In this document: in pieces, positions 1 to 56,531 of the stretch
Layout: each line of letters starts with the position of its first letter
Position numbering within the stretch: position 1 is the stretch's first letter
Origin: Candidatus Zixiibacteriota bacterium
GTDB lineage: Bacteria > Zixibacteria > MSB-5A5 > GN15 > PGXB01
NCBI GenBank assembly: GCA_900498245.1
Contig: LS998015.1
Span: 1,988,717-2,045,247 of the forward strand
Length of the DNA stretch: 56,531 bases
Reading direction: 5' to 3'
The notes under the pieces: generated by a model
The model's input: the letters and a program-made list of their open reading frames with translations, nothing else
The model's database searches: none
What the model was told of the DNA's origin: nothing
Program-made: the position numbers and the translations under genes

Positions 1-13
1 CGTATACGGATGC

Positions 14-42
14 TTTATAATAAGTTAAAATAATTTAGTCAA
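14..42 (-). promoter_or_regulatory. sigma-70-type promoter reading off the left edge
   Basis: On the - strand there is TTGACT (37-42), a 17-base spacer and TATAAA (14-19). It lies just downstream of the protease gene ending at 58 and points out of the window, so it probably drives a gene beyond the left edge. Predicted by eye from consensus only. Confidence 0.6.
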
Positions 43-60
43 GAAAAAAATGCTTGACTA
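36..60 (-). terminator. hairpin at the 3' end of the dockerin protease gene
   Basis: An 8-bp perfect inverted repeat, TAGTCAAG (36-43) and CTTGACTA (53-60), flanks an A-rich loop. It begins at the stop codon of the gene ending at 58 and is followed on the - strand by an A/T-rich run. It may be a weak terminator. It also overlaps the -35 box of the outward promoter, so an operator role is possible. Confidence 0.4.
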
Positions 61-2082
61 AAAAGGATTGCAGGGCGAACCCAGCGCTCCCCGATACAAG
101 TGATTGATAATCGACGAAAGATCGAGGATATTAATCATCCCATTGCAATTCATATCTCCCGCCGCCGGTACCGGCTGAGGAACTGCGCCCGCATGATACA
201 GAAAATTTATAATATAAGAGACATCCAGAATATTTATTGTTCCGTCGAAATCGGCGTCGCCGTACTGAAGTATGGTTCGAAACGGAACCGAAGCGGTATC
301 GGTGACGGCCGGATCCCCGGTGGACTGGCAGAGCAAATATATCTTGTCTCGGGTTCCCAGAGGCAAACCCGCCGGGGGTCCTAAATTGTAGTTTAATGTC
401 TTTGATTCCCCCACCAGAAGTGACAGCGCTGTATCCAGCGGCGGAACCAGCCACCCCAGTGAATCGTAAACAGTGACGTTGATTATATCGTCAAGAATTC
501 CGGTATTTTGGATATTGTATGACAGCGGCCGCACCGCCCCGCCATACCCAACCGTATCCCCCATCAAAGTCCCGGCGACCGCATAATCTGTTCTTATCCG
601 GGCGGAATAGGCAAAAGGAGCGGCGGTGGTATTAATGGAGGTATTTATAACCACGAGCGTCACCGCATAATAATTCTCGATATTGTTCACGGTAACATCG
701 GCGGTCCAGCCGGATGGATTAAGGGGGATGCTGTCAATTACATGGTTGTTGACGGCTGTCGATTTAATCAAATACGCCGCCCAGGTGCGGCTGTCACTGC
801 AATCGAGAGTAATTTCTAAATCGCCTGTTTCTATCCCGGGCAAAAACTGAATATAGGCCGAGCCGAAACCTGCCGGCGAAACCGGCGAACTGCTCAGATT
901 CACCGGATACGATGAATGGCTCGCGGCTATCGTCATGGCCGGATATGATACGGCCTCGCTGAAATGAAGCCCGTCATTTCTCGATGATGTAATGTAATTC
1001 CAGGTGGTAAATTCCGCGACTCCCCGGGCAAAATTGTAACCCAAAGGCGCCAGGGAATCGTTTGTCGCCTGACCTACTGTCGAATAAATACACCCGCCCC
1101 ATATCTTGCGAACCACCGACGTATCGAACTTTTCCTGAAGATACTTATCCCAAATGAAACTGGCGTAGCAGTGATAAGAATCGTCGGTCAGGGCCGTCTG
1201 GGGCGAACTGAAAAATGTCGGCAAATAATTGTAATTGTCGTTTACGGTATCGTAGACGATATCTTCCATCCAGGTCGAACTTACTTCCATCCACCAGGTC
1301 GCTTCGCTGTAGTCGTAGGCGAATTGCACGGCGTGGAAAAACTCATGAGCAATTGTTACCTTGGCCGCCCCGGCCTGATCGCCATCGGGATCGGTATTCG
1401 GCGGGAATCCCAGAAAATTACGATGAATCGAAATATAACTTGTGGCATCGTTCCAAGGATTCGGACCGTAAGACTCCGGCGCCGTATAACCGTAATAATT
1501 CATTTCTTCGAAATAAATGTCATATCGCGAATCTCCCCCTACGGCTCCATCCGATGGCGGGGCCATATATTGCAGATTGGTCACCTCCGTCCGCCAGGCG
1601 GAATCGCAATAAGAAGCCGCTTTCTCCACATAATCCGGAATGCCGTCGGCGTCCGCATCGGTCGTCGGGACGGCGTTGGGACCGCTAATGTCATAATGAA
1701 GTTTAAAATGGCCGCCCGGCGAATCGAAAGCATAGGCGCCTCCGGGGCGCGTTAAATATTGAGATACTTTCGCCTGCCCATCGGGGGAGAGTTCTTTAAG
1801 ATTGCTCCAGGCTTCCCTGAAAATAGCCGTGGCCGATTTCCCCGGCCCCGATACTGCCGCCGAAATGGCCGATGTCTTATACTGAACCGGGAGTTTTTCC
1901 GGGTCCCGGATTGACATCAATTGATAAATGATCTTGTTCTCATAATCGATCTGCCCCGCTTGATAATCCTTTTCAATTATATCCGCGACCGGCCGAACCG
2001 TCGTCGCCGGCGCTATTGCCGGGAGCATAAGTGCCAATAAAAAAATGATTGCCGTAGCTCTGAAAAATTTCGCACCAAGCAT
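58..2082 (-). CDS. secreted zinc metalloprotease-like protein with doubled dockerin-like tail
   Basis: A 674-residue exported protein, probably a secreted or surface peptidase. Residues 1-27 form a signal peptide. A calcium-type acidic stretch (DADADGIPDYVE) lies near 141-152. The zinc-binding motif HEFFH is at 246-250, followed by the conserved WWMEVSSTWMED region with Glu266 and Glu273 as candidate third ligands. This layout resembles the MXAN_6640-type putative metalloprotease family. The last 67 residues hold two dockerin-like calcium-loop/helix units, both with the NILD signature. The start is supported by GGAG seven bases upstream. It lies 21 bases after a paralogue and is probably co-transcribed with it. 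Family and peptidase activity are inferred from motifs; substrate unknown. Confidence 0.8.
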   Translation of the reverse strand: MLGAKFFRATAIIFLLALMLPAIAPATTVRPVADIIEKDYQAGQIDYENKIIYQLMSIRDPEKLPVQYKTSAISAAVSGPGKSATAIFREAWSNLKELSPDGQAKVSQYLTRPGGAYAFDSPGGHFKLHYDISGPNAVPTTDADADGIPDYVEKAASYCDSAWRTEVTNLQYMAPPSDGAVGGDSRYDIYFEEMNYYGYTAPESYGPNPWNDATSYISIHRNFLGFPPNTDPDGDQAGAAKVTIAHEFFHAVQFAYDYSEATWWMEVSSTWMEDIVYDTVNDNYNYLPTFFSSPQTALTDDSYHCYASFIWDKYLQEKFDTSVVRKIWGGCIYSTVGQATNDSLAPLGYNFARGVAEFTTWNYITSSRNDGLHFSEAVSYPAMTIAASHSSYPVNLSSSPVSPAGFGSAYIQFLPGIETGDLEITLDCSDSRTWAAYLIKSTAVNNHVIDSIPLNPSGWTADVTVNNIENYYAVTLVVINTSINTTAAPFAYSARIRTDYAVAGTLMGDTVGYGGAVRPLSYNIQNTGILDDIINVTVYDSLGWLVPPLDTALSLLVGESKTLNYNLGPPAGLPLGTRDKIYLLCQSTGDPAVTDTASVPFRTILQYGDADFDGTINILDVSYIINFLYHAGAVPQPVPAAGDMNCNGMINILDLSSIINHLYRGALGSPCNPF

Positions 2083-2103
2083 GTTTCACTCCAATGAATT
2101 AAA

Positions 2104-3795
2104 TCAAGGACGGTAGGGACAGGGTGATGGTCCTTCACGATAAAGGTTCTTTATGATATAGCTCACATCAAGAATATTCACGTTACCGCTGCAATTGGCA
2201 TCCCCTATGAAGTAATCATATTTGGGGGGAGTTCCGTATCGGTACAGATAATTTATCAGGTAACTGACATCCAGAATGTTCAGTGAACCGTTGCCGTCCG
2301 CGTCGCCGAAAGGATTTATGGTCGCCGTGAACGAGTATTGATTATTATTCAGCCACTGTGACACAACCGCGGGAACGAAAAGGACCGAATCATAAAGGGC
2401 AATATCATAGATGCCGCAACTGGTTCGTCCCTGAGCGTCCACGGCGCAGCCGGGGTGAACATCGACCGTACTTCCTCTGAAAGCCACATACGAAAAGCCC
2501 CATTCCACCGTATTGGCGCCGTCAAAGCCGATTTTTAAAAGGCCCTCTGAGCCGCTTTCGGGATAGGCCATGATATAATTGGCCGCCAATCCGTCGGGAG
2601 CATAAATCGGGGTGATAGCGGCAAATGGAGCCACCAGAGACCGATCCAGCGGTACCGGAGGATAGTCGGCCGCACTGTCATAAGTGATTCCCCCGGTTCT
2701 CGGCCCGGTAAAATAGTTCCAGACGGTGAATTCCGGGAAGATACCCTTGACCGTCTTTCCCAGCGGCGCCAGCGACGAATCTATTGATGCCAGAATGGAA
2801 TAGAACCGCTGCCTTTCCGCGATGGTCCGGAGAATGTTAAGACTGAATTTCGCTGCCAGATACTGGGGCCAAATGAAAGCACTGTACATGTGATAGCCGC
2901 CGGCCGTCAAAAAAGTATCGGGATAATTGAAAAATGTCGGCAAATAACCATAATTGTCATTTACTTCGGGATACGAAACCTCTTCAAAATAAGTCGCCGC
3001 GCTCTCGCGCCACCAGGCCTCCATATTGGCATTATATGCCATCTGCGTGGCATGATAATATTCATGCGCGCAAGTCACTTTCTGGGCGCCGATAACATCC
3101 CCTTCCGGATCATCGTTGGGCGGAAAATTGACGAAATTACAGTGAATCTGAATATATGAACTGTAATCTTCCCAGGCCGAATCGCCCGGGCTTTCTTGAA
3201 CCGTTATGCCATAGGCGGCTATTTTCAGCAAATAGACATCATATAAGGAATCATTGTCGCGCGGGTGCGGCAGGTAGCCGAGCGTGGTGTGATAAAAATG
3301 ATAAACGCTGTCCATGTACTGGCCGATCCGCTCCACGTAATCGGGAATATTATTCAGATTAAGATCTTCGAGAGGGACCGCATCATTTCCGGAACGGCTG
3401 TAATGTATGGCGAAAGCATGTGACGGGGATATATATGTTGAATCCAGATTCGGCCGCGCCAGATATTGAGTGGCCAGGGCCTGCTGATCGCCCGTCAAAA
3501 TCCTCCAGTTGGCCAGGGCTTCTTCGACATACGGGGTCCCGCATTTGACAATCTCAGGAAGAGACGAGGCCAGACTCGACGGCAAATCCTGCGGCGCCAT
3601 GACCGCCTGAAGCTCGCGAAATATTTTATCGCCGAGTGTCAACTTGCCGTCACTGTATGCTTTTTCGATAAGAGCGATTGAACCGTTGGCCTTATAATCC
3701 GCCGGACGGCTGTTCGCCAGAACGGAGCCCGCTGACAGACAGGTCAAAGCAAGGCCTAAAAGTACTCCCCAAACCCCTATTTTGCTCGTATTCAT
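2104..3795 (-). CDS. secreted zinc metalloprotease-like protein with doubled dockerin-like tail (paralogue)
   Basis: Same architecture as the downstream neighbour: signal peptide (about 1-28), zinc motif HEYYH at 244-248, a following WWRESAATYFEE segment with Glu264 as candidate ligand, and a 67-residue C-terminal tail with two dockerin-like units (NILDVSY twice). The ATG at 3795 is chosen over an upstream in-frame start at 3855 because AGGAAGG stands just before it and a signal peptide begins there. That gives 563 residues. The pair (2104 and 58) looks like a tandem duplication that has diverged. In the dockerin tail each loop reads GDAxxxGxxN, which fits calcium binding. A peptidase role is inferred; no cohesin partner is visible in the window. 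Confidence 0.8.
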   Translation of the reverse strand: MNTSKIGVWGVLLGLALTCLSAGSVLANSRPADYKANGSIALIEKAYSDGKLTLGDKIFRELQAVMAPQDLPSSLASSLPEIVKCGTPYVEEALANWRILTGDQQALATQYLARPNLDSTYISPSHAFAIHYSRSGNDAVPLEDLNLNNIPDYVERIGQYMDSVYHFYHTTLGYLPHPRDNDSLYDVYLLKIAAYGITVQESPGDSAWEDYSSYIQIHCNFVNFPPNDDPEGDVIGAQKVTCAHEYYHATQMAYNANMEAWWRESAATYFEEVSYPEVNDNYGYLPTFFNYPDTFLTAGGYHMYSAFIWPQYLAAKFSLNILRTIAERQRFYSILASIDSSLAPLGKTVKGIFPEFTVWNYFTGPRTGGITYDSAADYPPVPLDRSLVAPFAAITPIYAPDGLAANYIMAYPESGSEGLLKIGFDGANTVEWGFSYVAFRGSTVDVHPGCAVDAQGRTSCGIYDIALYDSVLFVPAVVSQWLNNNQYSFTATINPFGDADGNGSLNILDVSYLINYLYRYGTPPKYDYFIGDANCSGNVNILDVSYIIKNLYREGPSPCPYRP

Positions 3796-3880
3796 ATCCT
3801 TCCTGCCGGAATCGGGCAAGACATTTCCGGCGCAATAAGGCAAGAAATATTCCAAATAAATTTACCTAAAAAGCCATTAT

Positions 3881-3886
3881 TGTCAA
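3881..3886 (-). promoter_or_regulatory. candidate -35 box for the protease pair
   Basis: A perfect TTGACA on the - strand about 90 bases upstream of the 3795 start. The matching -10 region is poor (AAATTT at 17-base spacing), so only the -35 element is well supported. Confidence 0.3.
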
Positions 3887-3943
3887 GCATAATATTTCCG
3901 CAAGATGTTGTTTTTCCTAAAGTTACGTAAATCATGACAAAAG

Positions 3944-5536
3944 TTATTGGAGATATTGTCCCAGGGCCATGGAAATCTGCCAGGTCTTAAGGCGGCCCGC
4001 ATAGGCGACATCGATTCTAAACACATCGGCGTCAGAGACTTTCTCCGTTCCCAATCTTAACCCGACTCCCGTGGACCAGAGAAATTCGCGGCTGTTAAAT
4101 CTCTCTTCCAGACGCCGGCTTTGCCCGAAATCAAAAAATTGGACCGCTCCGACATTGACGGAAAGCAGCGATATTCCGGTGAAGAGGCGATTTTCAAAAT
4201 TGCAGCGGAGCAATTTTTCGCCGCTGTCAAAGTTCTCGGGATACCCTCTTATGCCGTTATTTTCTCCCAAAAAGAGGGTGTTAATCCGATCAATCCTCAT
4301 ATCCTCCCCGTAAGTTGCGAAAAGAACCGGCGTAATCCAGGAAAGACCGTTGTTATAATATCTTATCGAAATATTGAAGGCTTTTCTGAAGAATAAATTT
4401 CGGTCGAACCAGACCTGTCGGTTTAGATTTAGAAAGAAGAGACTGCTCCCCTGATGGGAAGCGAAATTCAGGCCGACACTTAAAGTCCGGTAAATTTGAC
4501 GGTCGCGGCGGGGATCATAGGCCCATCCCAGCGCCAGGTTCATGCCGTTTGTCAGTCCGATATCCTCCGGCCGCATAAAAGTATTTATATGGGTCGTCCT
4601 TATATAATATATGCTTGAAATCGAGAAGGACGGGGTCAGTAGATGATATATGCTGTCCTGAGGAAATTCAACGCCGCCTCCCGACAGGTCCAGAATCCGA
4701 TGATCATTGTAATAATAATTGAACCCAATCTGCACTTTATCGTTATACGTCCCGGTCCGAAAGGCGGAACTCAGCGTCACTTCCTTTCCTTTCACATAAT
4801 TTTGCGCGATTATATCGCCGTGGCTGTAATATCTTTCCCGGCGATAAATCGAGGTGTAATCGGCGCCGTAATAGAAGCGGGAGGTAAGGGCATAAAGCGG
4901 CTTGGTGAAAGTGATGCTCTTTCTCCCCACTTCGGGATGATTACTCGAAAACAGGTCAAACCGGAGCCAGGTACCGAATAACCGCCTTTCGGTGAAAGCC
5001 ACTTCGTTATAATCCTCGACATTCTGACGGATATAATACTTGAGGGAAACAAACTGTCCCCGGCCGAGGAAATTTGACTCCACCAGGCGAAGTTCTACGA
5101 TATTCCGGCCCGAGGCTCGGCTGAAGGCCGGCCCCCCGACAAAAGTCCACCTATCGGTCGTGGTGACTCTCAGAATCGCTTCTCCGGATGGAGACTTAAT
5201 CAGTTCCACCCGGGCATCCCAGATGAAAGGGAGCGAGCGGAGATTTCGCTCGGTTTCATCGGCCAACTGCTTGGAATAAAGATCCCCCTTTTTCAAAAGC
5301 AGTTCCCGCGCGATCACAAATTTTCTGGTCTTAATATGGAATTTGTTGGCCAGTTTGAATATGAAATATTTATATACCGAGGAATCGGTGTTGTAAATAT
5401 TGCGATTTATGATTTCCACGGAATCGATCCGCGGCCCTTCGCGGATAAGATTATCCTCAATTTTGGAACCGTATGAAAGAACCGGCAAAGAAATCATTGT
5501 GAGGAAAAAGAAGAATTTCAAATGAGATCGCTTCAT
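3944..5536 (-). CDS. POTRA-containing BamA/TamA-like outer-membrane beta-barrel protein
   Basis: A 530-residue protein of the Omp85 (surface antigen D15) type. A signal peptide covers roughly residues 1-22. A POTRA-like domain follows (about 35-125), starting with the typical RIDSVEIINRNIYNTD and containing the ELLLKKGDLYS and DARVEL segments. The rest is alternating aromatic/polar strands of a 16-strand-type barrel, with the internal GENNGIRGY motif characteristic of the L6-loop region (RGY in place of the usual [VI]RG[FY]). It has only about one POTRA, so it is shorter than true BamA (about 800 residues) and is more likely a specialised relative than the essential assembly factor. No good ribosome site or promoter was seen directly upstream, so it may be transcribed with the rhodanese/MauE pair. 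Confidence 0.8.
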   Translation of the reverse strand: MKRSHLKFFFFLTMISLPVLSYGSKIEDNLIREGPRIDSVEIINRNIYNTDSSVYKYFIFKLANKFHIKTRKFVIARELLLKKGDLYSKQLADETERNLRSLPFIWDARVELIKSPSGEAILRVTTTDRWTFVGGPAFSRASGRNIVELRLVESNFLGRGQFVSLKYYIRQNVEDYNEVAFTERRLFGTWLRFDLFSSNHPEVGRKSITFTKPLYALTSRFYYGADYTSIYRRERYYSHGDIIAQNYVKGKEVTLSSAFRTGTYNDKVQIGFNYYYNDHRILDLSGGGVEFPQDSIYHLLTPSFSISSIYYIRTTHINTFMRPEDIGLTNGMNLALGWAYDPRRDRQIYRTLSVGLNFASHQGSSLFFLNLNRQVWFDRNLFFRKAFNISIRYYNNGLSWITPVLFATYGEDMRIDRINTLFLGENNGIRGYPENFDSGEKLLRCNFENRLFTGISLLSVNVGAVQFFDFGQSRRLEERFNSREFLWSTGVGLRLGTEKVSDADVFRIDVAYAGRLKTWQISMALGQYLQ

Positions 5537-5675
5537 CCCGAAATTCTGCTTTTCCTGAAGATTCTCAAATCAGGCTCGCTTTCAAACCGATTCGCATTGC
5601 CCGAACATGATAATCAAACGGTTGGTCAAATTCAAAACAATATTGCCCTCTTGCGCGCTTCAGGGAGAGTCTTTT

Positions 5676-6131
5676 TCAGGATTTCATAAGGGAGAAACGC
5701 CGGGAGCGGCTGAACAGAAGATATAACGCCAATATCAAAAGCCCGGCATCGCGGAGAAGCAGATCGATAATCCCCCCTTTGGCCTTACTGCTGACCGTGA
5801 AACAGCCGCACTCGATGTCGACCCCTCGAAAGAGGTTGACACTCAAGGCGATGATGAAACTCAGGATGAGCAGATTGGCGAGCAAGACGCCTCCGGGACG
5901 GAAGACGCCCAGGATGAGGGTCGCACCGCAAATAATCTCCACCCAGGGCATAACTATAGCGAAAAGGTTTATCAGCGATGTCGGCAAAAGATGATAATTA
6001 TAAACTATGCGCGCAAACTGAGCCGGGTTGGCCACTTTGTCGATCGCCGCATAGATGAATATGACGCCTACAAAAAGCCGTATTACCAGATTCAGATAAT
6101 CATTATCAAAAAATTTTCTATTGTCAGCCAT
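5676..6131 (-). CDS. MauE/DoxX-family membrane protein
   Basis: A 151-residue protein with four predicted membrane helices. It carries the family-typical loop GVDIECGCFTVSS with a CxC motif between helices three and four. MauE/DoxX-type proteins are linked to periplasmic thiol or sulfur redox chemistry. It starts one base after the rhodanese stop codon (TGA at 6133-6135, ATG at 6131), so the two are one transcription unit. The pairing with a rhodanese suggests a joint role in sulfur or thiol handling in the envelope. This is inference from family and neighbourhood; no substrate can be read. Confidence 0.8.
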   Translation of the reverse strand: MADNRKFFDNDYLNLVIRLFVGVIFIYAAIDKVANPAQFARIVYNYHLLPTSLINLFAIVMPWVEIICGATLILGVFRPGGVLLANLLILSFIIALSVNLFRGVDIECGCFTVSSKAKGGIIDLLLRDAGLLILALYLLFSRSRRFSLMKS

Positions 6132-6132
6132 A

Positions 6133-6630
6133 TCAGACCCCCTTCTCTATCGGAAGGCCCGCTTTTTCCCACTCTCGCCAGCCGCCGTAAAAGATATAAA
6201 TTCGCGAGAAGCCCCGGTTGGCCATTTCCCGACCCAGCATCAATGACAGTTCGCATTCCTCCCCGGAACAATAAATAACTACTTCCCTGTCCTTCGCGAC
6301 CCCCGTCATGACTTTATCCCAGAAATCATCGAAATAATCAAACGGCAAATTAATCGCCCCTCGAATATGCCCGGCGTCATAATCGGCGGTGTCGCGGGCA
6401 TCCAGAATCATGACCCCCGGAGTTTGAAATTTGGCGGCCGCCTCATCGAGCGAAATGAAAGGAGGATCCCCGGGTTGCGCCGAAGGCGGCACGATCACGG
6501 AGTCCGATCCCGAAATCGACGGCCAATTCCCTCTGATCGGAATGCCCCGGCCGGAAAATCTATTGGCTCCGAATGCGAAAATTACAGATATCAAAATAAG
6601 CAATATTGCCTGCAGAATGCGTGATCTCAT
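6133..6630 (-). CDS. membrane-anchored rhodanese-like protein
   Basis: A 165-residue protein with one N-terminal hydrophobic segment (about 5-22) and a single rhodanese domain (about 58-160). The LDARDTADYDAGHIRGAINLP signature region is present, and the active-site loop reads YCSGEEC with the catalytic cysteine first. Rhodaneses transfer sulfane sulfur through that cysteine. The C-terminal YGGWREWEKAGLPIE is the usual end of the fold. The anchor suggests it faces the periplasm. It is first in a two-gene unit with the MauE-like protein and has a plausible promoter upstream. Confidence 0.88.
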   Translation of the reverse strand: MRSRILQAILLILISVIFAFGANRFSGRGIPIRGNWPSISGSDSVIVPPSAQPGDPPFISLDEAAAKFQTPGVMILDARDTADYDAGHIRGAINLPFDYFDDFWDKVMTGVAKDREVVIYCSGEECELSLMLGREMANRGFSRIYIFYGGWREWEKAGLPIEKGV

Positions 6631-6686
6631 GTTAATCCTTCTACAATTATGACCGCCACCGGTTTATATTTAATCACAGAATATCT

Positions 6687-6715
6687 AATATCTTTTAATA
6701 CGGCAGGATTGTCAA
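6687..6715 (-). promoter_or_regulatory. predicted promoter of the rhodanese-MauE unit
   Basis: TTGACA (6710-6715), a 17-base spacer and GATATT (6687-6692) on the - strand. The -35 is perfect and the -10 matches 4 of 6. A start site near 6680 would leave a leader of about 50 bases. Confidence 0.5.
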
Positions 6716-6782
6716 TTAAATTAGGGCTCCTGCCGCTTTATCGAGAAGCGCTTCGGCGCCACCCCGCACCCCCATAAGAAGA

Positions 6783-6805
6783 AGGGCCGGCTTAGGGCCG
6801 GCCCT
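6783..6805 (-). terminator. rho-independent-type hairpin downstream of the small gene at 6862
   Basis: A perfect 9-bp stem AGGGCCGGC / GCCGGCCCT with a 5-base loop, followed on the - strand by TCTTCTT. The U tract is interrupted, so strength is uncertain. It sits 57 bases after the stop of the small gene. Confidence 0.55.
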
Positions 6806-6861
6806 GAAATCGACAGAATTGAACTCCAACCTATTAATTCGCTTCGCGGCTCTTATCTTTA

Positions 6862-7062
6862 CTATGCGGTCTCCATCGGCTCAATTAAATCGGAGCGCGT
6901 AATCTTCTCCAATTTTATTGCCAGAAGGCTGAATTCTCCCTTCAGAATGTGTCCTGCAACATTCGCAAATTTGTCCGGGTTCAATCCTTGCAGTCCGTAT
7001 GGATGCCAACAGTCTTTAATGATAACTCTGGCATACCTGCTTGCTTCTTTTCTCGCGGGCAT
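6862..7062 (-). CDS. small protein of unknown function
   Basis: A 66-residue basic protein beginning MPARKEASRYARVII. The ATG at 7062 is preceded by GGGGGAAG, a fair ribosome site. A longer frame starting at TTG 7158 (98 residues) is open too, but that TTG has no ribosome site in front of it. The only strong AAGGAGGTG (7144-7152) lies inside the longer frame, with no start codon at a proper distance. I do not recognise a family. The sequence has no signal peptide or membrane segment. It is followed by a hairpin terminator, which supports a real transcript. The base composition here is more A/T-rich than that of the neighbours. Confidence 0.45.
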   Translation of the reverse strand: MPARKEASRYARVIIKDCWHPYGLQGLNPDKFANVAGHILKGEFSLLAIKLEKITRSDLIEPMETA

Positions 7063-7269
7063 ATCTTCCCCCGATAGCCAAAAGGTCCTAAAAAGAAATG
7101 TACGGCGGGCTAATTTAGGGGCATACGGTGATGATTGTGCTCTTTCACCTCCTTCCAATACTTTCAGTAGGCATGAAGGGTACTCAATATGTGAGGTATC
7201 TAATATCTCTAACTGCTATACGGCGGTAAATAGCGGTATAATAATAATTTCTTCCATATATAATGGCAT

Positions 7270-7605
7270 TTAACATACAGGATTATGATTTAACACAATT
7301 CGCAACCTGTTGACCGCACGCTTCTTATAAATATTGACGACCTGCTGTTTGACACCCAAAATTCTGCCGATTTCCCCCTCTTTTTTCCCAACAAGATATA
7401 ATTTCAACACTTCTTTCTGCCGTTTCGATAGGGTATGATTTATATGCCAGATTATCCTGCGACGCATCCGATCCATCGAATCCTGGGATCCATCATCACT
7501 CCGGGCCGATTGATAGGGCGCCCGTTCATTCGGAAATGATTCCAGAATAAGACGGTCAACCAGCACCTCGACAAAGACAATCCTGGGACGGTTAGTCTTC
7601 GGCAT
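7270..7605 (-). CDS. small helix-turn-helix protein, sigma region 4-like
   Basis: A 111-residue protein whose C-terminal half (about 55-108) is a helix-turn-helix of the sigma-70 region 4/LuxR type. LSKRQKEVLKLYLVGKKEGE leads into GRILGVKQQVVNIYKKRAVN and then RLR. The N-terminal half is unrecognised and has no sigma region 2, so it cannot act as a complete sigma factor. It is more likely a stand-alone DNA-binding regulator or an anti-sigma-type partner. It follows the 187-residue membrane protein by 15 bases and is probably co-transcribed with it. No clear ribosome site was seen. Target genes unknown. Confidence 0.7.
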   Translation of the reverse strand: MPKTNRPRIVFVEVLVDRLILESFPNERAPYQSARSDDGSQDSMDRMRRRIIWHINHTLSKRQKEVLKLYLVGKKEGEIGRILGVKQQVVNIYKKRAVNRLRIVLNHNPVC

Positions 7606-7620
7606 GGAATAAAAATGTTC

Positions 7621-8184
7621 CTATTTCTTAATATAACGCGGTAAGGAATCCAGTTTAAAGCCGTATTTTTTTGACAGATCCAGGGTCAACCTGCCGACAG
7701 CGGCCGCCCGGTCCATTGGCCCGTAATCAGGCGGAATAGCCGCCACCAGAGAATCATATTCGTTCATCAGGGCCGTCCGCAAAGAATCTTTGCGGAGTCT
7801 TTCCTCTCTTTTAAGTACAGCCTGCAGGGTATCGGTCACGGCCCGGTAGCGCATAACCACTTCGTCGCTATCGGCCGCTGAAAAATCACCCCTTAAGGAA
7901 TCAAGACCGTCTTTGCCTCCACCGGCCGCCATAAATATCTGGTTCAGGCGCTCCATTCGCGATTCATAATAGTTCCGCAGCAATCTTAATGAATCCGACA
8001 GGATACGGACCGAGTCGGACGAGATCATAGTCCCGTCCGCCGCCGGGGACTTCAGGGCGGTTATACCCGCCGGCGGCTTGTCGCCTGATACATTGCCGGA
8101 AAGCGTCGATTTAAGCACCGAGATTCCGATCAGAACCAGGGTAAGAACGATCGCCAGCAATATTTTAAACGATGTTCGCGCCAT
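7621..8184 (-). CDS. membrane-anchored protein of unknown function
   Basis: A 187-residue protein with one N-terminal hydrophobic segment (about 8-26). The remainder is soluble and largely helical, rich in Ser/Asp/Leu/Arg with heptad-like spacing (DSVRILSDSLRLLRNYYESR), so a periplasmic coiled coil is likely. No family recognised. Its ATG lies directly against the eight-T tract of the terminator hairpin of the upstream cupredoxin gene. Expression therefore depends on readthrough or on a promoter inside that gene. There is no ordinary ribosome site; only a GGG in the hairpin's 3' arm sits at a workable distance. Confidence 0.65.
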   Translation of the reverse strand: MARTSFKILLAIVLTLVLIGISVLKSTLSGNVSGDKPPAGITALKSPAADGTMISSDSVRILSDSLRLLRNYYESRMERLNQIFMAAGGGKDGLDSLRGDFSAADSDEVVMRYRAVTDTLQAVLKREERLRKDSLRTALMNEYDSLVAAIPPDYGPMDRAAAVGRLTLDLSKKYGFKLDSLPRYIKK

Positions 8185-8220
8185 AAAAAAAAGCCCATCT
8201 TCTTTTCCAGGAAGATAGGC
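8185..8220 (-). terminator. strong rho-independent terminator after the cupredoxin gene
   Basis: A 10-bp stem (arms 8193-8202 and 8211-8220, one G-T pair) with an 8-base loop, followed on the - strand by eight Ts (8185-8192). It starts 30 bases after the cupredoxin stop codon and ends exactly at the ATG of the next gene, an attenuator-like placement. Confidence 0.85.
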
Positions 8221-8249
8221 CTGTCAAATTCCTCTGTCAATGGCAAAAT

Positions 8250-8627
8250 TTACGGCGTCACCGTAATGGTCCCGGTCATCGAGGGGTGAATAGAGCAGTG
8301 ATAAGGATAGCTGCCGGCCGTATTGAAAGTATAGGAATACTTGGCGCCTTGACCCAGATTCCCCGACGACGTAAATTTTCCGTCGTCGCTGGTAACCGTG
8401 TGCGTGACCGCATCATTATTGGTCCAGGTGACGGTCGTTCCCATTTTAACCGTCGTACTGCTCGGATTGAAAGCGAAACCGGAGATAGTCACGGCGTTCG
8501 GATTGCCGCCTCCCACCCCCCCGCCGGATGAACTGGTCGGATTACTTTTACTGGAGCAGGAATAGAGCAACATTCCGACCGCCAGAACCAGGACTCCTGT
8601 GATAATAAAAGAACCTGTCTTCCGCAT
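8250..8627 (-). CDS. cupredoxin (plastocyanin-like) lipoprotein
   Basis: A 125-residue exported blue-copper-type protein. It has a lipoprotein signal ending LLYSC, with the lipidated Cys near residue 24, then a Ser/Gly-rich linker with SSSGGG, then a cupredoxin domain. Copper ligands are visible: His in NNDAVTHTV, then Cys, His and Met in YHCSIHPSM. Such proteins carry electrons in the periplasm. An AAGGAG lies seven bases before the ATG. A TATAAT (8662-8667 on the - strand) may be its -10 box, without a convincing -35. A terminator follows at once. Confidence 0.88.
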   Translation of the reverse strand: MRKTGSFIITGVLVLAVGMLLYSCSSKSNPTSSSGGGVGGGNPNAVTISGFAFNPSSTTVKMGTTVTWTNNDAVTHTVTSDDGKFTSSGNLGQGAKYSYTFNTAGSYPYHCSIHPSMTGTITVTP

Positions 8628-8702
8628 GTACCGACTCCTTTATAATGGATAATATATGTCTATTATAACCGCGATGACAGGGCCGATTGTTCCCCCAAAA
8701 TT

Positions 8703-8730
8703 AAACCCGGCTCATCCTTGAGCCGGGTTT
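8703..8730 (-). terminator. terminator of the glycan operon
   Basis: A perfect 11-bp inverted repeat AAACCCGGCTC / GAGCCGGGTTT with a 6-base loop, followed on the - strand by AATTTT. It lies 98 bases after the last glycosyltransferase stop and separates the nine-gene glycan operon from the cupredoxin gene. Confidence 0.8.
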
Positions 8731-8827
8731 ATTCACACCACCGTTCATCCCCCTGTGCGGCGGTATTTTACTCTTGCTGCCGATCACTGTCTATAAATAT
8801 ATACATCATCAGAACAGCGTTTGTTCC

Positions 8828-9544
8828 CTATTTCTTGATTCGCAGATACAGATAAACCCAGGGCCGTATCATCGACCACCAACCGGTAAACGGCCTTATT
8901 TTGCTGTAATTTTTTCCCGATTCGGGATATACCATCGATACCGGAACCTCCGTCACCCGGTACTTTCCCTTCAGGGTATGATAATGTATATAGTACTCCA
9001 TTTCGTACTTATTCAGCCACGCCTGCTCCAAATTAAATCGTCTATCATCGAATAAGGAAAGCCGATAGGCCCGGAAACCACAGGTGATATCGGTTCCGTG
9101 AAACCCGGTGAACAGATTGACCAGGACCGTGAATAATCGGATGGTGACCTTTCGGAACAGCGGGATATTGGGAGAACTTCCCCCGGCCAGATTGCGGGAA
9201 CCCTGAACGTAGTCATACCGGCCGGCTACTAAAGGCTCCGTCAACCGTTCGATTTCCTCCGGGAGCATTTTTCCGTTGGCCGCCATTATCACGATTATTT
9301 GATAATTGTTTTTGCGCCCGTAATTTATCGCTTCTCTGATGCCGCAACCGATCCCCCGATTAGCCTCGTGCCGGATTATCCGGCGGCCGCCGTTCTGCAA
9401 AAATTCATAACTGCCGTCAGTGGAACCGTCATCGACAAATAACAGATCATAGGGAGCCTCTTGCGGAAATCGCTCCATCAAATTCCGCAGTTTCTCGCCC
9501 TCGTTAAAGACAAAGAGAGCAACCAGAATATTTTTGGCGGGCAT
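8828..9544 (-). CDS. family 2 glycosyltransferase (dolichyl-phosphate mannose synthase type)
   Basis: A 238-residue single-domain GT2 enzyme of the DPM1-like group. It has the nucleotide-sugar loop VDDGSTDGS near 37-45, the MAANGKM acceptor-side motif in place of the usual DxD, and a basic C-terminus without membrane helices. It probably moves a sugar onto a polyprenyl phosphate or lipid-linked glycan at the inner face of the membrane. It is the last gene of the operon. Its ATG overlaps the previous stop codon (TAATG). It is a paralogue of the GT2 at 14444 and shares the basic C-terminal block ending in [RK]PFxxWW. Sugar specificity cannot be read. Confidence 0.85.
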   Translation of the reverse strand: MPAKNILVALFVFNEGEKLRNLMERFPQEAPYDLLFVDDGSTDGSYEFLQNGGRRIIRHEANRGIGCGIREAINYGRKNNYQIIVIMAANGKMLPEEIERLTEPLVAGRYDYVQGSRNLAGGSSPNIPLFRKVTIRLFTVLVNLFTGFHGTDITCGFRAYRLSLFDDRRFNLEQAWLNKYEMEYYIHYHTLKGKYRVTEVPVSMVYPESGKNYSKIRPFTGWWSMIRPWVYLYLRIKK

Positions 9545-10230
9545 TATGATTTCTTTTCGTCCTCTTTGACATACGGAAACCAGACATAGGGCCGCTCGTA
9601 GGCATGAATTCGGCAGGTCAGTTCCTTGACCGACTTGATAACCCTCGCCGGATTACCCGCCGCCACCATCATTTCCGGTATGTCACTAACAACCACCGAC
9701 CCGGCGCCGATCAAGGCGCCTTCACCGATTTTGACCGCCGGAAGGAAGGTGCAATTCGCCCCTATTTTCACCAAGTCACCGACAATTGCTCCCCCGCCGC
9801 ATTCCTTATAGCGCGGGCAATTCATCGGATGCGGGTCGTCAGTAAAAACCGTGTTCGGCGCCACAAAAACATAATTTCCAAGGGTCACCATTTCCAGGAA
9901 ACAACCCGAATGGATCCGGCAGGAATCACCGATTTTATTCTCAAATTCGAGCACGGCATTGGTCCCGACCGACACATTATTTCCGATTATATTGTCCTCG
10001 CGTATCGATGCCCCTTGCCCGGATTGAAAATGGTCGCCGATTTTGGTCCCGGCATAGATCGTCGTGAACGGCCGTATGACCGATTCCCGTCCTATTATAA
10101 GGGGCCGTTCCCCCTCCTTGCTCCCGCGCGGCGGCTGACCCAGCACGGCCGGTCCATAAATTGTGCTCCCCTCGCCGATAGAGACATTCTCGAATATCTT
10201 TACATCGCCGAATATTTGAACATTTTTCAT
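9544..10230 (-). CDS. hexapeptide-repeat (left-handed beta-helix) acyltransferase
   Basis: A 228-residue protein of the bacterial hexapeptide transferase family. Many [LIV]Gxxxx turns follow one another (IGEGSTIYGP, IGRESVIRP, IGNNVSVGTN, IGEGALIGAGS). Such enzymes put an acetyl group on an amino sugar, as WbpD and WlbB do. It overlaps the preceding dehydrogenase gene by four bases. In known O-antigen pathways a MocA-type dehydrogenase, an aminotransferase and an acyltransferase of this type act in series on UDP-GlcNAc. Here two of the three are adjacent, so a diacetylated uronic acid-type sugar is a reasonable guess, not proof. Confidence 0.85.
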   Translation of the reverse strand: MKNVQIFGDVKIFENVSIGEGSTIYGPAVLGQPPRGSKEGERPLIIGRESVIRPFTTIYAGTKIGDHFQSGQGASIREDNIIGNNVSVGTNAVLEFENKIGDSCRIHSGCFLEMVTLGNYVFVAPNTVFTDDPHPMNCPRYKECGGGAIVGDLVKIGANCTFLPAVKIGEGALIGAGSVVVSDIPEMMVAAGNPARVIKSVKELTCRIHAYERPYVWFPYVKEDEKKS

Positions 10231-11234
10231 AATTTGATAACCTTCCCCCCCTGTTTCAACGACTGATTAGCCGCCTCTAAAATTCTCACCACTCGATAGC
10301 CGGCCTGGCCGTCGGTCAAGGGCGCCCGCCCTTGTTCTATGGCGCTGACAAATTCCTTTGACACCAGATTCAGCGCCTCGGTCAATTCGATCCGCGGCGC
10401 CATCATATCACCGGTGCGATATTGCACCAGGATATCATAAACCTCTTCCCGATTCTTGATATAGTCCACGCCCTTATCATAGATTTTGACCTTCTCCGAC
10501 GGTTCCACATCATCGTACACTATCATCTTGCGCGAGCCGCATACCAGTGTCTGGCGGACTTTCACCGGCGCCAGCCAGTTGACATGAATGTGCCCGATTA
10601 GATGAGCATCATAACCGACCGAAATGTAGGCGATATTCTCGATATCGCTTTCGAAATGCGCCACCCCTGTCGCCGAAATGGTTCGCGCCGGCTTGGCCAG
10701 AAGATAGTCCATGATCGACACATCATGCGGCGCCAGATCCCAGACCACATTGACATCATGCTGAAACAGCCCCAGATTGACCCGCACCGAATCGAAATAA
10801 TAAATCTCCCCCAGTTCCCCGCTGGCGATAATCTCCTTTATCTTTCTGACCGCCCCCGTGTAGATGAAAGTATGATCGACCATCAGGGTCAATTTGCTTC
10901 TCTCCGCCGTCTCGATGAGGACCTCGGCCTGCTCCGATGTGGCCGTCATCGGTTTCTCCAGTAGAACGTGCTTGCCCTGTTTCATCGCCTCCATTGCCAG
11001 GGGAAAATGGGTCGAAACCGGGGTTGCGATTACCAGAGCATCGATATCCTTGTGCCGGAGCAATTCGTCGGGATTTCTGGCAAATATTTTGATATTGGGA
11101 TATAGACGCGAAATGTATTTCAGTCGTTCCTCCCGCAAATCCGCCACCCCCAGAACCCGAACATTCTCAAGGAGCCCGAAGTTTCTGATGAGATTCGGTC
11201 CCCAATAGCCGCATCCGATTATGCCGATATTCAT
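10227..11234 (-). CDS. Gfo/Idh/MocA-family sugar dehydrogenase
   Basis: A 335-residue oxidoreductase. The Rossmann dinucleotide loop GIIGCGYWGPNL is at 3-14, followed by the family signature LLEKPMTAT (about residue 92-100). The C-terminal alpha/beta domain carries the substrate site (HDVSIMDYLL around 170). Relatives such as WlbA/WbpB oxidise C3 of UDP-GlcNAc-uronic acid. It starts 12 bases after the GT39 gene and overlaps the acyltransferase, so the two are coupled. No aminotransferase is present in the window to complete a 3-amino sugar pathway. Confidence 0.88.
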   Translation of the reverse strand: MNIGIIGCGYWGPNLIRNFGLLENVRVLGVADLREERLKYISRLYPNIKIFARNPDELLRHKDIDALVIATPVSTHFPLAMEAMKQGKHVLLEKPMTATSEQAEVLIETAERSKLTLMVDHTFIYTGAVRKIKEIIASGELGEIYYFDSVRVNLGLFQHDVNVVWDLAPHDVSIMDYLLAKPARTISATGVAHFESDIENIAYISVGYDAHLIGHIHVNWLAPVKVRQTLVCGSRKMIVYDDVEPSEKVKIYDKGVDYIKNREEVYDILVQYRTGDMMAPRIELTEALNLVSKEFVSAIEQGRAPLTDGQAGYRVVRILEAANQSLKQGGKVIKL

Positions 11235-11246
11235 CCTTTATTTCCT

Positions 11247-13466
11247 TTAAAAATAAACACTTGTTCCATCACCTTTCCGGACCTCGATAATAATATTATA
11301 CCGTCCGCTCTGACGGCCCCGTAAGGGCGACAGGTCATTGTCGTTTTCGCGACCTTCATCAATATAATATGAAACGGTCGAATCCGATGAAAGATGATAT
11401 TTCAGGCGGACCCGCGGGTCCCCTTTTTCCACAAACCGCTCTATTGAATAATGGGAAAGATCCGGAATCAAGAGACTGTCTTCCGCCCCGACACTATATG
11501 TGCCATATAAATCGACCCGCGCTCCCGGCGCCGGAATAATATTTAATTGGATATCGATATACCCGTTTTTCTCGATGGCCTGATTGAACTCGGCGCCGGT
11601 CAGCGCCACAAAGGACCAGTAGCGCATTTCATCCTTTCCGATCCCCGTCAAACCTTCAAACACGCGATATGTCGCCTTTTTATAATAAAAAACATCGAGG
11701 GGCGGCGCATTAAGCGTGAACTGCGCCTGACGGCCATTAACCGATAGTTTTATCTGCTCGGATGCCCCCTTGGTTCCCTTCAGATCAAGCCCGATTCGCG
11801 CCACGCTCCCCGGCGGTAATTTAATATCGGGAGGGACATATATTCTGACCCCGGCCGCCTGATCGCTTCTCTCCAGCGGACAGCGCCATTCCGACCAACT
11901 GTTATCGGCGCTCCCCTTTTCATAAATGACAGCCGCCAGCACTAATGTCGGTAATATCAATAACTTCAAGGCCGCGCCAATCCTAATCATTCGGGATATG
12001 ACAAATAGGAGATAAAGCGACAATCCAAGAATCGCCGCTATTTTCAGTACGATAGCCGCAGAAACCCCGGCGCCGACGCCGACGATATTTATAAATACTG
12101 CTTCCGGCAGGGCCATTATTATCAGCGCCAGGATAACAATCACCGCCTTCTTAATCAATTTATTCTTATCCTTCCACGTTTCTTTAATATATCCGGCGAT
12201 TTTTACCCATACCGCAGCGGCGGCAATAATCAATAGCGGCATCGAACTCAAATTGTATCGCGCCAGGGAATGCATTATGACATGAATGCCGGTGTAATAT
12301 AGCGGTATCAACAGCAGATATATGAGCCCCGGTTTCTTGTCGACCAGGAACAGCATTATGCCGAACAGAGCCGGAATCACAATCAGTATATGGTACCAAT
12401 CCGCCATACCCGGCGTCAGAATAAATGTCTGCTTGAAATCGTTGTACGGCTGTCCCCAGAGGCGAATGAATTTCTTTATCAGAAGATTCAGATAGCCGGA
12501 GGGATCATGGCTGATTGTATAAGAAACCGGGTAGGTCCAGAAATCTTTCTCGGCATAATCAAGGTCGTATCCCTCATATTTTATGGAAGAACTTGAGCGA
12601 AAATTCGCCTCCGAGTAATTGGGATCGCGAACCGCTATCTGGCCGTAGTGCAGACTGGTGACTATCACCCAAGGTAGCGTAATTAGAATAAATGGTACGG
12701 CCGCACGCGTAAGATTTGAGACCATCTCTTTTTTTCGATCCCAATTGTCACACATAAAGCCAATCCCGAATGGAACGAACATAAGCGATGCGGTTGGACG
12801 CGTGAGAAGCAATATTCCCAGCAGAAAACCTGTCCAGTAAATATATTTTCTTCTCCGGGTTTCATACCATTGAAGAATCAAATAGAAACTGAGAAGGATG
12901 AAAAATATTGTCAACGAGTCCGGAGAAACCAATCCCGCCAATAAATTAAAAGGCAAATAAAGGATATATATTATTCCTGATAAAACGGCTGTCCTGGAAT
13001 CAAACAGCCGCTCCGCAATTTTCATCACCAGCACCACGCACAGCCCGTCGATCAGGGCGTTCAACAGTCGGACTTTCAGAAAGGTCGCGCCCAGGCTAAT
13101 CAAAAAAATAATGGCCAGATAAACCGGATATACCGGCCCCGATATGAACAGGTACTCCTCTGCCTGCGATATGGTCGGCCGGGAATAGTAGAGCCATTCT
13201 ATCTGTTCCCCTTTGATATATTTGGCCATAGTGGTTTCGAATTGAACCAGTTGGGCGGTGCTGTCGGCCGCTTGATAATGGTCGGGGTGGCCAAACGTTC
13301 CCCCTTGCCCCGCGTAATCGAGCAATCCCAGCGCCGCCGAGGAATAGATTCGGGCGTCCCACATGACCGGAACCGGCTCATAGGCGACAACAAATATCAC
13401 CCGCACCATCACGCAGGCCGCAAAAAACAGCCATTGCCGGCGGTTGAATTTTAAAAAAGACAGCAT
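11247..13466 (-). CDS. polytopic GT39/ArnT-type glycosyltransferase
   Basis: A 739-residue membrane protein with about 11-13 helices in the first two thirds. An early acidic loop (VMWDARIYSS, around 34-43) corresponds to the catalytic Asp of GT39/PMT/ArnT enzymes, which use polyprenyl-phosphate sugars at the outer face of the inner membrane. After the helices, residues from about 530 onward form a soluble beta-rich domain, probably periplasmic and carbohydrate-binding. Its place between an epimerase and a dehydrogenase in the same operon fits transfer of an activated sugar onto an envelope glycan or protein. Confidence 0.8.
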   Translation of the reverse strand: MLSFLKFNRRQWLFFAACVMVRVIFVVAYEPVPVMWDARIYSSAALGLLDYAGQGGTFGHPDHYQAADSTAQLVQFETTMAKYIKGEQIEWLYYSRPTISQAEEYLFISGPVYPVYLAIIFLISLGATFLKVRLLNALIDGLCVVLVMKIAERLFDSRTAVLSGIIYILYLPFNLLAGLVSPDSLTIFFILLSFYLILQWYETRRRKYIYWTGFLLGILLLTRPTASLMFVPFGIGFMCDNWDRKKEMVSNLTRAAVPFILITLPWVIVTSLHYGQIAVRDPNYSEANFRSSSSIKYEGYDLDYAEKDFWTYPVSYTISHDPSGYLNLLIKKFIRLWGQPYNDFKQTFILTPGMADWYHILIVIPALFGIMLFLVDKKPGLIYLLLIPLYYTGIHVIMHSLARYNLSSMPLLIIAAAAVWVKIAGYIKETWKDKNKLIKKAVIVILALIIMALPEAVFINIVGVGAGVSAAIVLKIAAILGLSLYLLFVISRMIRIGAALKLLILPTLVLAAVIYEKGSADNSWSEWRCPLERSDQAAGVRIYVPPDIKLPPGSVARIGLDLKGTKGASEQIKLSVNGRQAQFTLNAPPLDVFYYKKATYRVFEGLTGIGKDEMRYWSFVALTGAEFNQAIEKNGYIDIQLNIIPAPGARVDLYGTYSVGAEDSLLIPDLSHYSIERFVEKGDPRVRLKYHLSSDSTVSYYIDEGRENDNDLSPLRGRQSGRYNIIIEVRKGDGTSVYF

Positions 13467-13478
13467 GCCAAGATAATT

Positions 13479-14441
13479 TTATCGGCTTGTTTGGGCCGCT
13501 TGATACCACTCTATCGTCCGCTTCAGCCCCTCGTGCAGACTCACCTGCGGGTGCCAGCGCAATCGGGTCCGGATCCGCTCGATATTCAGCACCCGCCGCC
13601 GGATATTGTCGATATCGCGCCGGTCGATATGCTCGCACCCGGCCTTGCGTCCCATCAGGTCCGCCAGAAGTTCCACAATCCCCATTATGCTTGTCTCAAT
13701 GCCGGTTCCCATGTTGAACACCATGCCGTCGGCCCGCGGCGACAAAAGCGCCATCAGCGTTCCCGAAACGGCATCATCTACATAGGTGAAATCGCGGGTC
13801 TGAAGGCCGTCGCCATGGATCTGCAGATTTCGCCCGGCCGCAATCGCCTCGATAAATTTTGAAATTACCCCGCAGTACGGATTGGCGGGATTCTGTTTGG
13901 GACCATAAATATTGGAATACCTTACGACCGAAACCGGCACATAATAGGTCTCATAGAAAGCGTAGCAGTAATTTTCTCCGGCCAATTTCGACACCGAATA
14001 AGGCGAAAAAGTGAGCGGCGCTTCGTCCTCCACGATTGGCAGTATTCTCGGATTGCCGTAAATCGAGGCCGACGATGTATAAACGACGCCTTTCGGCTTT
14101 GTCTCCCTGGCCGCCATCAAGACATTAAGTGTCCCCCCGATATTGGTCTCATAATCCTCGCGGGGATTTTTGGTCGAGACAATAATATTGCGCGCCGCCA
14201 GATGCGCCACATAATCGACACCATCCATCGCCGAGCGCACCAGTTTATAATCCGTGACAGAGCCCTGAATAAACTCGTACGGCACCGATGGTTCGATATT
14301 TTTTCGTTCCCCCGTGAACAGGTCGTCGAGCACGGCCACTTTGCCCCCCGCCCGAACGATCGCTTCCACCAGGTTGGAGCCGACAAAACCGGCTCCCCCG
14401 GTCACCAGCACTCTGCTTCCCGTAAAATCGATATTTATCAC
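13479..14441 (-). CDS. NAD-dependent nucleotide-sugar epimerase (UDP-glucose 4-epimerase type)
   Basis: An extended short-chain dehydrogenase of about 320 residues. The N-terminal NAD loop GGAGFVGSNL follows directly after the start, and the SYK-type catalytic set is Ser/Thr in TSSASIYG plus YSVSKLAGE. The GTG at 14441 is chosen over an in-frame ATG at 14495. The GTG has GAGGA seven bases upstream and begins just after the stop of the preceding gene (14444), whereas the ATG would overlap that gene by 52 bases and add 18 residues not typical of the family. It probably supplies a C4-epimerised NDP-sugar to the transferases of this operon. Confidence 0.87.
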   Translation of the reverse strand: MINIDFTGSRVLVTGGAGFVGSNLVEAIVRAGGKVAVLDDLFTGERKNIEPSVPYEFIQGSVTDYKLVRSAMDGVDYVAHLAARNIIVSTKNPREDYETNIGGTLNVLMAARETKPKGVVYTSSASIYGNPRILPIVEDEAPLTFSPYSVSKLAGENYCYAFYETYYVPVSVVRYSNIYGPKQNPANPYCGVISKFIEAIAAGRNLQIHGDGLQTRDFTYVDDAVSGTLMALLSPRADGMVFNMGTGIETSIMGIVELLADLMGRKAGCEHIDRRDIDNIRRRVLNIERIRTRLRWHPQVSLHEGLKRTIEWYQAAQTSR

Positions 14442-14443
14442 AG

Positions 14444-15163
14444 CTATTTCCTCAATCGCAATCCCAGATACAGGAGCGGTTTTGCCAATCGCCACCAGTC
14501 ACGAAACGGTTTCATTTTGGTGAATTGTTTCCGTCCCCCGTGATAGTAAATGGTGATCGGGACCTCCCGAAATCTGATTTTTCTGCATTTTATCGCCTTG
14601 TATAATATATATGGCTCCAGTTCGTATCTGTCAAGCCAGGCCTGATCGATATCGATATCGAAATCCTTGAAGAGAGAAAGTCGAAAGGCCCGAAAACCGT
14701 TGGTGGCATCGGTCACTCGCTTCAGAACCAGTATTGAAAAAAATAAGGAATATAATTGCGTTGTCACCATCCGGAACGGCCGGTCATTTACCACCCGACC
14801 GCCTTTCAGCCGTCTCGACCCCTGCACAAAATCGTACTCCCCTCTCGCAATCGGCCCGACCACTCGTTCTATCTCGGTCGGTTCGTGCTGATCGTCACCG
14901 GATAGAACAGCCCCAATTTCGTACCCCTTTTCAATTCCGTATTTTATTCCGGTTCTGATACCGGCTCCTACACCCCGATTGATTTCATGACGAAGCACCG
15001 TCGCCCCGGCCGCTTTTGCCTCTTCCGATGTTCCGTCGCTGGAACAATCATCAACCACCGCAATCTCATCGGCCATCCCGATCCTCTTGACCTTTTCCAC
15101 CACTCGCCCTATTTTCCCCGATTCGTTATATGCCGGAAGTATCACCAGAAGTTTCTTACCCAC
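14444..15163 (-). CDS. family 2 glycosyltransferase (dolichyl-phosphate mannose synthase type)
   Basis: A 239-residue GT2 enzyme with the VVDDCSSDGTSEEA nucleotide loop (around 36-49) and the catalytic-side SGDDQHEP motif, a true DxD-type site (the paralogue at 8828 has ANGKM there). No membrane helices. It overlaps the flippase-like gene by eight bases. Its likely product is a polyprenyl-phosphate sugar used by the GT39 or DUF2723 protein of the same operon. Confidence 0.87.
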   Translation of the reverse strand: MGKKLLVILPAYNESGKIGRVVEKVKRIGMADEIAVVDDCSSDGTSEEAKAAGATVLRHEINRGVGAGIRTGIKYGIEKGYEIGAVLSGDDQHEPTEIERVVGPIARGEYDFVQGSRRLKGGRVVNDRPFRMVTTQLYSLFFSILVLKRVTDATNGFRAFRLSLFKDFDIDIDQAWLDRYELEPYILYKAIKCRKIRFREVPITIYYHGGRKQFTKMKPFRDWWRLAKPLLYLGLRLRK

Positions 15164-16175
15164 TCGCCTGCGCCCCCTCCGACATCGCCTCCTTCCTCAA
15201 CTGACTCAGTGAAAGATGCTCTTTCTTCAGGAAATAGAAGCCCATGAGCGTGATGGGAATGAACTGCGCCGCATGAAGCACAATAGCGCAGGACAGGGCA
15301 TTGTCGTGCCCGATACCGTACATCCGGAGCGTTAATATCACGCCGGCATGATAGACGCCGATAAATCCCGGCGATGACGGTATCAAAATCAGTATTGAAA
15401 CCACTACCAGCAGTACATAAGAGGCATATATAGGAAGGTGATATCCAAAAGCGTAAAAGACGAAAATATTCGAAATACCCATACAGAGCCAGAGGAAAAT
15501 GGTGTGCGCCGATACCCATAACAATTCGCGCCAGCTTTTCATGAATAATAGACCGCGGGAAAATTTCAAAACGGTATGATTCACTTTCTCCCGTGTCGAC
15601 GCCGGCAGAAAGAAGAGGTATTTCGACAGCAGCCGTCCCGATCCTTCGGGTCGCATGACAATAGTCACCGCAAATATCAATCCTATCACCGCTACGATTA
15701 ATGACAGGAATATGCCCAGTTTGAATCGGGAATCGACCGGAAGCGGCGTGATCAAAAGCACCACCGCCAGTATCAAGAGAAGAGCCAGAAGATCGAAAAC
15801 CATCCGCTCCACGAAAATCGTCGCCAGCGACGCCGATTTTGTAATTTCCTTGTCCTGCTTGGAAAGCGAGTACGCCCGGACAAATTCCCCCAGACGAAGC
15901 GGCAGGACATTATTGGCCATGAAGCCGATGCAGGTGGCCGCCAGAAGATTCTTATAGGGCACTTTTGCGATCGGGCGCAACATATATTTCCAGCGTTCGG
16001 CCCGCTGATACATGGCGAAACAGACGAAAAAAATGTTCGGGATGAGCCAGAAGTAGTTGGCCTCTTTCATCGCCCGCCCCAGTTGACTTATATCGACATT
16101 CCGAAGAATTATGAACAGAAACACGGCGGAAATACCGATACCGATGACCACCGACCAGAATTTACTTTTCAACAT
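15156..16175 (-). CDS. UPF0104/lysylphosphatidylglycerol-synthase-type membrane protein
   Basis: A 339-residue protein with about eight membrane helices. It has the family hallmark NNVLPLRLGEFVRAY (around 92-106) and the late SPGFIGVYHAGV segment. Family members include AglD and the flippase half of MprF, which handle lipid-linked sugars or flip modified lipids. In this operon it is a candidate flippase for polyprenyl-phosphate sugars made by the adjacent GT2. Direct function is unproven. Confidence 0.8.
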   Translation of the reverse strand: MLKSKFWSVVIGIGISAVFLFIILRNVDISQLGRAMKEANYFWLIPNIFFVCFAMYQRAERWKYMLRPIAKVPYKNLLAATCIGFMANNVLPLRLGEFVRAYSLSKQDKEITKSASLATIFVERMVFDLLALLLILAVVLLITPLPVDSRFKLGIFLSLIVAVIGLIFAVTIVMRPEGSGRLLSKYLFFLPASTREKVNHTVLKFSRGLLFMKSWRELLWVSAHTIFLWLCMGISNIFVFYAFGYHLPIYASYVLLVVVSILILIPSSPGFIGVYHAGVILTLRMYGIGHDNALSCAIVLHAAQFIPITLMGFYFLKKEHLSLSQLRKEAMSEGAQASG

Positions 16176-16187
16176 CGAATCGATTCC

Positions 16188-17294
16188 TTAACCGATGACC
16201 TTCTCCATTGCCGCCATAAATTCCTCCCCGGCCCGATCCCAGTTGAATCGCCCGGCCCATTCCCGGCCCCCCTTTTCCAGCCGACAGCGTGTTCCCTCAT
16301 CTGTTATCACCGCCAGAATTTTATTCGCCAACTGATTGATATCGCCATAAGGGTATAAAAGCCCGGTTTCATTATCGACCACCGAATCTTTCAAACCCGG
16401 CACATTGGCCGCAATAACCGTCGTCCCGCAGGCGTTGGCCTCGATATTGGTCAGACCCCAGCCTTCTTTCAGCGACGGGTACACCGCCACATGGCTCCGC
16501 CTGATTATTTCCACTTTATCCTCAAGACTCACAAAACCGGGGAAATGAACCCGATCGGCAATTTTAAGATCTTCGGCCAGCGCTTTCAATTTCGGCAGAT
16601 AGTCGCCGCTTCCGACTATTTTCAACTGCGCTTCCGGGACCTTGTCCAAAACCAGTTTGAAAGCCGCTATCAAATGATCCACTGATTTATATTTCTTGAC
16701 CCGACCCAGATAAAGTATTGTGGGACTCTCATACTTCCTTATCGAAGCATCATGATTATAGATGGCGGCGTCTATGCCGCAATGCACGATTGAGATATTT
16801 TCCCGGGGGATTCCCCGGCGGGCGATATCATCCGCGGTCGATTCCGAAATCACATTGAACTTGCACTTTTTATAGACCTTCACCAGCGGCCGCTCCGAAA
16901 AATAAATATAAAATCCCAAAAGGAAATTTATCTCCTTGAAGACCGTCGTGGAAAACAGATGCGGCACCACCACCAGGGTCGGGATGTCCATATAAAGTGG
17001 CGTATAAAACGGTATTTTATTTATATCCTCGATCATGAGGTCAAACCGTTCCGAACGTACCAGACGCCGAAGGTGCCATGGGGCCACCAGATTGAAATTG
17101 AAGCGGCTTCCCCGCCGAATGATGCGGACCCCCTGGATCACTTCCTCCGGGGCGGCACCGGGAAAGGAGGAACAGAAAAGAGTGACGCGGTGCCCTTTTT
17201 TTACCAAGCGCCGAAGCAGTTCCTCGAGATGAACCTCGGCTCCGCCGGCCTGCGGATTGGTTAAATCCTGCCAGTTCAGCGCCAGAATGTTCAA
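16188..17294 (-). CDS. family 4 glycosyltransferase
   Basis: A 368-residue GT-B enzyme. The N-terminal acceptor domain carries GGAEVHLEEL (17-26). The C-terminal donor domain has LYLGRVKKYKSVDHLI (about 215-230) and the E-x7-E motif in PSLKEGWGLTNIEANACGT. GT4 enzymes use NDP-sugars with retention of configuration, typically to extend lipid-linked glycans in the cytoplasm. It overlaps the DUF2723 gene by four bases. Confidence 0.9.
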   Translation of the reverse strand: MNILALNWQDLTNPQAGGAEVHLEELLRRLVKKGHRVTLFCSSFPGAAPEEVIQGVRIIRRGSRFNFNLVAPWHLRRLVRSERFDLMIEDINKIPFYTPLYMDIPTLVVVPHLFSTTVFKEINFLLGFYIYFSERPLVKVYKKCKFNVISESTADDIARRGIPRENISIVHCGIDAAIYNHDASIRKYESPTILYLGRVKKYKSVDHLIAAFKLVLDKVPEAQLKIVGSGDYLPKLKALAEDLKIADRVHFPGFVSLEDKVEIIRRSHVAVYPSLKEGWGLTNIEANACGTTVIAANVPGLKDSVVDNETGLLYPYGDINQLANKILAVITDEGTRCRLEKGGREWAGRFNWDRAGEEFMAAMEKVIG

Positions 17295-20200
17295 CGCCCG
17301 CCCCCGGCCGTATCGGCCCCGGTTTCCACATTTTGAATCTGATAGAACAACTGCCGCGATTGGTCATCATCGGGATGCTTCTGTACCCAATCCGTCACCA
17401 GTTGACGCAATTTTCCGTAATACTTGTTTTGATAGTACATCGCCACCAGCGCCCGGTAGGCATCGACATAATCAGGATAACCGGCGTGGATGGTCTCCAG
17501 GATATTGATCGCTTCCGATAACCGCCCCTCGTGGCGAGCGGTAATCGCCCAATTGAAAAGTAATTCCGTTTTATCCGGGACCTCGGCGTTGTTAATGAAT
17601 GTTCTTATGGTATCGTCTTTTTTCATTATGGTCAGCAGAGTCACGCCGTAACCATACAAATCAGAAGATTCCGGCAATACTTTCAATCCTTGACGGACAT
17701 AAGCGAATGCGCCTTCCAGGTTCCCCGCCTTGCGCAGGGAATCGGCCAGAATCAGAAAGCCCTGCGCATAGTTCCCTGTCAGGCGGGCGGCATTTTCATC
17801 TTTATATACATTCGGGTCGGCGATTCCCCGGTAACTGTACAATTCCGTGTAGAACTTCTTCATATCGTCGTAGTCGACCTGATCCTTTTTGCTGATCGGC
17901 GACAATTTATAGAGCATTCCGTCCAGTACCAGATTATCCTGAATCGATTTTCCGCCCAGTTTCTTGCTGCTCTCCGGCGTGCTGACCGTCATATAAACAG
18001 GATATTTCCAGTTATTGGCCGTTATGATATGCTCCAGCACTTGGTCCTGGACGCGCATGACCCCTTTGGTATCGCGGTTATAATAAGCGCGCAATCCGTC
18101 GATGGCCGCATCATCCATCATAATCGGAACCTTCAATTGATCCCGGAGTTGCTTTATATACCAGCCCATATTGGCCAGAGACAGATTGACCACCCGGACA
18201 TCCTGCCGGATTCCGTAAACATCCTGCAGACACCAGACCGGGAAAGTGTCATTGTCGCCGTTGGTTACCATTATGGCGTCTTTGCCGCAGGTCATCAAAA
18301 GGTTATTGGCGTAATCATACGGCATATAATTGCGCGAGCGGTCATTGTAGAAATAATTGGCCGTCAGAGGAAAAAGCGGCAGGAGAACCATCAAACAGGA
18401 GATTCCGAAAACTGACTTTTGTACGGGCCGCGAAAACTTTTTTACCGCATCCCGGATCAAATCGATCACTGCGGCGATTCCCAGGCCGATGGCCAGACCG
18501 AAAAAGACAAAGGCCGGGGTGAAGAAATAATCCCGATCCCGGACTTCGAGATAATCCTCGCCGGTCACCTTGTCGATTCGGGTCCCGTCCGCGAAATTCA
18601 TGTACAGCACCAGTCCCACCGAACATATTAATATCAGTACCAGAAAAGGCAGACCGATATCCGGCTTGCGGCGGATTGTCTCCCAGATTCCGAACAGGCC
18701 GAGGATCAAAACAAAAAAGAAGCGGCCACCCGGAAACCCGTACTGATCCCGAAAGAAATGCCAGAACCCCATCCGGCGGTAATCGCCGAATTGATTGACC
18801 CATTCACCGCGGCGCACAAACATCCGCGCCGTCATCGATTCCGCTCCGTACTGCTTTCTTTCCAGATATCCGACCAGGGCAGTAAGCGATTGTGATGGAT
18901 TATTCTCATTGATCGTCGGTTGCCGGGCCGAACGGATCGGAATATAGACATGTATCGAATAACCAATCGCCGCCAATATGACTATGAATATGGCCGTCCG
19001 CCAGCTTATATCCTTTAAGTACAATCCCAATCCGATAATGACTGCTAATCCGACTACTAAACCCCAGATAAACGGCCAGAAACCGATAATTACGAGTGAG
19101 ATGGCGACCACTCCCGCCAGAATCATCCAGTTGATATGTTTCCACAGCGCCCAGGCCACCGCCGCGATACAGGCCACCGTAAGAATCAAAAAGGCCCGGT
19201 AGCCGTCGAAAATCAAGCCGACCAGAAGTAACGTCGCCGGGGCCAGAGCATATATAGCCATAACCAGCCATCCACCCGATTGCGCCGACTCTCTTCTCAA
19301 CCCGATAAATTTGAAAAGCCCAATCAAACCCCAGATCGTAAGAGCGGCCAGCCCGATCCACCCCAGGGGAATATTTTTGATTCCTTCGAGCGATGCCCCG
19401 ATCTCCTTTCCGAACAAATGACGGGCAAAGGCTTCGGCCATTACCGGATAGAGAGGAAACAACGTGACCAGATATAATCCGATCGCAATCAATGTCGGCC
19501 GCTCGATTTTGTGCATCAGGGCCGCATGAAAAAGAAATATCGTAAAAAGAATCAACACCGGAAGATACATCGGAATTTCACCCGGCCGTGACGACAGTTC
19601 AAAAATAAAATACAATTCTATAAAGAAGAAAAATGATACCACCGCCCACTCCCTTGCTCCGCTCTTCCGGTCGAGAATGAAATAGAGCGCCAGAACGGGA
19701 ATCATCACATAAATCGTCAGATGAATGCCGACCCCCAGAAGGGCCAAAAACGGAATCAGAAGCATGATGCGGTTCCCGGCGGGCGTTCCCCGCTCATCGA
19801 AATATCTGAGCGCCAGCCAGTATATGATCATCATCAGAAGGATCGCCAGAGCATAAACTTCCGCTTCCACCGAATTACCCCACTGGGTATTGGCCAGCGC
19901 CATAAACAGCGCCCCGGTGAAACCGCCGATATAAATCGTTATCCGACGATAGATGTCGCCGTTATCGTCATACCAGTGCCGAATCAGCCGCACCGCTACC
20001 AGATAGCCGAACAGGGCGGCGGCGGCGGATGATACGACCGAGAGAAGATTGACCCTGACTGCCATATCCGCCGCGATCGGCAGCATCGTGAAAAAACGCC
20101 CCAATATCACCACCAAAGGCGAACCGGGCGGGTGGGGCACTCCCAATATATAGGCGCTGGCAATGAATTCCCCGCAGTCCCAAAAGGAAAGGGTTGGGGC

Positions 20201-20332
20201 CTTGGTCATGTAATAGATTATAAATGTAATCAGGAAAACCAGGCCCGCCACGATGGCATTCGCCCGGTCGAAGTTATTCTTTTTGGAATTAACGAATGTC
20301 CCCGATAGCAAGTTTTCCTCACGTTTCAGCAA
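17291..20332 (-). CDS. DUF2723-family polytopic protein with C-terminal TPR region
   Basis: A 1013-residue membrane protein. The N-terminus carries the DUF2723 signature FWDCGEFIASAYILGVPHPP (about 50-69), placed in the first periplasmic loop like the acidic loop of PMT/GT39 enzymes. About 14 helices follow to residue 660, then a soluble domain, then TPR-like helical pairs (about 875-1000). Relatives are common in Bacteroidetes-type genomes and are thought to be protein or lipid glycosyltransferases. Starts at TTG 20332 (AAGAG eight bases upstream) and TTG 20311 (GAGGA five bases upstream) are both workable. It is the first gene of the nine-gene glycan operon, with a promoter just upstream. 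Confidence 0.85.
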   Translation of the reverse strand: MLKREENLLSGTFVNSKKNNFDRANAIVAGLVFLITFIIYYMTKAPTLSFWDCGEFIASAYILGVPHPPGSPLVVILGRFFTMLPIAADMAVRVNLLSVVSSAAAALFGYLVAVRLIRHWYDDNGDIYRRITIYIGGFTGALFMALANTQWGNSVEAEVYALAILLMMIIYWLALRYFDERGTPAGNRIMLLIPFLALLGVGIHLTIYVMIPVLALYFILDRKSGAREWAVVSFFFFIELYFIFELSSRPGEIPMYLPVLILFTIFLFHAALMHKIERPTLIAIGLYLVTLFPLYPVMAEAFARHLFGKEIGASLEGIKNIPLGWIGLAALTIWGLIGLFKFIGLRRESAQSGGWLVMAIYALAPATLLLVGLIFDGYRAFLILTVACIAAVAWALWKHINWMILAGVVAISLVIIGFWPFIWGLVVGLAVIIGLGLYLKDISWRTAIFIVILAAIGYSIHVYIPIRSARQPTINENNPSQSLTALVGYLERKQYGAESMTARMFVRRGEWVNQFGDYRRMGFWHFFRDQYGFPGGRFFFVLILGLFGIWETIRRKPDIGLPFLVLILICSVGLVLYMNFADGTRIDKVTGEDYLEVRDRDYFFTPAFVFFGLAIGLGIAAVIDLIRDAVKKFSRPVQKSVFGISCLMVLLPLFPLTANYFYNDRSRNYMPYDYANNLLMTCGKDAIMVTNGDNDTFPVWCLQDVYGIRQDVRVVNLSLANMGWYIKQLRDQLKVPIMMDDAAIDGLRAYYNRDTKGVMRVQDQVLEHIITANNWKYPVYMTVSTPESSKKLGGKSIQDNLVLDGMLYKLSPISKKDQVDYDDMKKFYTELYSYRGIADPNVYKDENAARLTGNYAQGFLILADSLRKAGNLEGAFAYVRQGLKVLPESSDLYGYGVTLLTIMKKDDTIRTFINNAEVPDKTELLFNWAITARHEGRLSEAINILETIHAGYPDYVDAYRALVAMYYQNKYYGKLRQLVTDWVQKHPDDDQSRQLFYQIQNVETGADTAGGGR

Positions 20333-20364
20333 TTGGCTAACTCTTTATACAAAACAGAGTTGGA

Positions 20365-20392
20365 AATATAGCACAAATTCCCGAATTGTCCA
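20365..20392 (-). promoter_or_regulatory. promoter of the glycan operon
   Basis: On the - strand TGGACA (20387-20392), a 16-base spacer and TATATT (20365-20370), with TGC in front of the -10 (an extended -10). The predicted start near 20358 gives a 25-45-base leader. Confidence 0.65.
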
Positions 20393-20567
20393 GCAGGATT
20401 TTATCGCTTATTGGTTATCGCCCTGGCATAATCCTTTCCATTTTTTATAAGGTAACGGCCGAATAATTTATGCTTGACAGGACAATCAATTAGACCGTTT
20501 TTTTAGAGTGACAACGTCAGTCATGGCGAAATCTTAATATCACCGCGTTTGCTGGGAGTGCAATAAT

Positions 20568-21848
20568 ATGAAAAAAATATCGACCTTTTCCGCGATCATC
20601 TTCGCGACTTGTTGCGCCTCATGGTGTCAGCCGGCTTGCGCCGCCCATCCATCCGATTCCGCTGATACCCTTTGGAGTGTCGCTCCAAAAATTTACATCG
20701 ATTGCCCCGATATTGAATCCGAAAAATGCGACATTGAGTATTTTCGAACGGAACTGGGTTTTGTCAATTTCGTGAGAGATCGTCAGGAGGCCGATATTCA
20801 TATTCTCATTACAGCCCGAACTACCGGCGGCGGCGGAACTCAGTATTCACTCGAATTTAACGGTTTTAATCACTTTGCCGGAAAGAAAGATACTCTCATA
20901 TATTCCTGCAAAGATTCCGATTCCGAAGATGCCATACGGGGCGCTCTCCTCCGAACTCTTAAACTCGGCCTGGCTTCCTATATCGGCAGAACCCCTCTGG
21001 CACCATTTCTGAACGTCCAGTATTCGCGGCCATCACGGCCCGAGGCCGCCGTGGATAAATGGAATTACTGGGTCTTTTCGATTTCCATCGACGGCTGGGT
21101 CCAGGGCACCAAGTCTTTCCGGGAATTCTACGACTACATCACCCTTGCCGCCAAGCGAACCACTGAACAAAATAAAATTCTCTTCTCCGCCTGGAGCAAC
21201 TATCATGAGAATAAATATACCATGCCCGATTACCGAGCCCTCAGCATTTCCCGGGGCTGGGGTTCCGATATCGAATATATAAAAAGCCTGGGCGGGAAAT
21301 GGTCGGTGGGGCTGTATCAATCGATCTTTTCTTCGACGTACGATAATCGTGATTTGGGAGGTTCCACTCTGGCGCTGGCAGAATACGACATTTTTCCCTA
21401 CAGCGAATCCACCCGTCGTCTCCTGACATTACGTTATCGAGTTGGCTTGCAGTACTTGGATTATCATGAACCGACGATTTATGACAAAAACTGGCAGTGG
21501 CTGACCTCCGAACTCTTTGCCGTCACTGCCGACCTGAAACGCCCTTGGGGCTCCATTTACACGGTCCTCTCCGGGTCTCATTATTTTTATGATTTTAGAA
21601 GGAATTATTTGCAGTTATATACTCGCCTGTCGCTCCAGGTTGTCAAGGGCTTATCATTTAATATCACGGCCAGCGGTGCGCGCGTTCACAACCAGATTTA
21701 TCTGCCGAAGGGAGATTTAAGTCAGGAAGATATCATTTTGCAGAGAAAAGATATGGAAACCAGTTACAATTACTGGGTCAATTTTGGCGTCAGTTATTCC
21801 TTCGGATCTATCTATAATAATATTGTAAATCCGCGCCTGGAAAATTAA
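20568..21848 (+). CDS. outer-membrane beta-barrel protein, family not recognised
   Basis: A 426-residue exported protein. A signal peptide covers about 1-26 (ends ACAAHP). A soluble domain (about 38-145) reads like a small alpha/beta module (KIYIDCPDIES, then DIHILITARTTGGGG). The rest (about 165-415) is a run of alternating aromatic strands with tight turns typical of a 12-14-strand barrel. The last strand does not end in an aromatic residue. It is divergently oriented from the glycan operon, and a TTGACA at 20473-20478 may be part of its promoter. No function can be assigned. Confidence 0.7.
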   Translation: MKKISTFSAIIFATCCASWCQPACAAHPSDSADTLWSVAPKIYIDCPDIESEKCDIEYFRTELGFVNFVRDRQEADIHILITARTTGGGGTQYSLEFNGFNHFAGKKDTLIYSCKDSDSEDAIRGALLRTLKLGLASYIGRTPLAPFLNVQYSRPSRPEAAVDKWNYWVFSISIDGWVQGTKSFREFYDYITLAAKRTTEQNKILFSAWSNYHENKYTMPDYRALSISRGWGSDIEYIKSLGGKWSVGLYQSIFSSTYDNRDLGGSTLALAEYDIFPYSESTRRLLTLRYRVGLQYLDYHEPTIYDKNWQWLTSELFAVTADLKRPWGSIYTVLSGSHYFYDFRRNYLQLYTRLSLQVVKGLSFNITASGARVHNQIYLPKGDLSQEDIILQRKDMETSYNYWVNFGVSYSFGSIYNNIVNPRLEN

Positions 21849-21874
21849 TACATCACCCACCTTCATAAATAAAA

Positions 21875-21899
21875 AAGCGGCCCCAATTTAGGGCCGCTT
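21875..21899 (-). terminator. terminator of the riboflavin-nusB operon
   Basis: A perfect 9-bp stem AAGCGGCCC / GGGCCGCTT with a 7-base loop, followed on the - strand by a T run. It lies between the convergent barrel gene and nusB, 20 bases after the nusB stop. It may also act on the + strand, where the U tract is weak. Confidence 0.85.
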
Positions 21900-21919
21900 C
21901 ATATGGCGCTCCATAATTT

Positions 21920-22324
21920 TTATGTTTTCTCGTGCAGAACCCGATCCAGTATTCCGTTCACAAACGAGGCCGATTCCAGCGTGCTGTATTTTTTGGCCAG
22001 TTCAATCGCTTCATCGATCGCCACCTTCACCGGGATATCGGGCATATGTTCCACTTCACATATCGCCATTCGGAGAATATTCTTATCCACAATGGCGATT
22101 CTCTCGATTTTCCAGTTGGTCGCCAGTTGCGCGATATATTTATCTATCCCCTTCAGATTCTTGATGACCGCGAAATAAAGGGCCTCCGCGAACGAACGTG
22201 ATTTGTCATCGAGTCCGCTCTGCCCGATTATTGTCACAGCAATCTCCCCCTCGGTCTGCCCTCCCTGCTCAAAAGCGTAGAGGGCTTTCAGCACATATTC
22301 CCGGGCGCGATGTCTATTGCTCAT
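21920..22324 (-). CDS. nusB: transcription antitermination factor NusB
   Basis: A 134-residue all-helical protein of normal NusB length, starting with the typical RHRAREYVLKALYAFEQGG. It also has the conserved helix RIAIVDKNILRMAICEV and the end segment NGILDRVLHE. NusB with S10 binds boxA RNA and supports antitermination in rRNA operons. It starts directly after the ribH stop codon; the ribH-nusB pair is a widely conserved gene order. Confidence 0.95.
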   Translation of the reverse strand: MSNRHRAREYVLKALYAFEQGGQTEGEIAVTIIGQSGLDDKSRSFAEALYFAVIKNLKGIDKYIAQLATNWKIERIAIVDKNILRMAICEVEHMPDIPVKVAIDEAIELAKKYSTLESASFVNGILDRVLHEKT

Positions 22325-22798
22325 TCACTTCCCTATTTCGCGATATAGATTGGCCATCTCGATTCCGGTCTGGGCGGCGTCCCACCCCTTGTTGCCGGCC
22401 TTGGTTCCCGCCCGTTCGATCGCCTGCTCCAGGGTATCGGCGGTAATGATACCGTAAATCACCGGCAGTCCGGTATCGAGCGCCAGACGAGCGATCCCTT
22501 TCGAGGTCTCATTGGCGATATAATCGAAATGCGGTGTATCGCCTTTAATTACCGCCCCGAGGCAAATGACACAATCATACTTCTTAGATTCGGCCAGTTT
22601 GGCCGCGGCGTACGGTATCTCGAACGAGCCCGGCACCCAGGCCACCGCGATATCGGTTTCATTGGCCTGATGGCGCACCAGACAGTCGATTGCCCCCTCG
22701 AGCAATTTCGTTGTCAGCAGACTATTGAAACGGCTGACCACGATCCCGAATTTCAAACCGGCGGCGTTCAGTTTTCCGGCTATTTCCTTGTACGGCAT
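22325..22798 (-). CDS. ribH: 6,7-dimethyl-8-ribityllumazine synthase
   Basis: A 157-residue enzyme, normal length. It joins 5-amino-6-ribitylaminouracil with dihydroxybutanone phosphate, the penultimate step of riboflavin synthesis. Visible signatures: FGIVVSRFN near 17-25, the substrate loop [25 protein letters not shown] with the catalytic His, and [10 protein letters not shown]. It sits 8 bases after ribBA. Such enzymes assemble as pentamers or 60-mers. Confidence 0.96.
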
Positions 22799-22806
22799 AG
22801 CGCCTC

Positions 22807-24012
22807 CTATATCATGGTTAATAAATGTCCGAGTTTATCTCTCTTTGTTTCCAGATACTTCAAATTATGCTTGGTCGGCGGTATCTGAACCGGGATTCTC
22901 TCCGTAATCGTCAATCCATACCCTTCAAGACCGATTACCTTGCGCGGATTATTCGTCAGAAGCCGTATGGACGTCAAGCCCAAATCGGCCAGAATCTGGG
23001 CCCCGATGCCATAGTCACGCAGATCGGGAGCAAAGCCGAGTTCCACATTCGCTTCCACCGTATCCCGGCCCCTGTCCTGAAGTTCATAAGCGAGGATTTT
23101 GTTGGCCAGACCGATCCCCCGCCCTTCCTGGCGCATATAAAGCAAAACCCCGGTTCCTTCCTTCTCTATCATCTTCATCGCTTCCGCCAGTTGATCCCCG
23201 CAATCACAGCGCGCCGAACCGAAAACATCCCCTGTCAGGCACTGCGAATGAACCCGCACCAGGACATTCTTCTTTCCCGCCACGTCACCCTTGACGACCG
23301 CCAGATGATGATGCTCGTCGATCTGCGATTTATATAAGTGCAATTTGAACTGCCCGTACCGTGTCGGAAAATCGACCACCGTAATTTTGTCCACCAGTTT
23401 TTCTGTCCGCCGCCGGTATTCGATCAGGTCCTTCACCGTTATCAATTTGAGATTGAGTTCCTTTGCCAGTTCGAAAAGTCTCGGCACGCGGGCCATCGTG
23501 CCGTCCTTATCCATAATCTCACAAAGGACCCCGACCGGTTTCATTCCGGCCAGACGAGCCAAATCGACCGATGCCTCCGTGTGCCCGGCTCGCGCCAAAA
23601 CCCCGCCGCTGAGGGCCTGAATCGGGAAAATATGCCCCGGGCGGCATAAATCTTCGGCCTTGGAATCATCCGCCGCCAAGACTTCAATGGTTCTGGCCCG
23701 GTCCGCGGCCGAAATCCCGGTCGTCGTCCCCCGGCAGGCATCGACCGATACCGTAAAACGGGTTCCGTGGAGGGCGCTGTTCGATTCTACCATCGGGTGA
23801 AGTTTCAATCGGGCGATCCGGTCCCCGGTCAAGGGGGCGCAAATCAATCCCCGTCCATGTATCGCCAGGAAATTGATGGCCTCGGCCGTCACCTTTTCCG
23901 CGGCCATGATGAAATCCCCTTCGTTCTCGCGGTCCTCATCATCGACCACGATCACCATCCGACCCTTTTTTATTTCCTCAATCGCTTCCGGAATTTTGTT
24001 AAACTCGCTCAT
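22807..24012 (-). CDS. ribBA: bifunctional 3,4-dihydroxy-2-butanone-4-phosphate synthase / GTP cyclohydrolase II
   Basis: A 401-residue fusion. The RibB half (about 1-200) has the acidic loop [11 protein letters not shown] and the HTEASVDL segment. The RibA half (about 205-400) has the zinc site in [15 protein letters not shown] and the RQEGRGIGL loop. It makes both branch precursors of riboflavin, from ribulose 5-phosphate and from GTP. Both active sites look intact. Third in the riboflavin operon, 18 bases after ribE. Confidence 0.96.
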
Positions 24013-24030
24013 CTATGCTCCAATCTTGGT

Positions 24031-24666
24031 TCACCATCCGCTATCCATCAACTTATCAATGGTCAAATTGTTCCGATTTTCTTGAGAAAGAAATCGGGCA
24101 ATATATTTGCCGATTATATCGAATTCCAGATTTACCCTGTCCCCGACTTTGAAATTCCCCGCTGTCGTCATAGTTCGGGTATGGGGAATCAGGTTCACCG
24201 TCAACTTGTTTTCATTAATATCATTTATTGTCAAACTTATTCCATTAATCGCAATCGATCCTTTAGGTACAATATAACGCCGGTCCCCAGATGGGCACTC
24301 CACCCTCAATTCAAATGCCTCCCCCGACTTCTTGATGGCACTCACAGTACCGATCCCGTCGATATGCCCTGTCACGAAATGCCCCCCCAGTCGCCCTGTT
24401 GGAAGAAGCGCTCTTTCCAAATTGACTCTCGAACCGCCGCGATAATCCGGCACGATAGTCCGACTGACGCTCTCCGGCGAAGCCTCCACCGCGAACTCTT
24501 TTTTCCCGAATTCTATCACCGTCAGGCAACAGCCGTCGATCGCGATTGACTCCCCCAGGGACAGATCCGAAAACAGTTTATCCGGCGCAATTTTTATCGT
24601 CCTGTAATTTTGCCGTTGCCCGATTTCCGTCACTGTCCCGATCGTTTCCACCAGTCCGGTAAACAT
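24031..24666 (-). CDS. ribE: riboflavin synthase, alpha-chain type
   Basis: A 211-residue enzyme made of two lumazine-binding beta-barrel repeats. The first begins [10 protein letters not shown] and has GCCLTV; the second runs from [13 protein letters not shown] onward. It converts two ribityllumazines to riboflavin. The ATG at 24666 is chosen because MFTG[LI][VI]E is the invariant family start, and because GGAGGGGAAG precedes it. It overlaps the ribD stop as TAATG. An in-frame start at 24711 would add 15 untypical residues. Confidence 0.95.
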
Positions 24667-25751
24667 TACTTCCCCTCCGGATATCCGGTAAAAAGCATAT
24701 CTTTCCCGCATCGTTCGAATTTATATTCTCTATATTTGACCGCCTCTGTCAGGCGGCGAATATGCAAATCACCGATTCCCTCCAGCCCCTTCCCAATTAG
24801 CAGGGGGGCGATCATGAGATGATGCTTATCAACCAGTCCTTCTTTCAGAAATGACGTGGCCAGCCGGCTGCCCCCTTCAATCAAAAGAGACTGAATTCCG
24901 AACTGTCCCGCGACCTCAAGAAAATCTTTCAAAACCAAGCCCTTCTTGTTTTTTCTGATTGTCCAGACGATGAGATTCTTCTTTCCTATCTTTCCGGCCG
25001 CTTCCTGCGATGTCGCCACAATTGTTTTCGCATCATCATTATTTTTGAAGATATTGAAATGATTTGATATATCGGGGTGTTCTGTTAAAATAATCCGATA
25101 TGGATTTTTCCCTTTTACCAGGCGAACCGTCAACTGCGGATTGTCGGCCCGGACGGTGCCGGACCCCACCGCTACGGCATCGCATTCGGCTCTCAATCTA
25201 TGCGCGAATTTGAGCGCCTCCGGCCCGGATATCCACTTCGAATCGCCGGTCAGGGTTGCTATCCGCCCATCCAAAGATTGCGCCGTCTTCAAAACAACAA
25301 ACGGTCTTCCCGTGGCGATATATTTCAGGTAAATTTCATTCAAATGACTGGCATCGTTTTCAAGCAATCCTCGTTCCGTCTTTATGCCATTACTATTCAA
25401 TATCTTAGCCCCTTTTCCATCAACCAATGGATTAGGGTCGGTAATGGCATAAATTACCCTTTTTATGCCCGCTTCTATAATGGCGTCCGTACACGGCCTG
25501 GTCCGCCCGTAATGACAGCATGGCTCAAGATTTACATAAAGATCGCCCCCTCTGGCCCGACCGCCGGCCTCTTTCAGCGCCAGAACTTCCGCATGGGCGG
25601 TTCCGGCCCGGCGATGATATCCTTCTCCGACTATCCGCCCCTCTTTCACCACCACCGCCCCCACCATCGGGTTGGGCGACGTCTTGCCTCGGCCCCGTTT
25701 CGCCAGAGAAAGGGCCAGTTTCATATATCGCGATGACGAATCTTCGGCCAT
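24666..25751 (-). CDS. ribD: bifunctional diaminohydroxyphosphoribosylaminopyrimidine deaminase / reductase
   Basis: A 361-residue enzyme of normal length. The N-terminal deaminase domain has the zinc set HAEVLAL and PCCHYGRTRPC. The C-terminal reductase domain (about 150-355) has SLDGRIA, GSGTVRADNPQLT and a GGSRLATSFL segment. It carries out the second and third steps after GTP cyclohydrolase. First gene of the operon; its ATG abuts the U tract of the riboswitch terminator. Confidence 0.96.
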   Translation of the reverse strand: MAEDSSSRYMKLALSLAKRGRGKTSPNPMVGAVVVKEGRIVGEGYHRRAGTAHAEVLALKEAGGRARGGDLYVNLEPCCHYGRTRPCTDAIIEAGIKRVIYAITDPNPLVDGKGAKILNSNGIKTERGLLENDASHLNEIYLKYIATGRPFVVLKTAQSLDGRIATLTGDSKWISGPEALKFAHRLRAECDAVAVGSGTVRADNPQLTVRLVKGKNPYRIILTEHPDISNHFNIFKNNDDAKTIVATSQEAAGKIGKKNLIVWTIRKNKKGLVLKDFLEVAGQFGIQSLLIEGGSRLATSFLKEGLVDKHHLMIAPLLIGKGLEGIGDLHIRRLTEAVKYREYKFERCGKDMLFTGYPEGK

Positions 25752-25777
25752 AAAAAAAACCCCATATGAATCGGGGT
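25752..25777 (-). terminator. riboswitch-controlled terminator before ribD
   Basis: A 5-bp stem ACCCC / GGGGT (25759-25763, 25773-25777) followed by eight Ts that end at the ribD ATG. Located 27 bases after the FMN aptamer, it is the expected expression platform: FMN-bound aptamer, terminator formed, operon off. Translational control is also possible because the only SD-like G run is in the hairpin. Confidence 0.8.
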
Positions 25778-25803
25778 ATTTTATCCGGATATATAAATAT
25801 CCT

Positions 25804-25920
25804 TTCTTCTTCCATCCGGACTATACCGTCGGGACCGGAGTTGCACCGGTTCAGTCCCATTTTCACGGGAGTCGCGGCCTGTCACCGCCGATCGAGGAAT
25901 TTCACCTCACCCCGAAGAAC
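25804..25920 (-). ncRNA. FMN riboswitch (RFN element)
   Basis: Read on the - strand, the region carries the conserved RFN blocks in order: TTCGGGG...GGTGAAATTCC, GATCGGCGGTGA, a variable arm with CCCGTGAAAATGGG, CCGGTGCAACTCCGGT and GACGGTATAGTCCGGATGG. It closes with a P1 helix TTCTTC / GAAGAA. It sits directly upstream of ribD and so senses FMN to control the whole ribD-ribE-ribBA-ribH-nusB operon. Confidence 0.95.
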
Positions 25921-25926
25921 TTTACT

Positions 25927-25954
25927 AATATATATTAATTGTAACGATAAGCAA
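25927..25954 (-). promoter_or_regulatory. predicted promoter of the riboflavin operon
   Basis: TTGCTT (25949-25954), a 16-base spacer and TATATT (25927-25932) on the - strand. The start would fall at about 25920, exactly at the 5' end of the aptamer, which supports the call although the -35 matches poorly. Confidence 0.5.
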
Positions 25955-26002
25955 GAAGATTTGGGTGGGAATTATTTTTTAAAATCGACATACGCAGTAA
26001 AT

Positions 26003-28576
26003 TTAATCTATCTTCTCGTCCTTTAAACCCATCAGATTTTCCATCGTTTCCAGTACCGTCTCGACCTTAAATGGTTTCGTTATCAGGCTGTCAACTCCCT
26101 TGTCCATCAGGTCGGTGATACTATATTCGACTTCCCAGCCGCTGATAAGAATGGTTCGTATACGGGGATCGAAACTCCTGATTTTGGTAATCAGATCGAG
26201 ACCGCTTATTCCCGGCAGGCCCAGATCCGAAATCAGGACATCGAATTTTTCTTTCCCAGAAAGCATGATTGCTTCCTCGCCGCTGCCGGCGGTTCTGGTT
26301 TCAAATCCGTACGATGTCAGCATTTCTTTCAGAACATCTTTTAAATCCGGTTTGTCCTCGACTATCAGGAGACGTAGACCACCGGTTTCCCGCCCTTTTT
26401 CCTTGTCCGACATCATTCTATTATCTTGATCACTCAAAAGGGGCAGTTCGATCGTGAAAGTGGTGCCCTTATGCGGCGTGGAACTGACTTTGATATCGCC
26501 TCCGTGTGCCCGGATAATATCTCGGCTTATCGAAAGCCCCAGACCCGTTCCCTTTTCCCCTTTGGTGGTATAGAATGGTTCGAAAATTCGGCGCGCCACA
26601 TCCGGCTCGATCCCTTCCCCGGTGTCGGTGACTTTCACTTCTGCCGTCTGGCCGCTCAAGTGGCAGGATACTGTGATTTCCCCCCCTTGGGGCATCGCGT
26701 CCAGGGCGTTTAACAGAAGATTTGTGAAAACCTCCCGTATTTCCGATTGATCGGCCAGAATCGTGGCCGCCTCCCCCATCTCCTTCTTGAGGACGATTTT
26801 CTCGGCCCGCTCATGATTCAGGCGCTCCCATCGCGGCCGGACCATTTCGATGGCGTCATTTATTATTTCCTGCAGATCCGAAACTGTCTTCTGTTTGTCC
26901 TTCTTGGGGCGATAGAGCTGGCGGAGTCTCTGAAGAATCTCCCCCGAATCGAGAGCCGAACGCTCAATCAGGCTGATATCTTTCCTGATTTTGTCTATCA
27001 ATTCGTTCCCCGCTTCGGCTGCTGTCTTGAGTGTCACTATTTGACAGCGGCCCAATATCGCTCCCATGACATTGTTCAGATCATGAAAGACGCCGCTGGC
27101 CAGTTCGCCCATCGTTCGCAGATTCTCCAGCGCATTCAGCCGGTCGTGCCATTTCTGTGTCTGCTCCGAATAGATTTCGATGGTATGATCCTGTTCCCGG
27201 GCCCGGAATATGCGCGCCAGGTAACGGGCGAATGTTTCCAGCATCGGCAGGTGACTGTGAAGATAATCGCCGGTGATCGGCGAACCGATATTCAGTATCC
27301 CCAGGATATTTTTCTCTCCCATAATCGGTATATGAATGATGGATCGAACCCCTTCTTTATAGACCGCATACTCGGTCCGATTTGATATGGCCGAACCGAG
27401 GTTCCCCTGGCTGTAAGGTTTGCCGCTCTGCACGACTTTTTCGAACGTGGTGCCTTCCAGGGGAATTATAACATTGCTCATCAGACTGGAATTTTTGGAG
27501 GCCGTAACGGCTCCCTCGATGACCAGATGATTCTCCAGGGGATTGTACTTCACCAGAGAGACCCGATTGATATGGATAAAATCGTTAATTGCCTGATACA
27601 GGAATTCCGTCATCCGTTGCCGCGACATATCCCCGGCCGCCATCTCGTCCATGGTCGCGAAAATTCTGCCCCAATCCGGCTGGGTCTGAAAGTGGCGCGT
27701 ATGAACCGCCGCCACCATCCGTCTGAGCCGGTTGAAAAACAGGGCCAGCGAATACGAAGTGATATTCGGAACCACACCCGTCAGCAAATACTCCGGATCG
27801 TTCCCGATACGCCCCCCCATAAGGAACCGTACCGACGGCGGGACTTTCATTTCCATCGGGTAAGCCGGCACCGATCCTATCGGAATAAAGGATCGTTCGT
27901 CATCCATCGCTTGATTGAAAATCTCGGCTTCGGTTTCGGTCACGTACGACGGCAATTCCTCATAATGAGAAATCTGACCGGCCATTTTGCGCAGGGCGAA
28001 TCCTTTCCCGCTCCGATAGTAGAGGGCCACCATCCCTCCCCCCAGGAATTCCGCCAGCCAATCCGGGAGAGCCCGCAGAAAAAGATCGGGACTGCGCGCT
28101 TCGGCCATCAATCCCAGCAACTGCCGGGCTATTTCGCCGGAGCCGGCCAACTGATCGTTGATATTGAAAATCAGATTAAAGTAATCCGACACCGTGAATT
28201 CCTGCAGAATGTCGCGAATCTCCCCTTCTTCGACCCTGTCATCGGCGCTCATTAATCCGCCGACGACCAGATTCTCGACCGTAATCGGTCGGAAATATTT
28301 GCCGTCGATCGTCAGGGAATGAGCGGATAATTCGAATTTCTTATAGACAATGGCGTCAAAAATTTCCGGGGAATATTCTCCCCCAAATAGCCCCGCCGGG
28401 ATATAAAGAAAATTCTCTTCTTTGAAATTTAGCAGTTTGTCGGTAACGCAATAAAACAGGCCGGGCAAAACCGTCGTCAAATAGAGACGCGAACTGTGCC
28501 TGGCCGCGGGATTTCCCTTGGCGCCGATCAGGGCCGAATATTGATCTTCACTCAGAATTTTTATCTTGTAACTCAT
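26003..28576 (-). CDS. hybrid sensor histidine kinase with GAF region and receiver domain
   Basis: An 857-residue cytoplasmic signalling protein. No membrane segment or recognised domain is seen in the first 290 residues, though parts look GAF-like. A GAF domain follows (about 305-465). The dimerisation helix has an H-box in GVFHDLNNVMGAI (about 500). The ATPase domain has an N-box LLLNALDAMPQGG, a G1 box DTGEGIEPD and a GTGLGLSISRDI block. A C-terminal receiver (about 735-850) carries the phospho-acceptor Asp in LISDLGLPG, then SGWE and a KPF lysine. All catalytic features appear intact. It follows the GAF protein at 28629 by 52 bases and is probably its partner. Confidence 0.88.
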   Translation of the reverse strand: MSYKIKILSEDQYSALIGAKGNPAARHSSRLYLTTVLPGLFYCVTDKLLNFKEENFLYIPAGLFGGEYSPEIFDAIVYKKFELSAHSLTIDGKYFRPITVENLVVGGLMSADDRVEEGEIRDILQEFTVSDYFNLIFNINDQLAGSGEIARQLLGLMAEARSPDLFLRALPDWLAEFLGGGMVALYYRSGKGFALRKMAGQISHYEELPSYVTETEAEIFNQAMDDERSFIPIGSVPAYPMEMKVPPSVRFLMGGRIGNDPEYLLTGVVPNITSYSLALFFNRLRRMVAAVHTRHFQTQPDWGRIFATMDEMAAGDMSRQRMTEFLYQAINDFIHINRVSLVKYNPLENHLVIEGAVTASKNSSLMSNVIIPLEGTTFEKVVQSGKPYSQGNLGSAISNRTEYAVYKEGVRSIIHIPIMGEKNILGILNIGSPITGDYLHSHLPMLETFARYLARIFRAREQDHTIEIYSEQTQKWHDRLNALENLRTMGELASGVFHDLNNVMGAILGRCQIVTLKTAAEAGNELIDKIRKDISLIERSALDSGEILQRLRQLYRPKKDKQKTVSDLQEIINDAIEMVRPRWERLNHERAEKIVLKKEMGEAATILADQSEIREVFTNLLLNALDAMPQGGEITVSCHLSGQTAEVKVTDTGEGIEPDVARRIFEPFYTTKGEKGTGLGLSISRDIIRAHGGDIKVSSTPHKGTTFTIELPLLSDQDNRMMSDKEKGRETGGLRLLIVEDKPDLKDVLKEMLTSYGFETRTAGSGEEAIMLSGKEKFDVLISDLGLPGISGLDLITKIRSFDPRIRTILISGWEVEYSITDLMDKGVDSLITKPFKVETVLETMENLMGLKDEKID

Positions 28577-28628
28577 CTGCTTTTGTCCCGGGGCCGGTGC
28601 CTTGATATCACCTCCCTGTTGCTCTTGG

Positions 28629-30641
28629 TCAGTTCCCTTTCAGAATCGATAGAGCCCGCTCCGTCGATTTTTCGAGCATCCCCATGATCCGCTCCGTATC
28701 GCCGTTAGTATGCTCGCCTCTGATTCTCAAAAGATCTATGGAGCCCTGAATCGTGGTCATCGGTTCCTTCAGCCGTTTCACGATATTGTTTTCATCGGCC
28801 GGATGATTTTCCCAGGGAATGATCCTTGTTTCATTCTTGAGAAGCGTCCGGCTCAATTGCACCAGTTTTATACCGTTGGCCAGCCGGGTGGTCAAGGCTT
28901 TGCAGAAACTTATCGCCGCCGAATCGTAGGCGAAGCGGTTCCACTCCCGCATTTCTCCCAGGGTAATCGTTCCATAGGTGAGCCCGTTTATGATAACGGG
29001 GATTATCAACGCCGACTGGACCCCCTTGAATAGAAGCATATTGGCCTCGCCGCTTTCGACCGCCGAAGAAGCATCATTCTGATTAATCAAAAGAGGGCGG
29101 CTTTCTGCAAGGGCCAGGTAGTGCCAGGGAATAAGTTCCTTCGATATTACCACCGGCTCGGCATTGATTTCCGCAAACGGGCGAATCGTCTTCAGAGATT
29201 CCGTCACCAGTCTCGTCCGATCATCGCTGATTGACGTAATCCGGCAAAACGTTGTCCCGACACTTTTCAAAAGGATTTCGCAGGCCGCCTCGGACAGGGA
29301 TTCGATATCCCCGCATCTTTCCACGGTCGCTTCGAATGCCGCCAGCGTGCCCAGATACCGGTCTCTCTCCTGCGCCAGATAACGGCTGATCTCCGCTTCG
29401 ACAATCGGTGCGATAGCCGTCGCCAGGAATTCGGCCCGGACCAACTCCCGCGGGCCCAGCCGCCCCGGTTTGGGATGCCCCAGCGTGATAATGCCGATAG
29501 CCGCTCCCCCGCCGACAACCGGTATCGCCAGAAGCGACCTCTGCCCGCAACTGGCAAACAGGGAATCGGCCCGAAAGTCCGCGCGATTCAAAATGTCACC
29601 GACTGCAAGACTCTGGCGGCTCTCGAACAGATGATCGATATAATTTTCCTTGAAAACCGGACTGGTCACGCCGCCCAGGAGGACATTTCCGTTAATCCCG
29701 GCGATATAGCGCCGCAGATTATGACGGTACTTTTCCCGCACCGCCAGCGAAAAATACTCAGCCCCGGTGGCCCGGTGAAAGAGACGGTACAATTCCGGCA
29801 GAATTCCCTTCAAATCGGTGCGCTGAACGGTCAGGTTCCGCGCTTCCGTCAAGAGCCGCAAAGTATTCTCGGCGTAGCCCCGGCGGACATCCTCGTAAAA
29901 TTTCGTCAAACGGGATGAAATCGCGTTCTCGATTCTAAACATCGCTTCGCCGACATTTCTATTTCTATCGGGTTCTTTTTCGGCGCCGACAAGAATCAGG
30001 GCCTGAACTTTTTCCTTAATGGACGGCGTTACGATAAATGCATTCGGCAGCGATTCCTTTATTTGAGCCATAAGGTCCGGAATCGGTTGATGCCGGTCCG
30101 TAATATTCTTTATCAATTCTTTCCTGTCGTCCGCCAGACCGTGCCATCGGAATAATGAAAATCGATCCTCGCGGTTTATCCGCCTGATAACCGCCGCTTC
30201 TTCCCAATGTAATTTGCGACAGAGCAGTTCCGGCAGGATTCGAAACAGTTGATCGGCATTCTGCGCCTCATCAATGGCGCGAATAATATACTCGGTGCCA
30301 TCCGAAAACTTGCTTTGATGACCCTCTGTCAAATCCTGGTTTCTCTTGACCGGGAGCCAAACCGATACTCCGGCCAATAGGAGAGCGATACCGGCGACAA
30401 TGCCTATCGCCGACGCCAGTTCCTGATAGACCGGCTCGGATAAAAAGGGAATTCGCCAAAACAGCATCTGATGGCCGGCCAGTTGAATTACGGAAACCAC
30501 GCCGAGAATCAGCATCCCGGAAAACGCATAGCGATAACTTTCTTTATTATCCTTGAACGCCTTTTCCCTGATTTTGGCCATGAAAATCAAAAGAAGGACA
30601 AAAATGAAGGCGAAAAACAGATCGAGAATAAATTGTGTCAC
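28629..30641 (-). CDS. membrane protein with tandem GAF-like domains and a degenerate kinase dimerisation helix
   Basis: A 670-residue protein with three hydrophobic N-terminal segments (about 5-90). About three GAF-like domains follow (roughly 115-250, 270-420, 440-590). The end (about 610-670) reads as a DHp helix pair, KRLKEPMTTIQGSIDLLR, where the H-box of a kinase (usually SHELRTPL) has Lys in place of the phosphorylated His. There is no ATPase domain after it. It may therefore be a pseudo-kinase that dimerises with, or senses for, the hybrid kinase next to it. The GTG start at 30641 has AGGAG seven bases upstream. The ligands of the GAF domains are unknown. Confidence 0.75.
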   Translation of the reverse strand: MTQFILDLFFAFIFVLLLIFMAKIREKAFKDNKESYRYAFSGMLILGVVSVIQLAGHQMLFWRIPFLSEPVYQELASAIGIVAGIALLLAGVSVWLPVKRNQDLTEGHQSKFSDGTEYIIRAIDEAQNADQLFRILPELLCRKLHWEEAAVIRRINREDRFSLFRWHGLADDRKELIKNITDRHQPIPDLMAQIKESLPNAFIVTPSIKEKVQALILVGAEKEPDRNRNVGEAMFRIENAISSRLTKFYEDVRRGYAENTLRLLTEARNLTVQRTDLKGILPELYRLFHRATGAEYFSLAVREKYRHNLRRYIAGINGNVLLGGVTSPVFKENYIDHLFESRQSLAVGDILNRADFRADSLFASCGQRSLLAIPVVGGGAAIGIITLGHPKPGRLGPRELVRAEFLATAIAPIVEAEISRYLAQERDRYLGTLAAFEATVERCGDIESLSEAACEILLKSVGTTFCRITSISDDRTRLVTESLKTIRPFAEINAEPVVISKELIPWHYLALAESRPLLINQNDASSAVESGEANMLLFKGVQSALIIPVIINGLTYGTITLGEMREWNRFAYDSAAISFCKALTTRLANGIKLVQLSRTLLKNETRIIPWENHPADENNIVKRLKEPMTTIQGSIDLLRIRGEHTNGDTERIMGMLEKSTERALSILKGN

Positions 30642-30948
30642 GGCGCCTCTCCTGATTTCAGAAATGGTTATTTGCCTTGGGCTTATCCTTTTTCATATTG
30701 TCGGCAAATTTTGTCCTTTCTGCACCGTCCACAACCGATCGAAAGATGACTGCGCCCCATAAAAATTGGGCGCCGCCCACAGTTTAACGCCCCTGTTCAG
30801 TTGCGCAGACCTTGCACATGCCCCGCTAATACCCGTTCCGGCAACCTCTTAGAAAGTTCCTGCCGTCCCGGCACTCCCCTTGCGAATAAATACCCGCAAA
30901 TTGGCGGAAAGGATTCTCTAAACTCGCCTTTGGCGATGGGGAGGTTCA
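30642..30948. other. intergenic region between divergent genes
   Basis: 307 bases with no gene I can support. It must hold promoters for both flanking genes, but no convincing -35/-10 pair was found. A hairpin-forming repeat GCGCCC / GGGCGC (30752-30773) with an A-rich loop might be an operator. Confidence 0.4.
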
Positions 30949-31740
30949 ATGAAAAAATATTCGCTGAAGATATCTCTTCTTTTTATGGCCGTCGTCATGA
31001 CGGCGGCTCTGATCGGATGTTCCGACAATTCGGTCTCGGATGTGACTCCTGTCGCCGGAACCTCCGTACAGGATTATTTCCCCCTGAAAGCCGGCGCTAC
31101 GGTCGATTATACGGTGCAGGACAAGGTCCATCAGATCGTATCCCACCAGAAATTTACCGTCGCCGGACCGGTGGTCTTCAACGGTCAGTCCAATTATCAG
31201 TGGATTTACCGTTCCGTCGAATATCCCAACTATCGTGACACCGGTTTCTTCTGCATCGATGGGAACGCACTATATTATTATGAAAACCCCGGCGCCCAGC
31301 CGGAGAAGATTCTTGAAGGTCCTCTCATCATCGGTAAATCGTGGGAGCGGTTCGCCCCCACCAACAACTGGTCGAACGACACCACCACTCTGATCGATAT
31401 CCTGACCGGGAATAACGGCAAGGGTGAAGATTCTCTCGTCACCGGCGGCGGGATTCAGACCGAATATGATCTTGAGGACGACGGCGGAACTATCGCCACG
31501 AAAAATTTCCCGACCACGGGCGGCAATTATGCCATCGTTGCGGCGGTCGAGGAGCTTACGCTCGCCGACGGCAACAGCTATATTAATTGCCTCCGGATCG
31601 AGAATAGGACGGGCGCGTACATCAATTATTACTGGTATGCGCCGGGGGCCGGTCTGGTCCGCTATGTAATCGGGGCCAATCCCGGAGTTCCCTCCGATGG
31701 CCAGATAGTAGGCGAAATGGCCTCACAGCGGCCGTTCTGA
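30949..31740 (+). CDS. exported lipoprotein of unknown function
   Basis: A 263-residue protein with a lipoprotein signal ending AALIGC (lipidated Cys at 24), and beta-rich thereafter. DYFPLKAGATVDYTV begins a repeated 'PL.GATW.Y' type domain seen in many FCB-group lipoproteins. It contains the late YYWYAPGAGLVRYV, which resembles the end of those modules. GGGAGG lies four bases before the ATG. It is a single-gene unit with a terminator. No enzymatic motif seen. Confidence 0.8.
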   Translation: MKKYSLKISLLFMAVVMTAALIGCSDNSVSDVTPVAGTSVQDYFPLKAGATVDYTVQDKVHQIVSHQKFTVAGPVVFNGQSNYQWIYRSVEYPNYRDTGFFCIDGNALYYYENPGAQPEKILEGPLIIGKSWERFAPTNNWSNDTTTLIDILTGNNGKGEDSLVTGGGIQTEYDLEDDGGTIATKNFPTTGGNYAIVAAVEELTLADGNSYINCLRIENRTGAYINYYWYAPGAGLVRYVIGANPGVPSDGQIVGEMASQRPF

Positions 31741-31776
31741 GCCCTGTTCGCGGGTCGATTGTTTTGTCTCTGAAAC

Positions 31777-31802
31777 GCCGGTCGGGTGGTCCCCCGACCG
31801 GC
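31777..31802 (+). terminator. rho-independent terminator of the lipoprotein gene
   Basis: A perfect 10-bp stem GCCGGTCGGG / CCCGACCGGC with a 6-base loop, followed by TGCTTTATTT. It lies 37 bases after the stop. It faces the convergent rnhC gene and may serve both strands. Confidence 0.8.
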
Positions 31803-31833
31803 TGCTTTATTTAATATTCAGCGTGTGAAGCCA

Positions 31834-32499
31834 TCAACCGACGGCTCTTTGATAATTTTTGAAATGCACCTTGGCGACTTTGTCCAGCGCCTCGGCGCCG
31901 TACTTCCGCACAAACTGCACCGCCGCCCGATCGACAATATCACCGGCCCCCTTCGGCAGGGCCATGCCGTAAAGCGAAGAATATTTTTCCATCTGTTTGA
32001 TAAATCCGGCCCGGGCCAGGATCGAGGCCGCCGCCACCTGCGCGATCGCCTCCGCCCGCACCTCTTGATGCAGAACGATCTGCTTGCCCTTCTCCATCAG
32101 GGCCTTTTCGATGAAATCGGTCTTTCCGAATTTATCAGAGATAGCCAGATCGACCTTGTGGTCCGAGGCGATATTTTCTATCACCCGGCTGTGCCCCCAG
32201 GCCAAAAGACGGTTCAAATTTCTGATTTTAGCATAAAGTTGATTGTACTTCTCCGGCCCGATAAGGACCACGGTATGATGAAAATTCGCTTCGATCCAGG
32301 CGCTGAGCGAAACGATTTTGCCGTCGGTGATTTTCTTCGAATCGCGAACCCCGGCCGCCGTCAGCTTTTCCGCCTCTTCCCGATTGCAGAGAACCCCGGC
32401 TATCACCAGGGGACCGAAGAAATCCCCCTTACCGGATTCATCCACCCCTAAAATATTTTCGGCCGTTTCCTTCCTAATTGGCCCGCTCCATATATTCAT
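31834..32499 (-). CDS. rnhC: ribonuclease HIII-type enzyme lacking the N-terminal domain
   Basis: A 221-residue type 2 RNase H. The catalytic loop reads GVDESGKGDFFGPLV (18-32), which is the HIII signature (HII enzymes have GRG). Other acidic residues are in VRDSKKI, and DLAISDKFG follows later. HIII enzymes are normally about 300 residues with a TBP-like N-terminal domain; here almost nothing precedes the catalytic domain, so this is a short form. The start overlaps the efp 3' end by 26 bases. It removes RNA from RNA-DNA hybrids. Last gene of the chaperone-to-efp operon. Confidence 0.8.
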   Translation of the reverse strand: MNIWSGPIRKETAENILGVDESGKGDFFGPLVIAGVLCNREEAEKLTAAGVRDSKKITDGKIVSLSAWIEANFHHTVVLIGPEKYNQLYAKIRNLNRLLAWGHSRVIENIASDHKVDLAISDKFGKTDFIEKALMEKGKQIVLHQEVRAEAIAQVAAASILARAGFIKQMEKYSSLYGMALPKGAGDIVDRAAVQFVRKYGAEALDKVAKVHFKNYQRAVG

Positions 32500-33034
32500 T
32501 GGTCCGGGTATCGATTCTGACTTTATCCCCCTCTTTAACGAACAGGGGAACTTTTATCTGCAGACCGGTTTCCACTTTGGCCGGTTTCATGATATTCGAT
32601 ACGGAGTCACCCTTCACCGCCGGCTCCGATTCCGTCACTACCAGAACCACCGATGCCGGCAGTTCCACCGAAATCGGCCGCCCCTCGAAAAAGAGCATAT
32701 CATACTCGTGATTTTCCATCAGGTACCATTTGGCGTCACCCAGATGCTCGGCGTCTATCGTGTACTGCTCGTACGATTTGATATCCATAAACGTGTATTC
32801 ATCGCCCTGGGAATAAAGATACTGCAGGGTCCGCATTTCCAGATCCGGCTGATCGAAATTCTCGGTGGTCAGGAAAGATTTTTCGATAACCTGCCCGGTT
32901 ATAAGATGTTTCATTTTGGCCTTCACATGCGGGCGCCCGCGGCCCATCTTGACATGCTGAAAATCGACAATTATATACGGTGCTCCCTCATACATCATCT
33001 TGGCACCTTTTCGGAACTCATTGGGAGAAATCAT
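32474..33034 (-). CDS. efp: translation elongation factor P
   Basis: A 186-residue protein, normal length, with three beta-barrel domains. The family start ISPNEFRKG is present, and the last domain carries GDKVRIDTRTNEYMER. EF-P rescues ribosomes stalled at polyproline. The loop tip reads KMGRGRPHV, with Arg at position 32, where E. coli has the modified Lys34 and where Arg32 forms are either rhamnosylated or unmodified. No EarP, EpmA or YmfI-like modifier is visible in the window. GGAGG lies four bases upstream, and an own promoter is predicted. Confidence 0.96.
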   Translation of the reverse strand: MISPNEFRKGAKMMYEGAPYIIVDFQHVKMGRGRPHVKAKMKHLITGQVIEKSFLTTENFDQPDLEMRTLQYLYSQGDEYTFMDIKSYEQYTIDAEHLGDAKWYLMENHEYDMLFFEGRPISVELPASVVLVVTESEPAVKGDSVSNIMKPAKVETGLQIKVPLFVKEGDKVRIDTRTNEYMERAN

Positions 33035-33061
33035 CCAACCTCCATAATCATTTGCCGCGCC

Positions 33062-33090
33062 AATATAGAGAAAATGACCCGGTCTGGCAA
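33062..33090 (-). promoter_or_regulatory. promoter of efp
   Basis: TTGCCA (33085-33090), a 17-base spacer and TATATT (33062-33067) on the - strand, inside the gap between the kinase gene and efp. It would let efp-rnhC be transcribed independently of heat-shock control. Confidence 0.6.
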
Positions 33091-33095
33091 CTGAT

Positions 33096-34940
33096 TTATG
33101 ATTGATTGGCCGCCGCGTTGGCGCGACTCCGATGACCCTTTGATTTCGGCTGGGGAAGAATGATTGTGAAGATTGTTCCCGTCTCCAGTGATGAGCAAAA
33201 ATCGATCAGCCCGCCGTGAAGCGAAACTATCTTTTGTGCCAGGGAAAGGCCCAAACCTGCCCCCGACGGCGAACCGGAGTAGAATGGCGTGAATATCTTC
33301 TCCCTGGCCTCCTCGGGAATCCCCGGTCCGTTGTCGGCGATATTTATCTCAAGCCCCTGTTTTACATTTATCAGATTGATTGCGACTCGGCCATTCTTTC
33401 CGGAAATCGCTTTGCAGCCATTATCAATTACATTCCCGAGGGCTTGCTTCAGGAGAAGAGGATCTCCGCTCACCAAACACCCCGCCTGACAATTATTTTC
33501 CAGGGTGATTGTAACTTCGGGGTATTTTCTTTGATGCGACTCTCTCACTTCGGCCAGCAGGGCTTCCATATTGAATTCCTGCCCGTCCAGTTTCAGGGGT
33601 TTGGCGAAATCGAGAAACCGCCCCACCAGCTCCGCCGCCTCTCTGGCCTCCTTCAGAAGCGACCCGACATTTTCTTTCACCGGGGTGCTTTCTTCGGTTC
33701 GCTTGTCGATAAGTCTGGCGAACCCCATTATGGCCGCCGTCGAGTTCCTCAATTGGTGCGCCAAACCTCCCGACATTTCACCCAGCGATGCCATCCGGCG
33801 ATTCAACTCCAACTCCTGCTGCAACCGCCTGGCCTCGGTCCGATCATTCAATATCAGGGAAAGCCCCAGACGGTCCCCCTCGCTGTCAAGTAAAGGGGTT
33901 ATGGAAGCCGACAAAATAATTTCCCCCCGCTCGGTATCCGGCAACTGCAGGTCCCGGGCTTGTATCGAGTCCCCCTCCGCAAGGTACTCATCGATCAGAT
34001 TCAGGAGCCCCGGATATGGCCCCAGCGTCACGCGGAAATTTTCCCCGCCCCGGGCGCCGTATTCCAGACCAAGCATGCCGGCCGCGGCGCGGTTGAGAGT
34101 AGCCACCTGCCCGTCGTTGTCAATCGTGATGACTCCGGTCTGAATCGACTTCAATATATAATTGTTGTATATTTCCAGGTCTTCGGCTCTCCGGGTGATA
34201 TAGTCATTGAGCCGCCTTAATTCCTCTTCTTTCCCCTTTAAATCATTAATGATTCCCTCGTAGGTGTCGATCAATTCGGCGACCTCATTATTCGCCGTAC
34301 TGTCATATTTTCCGAAAGCCGCCGCCTTTTCTTTCAATCGATTAAAGGGATTGATAACGAAATGGATCAGGCGAATCGACGCATATATTATGACCGCGAT
34401 TCCGAGAATGGCGAAATAAATCAAAATCTTCCCGGCATTTTGCACCGATCCCAGAAGCGTGTTTTCCTTGCCGGCCACGACCACATACCGCGAGCCGAGA
34501 TGCTCCGCCGGGAAAAATACCAGACTGGTGGCGGTTTCATCGTTATACCGATAAAGGCTCTGATTGTGAAGAAGCGGCCGCAGATCCGCAAGCGCCAGGG
34601 TCGGATCGAATGTCATAAAAATGCTGTCGGTCCCCGCCTCCTTCTGAATCTCCAATACCCGCTCGTAGGTCATCGGAATCAGGGACAGCGTTTTCACCCC
34701 GTAATTTTTTTTGATGGCTGATGCGGCACTATCCGACATGGTCAGCGAATGCTCCCAAATCAAATCATCGGTCGCTGCCACGGCCGCTTCCGTCAATTCC
34801 TCCCGGACCTGGTTTTCCAGCGATTCCCGCACTCTGAAAAGGGCATAGTGCGACGCAAAATTCAGGGCCACCATGACCAGAACGATAAGCGCCACTCCCA
34901 GGCTTACTTCCACCTGAAAATCTTTTTTCTTGGTCTTCAT
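33096..34940 (-). CDS. membrane sensor histidine kinase with HAMP and PAS domains
   Basis: A 614-residue kinase. Two membrane helices (about 13-33 and 175-197) enclose a periplasmic sensor. A HAMP-like segment with a short coiled coil follows (about 198-260), then PAS (about 262-370), then the DHp helix with GEMSGGLAHQLRNSTAAIMG (His is the phospho-acceptor). The ATPase domain has an N-box NVIDNGCKAI and DNGPGIPEE, then GAGLGLSLAQ. No response regulator is adjacent. The nearest is the NtrC-type activator at 45222, and this kinase type (HAMP-PAS, NtrB/PilS-like) often pairs with such activators. It follows prepilin peptidase by 63 bases. Confidence 0.88.
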   Translation of the reverse strand: MKTKKKDFQVEVSLGVALIVLVMVALNFASHYALFRVRESLENQVREELTEAAVAATDDLIWEHSLTMSDSAASAIKKNYGVKTLSLIPMTYERVLEIQKEAGTDSIFMTFDPTLALADLRPLLHNQSLYRYNDETATSLVFFPAEHLGSRYVVVAGKENTLLGSVQNAGKILIYFAILGIAVIIYASIRLIHFVINPFNRLKEKAAAFGKYDSTANNEVAELIDTYEGIINDLKGKEEELRRLNDYITRRAEDLEIYNNYILKSIQTGVITIDNDGQVATLNRAAAGMLGLEYGARGGENFRVTLGPYPGLLNLIDEYLAEGDSIQARDLQLPDTERGEIILSASITPLLDSEGDRLGLSLILNDRTEARRLQQELELNRRMASLGEMSGGLAHQLRNSTAAIMGFARLIDKRTEESTPVKENVGSLLKEAREAAELVGRFLDFAKPLKLDGQEFNMEALLAEVRESHQRKYPEVTITLENNCQAGCLVSGDPLLLKQALGNVIDNGCKAISGKNGRVAINLINVKQGLEINIADNGPGIPEEAREKIFTPFYSGSPSGAGLGLSLAQKIVSLHGGLIDFCSSLETGTIFTIILPQPKSKGHRSRANAAANQS

Positions 34941-35003
34941 ACCTTTCCGTATGAATTATCGGCGGAACGCGGATTTGATTGAGATTGAGATGACGGCCGA
35001 CTG

Positions 35004-35786
35004 TCAGGCCGCCATAAAGTGACGCCAGTAGAAAGAAATGATCTGATCGCCGTAAATTATGGCGATTATCGCCGCCACGGCCAGAAACGGCCCGAAAGGG
35101 ATCATCCGGGTGGAGCGAAGTTTCTTCGAAAAAATCATCATGACCGCCGCAATTACCAGCCCGATTACGGCTCCTCCCATGAACACCACGATTACCTTCT
35201 GCCATCCGAGAAACGCCCCCAGCATCGCCGCCATCTTAATGTCGCCCCCGCCCATGCTTTCTTTCTTGAACAGCCAGTCGCCCAGCATCGCCACCAGATA
35301 GAGCGCTCCGCCCCCGACCAGAAGACCTATAACCGACGAGAGTATTCCGATGCCGCCGGGCATAAATGACGTTCCCAGCCCGACAATAATACCCGGTATC
35401 GTCACGACATCAGGAATAATCTGAAAATCGAGATCGACAAAAAATATCACCAGCAACACCGACGTTACGAATGAATAAATGAGAAACTGCCCCGAGAGGC
35501 CATAGTGCCAGAAATAAAATATATAGGCCATGCCGTTCAGAAATTCCACTAAAGGATAGCGAAATGATATCGGCTTTCGGCAGTAGCGGCATTTCCCCCT
35601 CAATATCAGGTAACTGATGACCGGAATATTATCATAAAATTTAATCGGCTTCTTGCACGATGGGCAGAAGGAGCGGCTCAATCCGATTTCGATTTTTCGG
35701 GGCAGGCGGTAAATCAAAACATTTAAAAATGATCCGATGACCAGCCCGAAAATAAAAATCCAGATATAAATATAAAACGGCATCAT
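35004..35786 (-). CDS. pilD: type IV prepilin peptidase / N-methyltransferase
   Basis: A 260-residue polytopic A24 peptidase. It has the cytoplasmic zinc-type loop CPSCKKPI...GKCRYCRKPI (two CxxC pairs, about 40-70) and the catalytic Asp pair in VDLDFQIIPD and GGGDIKMAAMLGAF. It cleaves and N-methylates type IV pilin and type II secretion pseudopilin leaders at the membrane. No pilin gene is in the window. It lies 27 bases after rsmE in the long chaperone operon. Confidence 0.92.
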   Translation of the reverse strand: MMPFYIYIWIFIFGLVIGSFLNVLIYRLPRKIEIGLSRSFCPSCKKPIKFYDNIPVISYLILRGKCRYCRKPISFRYPLVEFLNGMAYIFYFWHYGLSGQFLIYSFVTSVLLVIFFVDLDFQIIPDVVTIPGIIVGLGTSFMPGGIGILSSVIGLLVGGGALYLVAMLGDWLFKKESMGGGDIKMAAMLGAFLGWQKVIVVFMGGAVIGLVIAAVMMIFSKKLRSTRMIPFGPFLAVAAIIAIIYGDQIISFYWRHFMAA

Positions 35787-35813
35787 TAATTGAATTATCG
35801 GCCGATAGCCGGA

Positions 35814-36554
35814 TTATCTGAACTCGCCGAGCCGGAACATCAGAAGCGCCGCCGCTGTCGGCCCGGCGTTTTCGGTGCGCAAAATCCTCTTTCCCAGCGA
35901 GACCGCCAAAATTCCCTTTTCTCGGGCCGCCTGCAGTTCTCCCGCCGAAAAACCTGATTCCGATCCGACGATGAGAGTGAAATATTTTTGCTCCGTATCC
36001 GGATGAAATATCCCGAATGAGTTCTCGCCCGCCGTGGGATCGAAAATCACGGTCTGACCCAGATTGGCCAGCGAAAATAATTTCTCAAAATGAATCGGCG
36101 CTTCGATGGCCGGTATCAGCGACCGCCCGCATTGCTTCATCGCCGCGATCGCCACCTTGCGCCACCTCTCCCCTTTGCGCCTTCCCGACAATTCGTCATC
36201 GATGCGCACTTTGGCCTTCTCGGTGATAACCGGCACAAAGCGCGAGACCCCCAATTCCGTTCCTTTTTCTATTACCTCGTCGAATTTGTATCCGGTCGAA
36301 AGACCCCCCGCCAGCGTGACATAATGCATCGGCTCCCCGAAATTCCGAACCGGCGCAAAAATCCGGCATTTGACACTTTTCTCGGCTATCGCCTCGATCT
36401 GAGTCCGGTAGGCATTGCCGCATCCGTCGACAATCATCGCGCTTTCACCTTTTGTCAGGCGGAGAACTTTTTGAAGGTGATGCGCCTCTTCCCCCGTTAA
36501 GATGGCCAGGTCACCATTGATATTTTCCGGGGATGTATAAAAAATCGGGAGCAT
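35814..36554 (-). CDS. rsmE: 16S rRNA m3U1498 methyltransferase
   Basis: A 246-residue SPOUT-class enzyme with an N-terminal PUA-like part (EEAHHLQKVLRLTKGE) and the knotted C-terminal domain (LIVGSESGFSAGEL, SLGKRILRTENAGPTA). It methylates U1498 of 16S rRNA. The ATG at 36554 is chosen because it overlaps the prmA stop as TGATG, typical of translational coupling. An in-frame start at 36581 would add nine residues. The order dnaJ-prmA-rsmE is conserved in many bacteria. Confidence 0.93.
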   Translation of the reverse strand: MLPIFYTSPENINGDLAILTGEEAHHLQKVLRLTKGESAMIVDGCGNAYRTQIEAIAEKSVKCRIFAPVRNFGEPMHYVTLAGGLSTGYKFDEVIEKGTELGVSRFVPVITEKAKVRIDDELSGRRKGERWRKVAIAAMKQCGRSLIPAIEAPIHFEKLFSLANLGQTVIFDPTAGENSFGIFHPDTEQKYFTLIVGSESGFSAGELQAAREKGILAVSLGKRILRTENAGPTAAALLMFRLGEFR

Positions 36555-37435
36555 CAAAGATGTATCGTGTAGGCCAGCCACTGGCCGTCCTGGTTTATTT
36601 CAGTTTTTTCCAGATGGAATTGGCTCAATAATTCGCTCATGGCCGGCTTATCCTGGAGGAGCAACCCGGACAGGAGCAAAATTCCTCCCGGTCGGACCGC
36701 TTCCAGCATCGCCGCCATCAATTCTATAATCGTGCTTTTAATAAGATTGGCCGCAAAAAAATCAAACTTTTCTCCGGCTGCTTTTTCGATCGACCCAAAC
36801 TGAATCTTCACCTTCTCATCCACCCCGTTTATCACGATATTCTCTCCGGAATTCTGAACCGCTACGAGATCAATATCGACCCCGGTCACCCGTTCGGCGC
36901 CCAGTTTGGCCGCCAGAATCGATAAAATTCCCGATCCACACCCGAGGTCGAACATCGTCTGACCCGCTTTAAAATGCTTCAATATTTCTTTGATGCACAA
37001 CTGGGTCGTTTCGTGGCTCCCCGTTCCGAACGCCATTTTGGGCTCAATTATTATTTCGATGCGGCTGGTGAATTGCCCCTTTTCCCAGGGCGGTTTGATA
37101 ATGACATCTTCCACCCGGATCGGCTTAATAGAATCCTTGTAGGCCTGCTCCCACTCCACATTCGCTATCACTTTGGTCCGGATCATATCAGGGGAAAAAC
37201 CGCCGTGAGAATCGGCCCGGCCGATATACCGGGACAGTTCTTCTTTGAATGACAGGCCCCGGCTGTACGGAACATAAAATCGGATTCCAACTTCGGGCGA
37301 GTCCTCCTCCTCTTCGAGAATGACGCCTTTGGAATAATTATCTATGATAAAATCGCAGATCGGCTCATGAATCGCCCGGGGCACCGAAAAAACCGCTTCG
37401 TAATATTTTTCTTCCTTACCATTCTGCCCCTTCAT
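36554..37435 (-). CDS. prmA: ribosomal protein L11 methyltransferase
   Basis: A 293-residue enzyme of normal length. The N-terminal substrate-recognition domain is followed by a class I methyltransferase fold with MAFGTGSHETTQLC, the SAM loop DLGCGSGILSILAAKLGA and the NLIKS motif (NPPY-equivalent). It trimethylates L11. It starts two bases after the dnaJ stop. Confidence 0.93.
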   Translation of the reverse strand: MKGQNGKEEKYYEAVFSVPRAIHEPICDFIIDNYSKGVILEEEEDSPEVGIRFYVPYSRGLSFKEELSRYIGRADSHGGFSPDMIRTKVIANVEWEQAYKDSIKPIRVEDVIIKPPWEKGQFTSRIEIIIEPKMAFGTGSHETTQLCIKEILKHFKAGQTMFDLGCGSGILSILAAKLGAERVTGVDIDLVAVQNSGENIVINGVDEKVKIQFGSIEKAAGEKFDFFAANLIKSTIIELMAAMLEAVRPGGILLLSGLLLQDKPAMSELLSQFHLEKTEINQDGQWLAYTIHL

Positions 37436-37437
37436 AT

Positions 37438-38583
37438 TTAAATTCCCAGCGATTCCTTCAGTTTTGACAGGAATGATTTATCCGCGCGCGGCGGAGCAAA
37501 CGACGGTGACTGGCTCAATTTGTCCAGGAGCTTTTTATCTTCGGCCGAAAGATTGGTCGGGATCCAGACCGTGACCTGCACCATTTCGTCACCCGTCCCC
37601 CGCGAATTCAAATGCGGGACCCCCTTGCCTTTCAGCCGAAAAACCTTCCCGCTCTGCGTCCCGGCCGGAATCTTGAGACTATGATTCCCGTTCAGAGTCG
37701 GCACCGCTATCTCTCCCCCCAGCGCCGCCAGCGTGAACGAAATCGGCATCATGCAGACAATATTGTCCCCCTGACGGCTGAAAAAATCATGCTCGGTTTC
37801 CTCGAAAACAACAATAAGATTGCCGCTCTGTCCGTGGTTGCGCGCCGCGTTCCCTTCCCCCTCCATCGACATATAGTTCCCCGAGGACACTCCCGCCGGA
37901 ACCTTCACTTTCACCGTTCCCGTTGCCGCCGTCCGGCCCTCGCCGTTGCACTTACGGCACGCTTCGCCGATTACTGTCCCCTCTCCCCGGCAGGTCGGAC
38001 AGGTTCGGACCTGCTGGATCGTGCCCAGGAAAGTTCTTGTCATGGTTCGAATTTGCCCCGCCCCGCGGCAGTCGGGACAGGTCTTCCGCGACGAGCCCGG
38101 CGACAGTCCGCTCCCACCGCATTCCCCGCACTCTTCATACCGCTTCACCTTCAGAGTTTTCTCCGTCCCGGTAGCGATTTCCTCCAAAGTGAGAGTGACT
38201 CTCACGCGGAGATCCTCTCCTCTATTGTACCTTTCCCCGCGCCCGCCGCCGAAGAACTCCTCAAAACCGCCTCCGAATCCCCCGAAGTCGCGCATAAATG
38301 CCCGCAGGGCCTCGTTCAAATCGAACCCGCCGAAATCGAATCCGCCGAAACCGCCGCCCGATAGACCGGCCGACCCGAACTGATCATAAGTCCGCCGCTT
38401 CTGAGGGTCTTTTAGAACCTCATACGCCTCCGTCGCCTCTTTGAATTTATCCTCGGCCTCTTTACTCCCCGGATTGCGATCGGGATGAAATTTCATCGCC
38501 ATTTTGCGATAAGCCGACTTAATCTCATCTTCCGATGCCGAACGCGGCACTCCCAGCGTATTGTAATAATCTTTATCAGGCAT
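37438..38583 (-). CDS. dnaJ: chaperone DnaJ (Hsp40)
   Basis: A 381-residue canonical type I DnaJ. It has a J domain with the HPD tripeptide in [10 protein letters not shown], a Gly/Phe-rich linker (about 72-115), and four zinc-finger motifs ([32 protein letters not shown]). Two beta-domains then lead to the C-terminus. It stimulates DnaK ATPase and delivers substrates. It follows dnaK by 44 bases in the HrcA-controlled operon. Confidence 0.97.
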
Positions 38584-38627
38584 TGAAGTATTACTTATAA
38601 TATATCAGGCAAACAATTATATTATAA

Positions 38628-40571
38628 TTACTTATCCTTATCATCATCTACCACTTCAAAATCGGCGTCAACCGCCCCGTCGCCTTTCGACGGCCCCGAA
38701 GACTCCCCGGTCGGACCGCCCGCCTCTCCACCCGGCGCCTGCTGTTCGCCCGCCGCTCCCGCTTGCTGTTGCGAGGCCTGCTTGTACATCTCTTCCGCCA
38801 GTTTGTGCGACGCCTGCATTAATTCTTCCTTGGCCTGGTTGATCGTCTCAGCCGAGTCGGAACTTAAAGCGGAACGGAGTTTCTCCAATTTTTCATTTAT
38901 CAGTTTCCGTTCCTCTTCCGAAACCTTGTCGCCATAATCCTTGAGCGTCTTCTCGGTCGTATAAATAAACTGATCCGCTTCGTTCCGAGCCCGGACCAGG
39001 CTTTCTTTCTTCTTGTCTTCGTCGGCGTGCGACTCGGCATCTTTCACCAACTTCTGGATTTCCTGCTCCGAGAGTCCCGATGACGCCTGAATCCGGATCG
39101 ATTGCTCTTTTCCCGTCCCCAAATCCTTGGCCGAGACATGCACGATACCGTTGGCGTCAATATCGAATGAGACTTCGATCTGCGGTATCCCGCGCGGCGC
39201 CGCCGGAATTCCGACCAAATCGAACCGCCCCAGGGTCCGGTTATCGATCGCCATCTGGCGTTCCCCCTGAAGCACATGAATACTCACCGCCGTCTGATTA
39301 TCTGAAGCGGTCGAAAATATCTGGCTCTTACGGGTCGGAATGGTCGTGTTGCGGTCAATGAGTTTTGTCATCACTCCGCCCAGAGTCTCGATTCCGAGCG
39401 ATAGCGGCGTCACATCGAGCAAAACCACATCCTTCATATCCCCGGCCAGAACACCACCCTGAATCGCCGCTCCAATCGCCACCACTTCATCCGGATTGAC
39501 TCCCTTATGCGGCTCTCTTCCGAAAAGGGTTTTGACAATCTCCTGCACCTTCGGCATCCTGGTCATCCCGCCCACCAGGATAACCTCGTCAATCTCAGCC
39601 GGTGTCAGTTTGGCGTCTTCGAGCGCCCGTCGGCACGGACCCTGCGTTCTTTGCAATAGATCATCCGTCAACTGCTCCAGTTTGGCCCGGGTCAGGGTCA
39701 AATCGAGATGCCTTGGTCCGCTCTGGTCGGCCGTAATAAAGGGCAAATTTATATTGGTCTGCATGGTCGTGGAAAGCTCGCACTTGGCCTTTTCCGCCGC
39801 CTCTTTGAGCCGTTGCAGGGCCATCCGGTCCTGACGCAGATCGATTCCGTTCGTTTTGCGGAATTCATCGGCCATCCAGTCGATAACCCGCTGATCGAAA
39901 TCGTCACCGCCCAGATGAGTATCACCGTTGGTCGAGCGCACCTCGAACACGCCGTCACCCAGTTCCAGAATGGAAATATCGAAGGTCCCGCCCCCCAGAT
40001 CAAAGACTGCAATCTTTTCGTTTTTCTTTTTCTGCAGGCCGTACGCCAGCGACGCCGCCGTCGGCTCATTGATAATTCTCAGTACCTCCAGACCGGCGAT
40101 TCGCCCTGCGTCCTTGGTTGCCTGACGCTGGGAGTCATTGAAATAAGCCGGCACCGTAATCACCGCCTGCTTGACTTCCGTCCCGAGATAATCTTCCGCC
40201 GTCTTCTTAAGGGCCTGAAGAATCATCGCCGATATCTGCGGCGGCGCGTACCGCTTGTCGCCTATCACGACGACCACTTCCCCTTTTTCATCCGAGGCCA
40301 CTTTATACGGGACTATCTTTTCTTCCGCTTCGACTTCATTGTGCTTCCGTCCCATGAAGCGCTTTATCGAAAAAACCGTATTTTCAGGATTGGTTACCGC
40401 CTGGCGTTTTGCCGCCGCCCCTACCAGTCTTTCTCCCGACTTCGTGAACGCCACCACCGACGGCGTCGTGCGGCCGCCCTCCTGGTTGGGAATAACAACT
40501 GTCTCGTTCCCTTCCAGAACCGCCACACAAGAGTTGGTCGTCCCTAAATCGATTCCTATGACCTTTCCCAT
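38628..40571 (-). CDS. dnaK: chaperone DnaK (Hsp70)
   Basis: A 647-residue Hsp70. The N-terminal ATPase starts [17 protein letters not shown], with [12 protein letters not shown] and [11 protein letters not shown]. The [15 protein letters not shown] linker leads to the substrate domain, then a helical lid and a Gly/Gln/Ala-rich tail ending EVVDDDKDK. No missing motif. It folds and refolds proteins with DnaJ and GrpE, both in the same operon. Confidence 0.98.
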
Positions 40572-40599
40572 ATTTCTGCTCCTGTCTATATTAAATATA

Positions 40600-41229
40600 T
40601 TATTCCGCTTCTGAAGGCGGTTCTTCCTCCGCCGTTCCGCTCTTGCCCCGGCTGACCGCTACCCTGGTGTGACGAATCACCTTTCCGTTAAGTTGGTACC
40701 CGGCCGCGAGCTCCTGCGCCACCGTCCCGTCCGGGTATTCATCCGAATCAATTTGCATCATGGCATCGTGCCAGCTCGGATCGAATTTTTCTCCCACCGC
40801 CTTTATCCGTTCCACCCCGGCCTTCTTCAAAAGCTCACTGAAATGCTGATAGGTAAGTTCCATTCCTCTCAGAAAGGCTTCAAACTCTTCCGACTTTTTT
40901 CCCGCCGGAACCGCTTCCAGGGCCCGGTGAAAATTATCAACCACTTCCAGAAATTGAACGATCAGATTCTCATTGGCGTTCCTGATAACCTCTTCGAATT
41001 GACGGCTTGTCCGCTTCTTGTAATTATCGAATTCCGCCGCCAGGCGAAGATACCGATCCTCCAACTGCTTGATTTTCTCCCCATATTCTTTCTCAACCGT
41101 CTCGATTGTTCGCTCCGGGGATTCCGTCCCGTTCTGTTTCTGTTCGTCTCCGGACATATCCGTGGCGTCCTTTTCCGCGTTATTTGTATCTCGCTCCAAC
41201 TCCTTCTCTCTTTCATCCTGCCCGTTCAT
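40600..41229 (-). CDS. grpE: nucleotide exchange factor GrpE
   Basis: A 209-residue protein. It has an acidic/polar N-terminal tail (about 1-45), a long coiled coil (about 45-110), and the C-terminal beta-wing domain with the signature [20 protein letters not shown] followed by VAVS. It releases ADP from DnaK. Located between hrcA (seven bases upstream) and dnaK. Confidence 0.96.
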
Positions 41230-41236
41230 CTTCCCC

Positions 41237-42268
41237 TCACATATCCGAAAGCGCGTCGGTCAAAGAACGCGCCGTAAATTCCACGATGGAAACTAATTTT
41301 GAATAAGGCATCCGGGTCGGGCCGATAACCCCGATGGTCCCGGATAACTTTCCCGCATTGTAGCGCGATATCACCAGAGAACAACTTTGAATCTGATCCA
41401 TTTCATTTTCGCTCCCGATGGTGATGACAATGCCTTCCCCGATTGCCTTGGCTTCTATATAGTCGATAAGCGACTTTTGTTCCTCGAGAAGTTTCACGAA
41501 TTCCCGCAATTTGTCCCGATCCGCAAATTCCGGCTGGGTGATTAATTTGTCGGTCCCGACAAAATGAAGTTTCTCCTCCCGCGAATCGCTCCAGACCGGT
41601 GATTGGGAATCGACAAAAAGTTTTATCAGGCGCGGCGACCCGCCGCTGTCGGCCAGTCTTTCTTTCAGCGTTTTGCGGATATGCCCCAGAGTTAACCCGA
41701 CCAGCCGCTCGTTTAAAATCTGCTCGATTTGCCGCAATTCCTCGACTTCAATATTCGACTCCACTTCGAGCAGAATGGTCCGGGCCAGTCCCGATTTCAC
41801 AGCCACAATTACAAGGATTTTCCCATCCGCCACGGGGATCAAATCGATTTTTGTCAAAATCCCTTCATCGAAGCGGGGACTGACGCTGATACCCAGTTGG
41901 CTGGTAATTTCGCCCAAAACCTTGCTGGTCTGACTCAGGATGGTGTCTAACCCCTGGTTGGCCGCCCCCATCGTCGCCTTGATCTTGGCCTTTTCAGTTT
42001 CATTCAACGGCTCGGGACGAAGTAGCATATCCACAAAAACCCGATAGCCGACATCGGTCGGTATCCGCCCTGCCGAAGTATGCGGCTGCCGAATCAGCCC
42101 CATTTCCTCCAGATCCTGCATCGTGTTTCTGATGGTCGCGGGCGACAGCCCCATCCGAAACTTATTCGCAATCACCCTCGACCCGACCGGATCGGCCGTC
42201 TGCACATAATGCATTATCAGGTTCTGCAGTATTTTTAACTCACGCTGACTTAAGTTTTCAAAAGCCAT
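41237..42268 (-). CDS. hrcA: heat-inducible transcription repressor HrcA
   Basis: A 343-residue repressor of normal length. The N-terminal winged helix has LSPATIRNTMQDLEEMGLI, followed by PHTSAGRIPTDVGYRVFVD; the GAF-like domain and C-terminal IGVIGPTRMPYSKLVS block follow. It binds CIRCE and represses the chaperone operon until heat or misfolded protein depletes GroEL. A CIRCE site lies 38 bases upstream of its own start, so the operon is autoregulated. The ribosome site is weak (AGAAG). Confidence 0.96.
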   Translation of the reverse strand: MAFENLSQRELKILQNLIMHYVQTADPVGSRVIANKFRMGLSPATIRNTMQDLEEMGLIRQPHTSAGRIPTDVGYRVFVDMLLRPEPLNETEKAKIKATMGAANQGLDTILSQTSKVLGEITSQLGISVSPRFDEGILTKIDLIPVADGKILVIVAVKSGLARTILLEVESNIEVEELRQIEQILNERLVGLTLGHIRKTLKERLADSGGSPRLIKLFVDSQSPVWSDSREEKLHFVGTDKLITQPEFADRDKLREFVKLLEEQKSLIDYIEAKAIGEGIVITIGSENEMDQIQSCSLVISRYNAGKLSGTIGVIGPTRMPYSKLVSIVEFTARSLTDALSDM

Positions 42269-42295
42269 ATTACTTCTTTATTATACAACAACTTA

Positions 42296-42312
42296 TTGCC
42301 AAAGTTTGGCAA
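42296..42312. repeat. 17-bp palindrome overlapping the CIRCE element
   Basis: A perfect palindrome TTGCCAAAGTTTGGCAA whose right arm is shared with the left arm of the CIRCE element. In the transcript the two hairpins cannot form together. It may be an extra repressor site or an RNA switch. Confidence 0.6.
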
Positions 42313-42332
42313 TCCGCCTGTCGGAGTGCCAA
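42306..42332. promoter_or_regulatory. CIRCE operator (HrcA binding site)
   Basis: TTGGCAATC, nine bases, GAGTGCCAA. It matches the known 9-9-9 CIRCE layout (TTAGCACTC-N9-GAGTGCTAA), with G/C in place of A/T at the third pair and one unpaired position. It lies between the predicted promoter and hrcA. Confidence 0.88.
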
Positions 42333-42334
42333 CT

Positions 42335-42362
42335 AATCTACGATAACCTCTGGCCAAGTCAA
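42335..42362 (-). promoter_or_regulatory. predicted heat-shock operon promoter
   Basis: TTGACT (42357-42362), a 16-base spacer and TAGATT (42335-42340) on the - strand. The start would fall inside the CIRCE element, the usual arrangement for HrcA control. A second -10-like TATAAT (42280-42285) lacks a -35 and is too close to the start codon. Confidence 0.5.
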
Positions 42363-42370
42363 GAAATAAA

Positions 42371-42393
42371 TTACGGGGCCGGTGGCCCCGTAA
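42371..42393 (-). terminator. terminator of the sigma-54-dependent envelope unit
   Basis: A perfect 10-bp stem TTACGGGGCC / GGCCCCGTAA with a 3-base loop, followed on the - strand by TTTATTTCTT. It is 33 bases after the stop of the small EF-hand-like gene and isolates the heat-shock promoter from readthrough. Confidence 0.75.
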
Positions 42394-42426
42394 TAATAGA
42401 AAATATTTTGGGGGGATGAATCCTGA

Positions 42427-42729
42427 TTATTTCTGCGGATCGGCCTTGGCGGAATCTTTGCCCGGATCGACCGTTTCCTCTCTCTTTGTCTCAGCCCGAT
42501 CGTCTATGCCATTACCGTTGCGGTCGATAAATTCGTCATACTCTTTCTTGTCGGATCCTTTTTCCTTCTTTTCCTTATTCTTCTGGTTACCGGCATTGCT
42601 GTCGGGTATTGTCAATTCCCTGTCGGGAGGCGGCGTTATCTTTCCGCCCCCCTTTTTCTCTACTGCCATCCCTGATGAGAAGCATAGAAGAAGGGCCGTA
42701 ATCAGGATTATCGGAATTCTCTTTTTCAT
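42427..42729 (-). CDS. small exported protein with an EF-hand-like loop
   Basis: A 100-residue protein: signal peptide (about 1-22, ends SSGMA), then a highly charged Lys/Glu/Asp-rich region. One calcium-loop-like stretch, DRNGNGIDDRAE (about 69-80), resembles the DxNxNGxxD loops of EF-hand or thrombospondin-type-3 repeats. No other domain. Last gene of the unit transcribed from 45064. The role is unknown; the charge pattern suggests an extracytoplasmic, possibly calcium-binding protein. Confidence 0.7.
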   Translation of the reverse strand: MKKRIPIILITALLLCFSSGMAVEKKGGGKITPPPDRELTIPDSNAGNQKNKEKKEKGSDKKEYDEFIDRNGNGIDDRAETKREETVDPGKDSAKADPQK

Positions 42730-42781
42730 TTCTGCACCTTCTTCAAAATACTCATTTCAACATTTCGGCGTCAACCGGATT

Positions 42782-44221
42782 TTATCGCCGTTTCTTTTCT
42801 CCGCCACCCCGTTCACCGGAACCGGAACTTTTACCCGATGACTGGCCGGACTGCTTTTCCGGCTGTGATACCCGGCGTTCTTCACCACCGCTCCGCTGTT
42901 GCTGCGGCTGCGGCTTTTCCCGATATGTGCCTTGCGATTCGCCGCCGTTATTTCTCTGCGGTTCGGAGCGGCCCTCGACCTTCCGCTGTTCTGTCGGCTG
43001 GGTCGTGGTTCGCCCACGGTTTTCATATGTCTGGCCGGTCGTGCTTCTTTCCTGTCTTCTCGGGAACTGCTGATAATTCTGCCGTTTGGTCGTCTGCTGC
43101 TGCGTGTTACTCTCATAGGTCCGCTTTACCGGACGCTCGTATGTCTTGCCGGTCGATTCATAGGTTCGGCCGGTCCGTCCCGATTCATAGGTTCTCTCTT
43201 TTCCGACCGCGGTCTGTCCCTTGGTTACCCGCCCTTCATTATAGGTTCGGGTTTCCTTGCCGATGTTCACATCCCGCTGGCGAATCGCCGATTCCTTGTA
43301 GGTCTCTTTTAGACGGACCTGCTTGTCATATTCGGGATAGCCGTTGCGAACCGGGTTTAGATACCCCCGGGTGGCGACCTCCCGATAGCGCGACTTCACA
43401 CCCGCCCGCGTCCTGACAATATTATTATCAAGTATGACCGAGCGATACCGCACCACATCGACATGGCTCTCCCAGCAGTATCCGAAATGATCGTATATCG
43501 TCACCCAATGATAGCCGAAATATATCCTCGGGATGAAAAGCGGCGCGCAACCCCAGTATATGCCGTCGATATAAACGGTGGCGCCGATCGGGTAATCGAT
43601 ATAAATCGATCCGCAATAACTCCAGTCGGGATAATTGTAATGATATACCGGCCGGAAATAGTAATCGTGCCATTCTTTGACCTGAAATGATGTAATATCG
43701 AAAGCCCTCGGGCAATCGTTGTAGGCGCATCCGAAATAAGAGGCGTTCACGTAATCGATAAAATCTTCCGGGTCATCGTTGCAGACCAGACCCGAACCGT
43801 TGAACCAATCCGGTATGCGAAGCGGTTCCCGTGAGGCCACAATCTGAATATATTCCGTTCCCACCGGGCCCTGAACCGACAACTGGTAATTGTCGTTTCT
43901 TTCCGGCAGACGGTATATCTTTCCGCCCCGAATAAAGCCGTCATCCTGCGGGGATGTCGGGTAGAGCAGATTGACATTTCCCCTGGTGTCGAGATTATAT
44001 ATCGCCACATAACAGTCGTTATTGGCCCGGAACGAAATTGCTATGTCGTCCCCCTGGTAATACGAGTTGTCATCCGTCCAGACTTCCGCATTGAGATAGC
44101 GGTCGGTTCGGATGCTTTGCGTATAATCGTAATTCCTTTCAAAAGGAACGATATCCGCTCTGGCGGGAAGACTTATGGCCGCCAGAAGCAGAAGGCCTGA
44201 AAATATGGTTAGCCGTTTCAT
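42782..44221 (-). CDS. exported DUF4384/PEGA-type protein with a repetitive Arg/Gln/Thr-rich tail
   Basis: A 479-residue exported protein. Signal peptide (about 1-22). A DUF4384-like domain follows (about 40-140), with YYQGDDIAISFRANNDCYVAI and NLLYPTSPQDDGFIRGG. A PEGA-like module follows (about 205-260), with YIDYPIGATVYIDGIYWGCAP. After about residue 290 comes a low-complexity tail with repeated TYES, TYEN and TYER units, Gln- and Arg-rich. ATG 44221 is chosen over GTG 44230 because GAGG lies eight bases before the ATG and touches the GTG. Probably a periplasmic or surface structural protein; function not known. Confidence 0.75.
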   Translation of the reverse strand: MKRLTIFSGLLLLAAISLPARADIVPFERNYDYTQSIRTDRYLNAEVWTDDNSYYQGDDIAISFRANNDCYVAIYNLDTRGNVNLLYPTSPQDDGFIRGGKIYRLPERNDNYQLSVQGPVGTEYIQIVASREPLRIPDWFNGSGLVCNDDPEDFIDYVNASYFGCAYNDCPRAFDITSFQVKEWHDYYFRPVYHYNYPDWSYCGSIYIDYPIGATVYIDGIYWGCAPLFIPRIYFGYHWVTIYDHFGYCWESHVDVVRYRSVILDNNIVRTRAGVKSRYREVATRGYLNPVRNGYPEYDKQVRLKETYKESAIRQRDVNIGKETRTYNEGRVTKGQTAVGKERTYESGRTGRTYESTGKTYERPVKRTYESNTQQQTTKRQNYQQFPRRQERSTTGQTYENRGRTTTQPTEQRKVEGRSEPQRNNGGESQGTYREKPQPQQQRSGGEERRVSQPEKQSGQSSGKSSGSGERGGGEKKRR

Positions 44222-44239
44222 TTTACTCACCTCGTTTTG

Positions 44240-45064
44240 TTACTTTATAATAATTCCCTTAAGTTCTCTCAAATAACCGGTCTCGTGCTGAGGACGAGCC
44301 AATTCCGGGTTACCCGTGGCCGTCTGATAACCCCAGTCGAAACGAACCGTATTCGGCTTGGAAATCGCCGTCACGCGCAATTTGGCGTAGTGATTGTCAC
44401 TCGTCCAGATAATGTAGGTATGACCGAGGATCAGTTCCGCCCAGCCGATATTCGACCAGCCGCTCGACGGCGAATAGGAAATATCATCGAAAGTATCGGT
44501 ATAGCCCATATCCTGGAGATCCGTACTCGTATTGCCCGCGTCGAGATAAAAAACATCGTTCGCCGAATAATAATCTATATAGAAATCGGCGTTGGCGTTG
44601 TCGAACGGGACAATCAACCCGCTGGAAAAATCATATCCGGAACTATTCGGAAAATTGTTGGCGTCGGCCAGCACCAGGCCGGTTCCTTCCGGACGCGGCG
44701 TATCGAATACCGATTCGTGTGACAACTCCGATTCATGATTATTCTGATCGTATGCCGTCACCGCGTAAAAATAGGTCGTGCCGTTTTGCACGTCGCTGTC
44801 GACATATTCCTCGGAATTAGGTCCCACATCCGCCAGAAAATAAAAATCGGTGTCGTTGGAACTCCAGTACACCCGGTAACCGGCCAGATCCGAAACCCGC
44901 ACCGGCAGCCAGTACAAATAAACGGCCTGATCGCCGGTTATGGAATATACTCCCTGCGGTGCCGGCGGCGCAGTATCAATTTCGACATATTTGGTTGTCG
45001 TTTTTTCGCACCCGATTATTACCAGGCTCAGGATCCCAACGATTATCAGTATTGCTTTTTTCAT
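44240..45064 (-). CDS. lipoprotein with a fibronectin type III-like domain
   Basis: A 274-residue lipoprotein with a signal ending VIIGC (lipidated Cys near 19). An FN3 domain follows (about 33-120): PPAPQGVYSITGDQAVYLYW, then YRVYWSS and TTYFYAVTAYD. The second half (about 125-270) is unrecognised and beta-rich. ATG 45064 is chosen over TTG 45070 because AAGGAG stands seven bases before it. First gene of a three-gene envelope unit behind a predicted sigma-54 promoter. Confidence 0.78.
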   Translation of the reverse strand: MKKAILIIVGILSLVIIGCEKTTTKYVEIDTAPPAPQGVYSITGDQAVYLYWLPVRVSDLAGYRVYWSSNDTDFYFLADVGPNSEEYVDSDVQNGTTYFYAVTAYDQNNHESELSHESVFDTPRPEGTGLVLADANNFPNSSGYDFSSGLIVPFDNANADFYIDYYSANDVFYLDAGNTSTDLQDMGYTDTFDDISYSPSSGWSNIGWAELILGHTYIIWTSDNHYAKLRVTAISKPNTVRFDWGYQTATGNPELARPQHETGYLRELKGIIIK

Positions 45065-45100
45065 ATCCAATCTCCTTTTCTTTTATTCCGTTATCCTGTA

Positions 45101-45118
45101 AAACAAAACCCGTGCCAA
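45101..45118 (-). promoter_or_regulatory. predicted sigma-54 (-24/-12) promoter
   Basis: On the - strand TTGGCACGGGTTTTGTTT. This matches the sigma-54 consensus TGGCACG-N4-TTGC at every fixed position except the last C (here T). The -24 GG is at 45115-45116 and the -12 G at 45104, correctly twelve bases apart. It lies about 40 bases upstream of the lipoprotein ATG and just downstream of an NtrC-type activator gene. Confidence 0.7.
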
Positions 45119-45200
45119 TATAGTTACTGTCTTGATTTACAATTAGATACGCCACAGGAGAGCCCCACAAGCGCGGTTCGAAGCACAAAAAATGGTCAAT

Positions 45201-45216
45201 TGCACCGGATGGTGCA
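45201..45216. promoter_or_regulatory. dyad TGCACC-N4-GGTGCA, candidate activator (enhancer) site
   Basis: A perfect 6+6 inverted repeat located about 100 bases upstream of the predicted sigma-54 promoter, in the gap after the activator gene. Spacing and position fit an NtrC-family upstream activating sequence. Binding is inferred. Confidence 0.5.
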
Positions 45217-45221
45217 CCGAA

Positions 45222-46568
45222 TTAAGATGACTCGGAAAGATTATATTCCTTGATCTTCATCCGCAACGTATTGCGATGAATTCCAAGAACTTCCGCCGAT
45301 TTTCCTATATTCCACTCAAGCCGGTCCAGAACTTTCTTGATATGATATTTTTCAACGTCCGCCAGTTTCTCGCCCCCCGCGATTTCTCCTTCTAGGTTCG
45401 CCGCCAGTCCCGGCAATTCCCGGGCTGTAATTATTTCCTCTCTGGCCAGGACCACCGCTCTTTCTATCACATTTTGAAGTTCCCGCACATTTCCCGGCCA
45501 GTTGTATGATACCAGCGCCGAGGCCGCGCTCGAGTCTATCCCCGAAATATTCTTCCCCAGTTTGCGGCAGAAATCCTTCAAAAATCTGTCGGCCAGAATA
45601 AGGATGTCGCCCGGGCGCTCCATGAGCGATGGCATATGAATCGTGATGACATTGAGCCGATAGTACAAATCGTCGCGGAACTTCCCTTCCTTAATCATCT
45701 GCTCCAGGTCCTTGTTGGTCGCGGCAATCAGACGCACGTCGAGTGTCACCGCCTCCTCGCCTCCCAGCCGCTCGATCTTTCGCTCTTCGATTACCCGCAA
45801 AAGTTTCGCCTGCATCGTCAGCGGCATATCGCCGATTTCGTCCAGAAAAATCGTGCCCCCGTCGGCGATTTCGAACCGCCCCAGTTTGCGCTTCTCCGCC
45901 CCGGTAAACGCTCCCCGCTCATACCCGAACAGTTCCGATTCGAGAAGATTTTCCGGTATGGCCGCACAATTGACCGCCACAAATCGGTTCTCTTTCCGGG
46001 GTGATAATGAATGCACCGCCCGCGCCGCCAGTTCCTTGCCGGTCCCCGACGCCCCCGTTATTAAAACCGTCGTATCCCCCGGCGCCGCCAGATTGATCAG
46101 TTCCAGCGCCTTTTGAATGGCCGTCGATTCCCCGATTATTTCTCCCGACCCGAATCTTTCGCTGACCGTATCGTTGAGAAGTTTGTGCTCCAGCACCAGG
46201 CGATGCTGCTCGGCCGCCTTATTCAAATTTAAAAGCAGTTCCTCCAATTCCACCGGCTTGATCTGATAATGGAACGCCCCCTGCTTCATCGCCGCAACCG
46301 CCGTCTCGACCGACCCGAACGCCGTCAAGACTATGATCTGAATGAAAGGATTCATCTCCCGGAGCCGTCCGATTAATTCAATCCCGCTCATCCCCGGCAT
46401 CTTCATATCGACCACCGCCAGCGGGGAGAAAAATGACGAATAAATTTGAAGCGCTTCTTCGCCGGATGCCGCCTGCCGCGGCTCGAAACCATTCTTCGCC
46501 AGATACCCGGCCAGCATCTCCCTCTGCGCGGCCTCATCATCGACCAGGAGCAATTTTATATTTTTCAT
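45222..46568 (-). CDS. sigma-54-dependent response regulator (NtrC family)
   Basis: A 448-residue three-domain activator. The receiver has the phospho-acceptor Asp54 in VVDMKMPG. The AAA+ domain has Walker A GASGTGKE, the sigma-54 contact loop GAFTGA and Walker B GGTIFLDEIGDM. A C-terminal Fis-type helix-turn-helix ends NIGKSAEVLGIHRNTLRMKI. It drives open-complex formation at sigma-54 promoters when phosphorylated. ATG 46568 is chosen because MKNIKLLLVDDE is the normal receiver start; an upstream in-frame start at 46604 adds 12 residues. No kinase gene is adjacent. A matching promoter and dyad lie directly downstream. Confidence 0.95.
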   Translation of the reverse strand: MKNIKLLLVDDEAAQREMLAGYLAKNGFEPRQAASGEEALQIYSSFFSPLAVVDMKMPGMSGIELIGRLREMNPFIQIIVLTAFGSVETAVAAMKQGAFHYQIKPVELEELLLNLNKAAEQHRLVLEHKLLNDTVSERFGSGEIIGESTAIQKALELINLAAPGDTTVLITGASGTGKELAARAVHSLSPRKENRFVAVNCAAIPENLLESELFGYERGAFTGAEKRKLGRFEIADGGTIFLDEIGDMPLTMQAKLLRVIEERKIERLGGEEAVTLDVRLIAATNKDLEQMIKEGKFRDDLYYRLNVITIHMPSLMERPGDILILADRFLKDFCRKLGKNISGIDSSAASALVSYNWPGNVRELQNVIERAVVLAREEIITARELPGLAANLEGEIAGGEKLADVEKYHIKKVLDRLEWNIGKSAEVLGIHRNTLRMKIKEYNLSESS

Positions 46569-46605
46569 TCTTCGTAAGTTATTCTCTTTTAGGCCGCAAA
46601 CCAAT

Positions 46606-46636
46606 AAAAAAAAGCCCCTTCGACATCCGAAGGGGC
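46606..46636 (-). terminator. rho-independent terminator after the barrel gene
   Basis: A perfect 9-bp stem GCCCCTTCG / CGAAGGGGC with a 5-base loop and eight Ts on the - strand. It starts 20 bases after the barrel gene stop and separates it from the activator gene. Confidence 0.88.
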
Positions 46637-46656
46637 CCCAGAAAATTTATACGAAT

Positions 46657-47298
46657 TTATTGTCCGCCGCCGAAAAAGACATTCACGCCGAACCGGAACG
46701 AAAGAAAATTCACGTTATGATCGAACTTGTAATCGACATCCCGGTAAGTCGCCTTCTGGCTCTTAAGCGGGGCGAAATGATATTCTCCCTCCAAAAACAG
46801 CCCGCCATTGTCGGAAGTGTAACGAAGTATTCCGGCGCCCAATGACATCCCCAAGCCCGGTTTGTAAGATAATTCCCGAAGACGGTTCAAATCCTTCTCG
46901 GTCCAGGTCGCGAATTTGGCGAAATCGGCCCCGGCCTTGATCTTCACATACGGTTCCCAATCCGATTCGCCGACAAACGCATACTTGCAATAAGCGCCGA
47001 CATTATAAAAACGATAGTGCATATTGCTATAGAGTTTTACCGGAAATTGGGTATATGTGAAATAACCGCCGAGTGACAGATTTTCCTTCAGAAAATAACC
47101 GCCGGAAAGGCCGAAATCAAAACCGGTTTTGGCCCCCATCGAATCGTTCCAGTTCTTCAAATCGCCCATCGGCAGGGAAAGTCCGGTATAAACGCCAACC
47201 TCAAAATTACGCGTCTTTCCCCCTTCATCCTGTGCCATGGCGCCTGCCGCGAGGATTAACACAATTGCGGTCGTGATCAGCAGAACTGACTTTTTCAT
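46657..47298 (-). CDS. small outer-membrane beta-barrel protein
   Basis: A 213-residue exported barrel of the OmpW/opacity-porin type. Signal peptide ends GAMAQ. About eight amphipathic strands follow, beginning FEVGVYTGLSLPMGDL and ending FRFGVNVFFGGGQ. ATG 47298 is preferred to ATG 47304 because GAGGA then lies seven bases upstream. It has its own terminator. The function is not readable; such proteins are usually structural or form small pores. Confidence 0.78.
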   Translation of the reverse strand: MKKSVLLITTAIVLILAAGAMAQDEGGKTRNFEVGVYTGLSLPMGDLKNWNDSMGAKTGFDFGLSGGYFLKENLSLGGYFTYTQFPVKLYSNMHYRFYNVGAYCKYAFVGESDWEPYVKIKAGADFAKFATWTEKDLNRLRELSYKPGLGMSLGAGILRYTSDNGGLFLEGEYHFAPLKSQKATYRDVDYKFDHNVNFLSFRFGVNVFFGGGQ

Positions 47299-47423
47299 TA
47301 TCATTTCCTCAGATTTTTAAATTCCTGTATTCGTTGTTTTTCAAACCGGACCCGTTCCGGCCTGAGGGGATTGCCGTTACCACCCCTCGCCAATCCAAAT
47401 TAAGCGTCTAAATAATTACCCAA

Positions 47424-47438
47424 TTGACGATTTGTCAA
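47424..47438. promoter_or_regulatory. inverted repeat overlapping a TTGACA box
   Basis: TTGAC, five bases, GTCAA. The right arm provides a perfect -35 hexamer on the - strand for the barrel gene, but no good -10 follows at 16-18 bases. It may be an operator. Confidence 0.3.
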
Positions 47439-47493
47439 CTGATTTGTGAAATTTATCTTTCAAATAATATTCGCGTCCCCGTCACCCAAGTCC

Positions 47494-48777
47494 TTATACC
47501 AGAAAGAATATCACCGACAGACCCGCTATCCCCCACATCATCGGCTTGATCTCCCGGAAACGACCCGAAACCAATTTCAGAAATGTATATGATATAAAGC
47601 CGAATGCCAGACCGGTGCTGATACTGTAACTCAGCGCAATCATGATTATTATCATAAACGCCGGGAACGCTTCATCGAGCCGTGAAAATTCAATATGCAC
47701 CACCTCCCGCATCATGAACAGCCCCACCATTACCAGCGCCGGCCCGGTCGCGAACGATGGTACCACGCCAATCACCGGGATAAAAATCAATCCCAGAAGG
47801 AACAGGATGCCGACCACCACCGAGGTCATCCCGGTCCGCCCGCCCTGCTCGATCCCCGCTCCCGATTCGATATACGAGGTCGTCGTCGAGGTCCCGAAAA
47901 CCGCCCCCAGCATCGTCGCGAACGCGTCGATTCCCAGAAGCAAATCGATTTTGCGGATATCCCCTTTCTCATCCACTATTCCGGCCTTGTAACTGCAGGC
48001 AATTATGGTCCCGATACTGTCGAACATATCCATGAACATCAGGGTGAAAATTGTCCCCATGAGACTCCCTTTAAGGGCGCCCCAGATATCGAGCCGGAAC
48101 GCTATGGGGGAGATGTCAATATTGAGCGAAATCACACTCGACGGCAATTTCGCGAGCCCGAAAACTATCGCCAGTATCGTGCTGGTCAATATCCCGATAA
48201 TAAGCGAGCCCTTGATCTTGAAACTCTCCAGAATAATCATGACCAGGAGTCCCGCCAGCCCGATTAGAACTCCCGGGGTCATATTTCCCGCCGCCACGAG
48301 CGTGCTGTCATTTTTTACGATAATTCCGATATTGACCAGCCCGATAAACGTGATAAACAGGCCGATCCCGACCGAGATCGCGTAAATAAGTGACCTCGGA
48401 ATCGCCGCCACCAGTCTCTTCCTGATACCGACCACGGTCAGAATAAAAAAGAACAGCCCTGATAAAAACACGATCCCCAGCGCCGTTGGCCAGGAGACTT
48501 TTTCGCCCAGAACAATCGAATAGGCGAAAAAGGCATTCAGCCCCATTCCCGGCGCCATAGCAATCGGGGTGTTCGAGAGAAGTCCCGTTATGATGGTCGA
48601 AAGGGCCGTCACGATACAGGTCACGGCGATTAGGGCATTTTTATCCATTCCGGTCACCGCCAGTATTTCCGGATTGACAAACATGATGTACGCCATCGTC
48701 AGAAAGGTCGTGACTCCGGCGACAACTTCGGTTTTAAATGACTTTTTTGATATTTGATCCTGGCCTCTAAACTCCAT
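47494..48777 (-). CDS. NCS2-family purine permease (AzgA/GhxP type)
   Basis: A 427-residue transporter with about 13 membrane helices. Family markers: TFLTMAYIMFVNPEIL near the start, APGMGLNAFFAYS in the first repeat, MFMDMFDSIGTI, and TSTTTSYIESGAGIEQGGRTG. Members take up adenine, guanine or hypoxanthine with protons. A strong AGGAGG precedes the ATG. No purine riboswitch or purine gene is seen nearby. Confidence 0.92.
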   Translation of the reverse strand: MEFRGQDQISKKSFKTEVVAGVTTFLTMAYIMFVNPEILAVTGMDKNALIAVTCIVTALSTIITGLLSNTPIAMAPGMGLNAFFAYSIVLGEKVSWPTALGIVFLSGLFFFILTVVGIRKRLVAAIPRSLIYAISVGIGLFITFIGLVNIGIIVKNDSTLVAAGNMTPGVLIGLAGLLVMIILESFKIKGSLIIGILTSTILAIVFGLAKLPSSVISLNIDISPIAFRLDIWGALKGSLMGTIFTLMFMDMFDSIGTIIACSYKAGIVDEKGDIRKIDLLLGIDAFATMLGAVFGTSTTTSYIESGAGIEQGGRTGMTSVVVGILFLLGLIFIPVIGVVPSFATGPALVMVGLFMMREVVHIEFSRLDEAFPAFMIIIMIALSYSISTGLAFGFISYTFLKLVSGRFREIKPMMWGIAGLSVIFFLV

Positions 48778-48880
48778 ATTACCTCCTCAAATCGCCGGAA
48801 AATAATATCTTCAGGTCAAAAATCAAGAACCTTTTATGGAGATTGCCTGCCACTGCCGGGCCCACCCATCGCTTGGATGC

Positions 48881-48930
48881 CACCCCCAAATTCGGGGCTG
48901 AGGGATTATGGCGGATGGGATTTGGGGGTG
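48881..48930 (+). repeat. palindrome family 4, copy 1
   Basis: An 11-bp stem CACCCCCAAAT / ATTTGGGGGTG encloses a loop containing TTCGGGGCTGAGGGATTATG. A second copy lies at 53691-53740. A shared upstream stretch beginning CACTGCCG (from about 48851) shows that the unit is longer than the hairpin. Confidence 0.85.
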
Positions 48931-48952
48931 AATGTTTTCTGCATGACAATTT

Positions 48953-48990
48953 GTAGGGCGGAACCCCAGACGAAGTCTTGCGGTTCCGCC
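48953..48990 (+). repeat. REP-like palindrome family 1, copy 1, with GTAG foot
   Basis: GTAG (48953-48956) directly followed by a 9-bp perfect stem GGCGGAACC / GGTTCCGCC with an inner AGAC/GTCT. The block of 45 bases around it is identical to the copy at 52994-53031. Confidence 0.88.
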
Positions 48991-49138
48991 ATCCCTTGCG
49001 CGGCACGGCGTGCCGTGCCCTTCTTCGCCTACACCCAAGGGGCGGCAGATATCCTGTCCACCCGAACGCCCAAATCCGGTTTCAATCGGAACATCAAATC
49101 CCGGTCATGATAAACCGGAGAAAACCATAAAAAATACC

Positions 49139-49166
49139 TTGGACATTTTTATAAATGTGCTATAGT
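49139..49166 (+). promoter_or_regulatory. promoter of the cysteine-rich gene pair
   Basis: TTGGAC (49139-49144), a 16-base spacer and TATAGT (49161-49166) with TGC before the -10. The start would be near 49173, 38 bases before the TTG start codon. Similar in form to the glycan operon promoter. Confidence 0.6.
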
Positions 49167-49210
49167 TTAATAAAGAAGACACTAAAAAGATAACAGGTCC
49201 CGGGTCATTC

Positions 49211-49669
49211 TTGAAAAAAGTATTCGCTGTCATTTCGCTTTTTTGCTTGATTGGAGCGATGCTGTATGGCTTTCCCGAGCGTTGCCTGCTTGCACCGCAA
49301 CATTGCATTTCCAAGGTGACCCATGACCTCGACCTCTGCGGCGCGCCCGCGCCGAATCATTTAGCGAAATGCGGCGGCTGCGCGGGCCATCCTGCGGGCG
49401 AATCGGCGGGTTCATGCCGAAAAAAGCCGGGCGGGCTCCCGGCGACAGATTCGCCGCTCAAACCCGATTCCAAATCCGACTGCACCCGCCTGTGCCAGTC
49501 ACTGGTGGCTGACGGTCCGAATCGCATAATATCAAGCAATCACGTCCTGGCCAAATCCGAGATTACATATTTCTTTCCCCTCCGGGAATCTGTTTCTACC
49601 GGAAATTTCGAAAATATTCCTCCCTGGGGGATTAATCCCCGGATTGCTGCGACTGTTTTACGAATTTGA
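49211..49669 (+). CDS. cysteine-rich exported protein, family not recognised
   Basis: A 152-residue protein starting at TTG 49211, with N-terminal MKKVFAVISLFCLIGAMLYG, a signal peptide-like or anchor segment. The middle (about 24-100) holds about nine cysteines, including CGGC and two CxxxC-like spacings. The C-terminal third has none. No ribosome site is obvious, but a good promoter stands 45 bases upstream and a second cysteine-rich exported protein follows 71 bases later. Metal binding or disulfide-rich packing is plausible; nothing more can be said. Confidence 0.55.
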   Translation: MKKVFAVISLFCLIGAMLYGFPERCLLAPQHCISKVTHDLDLCGAPAPNHLAKCGGCAGHPAGESAGSCRKKPGGLPATDSPLKPDSKSDCTRLCQSLVADGPNRIISSNHVLAKSEITYFFPLRESVSTGNFENIPPWGINPRIAATVLRI

Positions 49670-49740
49670 TTGACAGAATAATCCTTTGATTCGCACTTTG
49701 AAAATTCAGCACCACAGAACAAAATACAAAGGAGATTATT

Positions 49741-50040
49741 TTGAAAAGAAATCCGCTTATTATAGCAGTCTTGTTGGCTTTCCTGACGGTCTTTGTTGCC
49801 GGTAGTGCGGTTTTGGCCGATAGCAATTGCTCCAAAGACTGCAAGAATAAGAGTGAGTGTTCCAAAAACTGCAGCCCGACTGACTGCAAGGGCAAGGCGC
49901 AGTGCGCCGATTCCTGCAAGGCCGTATGCAATAATAAAACAGATTGCTCGGCCAGGGCGGAATGCGCCAAGAAGATGCCGGGTGCATGCAACCCGGAGGC
50001 CTGCAAACAGGCCCATTCTAAGGCTACGCCCGACAAATAA
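49741..50040 (+). CDS. small cysteine-rich exported protein, possible metal binder
   Basis: A 99-residue protein. TTG start at 49741 with AGGAG at good spacing; signal peptide about 1-26 (ends AVLA). The mature part has twelve cysteines in about 65 residues, spaced 3-8 apart in repeated [ND]C, [SK]xxC units with many Lys and Asn (for example CSKDCKNKSECSKNC). The pattern recalls metallothionein-like or Cys-repeat peptides, but I do not recognise a family. It shares a promoter with the preceding gene and is followed by a terminator. Confidence 0.7.
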   Translation: MKRNPLIIAVLLAFLTVFVAGSAVLADSNCSKDCKNKSECSKNCSPTDCKGKAQCADSCKAVCNNKTDCSARAECAKKMPGACNPEACKQAHSKATPDK

Positions 50041-50070
50041 TCCGCCTTTTGCAGGCTGAGTTATTTGCTT

Positions 50071-50106
50071 ATAGGAGGATCACCTGTACCGAGGCGGTCC
50101 TCCTAT
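50071..50106 (+). terminator. terminator of the cysteine-rich gene pair
   Basis: A 9-bp stem ATAGGAGGA (50071-50079) / TCCTCCTAT (50098-50106) with an 18-base loop, followed by TTATTTACTT. It lies 30 bases after the stop. Confidence 0.7.
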
Positions 50107-50223
50107 TTATTTACTTCCCTTGCGCGGCCCGGCCACCGTCGGGCCCGTTCATTTCTTATACTGTGCGCGGCAGACATCCTTCCTGCTCGTACGCATTTAT
50201 AGACTTTGCCCATCCCGTGCGCA

Positions 50224-50240
50224 GCAGGTATCCTACCTGC
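50224..50240 (+). repeat. palindrome family 3, copy 1
   Basis: Perfect palindrome GCAGGTATCCTACCTGC, flanked by GTGCGCAG before and CCGAGGGC after. A degenerate relative lies at about 50165-50190. It stands 48 bases from the 3' end of the RAYT gene. Confidence 0.85.
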
Positions 50241-50288
50241 CCGAGGGCCTATATCATATGACCATCTCCTTCATGCTACCCGGACAAA

Positions 50289-50807
50289 TTAAATTAACCA
50301 CCTAAAATCCCGATCAATATCCAAAGGCCCATTCTTCTCACCTGAATAGTCACCCGCGCTCGAATATTTCCAGCCCGTTTGTGATACCGCCAATCCGGCC
50401 TTAACAGGGTTTTGATGTATATAATTTAATTTGATGCGAAATTGCTCCTCGGAAGTGATAATTAAGTCGTCGAATCTTGGTTTCCATAAATTGAATTGGC
50501 CGTGGCACCCGATGCCGCCTTTTTGCATCAGAATATCCTTAATCCTTAACGCGCTTCTGCGCTTAAAACCGTGAACAAACTCCGACAATACGGAAATCTC
50601 CCCAAAACCGAATAGGCCGTGCAAATGAGTCGGCATTAAGACATATCCCACCGCTGAAATTCGGAATTGCTCCAATTCCCGGCGAAGTTGATTCAGGCAG
50701 GCCAGAGCGAATTCCTGATTTGAAAAATATGGGGTCCGGTCCTTGGTGGTTATGGTAATGAATACCAGAGCCGGGCCCGTAATTTTTAGTCTTCTTCGCA
50801 CAACCAT
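50289..50807 (-). CDS. REP-associated tyrosine transposase (RAYT, IS200-like Y1 family)
   Basis: A 172-residue single-domain HUH endonuclease. The HUH motif is His61-Leu-His63 in MPTHLHGLF, and the catalytic tyrosine is Tyr129 in KLNYIHQNPVKAGL, a sequence typical of RAYTs and not of IS200 proper. The length fits the family. The catalytic set looks intact. RAYTs are single-copy domesticated transposases thought to spread REP palindromes. Copies of the same 17-bp palindrome flank it in opposite orientation, and several palindrome families crowd the next 3 kb. Confidence 0.9.
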   Translation of the reverse strand: MVVRRRLKITGPALVFITITTKDRTPYFSNQEFALACLNQLRRELEQFRISAVGYVLMPTHLHGLFGFGEISVLSEFVHGFKRRSALRIKDILMQKGGIGCHGQFNLWKPRFDDLIITSEEQFRIKLNYIHQNPVKAGLAVSQTGWKYSSAGDYSGEKNGPLDIDRDFRWLI

Positions 50808-50876
50808 GGCAAAAAATACCGGATTAGTGTGACAAGGGATGTCAGGGAAAATGAAAGAATATATATTTAGCGAACG

Positions 50877-50895
50877 GGCAGGTAGGATACCTGCC
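50877..50895 (-). repeat. palindrome family 3, inverted copy
   Basis: GCAGGTA/TACCTGC with the family's flanks on the opposite strand (GCGG before, CCCG after on the - strand). It lies 70 bases upstream of the RAYT start and mirrors the copy at 50224. Confidence 0.85.
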
Positions 50896-51006
50896 GCTCA
50901 CAGAATGAATCTTCTTGACTTCATTCCTATTGATATTATCTTAAAATAGATAAAATAATCCTGACCTCTTGCGAGCCAGCCACTTCTGTAAGGCCGGGGG
51001 TATAAA

Positions 51007-52635
51007 ATGAAGGCTTTTGTTATATTTTGGGCATCCTGCCTCATATTGGCGTCTTCCACCTTTTCCGCCACCGTTGTTCATGAAAACATAATGCATGGGC
51101 TGACTTATGGTATCGCGATCGACGCTGAGACATTGACGGTTACGGTTGGGAATAAAACCGCGCCGATTATCAAAGATTATCCCCGCGAACTTGATAGCTC
51201 CGGAAAAGAAGAATGGGATAATGATATGAGGCGTCTCTTGACCGCCGACACTTCCGCCTGGGTTTTACTCTCCTATGACCGCTTTGATGTATATGTGGAT
51301 TCGGCTTATTACGCTCATAATACCCCGGCAATTGACCAATTCTGGGACAAATTTGAACCCAGATATGAGTTAATGGAACAGCAAACCGGTTGGAGCGCCG
51401 AGAAGTGGTATGGCAGAAAATTGCAAATAAATGTTTCTGCTTCTATTGGATGCTATGGGGGATATGCTATGCCAGGAAATGCTGTGATTCATTTTTCTGA
51501 TCCAATATATCAATGTGGCTGGCCTTATTATGAAAATGGACAAGAGTTATATGGAAACCCTGGGGAATTTGGGGATTATTGGCCATATATGGCTTATGCT
51601 CTGCATGAAACAATGCATGCAATAAATCCGTACCCAATTTATGTTAGACTTTGGCTTACAGAGGGTTTTTCAGAATATAATATGTATAATATTTTAACTA
51701 ATTCTGGGGATATTAATCAAGAAACAATGGATACTTATATTTATCAAGGAACTAGTGCTTATAATTGGCTAGGTTATGTTGCAAATGATTATCGTGATAC
51801 AAGCGGGTATAATAGCGAGATTCAACTAAGCAATGGTTATGATATTACTGCATGGATGTTTAGCATGTTAAGAGATAATTATTCCTTGGACTGGAATGAT
51901 TTTTATAAGTGGACAGATAATAATGGAGAGACTTTGGATAAAGCTTATAACGATTTGCCTGGATGGTATTATATAGACATGGCTGTGATTGACTTTTTTG
52001 CAAGATCTTCGAGCATTGGAACATTTGACAATGCAAAGCCTGTTTTTAGATATGATGGGCCAAGCGGGCCTGGATGGGGTGTAAGGCAGTGGAAAGATTT
52101 GAATTGGTATGCTGATTTAAGTGCTTCATTGACAGCATCAACATTTAACCTCAAGCCGGGAGAAACAACCAACTTAATCGCCTCAATTAGTAATTTTGGC
52201 GGCGTATCTCTGATTGGTGTTTCCGTTAGAATTTATAATGGAAGCGATCTGCTGAATGAACAGTTCGTGAATGTCCCGGCGCCCGGTGGCATTCAAGTTA
52301 CTGTCCCTTTCACCGGACAGGAAGGCACTTATAATTTCAGGGTGGCCGTCGATGAAGCGAATCTCAAAGTCGAAACGAATGAAGATAATAATGACGCGGC
52401 TCTTGAGGTCGGCTTCTACCCCACCTGCGGCGATATCAACGGCGACAACAATATCAATATCCTCGATGTCAGTTATCTGATAAATTTCTTGTATAAGAGC
52501 GGCGGTGCGCCTCATTGCAACGCCCCTTATTATTTCTGCGCCGACGCCAATGGAAATCAATCGGTAAACATTCTGGATGTTTCGTACATTATCAACTATT
52601 TATATAAACACGGCCCGGCGCTGAATTGCCGATAG
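51007..52635 (+). CDS. secreted gluzincin-type metalloprotease-like protein with CARDB and doubled dockerin-like tail
   Basis: A 542-residue exported protein. Signal peptide (about 1-21). The catalytic region (about 90-375) has HETMH at 200-204 and a downstream Glu219 in WLTEGFSEY, the HExxH...E layout of gluzincins. A CARDB-like beta-sandwich follows (about 380-470), then two dockerin-like units (474-542) with NILDVSY twice, as in the proteases at 58 and 2104. Codons of roughly residues 138-380 are strikingly A/T-rich, while both ends match the host composition. This suggests that the catalytic part was acquired or is diverging separately. The ribosome site is weak (GGGGG six bases upstream). 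Confidence 0.8.
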   Translation: MKAFVIFWASCLILASSTFSATVVHENIMHGLTYGIAIDAETLTVTVGNKTAPIIKDYPRELDSSGKEEWDNDMRRLLTADTSAWVLLSYDRFDVYVDSAYYAHNTPAIDQFWDKFEPRYELMEQQTGWSAEKWYGRKLQINVSASIGCYGGYAMPGNAVIHFSDPIYQCGWPYYENGQELYGNPGEFGDYWPYMAYALHETMHAINPYPIYVRLWLTEGFSEYNMYNILTNSGDINQETMDTYIYQGTSAYNWLGYVANDYRDTSGYNSEIQLSNGYDITAWMFSMLRDNYSLDWNDFYKWTDNNGETLDKAYNDLPGWYYIDMAVIDFFARSSSIGTFDNAKPVFRYDGPSGPGWGVRQWKDLNWYADLSASLTASTFNLKPGETTNLIASISNFGGVSLIGVSVRIYNGSDLLNEQFVNVPAPGGIQVTVPFTGQEGTYNFRVAVDEANLKVETNEDNNDAALEVGFYPTCGDINGDNNINILDVSYLINFLYKSGGAPHCNAPYYFCADANGNQSVNILDVSYIINYLYKHGPALNCR

Positions 52636-52663
52636 CAGTTCCGCCATCCCCTTCCTGTGCGCG

Positions 52664-52680
52664 CCAGGTATCCTACCTGC
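52664..52680 (+). repeat. palindrome family 3, copy 2
   Basis: CAGGTATCCTACCTG core with the family flanks GTGCGCGC before and CCGAGGGC after, 29 bases after the dockerin protease stop codon. It could serve as the protease gene's 3' hairpin. Confidence 0.8.
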
Positions 52681-52798
52681 CCGAGGGCTTATATTCAAAT
52701 GTTTAGCGGGGTTTTGCCGAAGACCCTTGTCCGAGGTGTGACCCCGCGGTTTTCTGCGTACCGTCGGTCCCGGCTTGCCCCGGAATCCAAATATATTT

Positions 52799-52850
52799 GT
52801 AGGTCGAAATCCCCCGAGATCCGGCTCCTGCCGGACGACGGGGTTTCGAC
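52799..52850 (+). repeat. REP-like palindrome family 2, copy 1, with GTAG foot
   Basis: GTAG (52799-52802) abuts the stem GTCGAAA(T)CCCC / GGGGTTTCGAC (one bulged T), with an inner hairpin TCCGGC / GCCGGA. A second copy lies at 53766-53816. Confidence 0.88.
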
Positions 52851-52993
52851 ATCTTCTTTAGTCTTAGTAAGTCCGAGCCCCTGTGGTTCGGACATTGCCC
52901 CTAACAGGATTTCGAATATTTAGCGAGGTCTTGCCGGGGACTGTGCGCGGCCCGGCCTTTGACGGATACGTCCAATTGTAGCGGCAGCAAGTT

Positions 52994-53031
52994 GTAGGGC
53001 GGAACCCCAGACGAAGTCTTGCGGTTCCGCC
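52994..53031 (+). repeat. REP-like palindrome family 1, copy 2, with GTAG foot
   Basis: GTAG (52994-52997) followed by GGCGGAACC / GGTTCCGCC (52998-53006, 53023-53031). Identical to the copy at 48953. A family 3 palindrome follows directly. Confidence 0.88.
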
Positions 53032-53042
53032 ATCCCGTGCGC

Positions 53043-53061
53043 GGTAGGTATCCTACCTGCC
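53043..53061 (+). repeat. palindrome family 3, copy 3
   Basis: GGTAGGTA-TCC-TACCTGCC, one mismatch in the stem, with the flanks GTGCGC before and CGAGGGCC after. It forms a composite with the family 1 copy 11 bases upstream. Confidence 0.8.
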
Positions 53062-53095
53062 CGAGGGCCCATATTATATAACCATTGCTGTGCGC

Positions 53096-53113
53096 GGCAG
53101 ACTTTAGTCTGCC
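53096..53113 (+). repeat. palindrome family 3 variant
   Basis: Perfect palindrome GGCAGACTTTAGTCTGCC with the same GTGCGC prefix and CCGA suffix as family 3 but a different stem. The stem has changed on both sides together, so pairing is kept. Confidence 0.8.
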
Positions 53114-53591
53114 CGATCGTCTCATGGAATCCGTTCATTCCCTCTCAAAGCATTTTCCACATCACTTTGGTGTCAATCTGCCGCCGGGGAGTATCAGTGA
53201 AGGGATAAATAAATTTATGACGCAATATCACTGCATAAAAAAGAAATCGATTGAGGCTTCATATTTCAAAACTAAGCCGATCATGCAAATTTGTACCTTT
53301 CTCCCAACCATTACGGGTAAGGTCTCTTACCGCAATTTTTCCCGGCGGAATACAGGAAAAAAATTTTGCAGAACAAACCCAAATCCCTGTAACTTTATAT
53401 ATATCAATCAGATATCTGAAATCAACTTGGCTTCGTTTTCCATGGCCCCTTGCGCCCCAACAGGTTACAAGTCCGGAAAAATTGCTTTCAAGGCAAAAGA
53501 GAGCAAAATCCGCGGAGGGGGATATATTATTCCAATCATCTCGAATTTGCGCCTCCACAAGCCCCCCAGGCCCCTTAACGCGTATCGGTGC

Positions 53592-53610
53592 CCCACAGCT
53601 CTGCTGTGGG
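53592..53610 (+). repeat. palindrome family 5, single copy
   Basis: Perfect stem CCCACAGC / GCTGTGGG with a 3-base loop. Only one copy in the window. Confidence 0.65.
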
Positions 53611-53690
53611 TATATTCAATTTTATGTCTTTGCCGAGTATATTCCCGCGCGCGACCCGGCCACTGCCGCTCCCGCCCACCGCTCGGGTGC

Positions 53691-53740
53691 CACCCCCAAA
53701 TTCGGGGCTGAGGGATTATGGTGGCGGTAATTTGGGGGTG
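53691..53740 (+). repeat. palindrome family 4, copy 2
   Basis: Same CACCCCCAAAT / ATTTGGGGGTG stem as 48881-48930, with an identical 31-base left half and a diverged right part of the loop. A family 2 copy follows 25 bases later. Confidence 0.85.
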
Positions 53741-53765
53741 ATTGTTCCTATGCGCGGCAGCATTT

Positions 53766-53816
53766 GTAGGTCGAAATCCCCCAAGTCCGGCGTCAGCCGG
53801 ACGACGGGGTTTCGAC
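53766..53816 (+). repeat. REP-like palindrome family 2, copy 2, with GTAG foot
   Basis: GTAG (53766-53769) abuts the stem starting GTCGAAA at 53770. The inner hairpin is GTCCGGC / GCCGGAC, one pair longer than in copy 1, with a different loop. Confidence 0.88.
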
Positions 53817-53866
53817 ACTATCATAAACCGCCCCCCCTGCGGTCGGTTCCGCTCGCCAAGGGAAAT

Positions 53867-53895
53867 AAAAAAGCGGCCCATCTGCATGAGCCGCT
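53867..53895 (-). terminator. rho-independent terminator of the EF-G-like gene
   Basis: A 10-bp stem (53872-53881 and 53886-53895, one G-T pair) with a 4-base loop and six Ts on the - strand, 23 bases after the stop codon. Confidence 0.85.
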
Positions 53896-53918
53896 CTCTA
53901 TACAAAATGATAAGTACT

Positions 53919-55997
53919 TTATTCTTCTTTGGACTTTTTAATCTCGGCGATCACCTTCTCGGTGATTTCGCGCGGCACCTCTTCGTAATGCGAGAAGGCC
54001 CGGGTATAAACTCCCTGCCCCGAGGTCATCGAGCGCAGGTCCACCGAGTAGTTGTAGAGTTCCGCCTGCGGCACGGTCGCCCGTATCCGCTGATACCGCC
54101 CGTCCGGATCCATGCCCATGATTTTTCCCCGGCGGCTCGAAAGGTTCCCCATCACGTCGCCGGTGAAATCATCGGGAACCATGATTTCGATATTATCGAT
54201 CGGTTCCAGCAGAATCGGATTGCATTTCAGGAAACCCTCTTTGAAGGCCATCGACGCCGCGATCTTGAATGCCATATCCGAGGAATCGACCTCGTGATAC
54301 GACCCGTAATAGACCGCCACGATGACGTCGACGACCGGGGAACTGGAAAGACCGCCTTCGAGCATCGCCTCGATTACCCCTTTTTCCACCGACGGGATAT
54401 ACTTATTGGGGATTGTTCCGCCAGTGATTTCATCGCGGAACTCGAATCCGGCGCCCCGCTTGTTCGGCTCCAGGCGCAAATAGACATCGCCGTACTGCCC
54501 CCGTCCACCCGACTGCTTTTTGTATTTATGCTGCAATTCGACCTTGGTTTTGATGGTCTCGCGATACGGAATCCGAGGTTTGAACAGGTCGACATCCACC
54601 CCGAATTTCTTTTTCAATTTTTCCACGATTACTTCGGTATGGGTCGAGCCCTGGCTCAGAAGAACTGTCTGTCGCAGGGCCGGGTCGACAATAATTCGAA
54701 ACGTCGGATCTTCGTCTTTGAGTTTCTGAAGTCCCATCGAAAGTTTTTCTTCGTCGCCCTTGGTCTTCGGCCGGACCCCGGTATCCATCACCGGCTCCGG
54801 GAACTCGATTTTGGGCACCACTACCCGCGGTTCCTTATCGCCGAGCGTATCCCCCATTTTGGCCGATTTCAGTTTCACCAGCGCCGCGATATCGCCGGCT
54901 GGAGCCGCCTCGACTTCGGACCGCTCCTTGCCGGAGATAGAATAAATCTGGCTGGCCCGTTCCGTATTGCTCTGGTTATGATTGTTGAGATCCAGGCCCT
55001 GGCTGATTTTGCCGGAGAGAACCTTGAAAAGAGAAATGTCTCCGATATGCGCTTCCGCCATCGATTTGAAAATATATGCCAAAGGCTTTCCGCCGGCATC
55101 GACATTAATCGCCACCACTTCCTCTTTTCCCGCCGCCATGACATTGACCGGCGAGATATCTTTGGGCGACGGCAGAAAATCGGTCACAAAATCGAGAAGC
55201 AGGGCGCCCCCGGTCATTCGATCGGCCGAACCGAACAGGATCGGGAAAATGCTCTTTTTGAGAATCCCCTTTTTGAGTCCCTCCAGAATTTCACCCGGTG
55301 TCAACTCCCCTTTGTCGAAAAATTTCTCGAGCAGGGCGTCGTCGGCTTCGGCAATCGTCTCGACCATTTTCTGACGGGCCGCTCCTGCGGCCTCTCTGAA
55401 ATTGGCCGGGATATCGGCTTCCGTGGCCGCCCCGTTCGCCCCGAATGTAACCGCTTTCATCCTTATCAGGTCGATAATCCCTTTATGCTCCAGTGCCTCG
55501 CCCATCAGAATCTGAACCGGCACCGCCTTCATTCCGAACCGTTCCTGAAGTTGTTTCACCACGTCGGCGGTTTTGACATGCTCCTTTTCAACCTTGTTTA
55601 TGAAGAAAAGCCGCGGCAGGTTATATTTCTCGATATATTTGTATTGGATTTCCGTGCCGACTTCCATCCCGGAGTTGGCGTTGAGGACGATTATGGCCGT
55701 TTCCGACACGTTCAGTCCGACAATTAACTCCCCGATAAAGTCCGGGTGCCCCGGCAGGTCCAGGAGATTTATTTTCTGGTTTTTCCACGGCAACACCAGG
55801 AGCGAGAGACCTATCGATGATTTTCGGGCGATTTCAGCGTCGGTAAAATCCGACAGCGAGGTGCCGTCGTCGACCTTTCCCTGGCGGTTCGTTATTCCGG
55901 CCGTATATGCGAGGGAATCAGCCAGGCTGGTTTTGCCGCAGCCGCGCTGGCCGATGAAAGCGATATTTTTAATCTGTTCGGTGTCGTATACCTTCAC
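53919..55997 (-). CDS. EF-G-like translation GTPase (EF-G2 type)
   Basis: A 692-residue protein with full EF-G length and domain order. The G domain diverges: P-loop GQRGCGKTS at 16-24, DLPGH at 80-84 (EF-G has DTPGH), NKVE at 134-137 (normally NKMD), and no clear RGITI switch I motif. The C-terminal domain IV/V region is well conserved (GGRGQYGDVYL, SSRRGKIMGMDPDG). This matches the second EF-G class (EF-G2/FusA-like paralogues), whose role is unsettled; some hydrolyse GTP on the ribosome. GTG start with AGGAGG seven bases upstream and a near-consensus promoter. Confidence 0.9.
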   Translation of the reverse strand: MKVYDTEQIKNIAFIGQRGCGKTSLADSLAYTAGITNRQGKVDDGTSLSDFTDAEIARKSSIGLSLLVLPWKNQKINLLDLPGHPDFIGELIVGLNVSETAIIVLNANSGMEVGTEIQYKYIEKYNLPRLFFINKVEKEHVKTADVVKQLQERFGMKAVPVQILMGEALEHKGIIDLIRMKAVTFGANGAATEADIPANFREAAGAARQKMVETIAEADDALLEKFFDKGELTPGEILEGLKKGILKKSIFPILFGSADRMTGGALLLDFVTDFLPSPKDISPVNVMAAGKEEVVAINVDAGGKPLAYIFKSMAEAHIGDISLFKVLSGKISQGLDLNNHNQSNTERASQIYSISGKERSEVEAAPAGDIAALVKLKSAKMGDTLGDKEPRVVVPKIEFPEPVMDTGVRPKTKGDEEKLSMGLQKLKDEDPTFRIIVDPALRQTVLLSQGSTHTEVIVEKLKKKFGVDVDLFKPRIPYRETIKTKVELQHKYKKQSGGRGQYGDVYLRLEPNKRGAGFEFRDEITGGTIPNKYIPSVEKGVIEAMLEGGLSSSPVVDVIVAVYYGSYHEVDSSDMAFKIAASMAFKEGFLKCNPILLEPIDNIEIMVPDDFTGDVMGNLSSRRGKIMGMDPDGRYQRIRATVPQAELYNYSVDLRSMTSGQGVYTRAFSHYEEVPREITEKVIAEIKKSKEE

Positions 55998-56046
55998 CAG
56001 GAATCCTCCTTATTCTTGCGGACCAATATTAAAAATACAGTTTTTC

Positions 56047-56075
56047 AGTATACGCACTCGCTCTTCCGTTGTCAA
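56047..56075 (-). promoter_or_regulatory. near-consensus promoter of the EF-G-like gene
   Basis: TTGACA (56070-56075), a 17-base spacer and TATACT (56047-56052) on the - strand. It is the best sigma-70 match seen in the window. A start near 56040 gives a leader of about 43 bases. Confidence 0.8.
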
Positions 56076-56353
56076 ATTCTTTTATGGTTCCGCTGGCTAT
56101 GACAAGACTGCCCGTTCGGCATTCGAAATCGGTCAATTCAGAGCCACCTTTATTTTCGTTTTTTTGGCCTCCCTGGTATCTTTTCAACCGGCGAAAAAAG
56201 CCCCCAAGATTGTTACCAATTTCACAAGCGCTGATCCGCTCTGCGCCTCCCGCTTCTGTGCCACCGGTCATTTTTTTGCTTTTTAAAATACCGCCATATC
56301 TTCTTTGTCTCTTACCCCAATACTTCCTTGGGACTTAATATTTGTTTCTTTTT

Positions 56354-56362
56354 TCACAATCT
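56354..56362. promoter_or_regulatory. isolated half-site TCACAATCT
   Basis: Identical to one arm of the dyad at 56406-56429, located 44 bases to its left. A further partial arm, CGATTGTGG, lies at about 56433-56441. Confidence 0.4.
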
Positions 56363-56384
56363 TTTTGGTTTGGGGTGGTTTTTT

Positions 56385-56404
56385 GGGGTGGGGTAGGGCT
56401 GGGG
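56385..56404 (+). other. potential G-quadruplex
   Basis: Four runs GGGG, GGGG, GGG and GGGG separated by one or two bases, immediately before the CRP-type dyad. This meets the usual sequence rule for an intramolecular G-quadruplex; folding is not shown. Confidence 0.55.
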
Positions 56405-56405
56405 C

Positions 56406-56429
56406 AGATTGTGACATGATTCACAATCT
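56406..56429. promoter_or_regulatory. CRP/FNR-family-type dyad
   Basis: A perfect 9+9 inverted repeat AGATTGTGA-N6-TCACAATCT. Its core TGTGA-N6-TCACA is exactly the CRP consensus. It is more than 300 bases from the EF-G2 promoter, so it more likely controls a gene beyond the right edge. Confidence 0.6.
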
Positions 56430-56531
56430 TGTCGATTGTGGTGGTGCTTTGGGAGGGTGGTTATGGAGGTGGTCCGGGGGGGTTGGTTTGGTTCTTTGGC
56501 GGCTGTTGAATTGGGGTCATGAGGTCGGCTG

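Follow-up and report, generated by a model that had tools for sequence, protein, structure and literature searches.

GTAG-footed REPs in a Zixibacteria genome and a neighbouring RAYT that probably belongs to a different repeat system

In the REPtron of E. coli, the transposase TnpA-REP reads the tetranucleotide GTAG via residues including Q95, E100, H101, R104 and, at the C-terminus, G160-E161 (PMC6006769; PMC8266576). Biochemical tests of RAYTs are described, in the literature that we searched, only from a few Proteobacteria. Moreover, the phyla listed for GTAG repeats in PMC3733652 do not include Zixibacteria, and no earlier report of REPs in this phylum was found in the literature searched. 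Here, we analysed a window of 56,531 nucleotides, corresponding to positions 1,988,717-2,045,247 of the single-contig 3.51-Mb genome of a Candidatus Zixiibacteriota bacterium. We are fairly confident, on the strength of sequence comparisons, that several RAYT/REP systems are overlaid in this window: the GTAG-footed REPs would belong to RAYTs of one clade, termed A, and the RAYT gene lying among them, termed R9, to palindromes with a foot of the type GTG-N3.

GTAG-footed hairpins in the window and across the genome

As described in the earlier note, two families of palindromes are present in two copies each, with GTAG directly against the stem. Family 1 has the layout GTAG/GGCGGAACC-CCAGACGAAGTCTTGC-GGTTCCGCC (the slash separates foot and stem), and its copies at 48953..48990 (+), assigned by sequence, DNA fold and matches of its head in the genome, and at 52994..53031 (+) are identical. 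The first copy of family 2, at 52799..52850 (+), reads GTAG/GTCGAAATCCCC..GGGGTTTCGAC and contains a bulge as well as an inner cap hairpin; the second, at 53766..53816 (+), was assigned by sequence, DNA fold and comparison with the flanks of another RAYT gene, R2. When folded as single-stranded DNA, family 1 reaches -12.4 kcal/mol (z -4.8) and family 2 -18.8 kcal/mol (z -5.2 and -6.0), and none of 200 shuffles folds as well as the palindromes of either family. In both, the GTAG remains unpaired directly at the 5′ foot of the stem. A further repeat, at 48886-48933, showed no folding advantage over shuffles in the part examined.

The GTAG palindromes of the interval are intergenic and form strong stems, as would be expected of transcription terminators or of RNA elements that have nothing to do with RAYTs. 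We consider this explanation barely credible. Intrinsic terminators were rejected as the identity of the palindromes, none of the four being among the terminator-like sites, and an Rfam scan gave no match. Moreover, the unpaired GTAG foot is kept across different stems, and GTAG palindromes flank RAYT genes as inverted pairs.

The abundance of such hairpins was followed in a sample of 456 kb, comprising the window and 20 stretches of 20 kb, of which 8 were picked around RAYT genes and 12 were not. For each tetranucleotide we determined the rate at which it directly precedes a perfect stem of at least 8 bp. In this sample GTAG ranks first of all 256 tetranucleotides, with 22.9 per 1000 occurrences as compared to a mean of 1.09, that is 21 times the mean rate. 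GCGC (4.5 per 1000) and CTCG (3.9 per 1000) are also raised in the 456 kb and represent the two sides of the other palindrome type. The genome count of the GTAG hairpins, proposed in the earlier note, yielded 31 places for the family 2 head GTAGGTCGAAATCCCC at up to 2 mismatches, versus 1 for a reversed control, and 33 places, 11 of them exact, for the family 1 head GTAGGGCGGAACCCC, versus 6 for its control, with the two lists overlapping in GTAGGTCGGAACCCC variants. These copy numbers are modest beside the hundreds in E. coli.

Since the sampled GTAG hairpins carry many different stems (GTCGGAACC, GTCGAAACC, GTCAGGCCC, GTCAGGATC, GGCGGAACC and GGGGCGGAC), the constant part is GTAG and not the stem. 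Taken together, the GTAG hairpins are genuine dispersed REPs in this Zixibacteria genome. As merely 18 of the 31 family 2-like places lie on the lagging strand, inferred from a GC-skew switch near 1.9 Mb, we do not claim a replication-strand bias.

The RAYT of the window and the palindromes that flank RAYT genes

R9 is encoded at 50289..50807 on the minus strand, and the earlier note was right in regarding it as an intact RAYT gene: the protein of 172 aa matches Y1_Tnp, passes the NCBIfam model NF047646 REP_Tyr_transpos with 89.5 bits (cut-off 80) and contains an HLH motif (HuH motif THLH) and the catalytic tyrosine motif YIHQNP. Its nearest relatives in the named collection are Candidatus Zixiibacteriota, and in the protein tree it falls within a second clade, B.

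The direct flanks of R9 bear an inverted pair of palindromes of the type GTG-N3/GGCAGGTATCCTACCTGCC, which the earlier note had missed. The downstream member is located at 50215..50243 (+; CCGTGCGCAGCAGGTATCCTACCTGCCCG) and the upstream member at 50875..50903 (-; CTGTGAGCGGCAGGTATCCTACCTGCCCG); they match as an inverted pair at 88%, and the left and right flanks of R9 represent the best mutual match of all clade-B loci. Further copies of the R9 type are found at 52655..52683 (+; CTGTGCGCGCCAGGTATCCTACCTGCCCG) and at 53035..53063 (+; CCGTGCGCGGTAGGTATCCTACCTGCCCG), the latter 4 nt after the second copy of family 1. At 53090..53115 (+; GGCAGACTTTAGTCTGCC) there is in addition a GTGCGC palindrome with the stem that flanks another RAYT gene, R3, the TGCGCGGCAG site of this R3-type palindrome being genome position 2041807. 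The R9 stem occurs at 8 places in the genome at up to 1 mismatch, of which 4 are found at a distance of up to 2.8 kb from R9; the others are scattered, and this placement fits local spread around the gene.

Altogether, 11 Y1_Tnp proteins are encoded in the genome. Inspection of the flanks of all 11 revealed that most genes lie between an inverted palindrome pair. R2 (3,120,517-3,121,017), 1.08 Mb from the window RAYT, has GTAG palindromes with the family 2 stem on both sides, including the bulge and the inner hairpin, and the stem of the first family 2 copy in the window is that of these flanking palindromes. R10 is flanked on both sides by GTAG/GTCGGGTCTCG palindromes. R2 and R10 are the two clade-A genes, in which the motif YIHYNP, the GTAG-contact residues and the GTAG flanks are all present. 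R9, R1, R3, R5 and R6 each lie between GTG-N3/GGCAG..CTGCC palindromes with gene-specific inner stems, namely AGGTATCCTACCT (R9), AGACGTCC(T/C)CGTCT (R1), AGACTTTAGTCT (R3), AGATGTCCACATCT (R5) and AGACGCTTCGTCT (R6). Other flank types are GGGTGCCACCCCCAAA (R7), GTCAGGTCC-like (R8) and GGGTAACCCACCCC (R11). Most likely, to judge by these flanks, the partner of family 2 is R2 at 3.12 Mb and those of the GTAG palindromes in general are clade-A RAYTs.

The family 1 stem flanks none of the 11 Y1_Tnp genes of this genome. It does flank a clade-A RAYT in another Zixibacteria genome (G036), where GGCGGAACC is paired across the gene with GGCAGAACC, and GGCAGAACC flanks a further clade-A RAYT in genome G094 (L185). 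As there is no resident RAYT with its stem, family 1 may therefore have been left by a lost gene or be served by R2 or R10.

The residues by which E. coli TnpA-REP contacts GTAG show the same division. R2 matches the solved structure of this enzyme (PDB 4er8) with E=2.7e-22, and the clade-B profile matches it with E=2.7e-9. W94, Q95, D100, H101 and R104 are kept in all 26 clade-A proteins and the C-terminal GE in 25 of them. The counts in clade B are 0/29 for H101, 2/29 for R104 and 0/29 for the C-terminal GE; R9 itself is without H101, R104 and the C-terminal GE.

Foot and stem of the repeats in relation to RAYT clade

We searched 132 Zixibacteria genomes for RAYTs of clades A and B, which are both monophyletic (SH-aLRT 98 and 96), and inspected the best loci for palindromes in their flanks. 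A GTAG hairpin adjoins 30 of 31 clade-A genes, 24 of them on both sides, but in clade B only 2 of 30 (Fisher p=6e-14), and a GTG-N3/GGCA hairpin adjoins none of the 31 clade-A versus 25 of the 30 clade-B genes (p=2e-12); since the loci are related, these p-values suggest more independent events than there are. An inverted pair between the left and right flanks that exceeds the maximum of the shuffles is present at 28/31 clade-A and 28/30 clade-B loci. R5 is not counted as a pair among the latter, its start codon having been placed too far upstream; once the start is moved to L012:9789, both palindromes are found. In addition, the palindrome on one side of a gene resembles that on its other side more closely than it does those of other genes (permutation p=5e-5 in each clade). 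Among 49 measured clade-B elements, T and G are invariant at -5 and -4 when counted upstream from the GGC stem, and position -6 is G in 44; this shows a fixed position of TG, as elements without TG anywhere in the 8-nt foot had been excluded beforehand.

The earlier note proposed that R9 could act on the GTAG palindromes. R9 is a REP-type transposase and sits among four GTAG copies within 5 kb, as would be expected if it recognised GTAG and mobilised both families around itself. We regard this as highly improbable: its direct flanks bear another palindrome and its GTAG-contact residues are lost; of the 30 clade-B genes, 28 are without GTAG and the other 2 have it on one side only; and GTAG pairs surround R2 and R10 of this genome. 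Because clade-B members are flanked by GTG-N3 palindromes and R9 is without the GTAG-contact residues, its pairing with GTAG is unsupported, and the earlier note very probably joined, as far as sequence can tell, the RAYT of one system to the repeats of another. What stands of its proposal of a RAYT/REP system in a little-studied lineage is the presence of GTAG REPs genome-wide and of RAYTs; the pairing of R9 with them does not.

Another explanation would be a loose reading of the foot, by which R2, R10 and perhaps R9 act on all GTAG stems and the stem families have diverged through drift alone. Indeed, for several of the GTAG stem families this genome has no RAYT of the same stem. We nevertheless think this explanation unlikely, as a stem is common to both flanks of a gene and stem class follows the clade-A tree, built from 26 proteins and R4, with the minimum of changes. 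Stem class changes 4 times on this tree, which is the minimum for five classes, and the six GTCGGGT genes form one clade (support 99/99). If R4 is taken as a sixth group, 5 changes are obtained, as compared to 11.4 on average after shuffling of the labels, and no shuffle out of 200 gave so few. This agreement between stem class and tree weakens the suggestion in the earlier note of a single enzyme for both families. Part of the agreement could arise without specificity, from a gene and its flanks having descended together.

Co-occurrence was counted in 83 genomes that are at least 90% complete, with contamination unfiltered, using a GTAG pattern that covers only stems beginning with GTC. All 10 genomes with an excess of at least 20 in this pattern carry clade A, one of them as a partial gene (E=2e-33), and the outcome named in the earlier note as contrary to it, equal abundance of the repeats without the RAYT, is thus not seen for clade A. 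The association of GTAG-rich genomes with clade A gives a Fisher p of 0.015, or 0.001 with the partial gene, the cut-off of 20 having been picked after the counts were seen. Over all genomes the rank test of GTAG abundance against clade A is weak with this crude pattern (p=0.068). A GGCAG pattern is associated with clade B (p=0.0009) and is also raised with clade A (p=0.007), so that general repeat richness or genome quality confounds the counts. On their own, the counts amount to modest evidence.

We thus favour the reading that the interval is an intergenic island in which the repeats of several RAYT/REP systems have probably piled up. The four GTAG palindromes would be non-autonomous REPs of clade-A, E. 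coli-like RAYTs, and R9 a clade-B enzyme whose most likely substrates are the inverted GTG-N3/GGCAGG..CCTGCC palindromes around it. By analogy with the enzymes of E. coli, S. maltophilia and Marinomonas, each RAYT would bind its own REP as a single-stranded hairpin. As in characterised relatives, it would read the foot and part of the stem, its HuH/Tyr centre would cleave next to the foot and rejoin the ends by strand transfer, and the REPs would thereby spread in trans. The position of R9 among the GTAG copies, the lack of a resident partner for family 1 and the weak link of clade A to abundance count against this reading.

Comparison with described REP/RAYT systems

The genome combines 11 Y1 transposases in 3.5 Mb, with five RAYTs of one clade that have different stems, and the phylum offers dozens of natural enzyme/repeat pairs for learning what RAYTs read. 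We tentatively suggest, as a possibility somewhat short of even, that Zixibacteria hold a large natural series of RAYT/REP pairs along which the foot (GTAG or GTG-N3) changed first and the stem sequence afterwards, each together with the enzyme, that a recognition code between residues and hairpin bases would be readable from sequence, and that clade B would be a RAYT group of its own, marked by a spaced GTGN foot. The locus also calls for caution: proximity of a RAYT to a repeat does not show that the two are paired, and a repeat directly flanking the gene on both sides is better evidence.

Families 1 and 2 resemble the REPs of the GTAG super-family (Di Nocera 2013, PMC3733652) in the unpaired GTAG at one end, a stem in or near the described range, their intergenic and dispersed location and the presence of several families per genome. 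Clade A resembles E. coli TnpA-REP and its REPtron (Bertels group 2, Quentin subclass 2.2; PDB 4er8) in YIHYNP, WQxR[FY]WDHxxR and the C-terminal GE, as well as in the GTAG foot, the inverted flanking REPs and, in some cases, long, bulged stems with an inner hairpin. It differs in belonging to another phylum, in D instead of E at position 100 and in other stem sequences, and unlike E. coli REPs many of the clade-A repeats in relatives are plain uninterrupted stems.

R9 is without the GTAG flanks and GTAG-contact residues expected of group 2 or subclass 2.2. In its Y motif and the loss of the reading region it fits Quentin subclass 2.6 and Bertels group 5, RAYTs with 'atypical' repeats, from which it departs in the HuH letter and the spacing. 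Clade B as a whole shares with these RAYTs YIH[NQ]NP, a GTAG-reading region that is not conserved, repeats outside the canonical form and copies elsewhere in the genome. It differs from them in the HuH motif (mostly SHLH or THLH versus NH[LIV]H), in the H-to-Y spacing (61-70 versus a median of 82) and in strong rather than weak stems with a GTG foot at a fixed distance; the feet of clade-B relatives are often GTGG, overlapping GT[AG]G, and the clade was set against subclass 2.6 by the described motifs of the latter. Taken together, the REP/RAYT systems described here are of a known kind and comprise several coexisting specificities; for their phylum, we found no earlier report in the literature searched.

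Y1_Tnp genes and palindrome islands of the genome

Y1_Tnp genes are found at 11 places in the 3.5-Mb genome, spanning 448 kb to 3.22 Mb, and the palindromes that flank these 11 genes are of at least five kinds, comprising GTAG, GTG-N3|GGCAG, GGGTGCCACCCCC, GGGTAACCCACCCC and GTCAGGTCC-like forms. Reminiscent of the window, GTAG and GTGCGC palindromes occur together at high density at genome positions 1,330,881-1,332,405, and a second dense, window-like island combining both forms is located at 3,111,387-3,121,083.

Third repeat and neighbouring genes in the window

We observed a third repeat, present in two copies of 91 nt each (48846-48936 and 53656-53746) that share 86% identity and have the termini GTGCCACCCCCAAATTCGGGGCTGAGGGATTATGG..TTTGGGGGTG. 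The GGGTGCCACCCCCAAA..TTTGGGGGTG palindromes flanking the RAYT R7 (3.078 Mb) are similar to these termini.

Two protein genes on the plus strand lie nearby. The first (49741-50040) encodes a small cysteine-rich protein of 99 aa with a recurring C-K-x spacing, the sequence of which includes DCKNKSECSKNC.., and searches of Pfam and NCBIfam yielded no matches for it. The second (51007-52635) encodes a 542-aa protein containing CARDB and dockerin type I domains at its C-terminus; the middle of this gene, at about 51400-52100, appears higher in A+T than both ends.

The divergent Y1 protein R4

The gene for the divergent Y1 protein R4 (genome positions 3220835-3221350, corresponding to 9836-10351 of L011) is preceded by an imperfect GTAG-footed hairpin on the opposite strand, and its downstream flank is GTAGGTCAAACATTCTTGTTTGACC. 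The protein itself contains the motif YMLLNS where Y...NP is expected.
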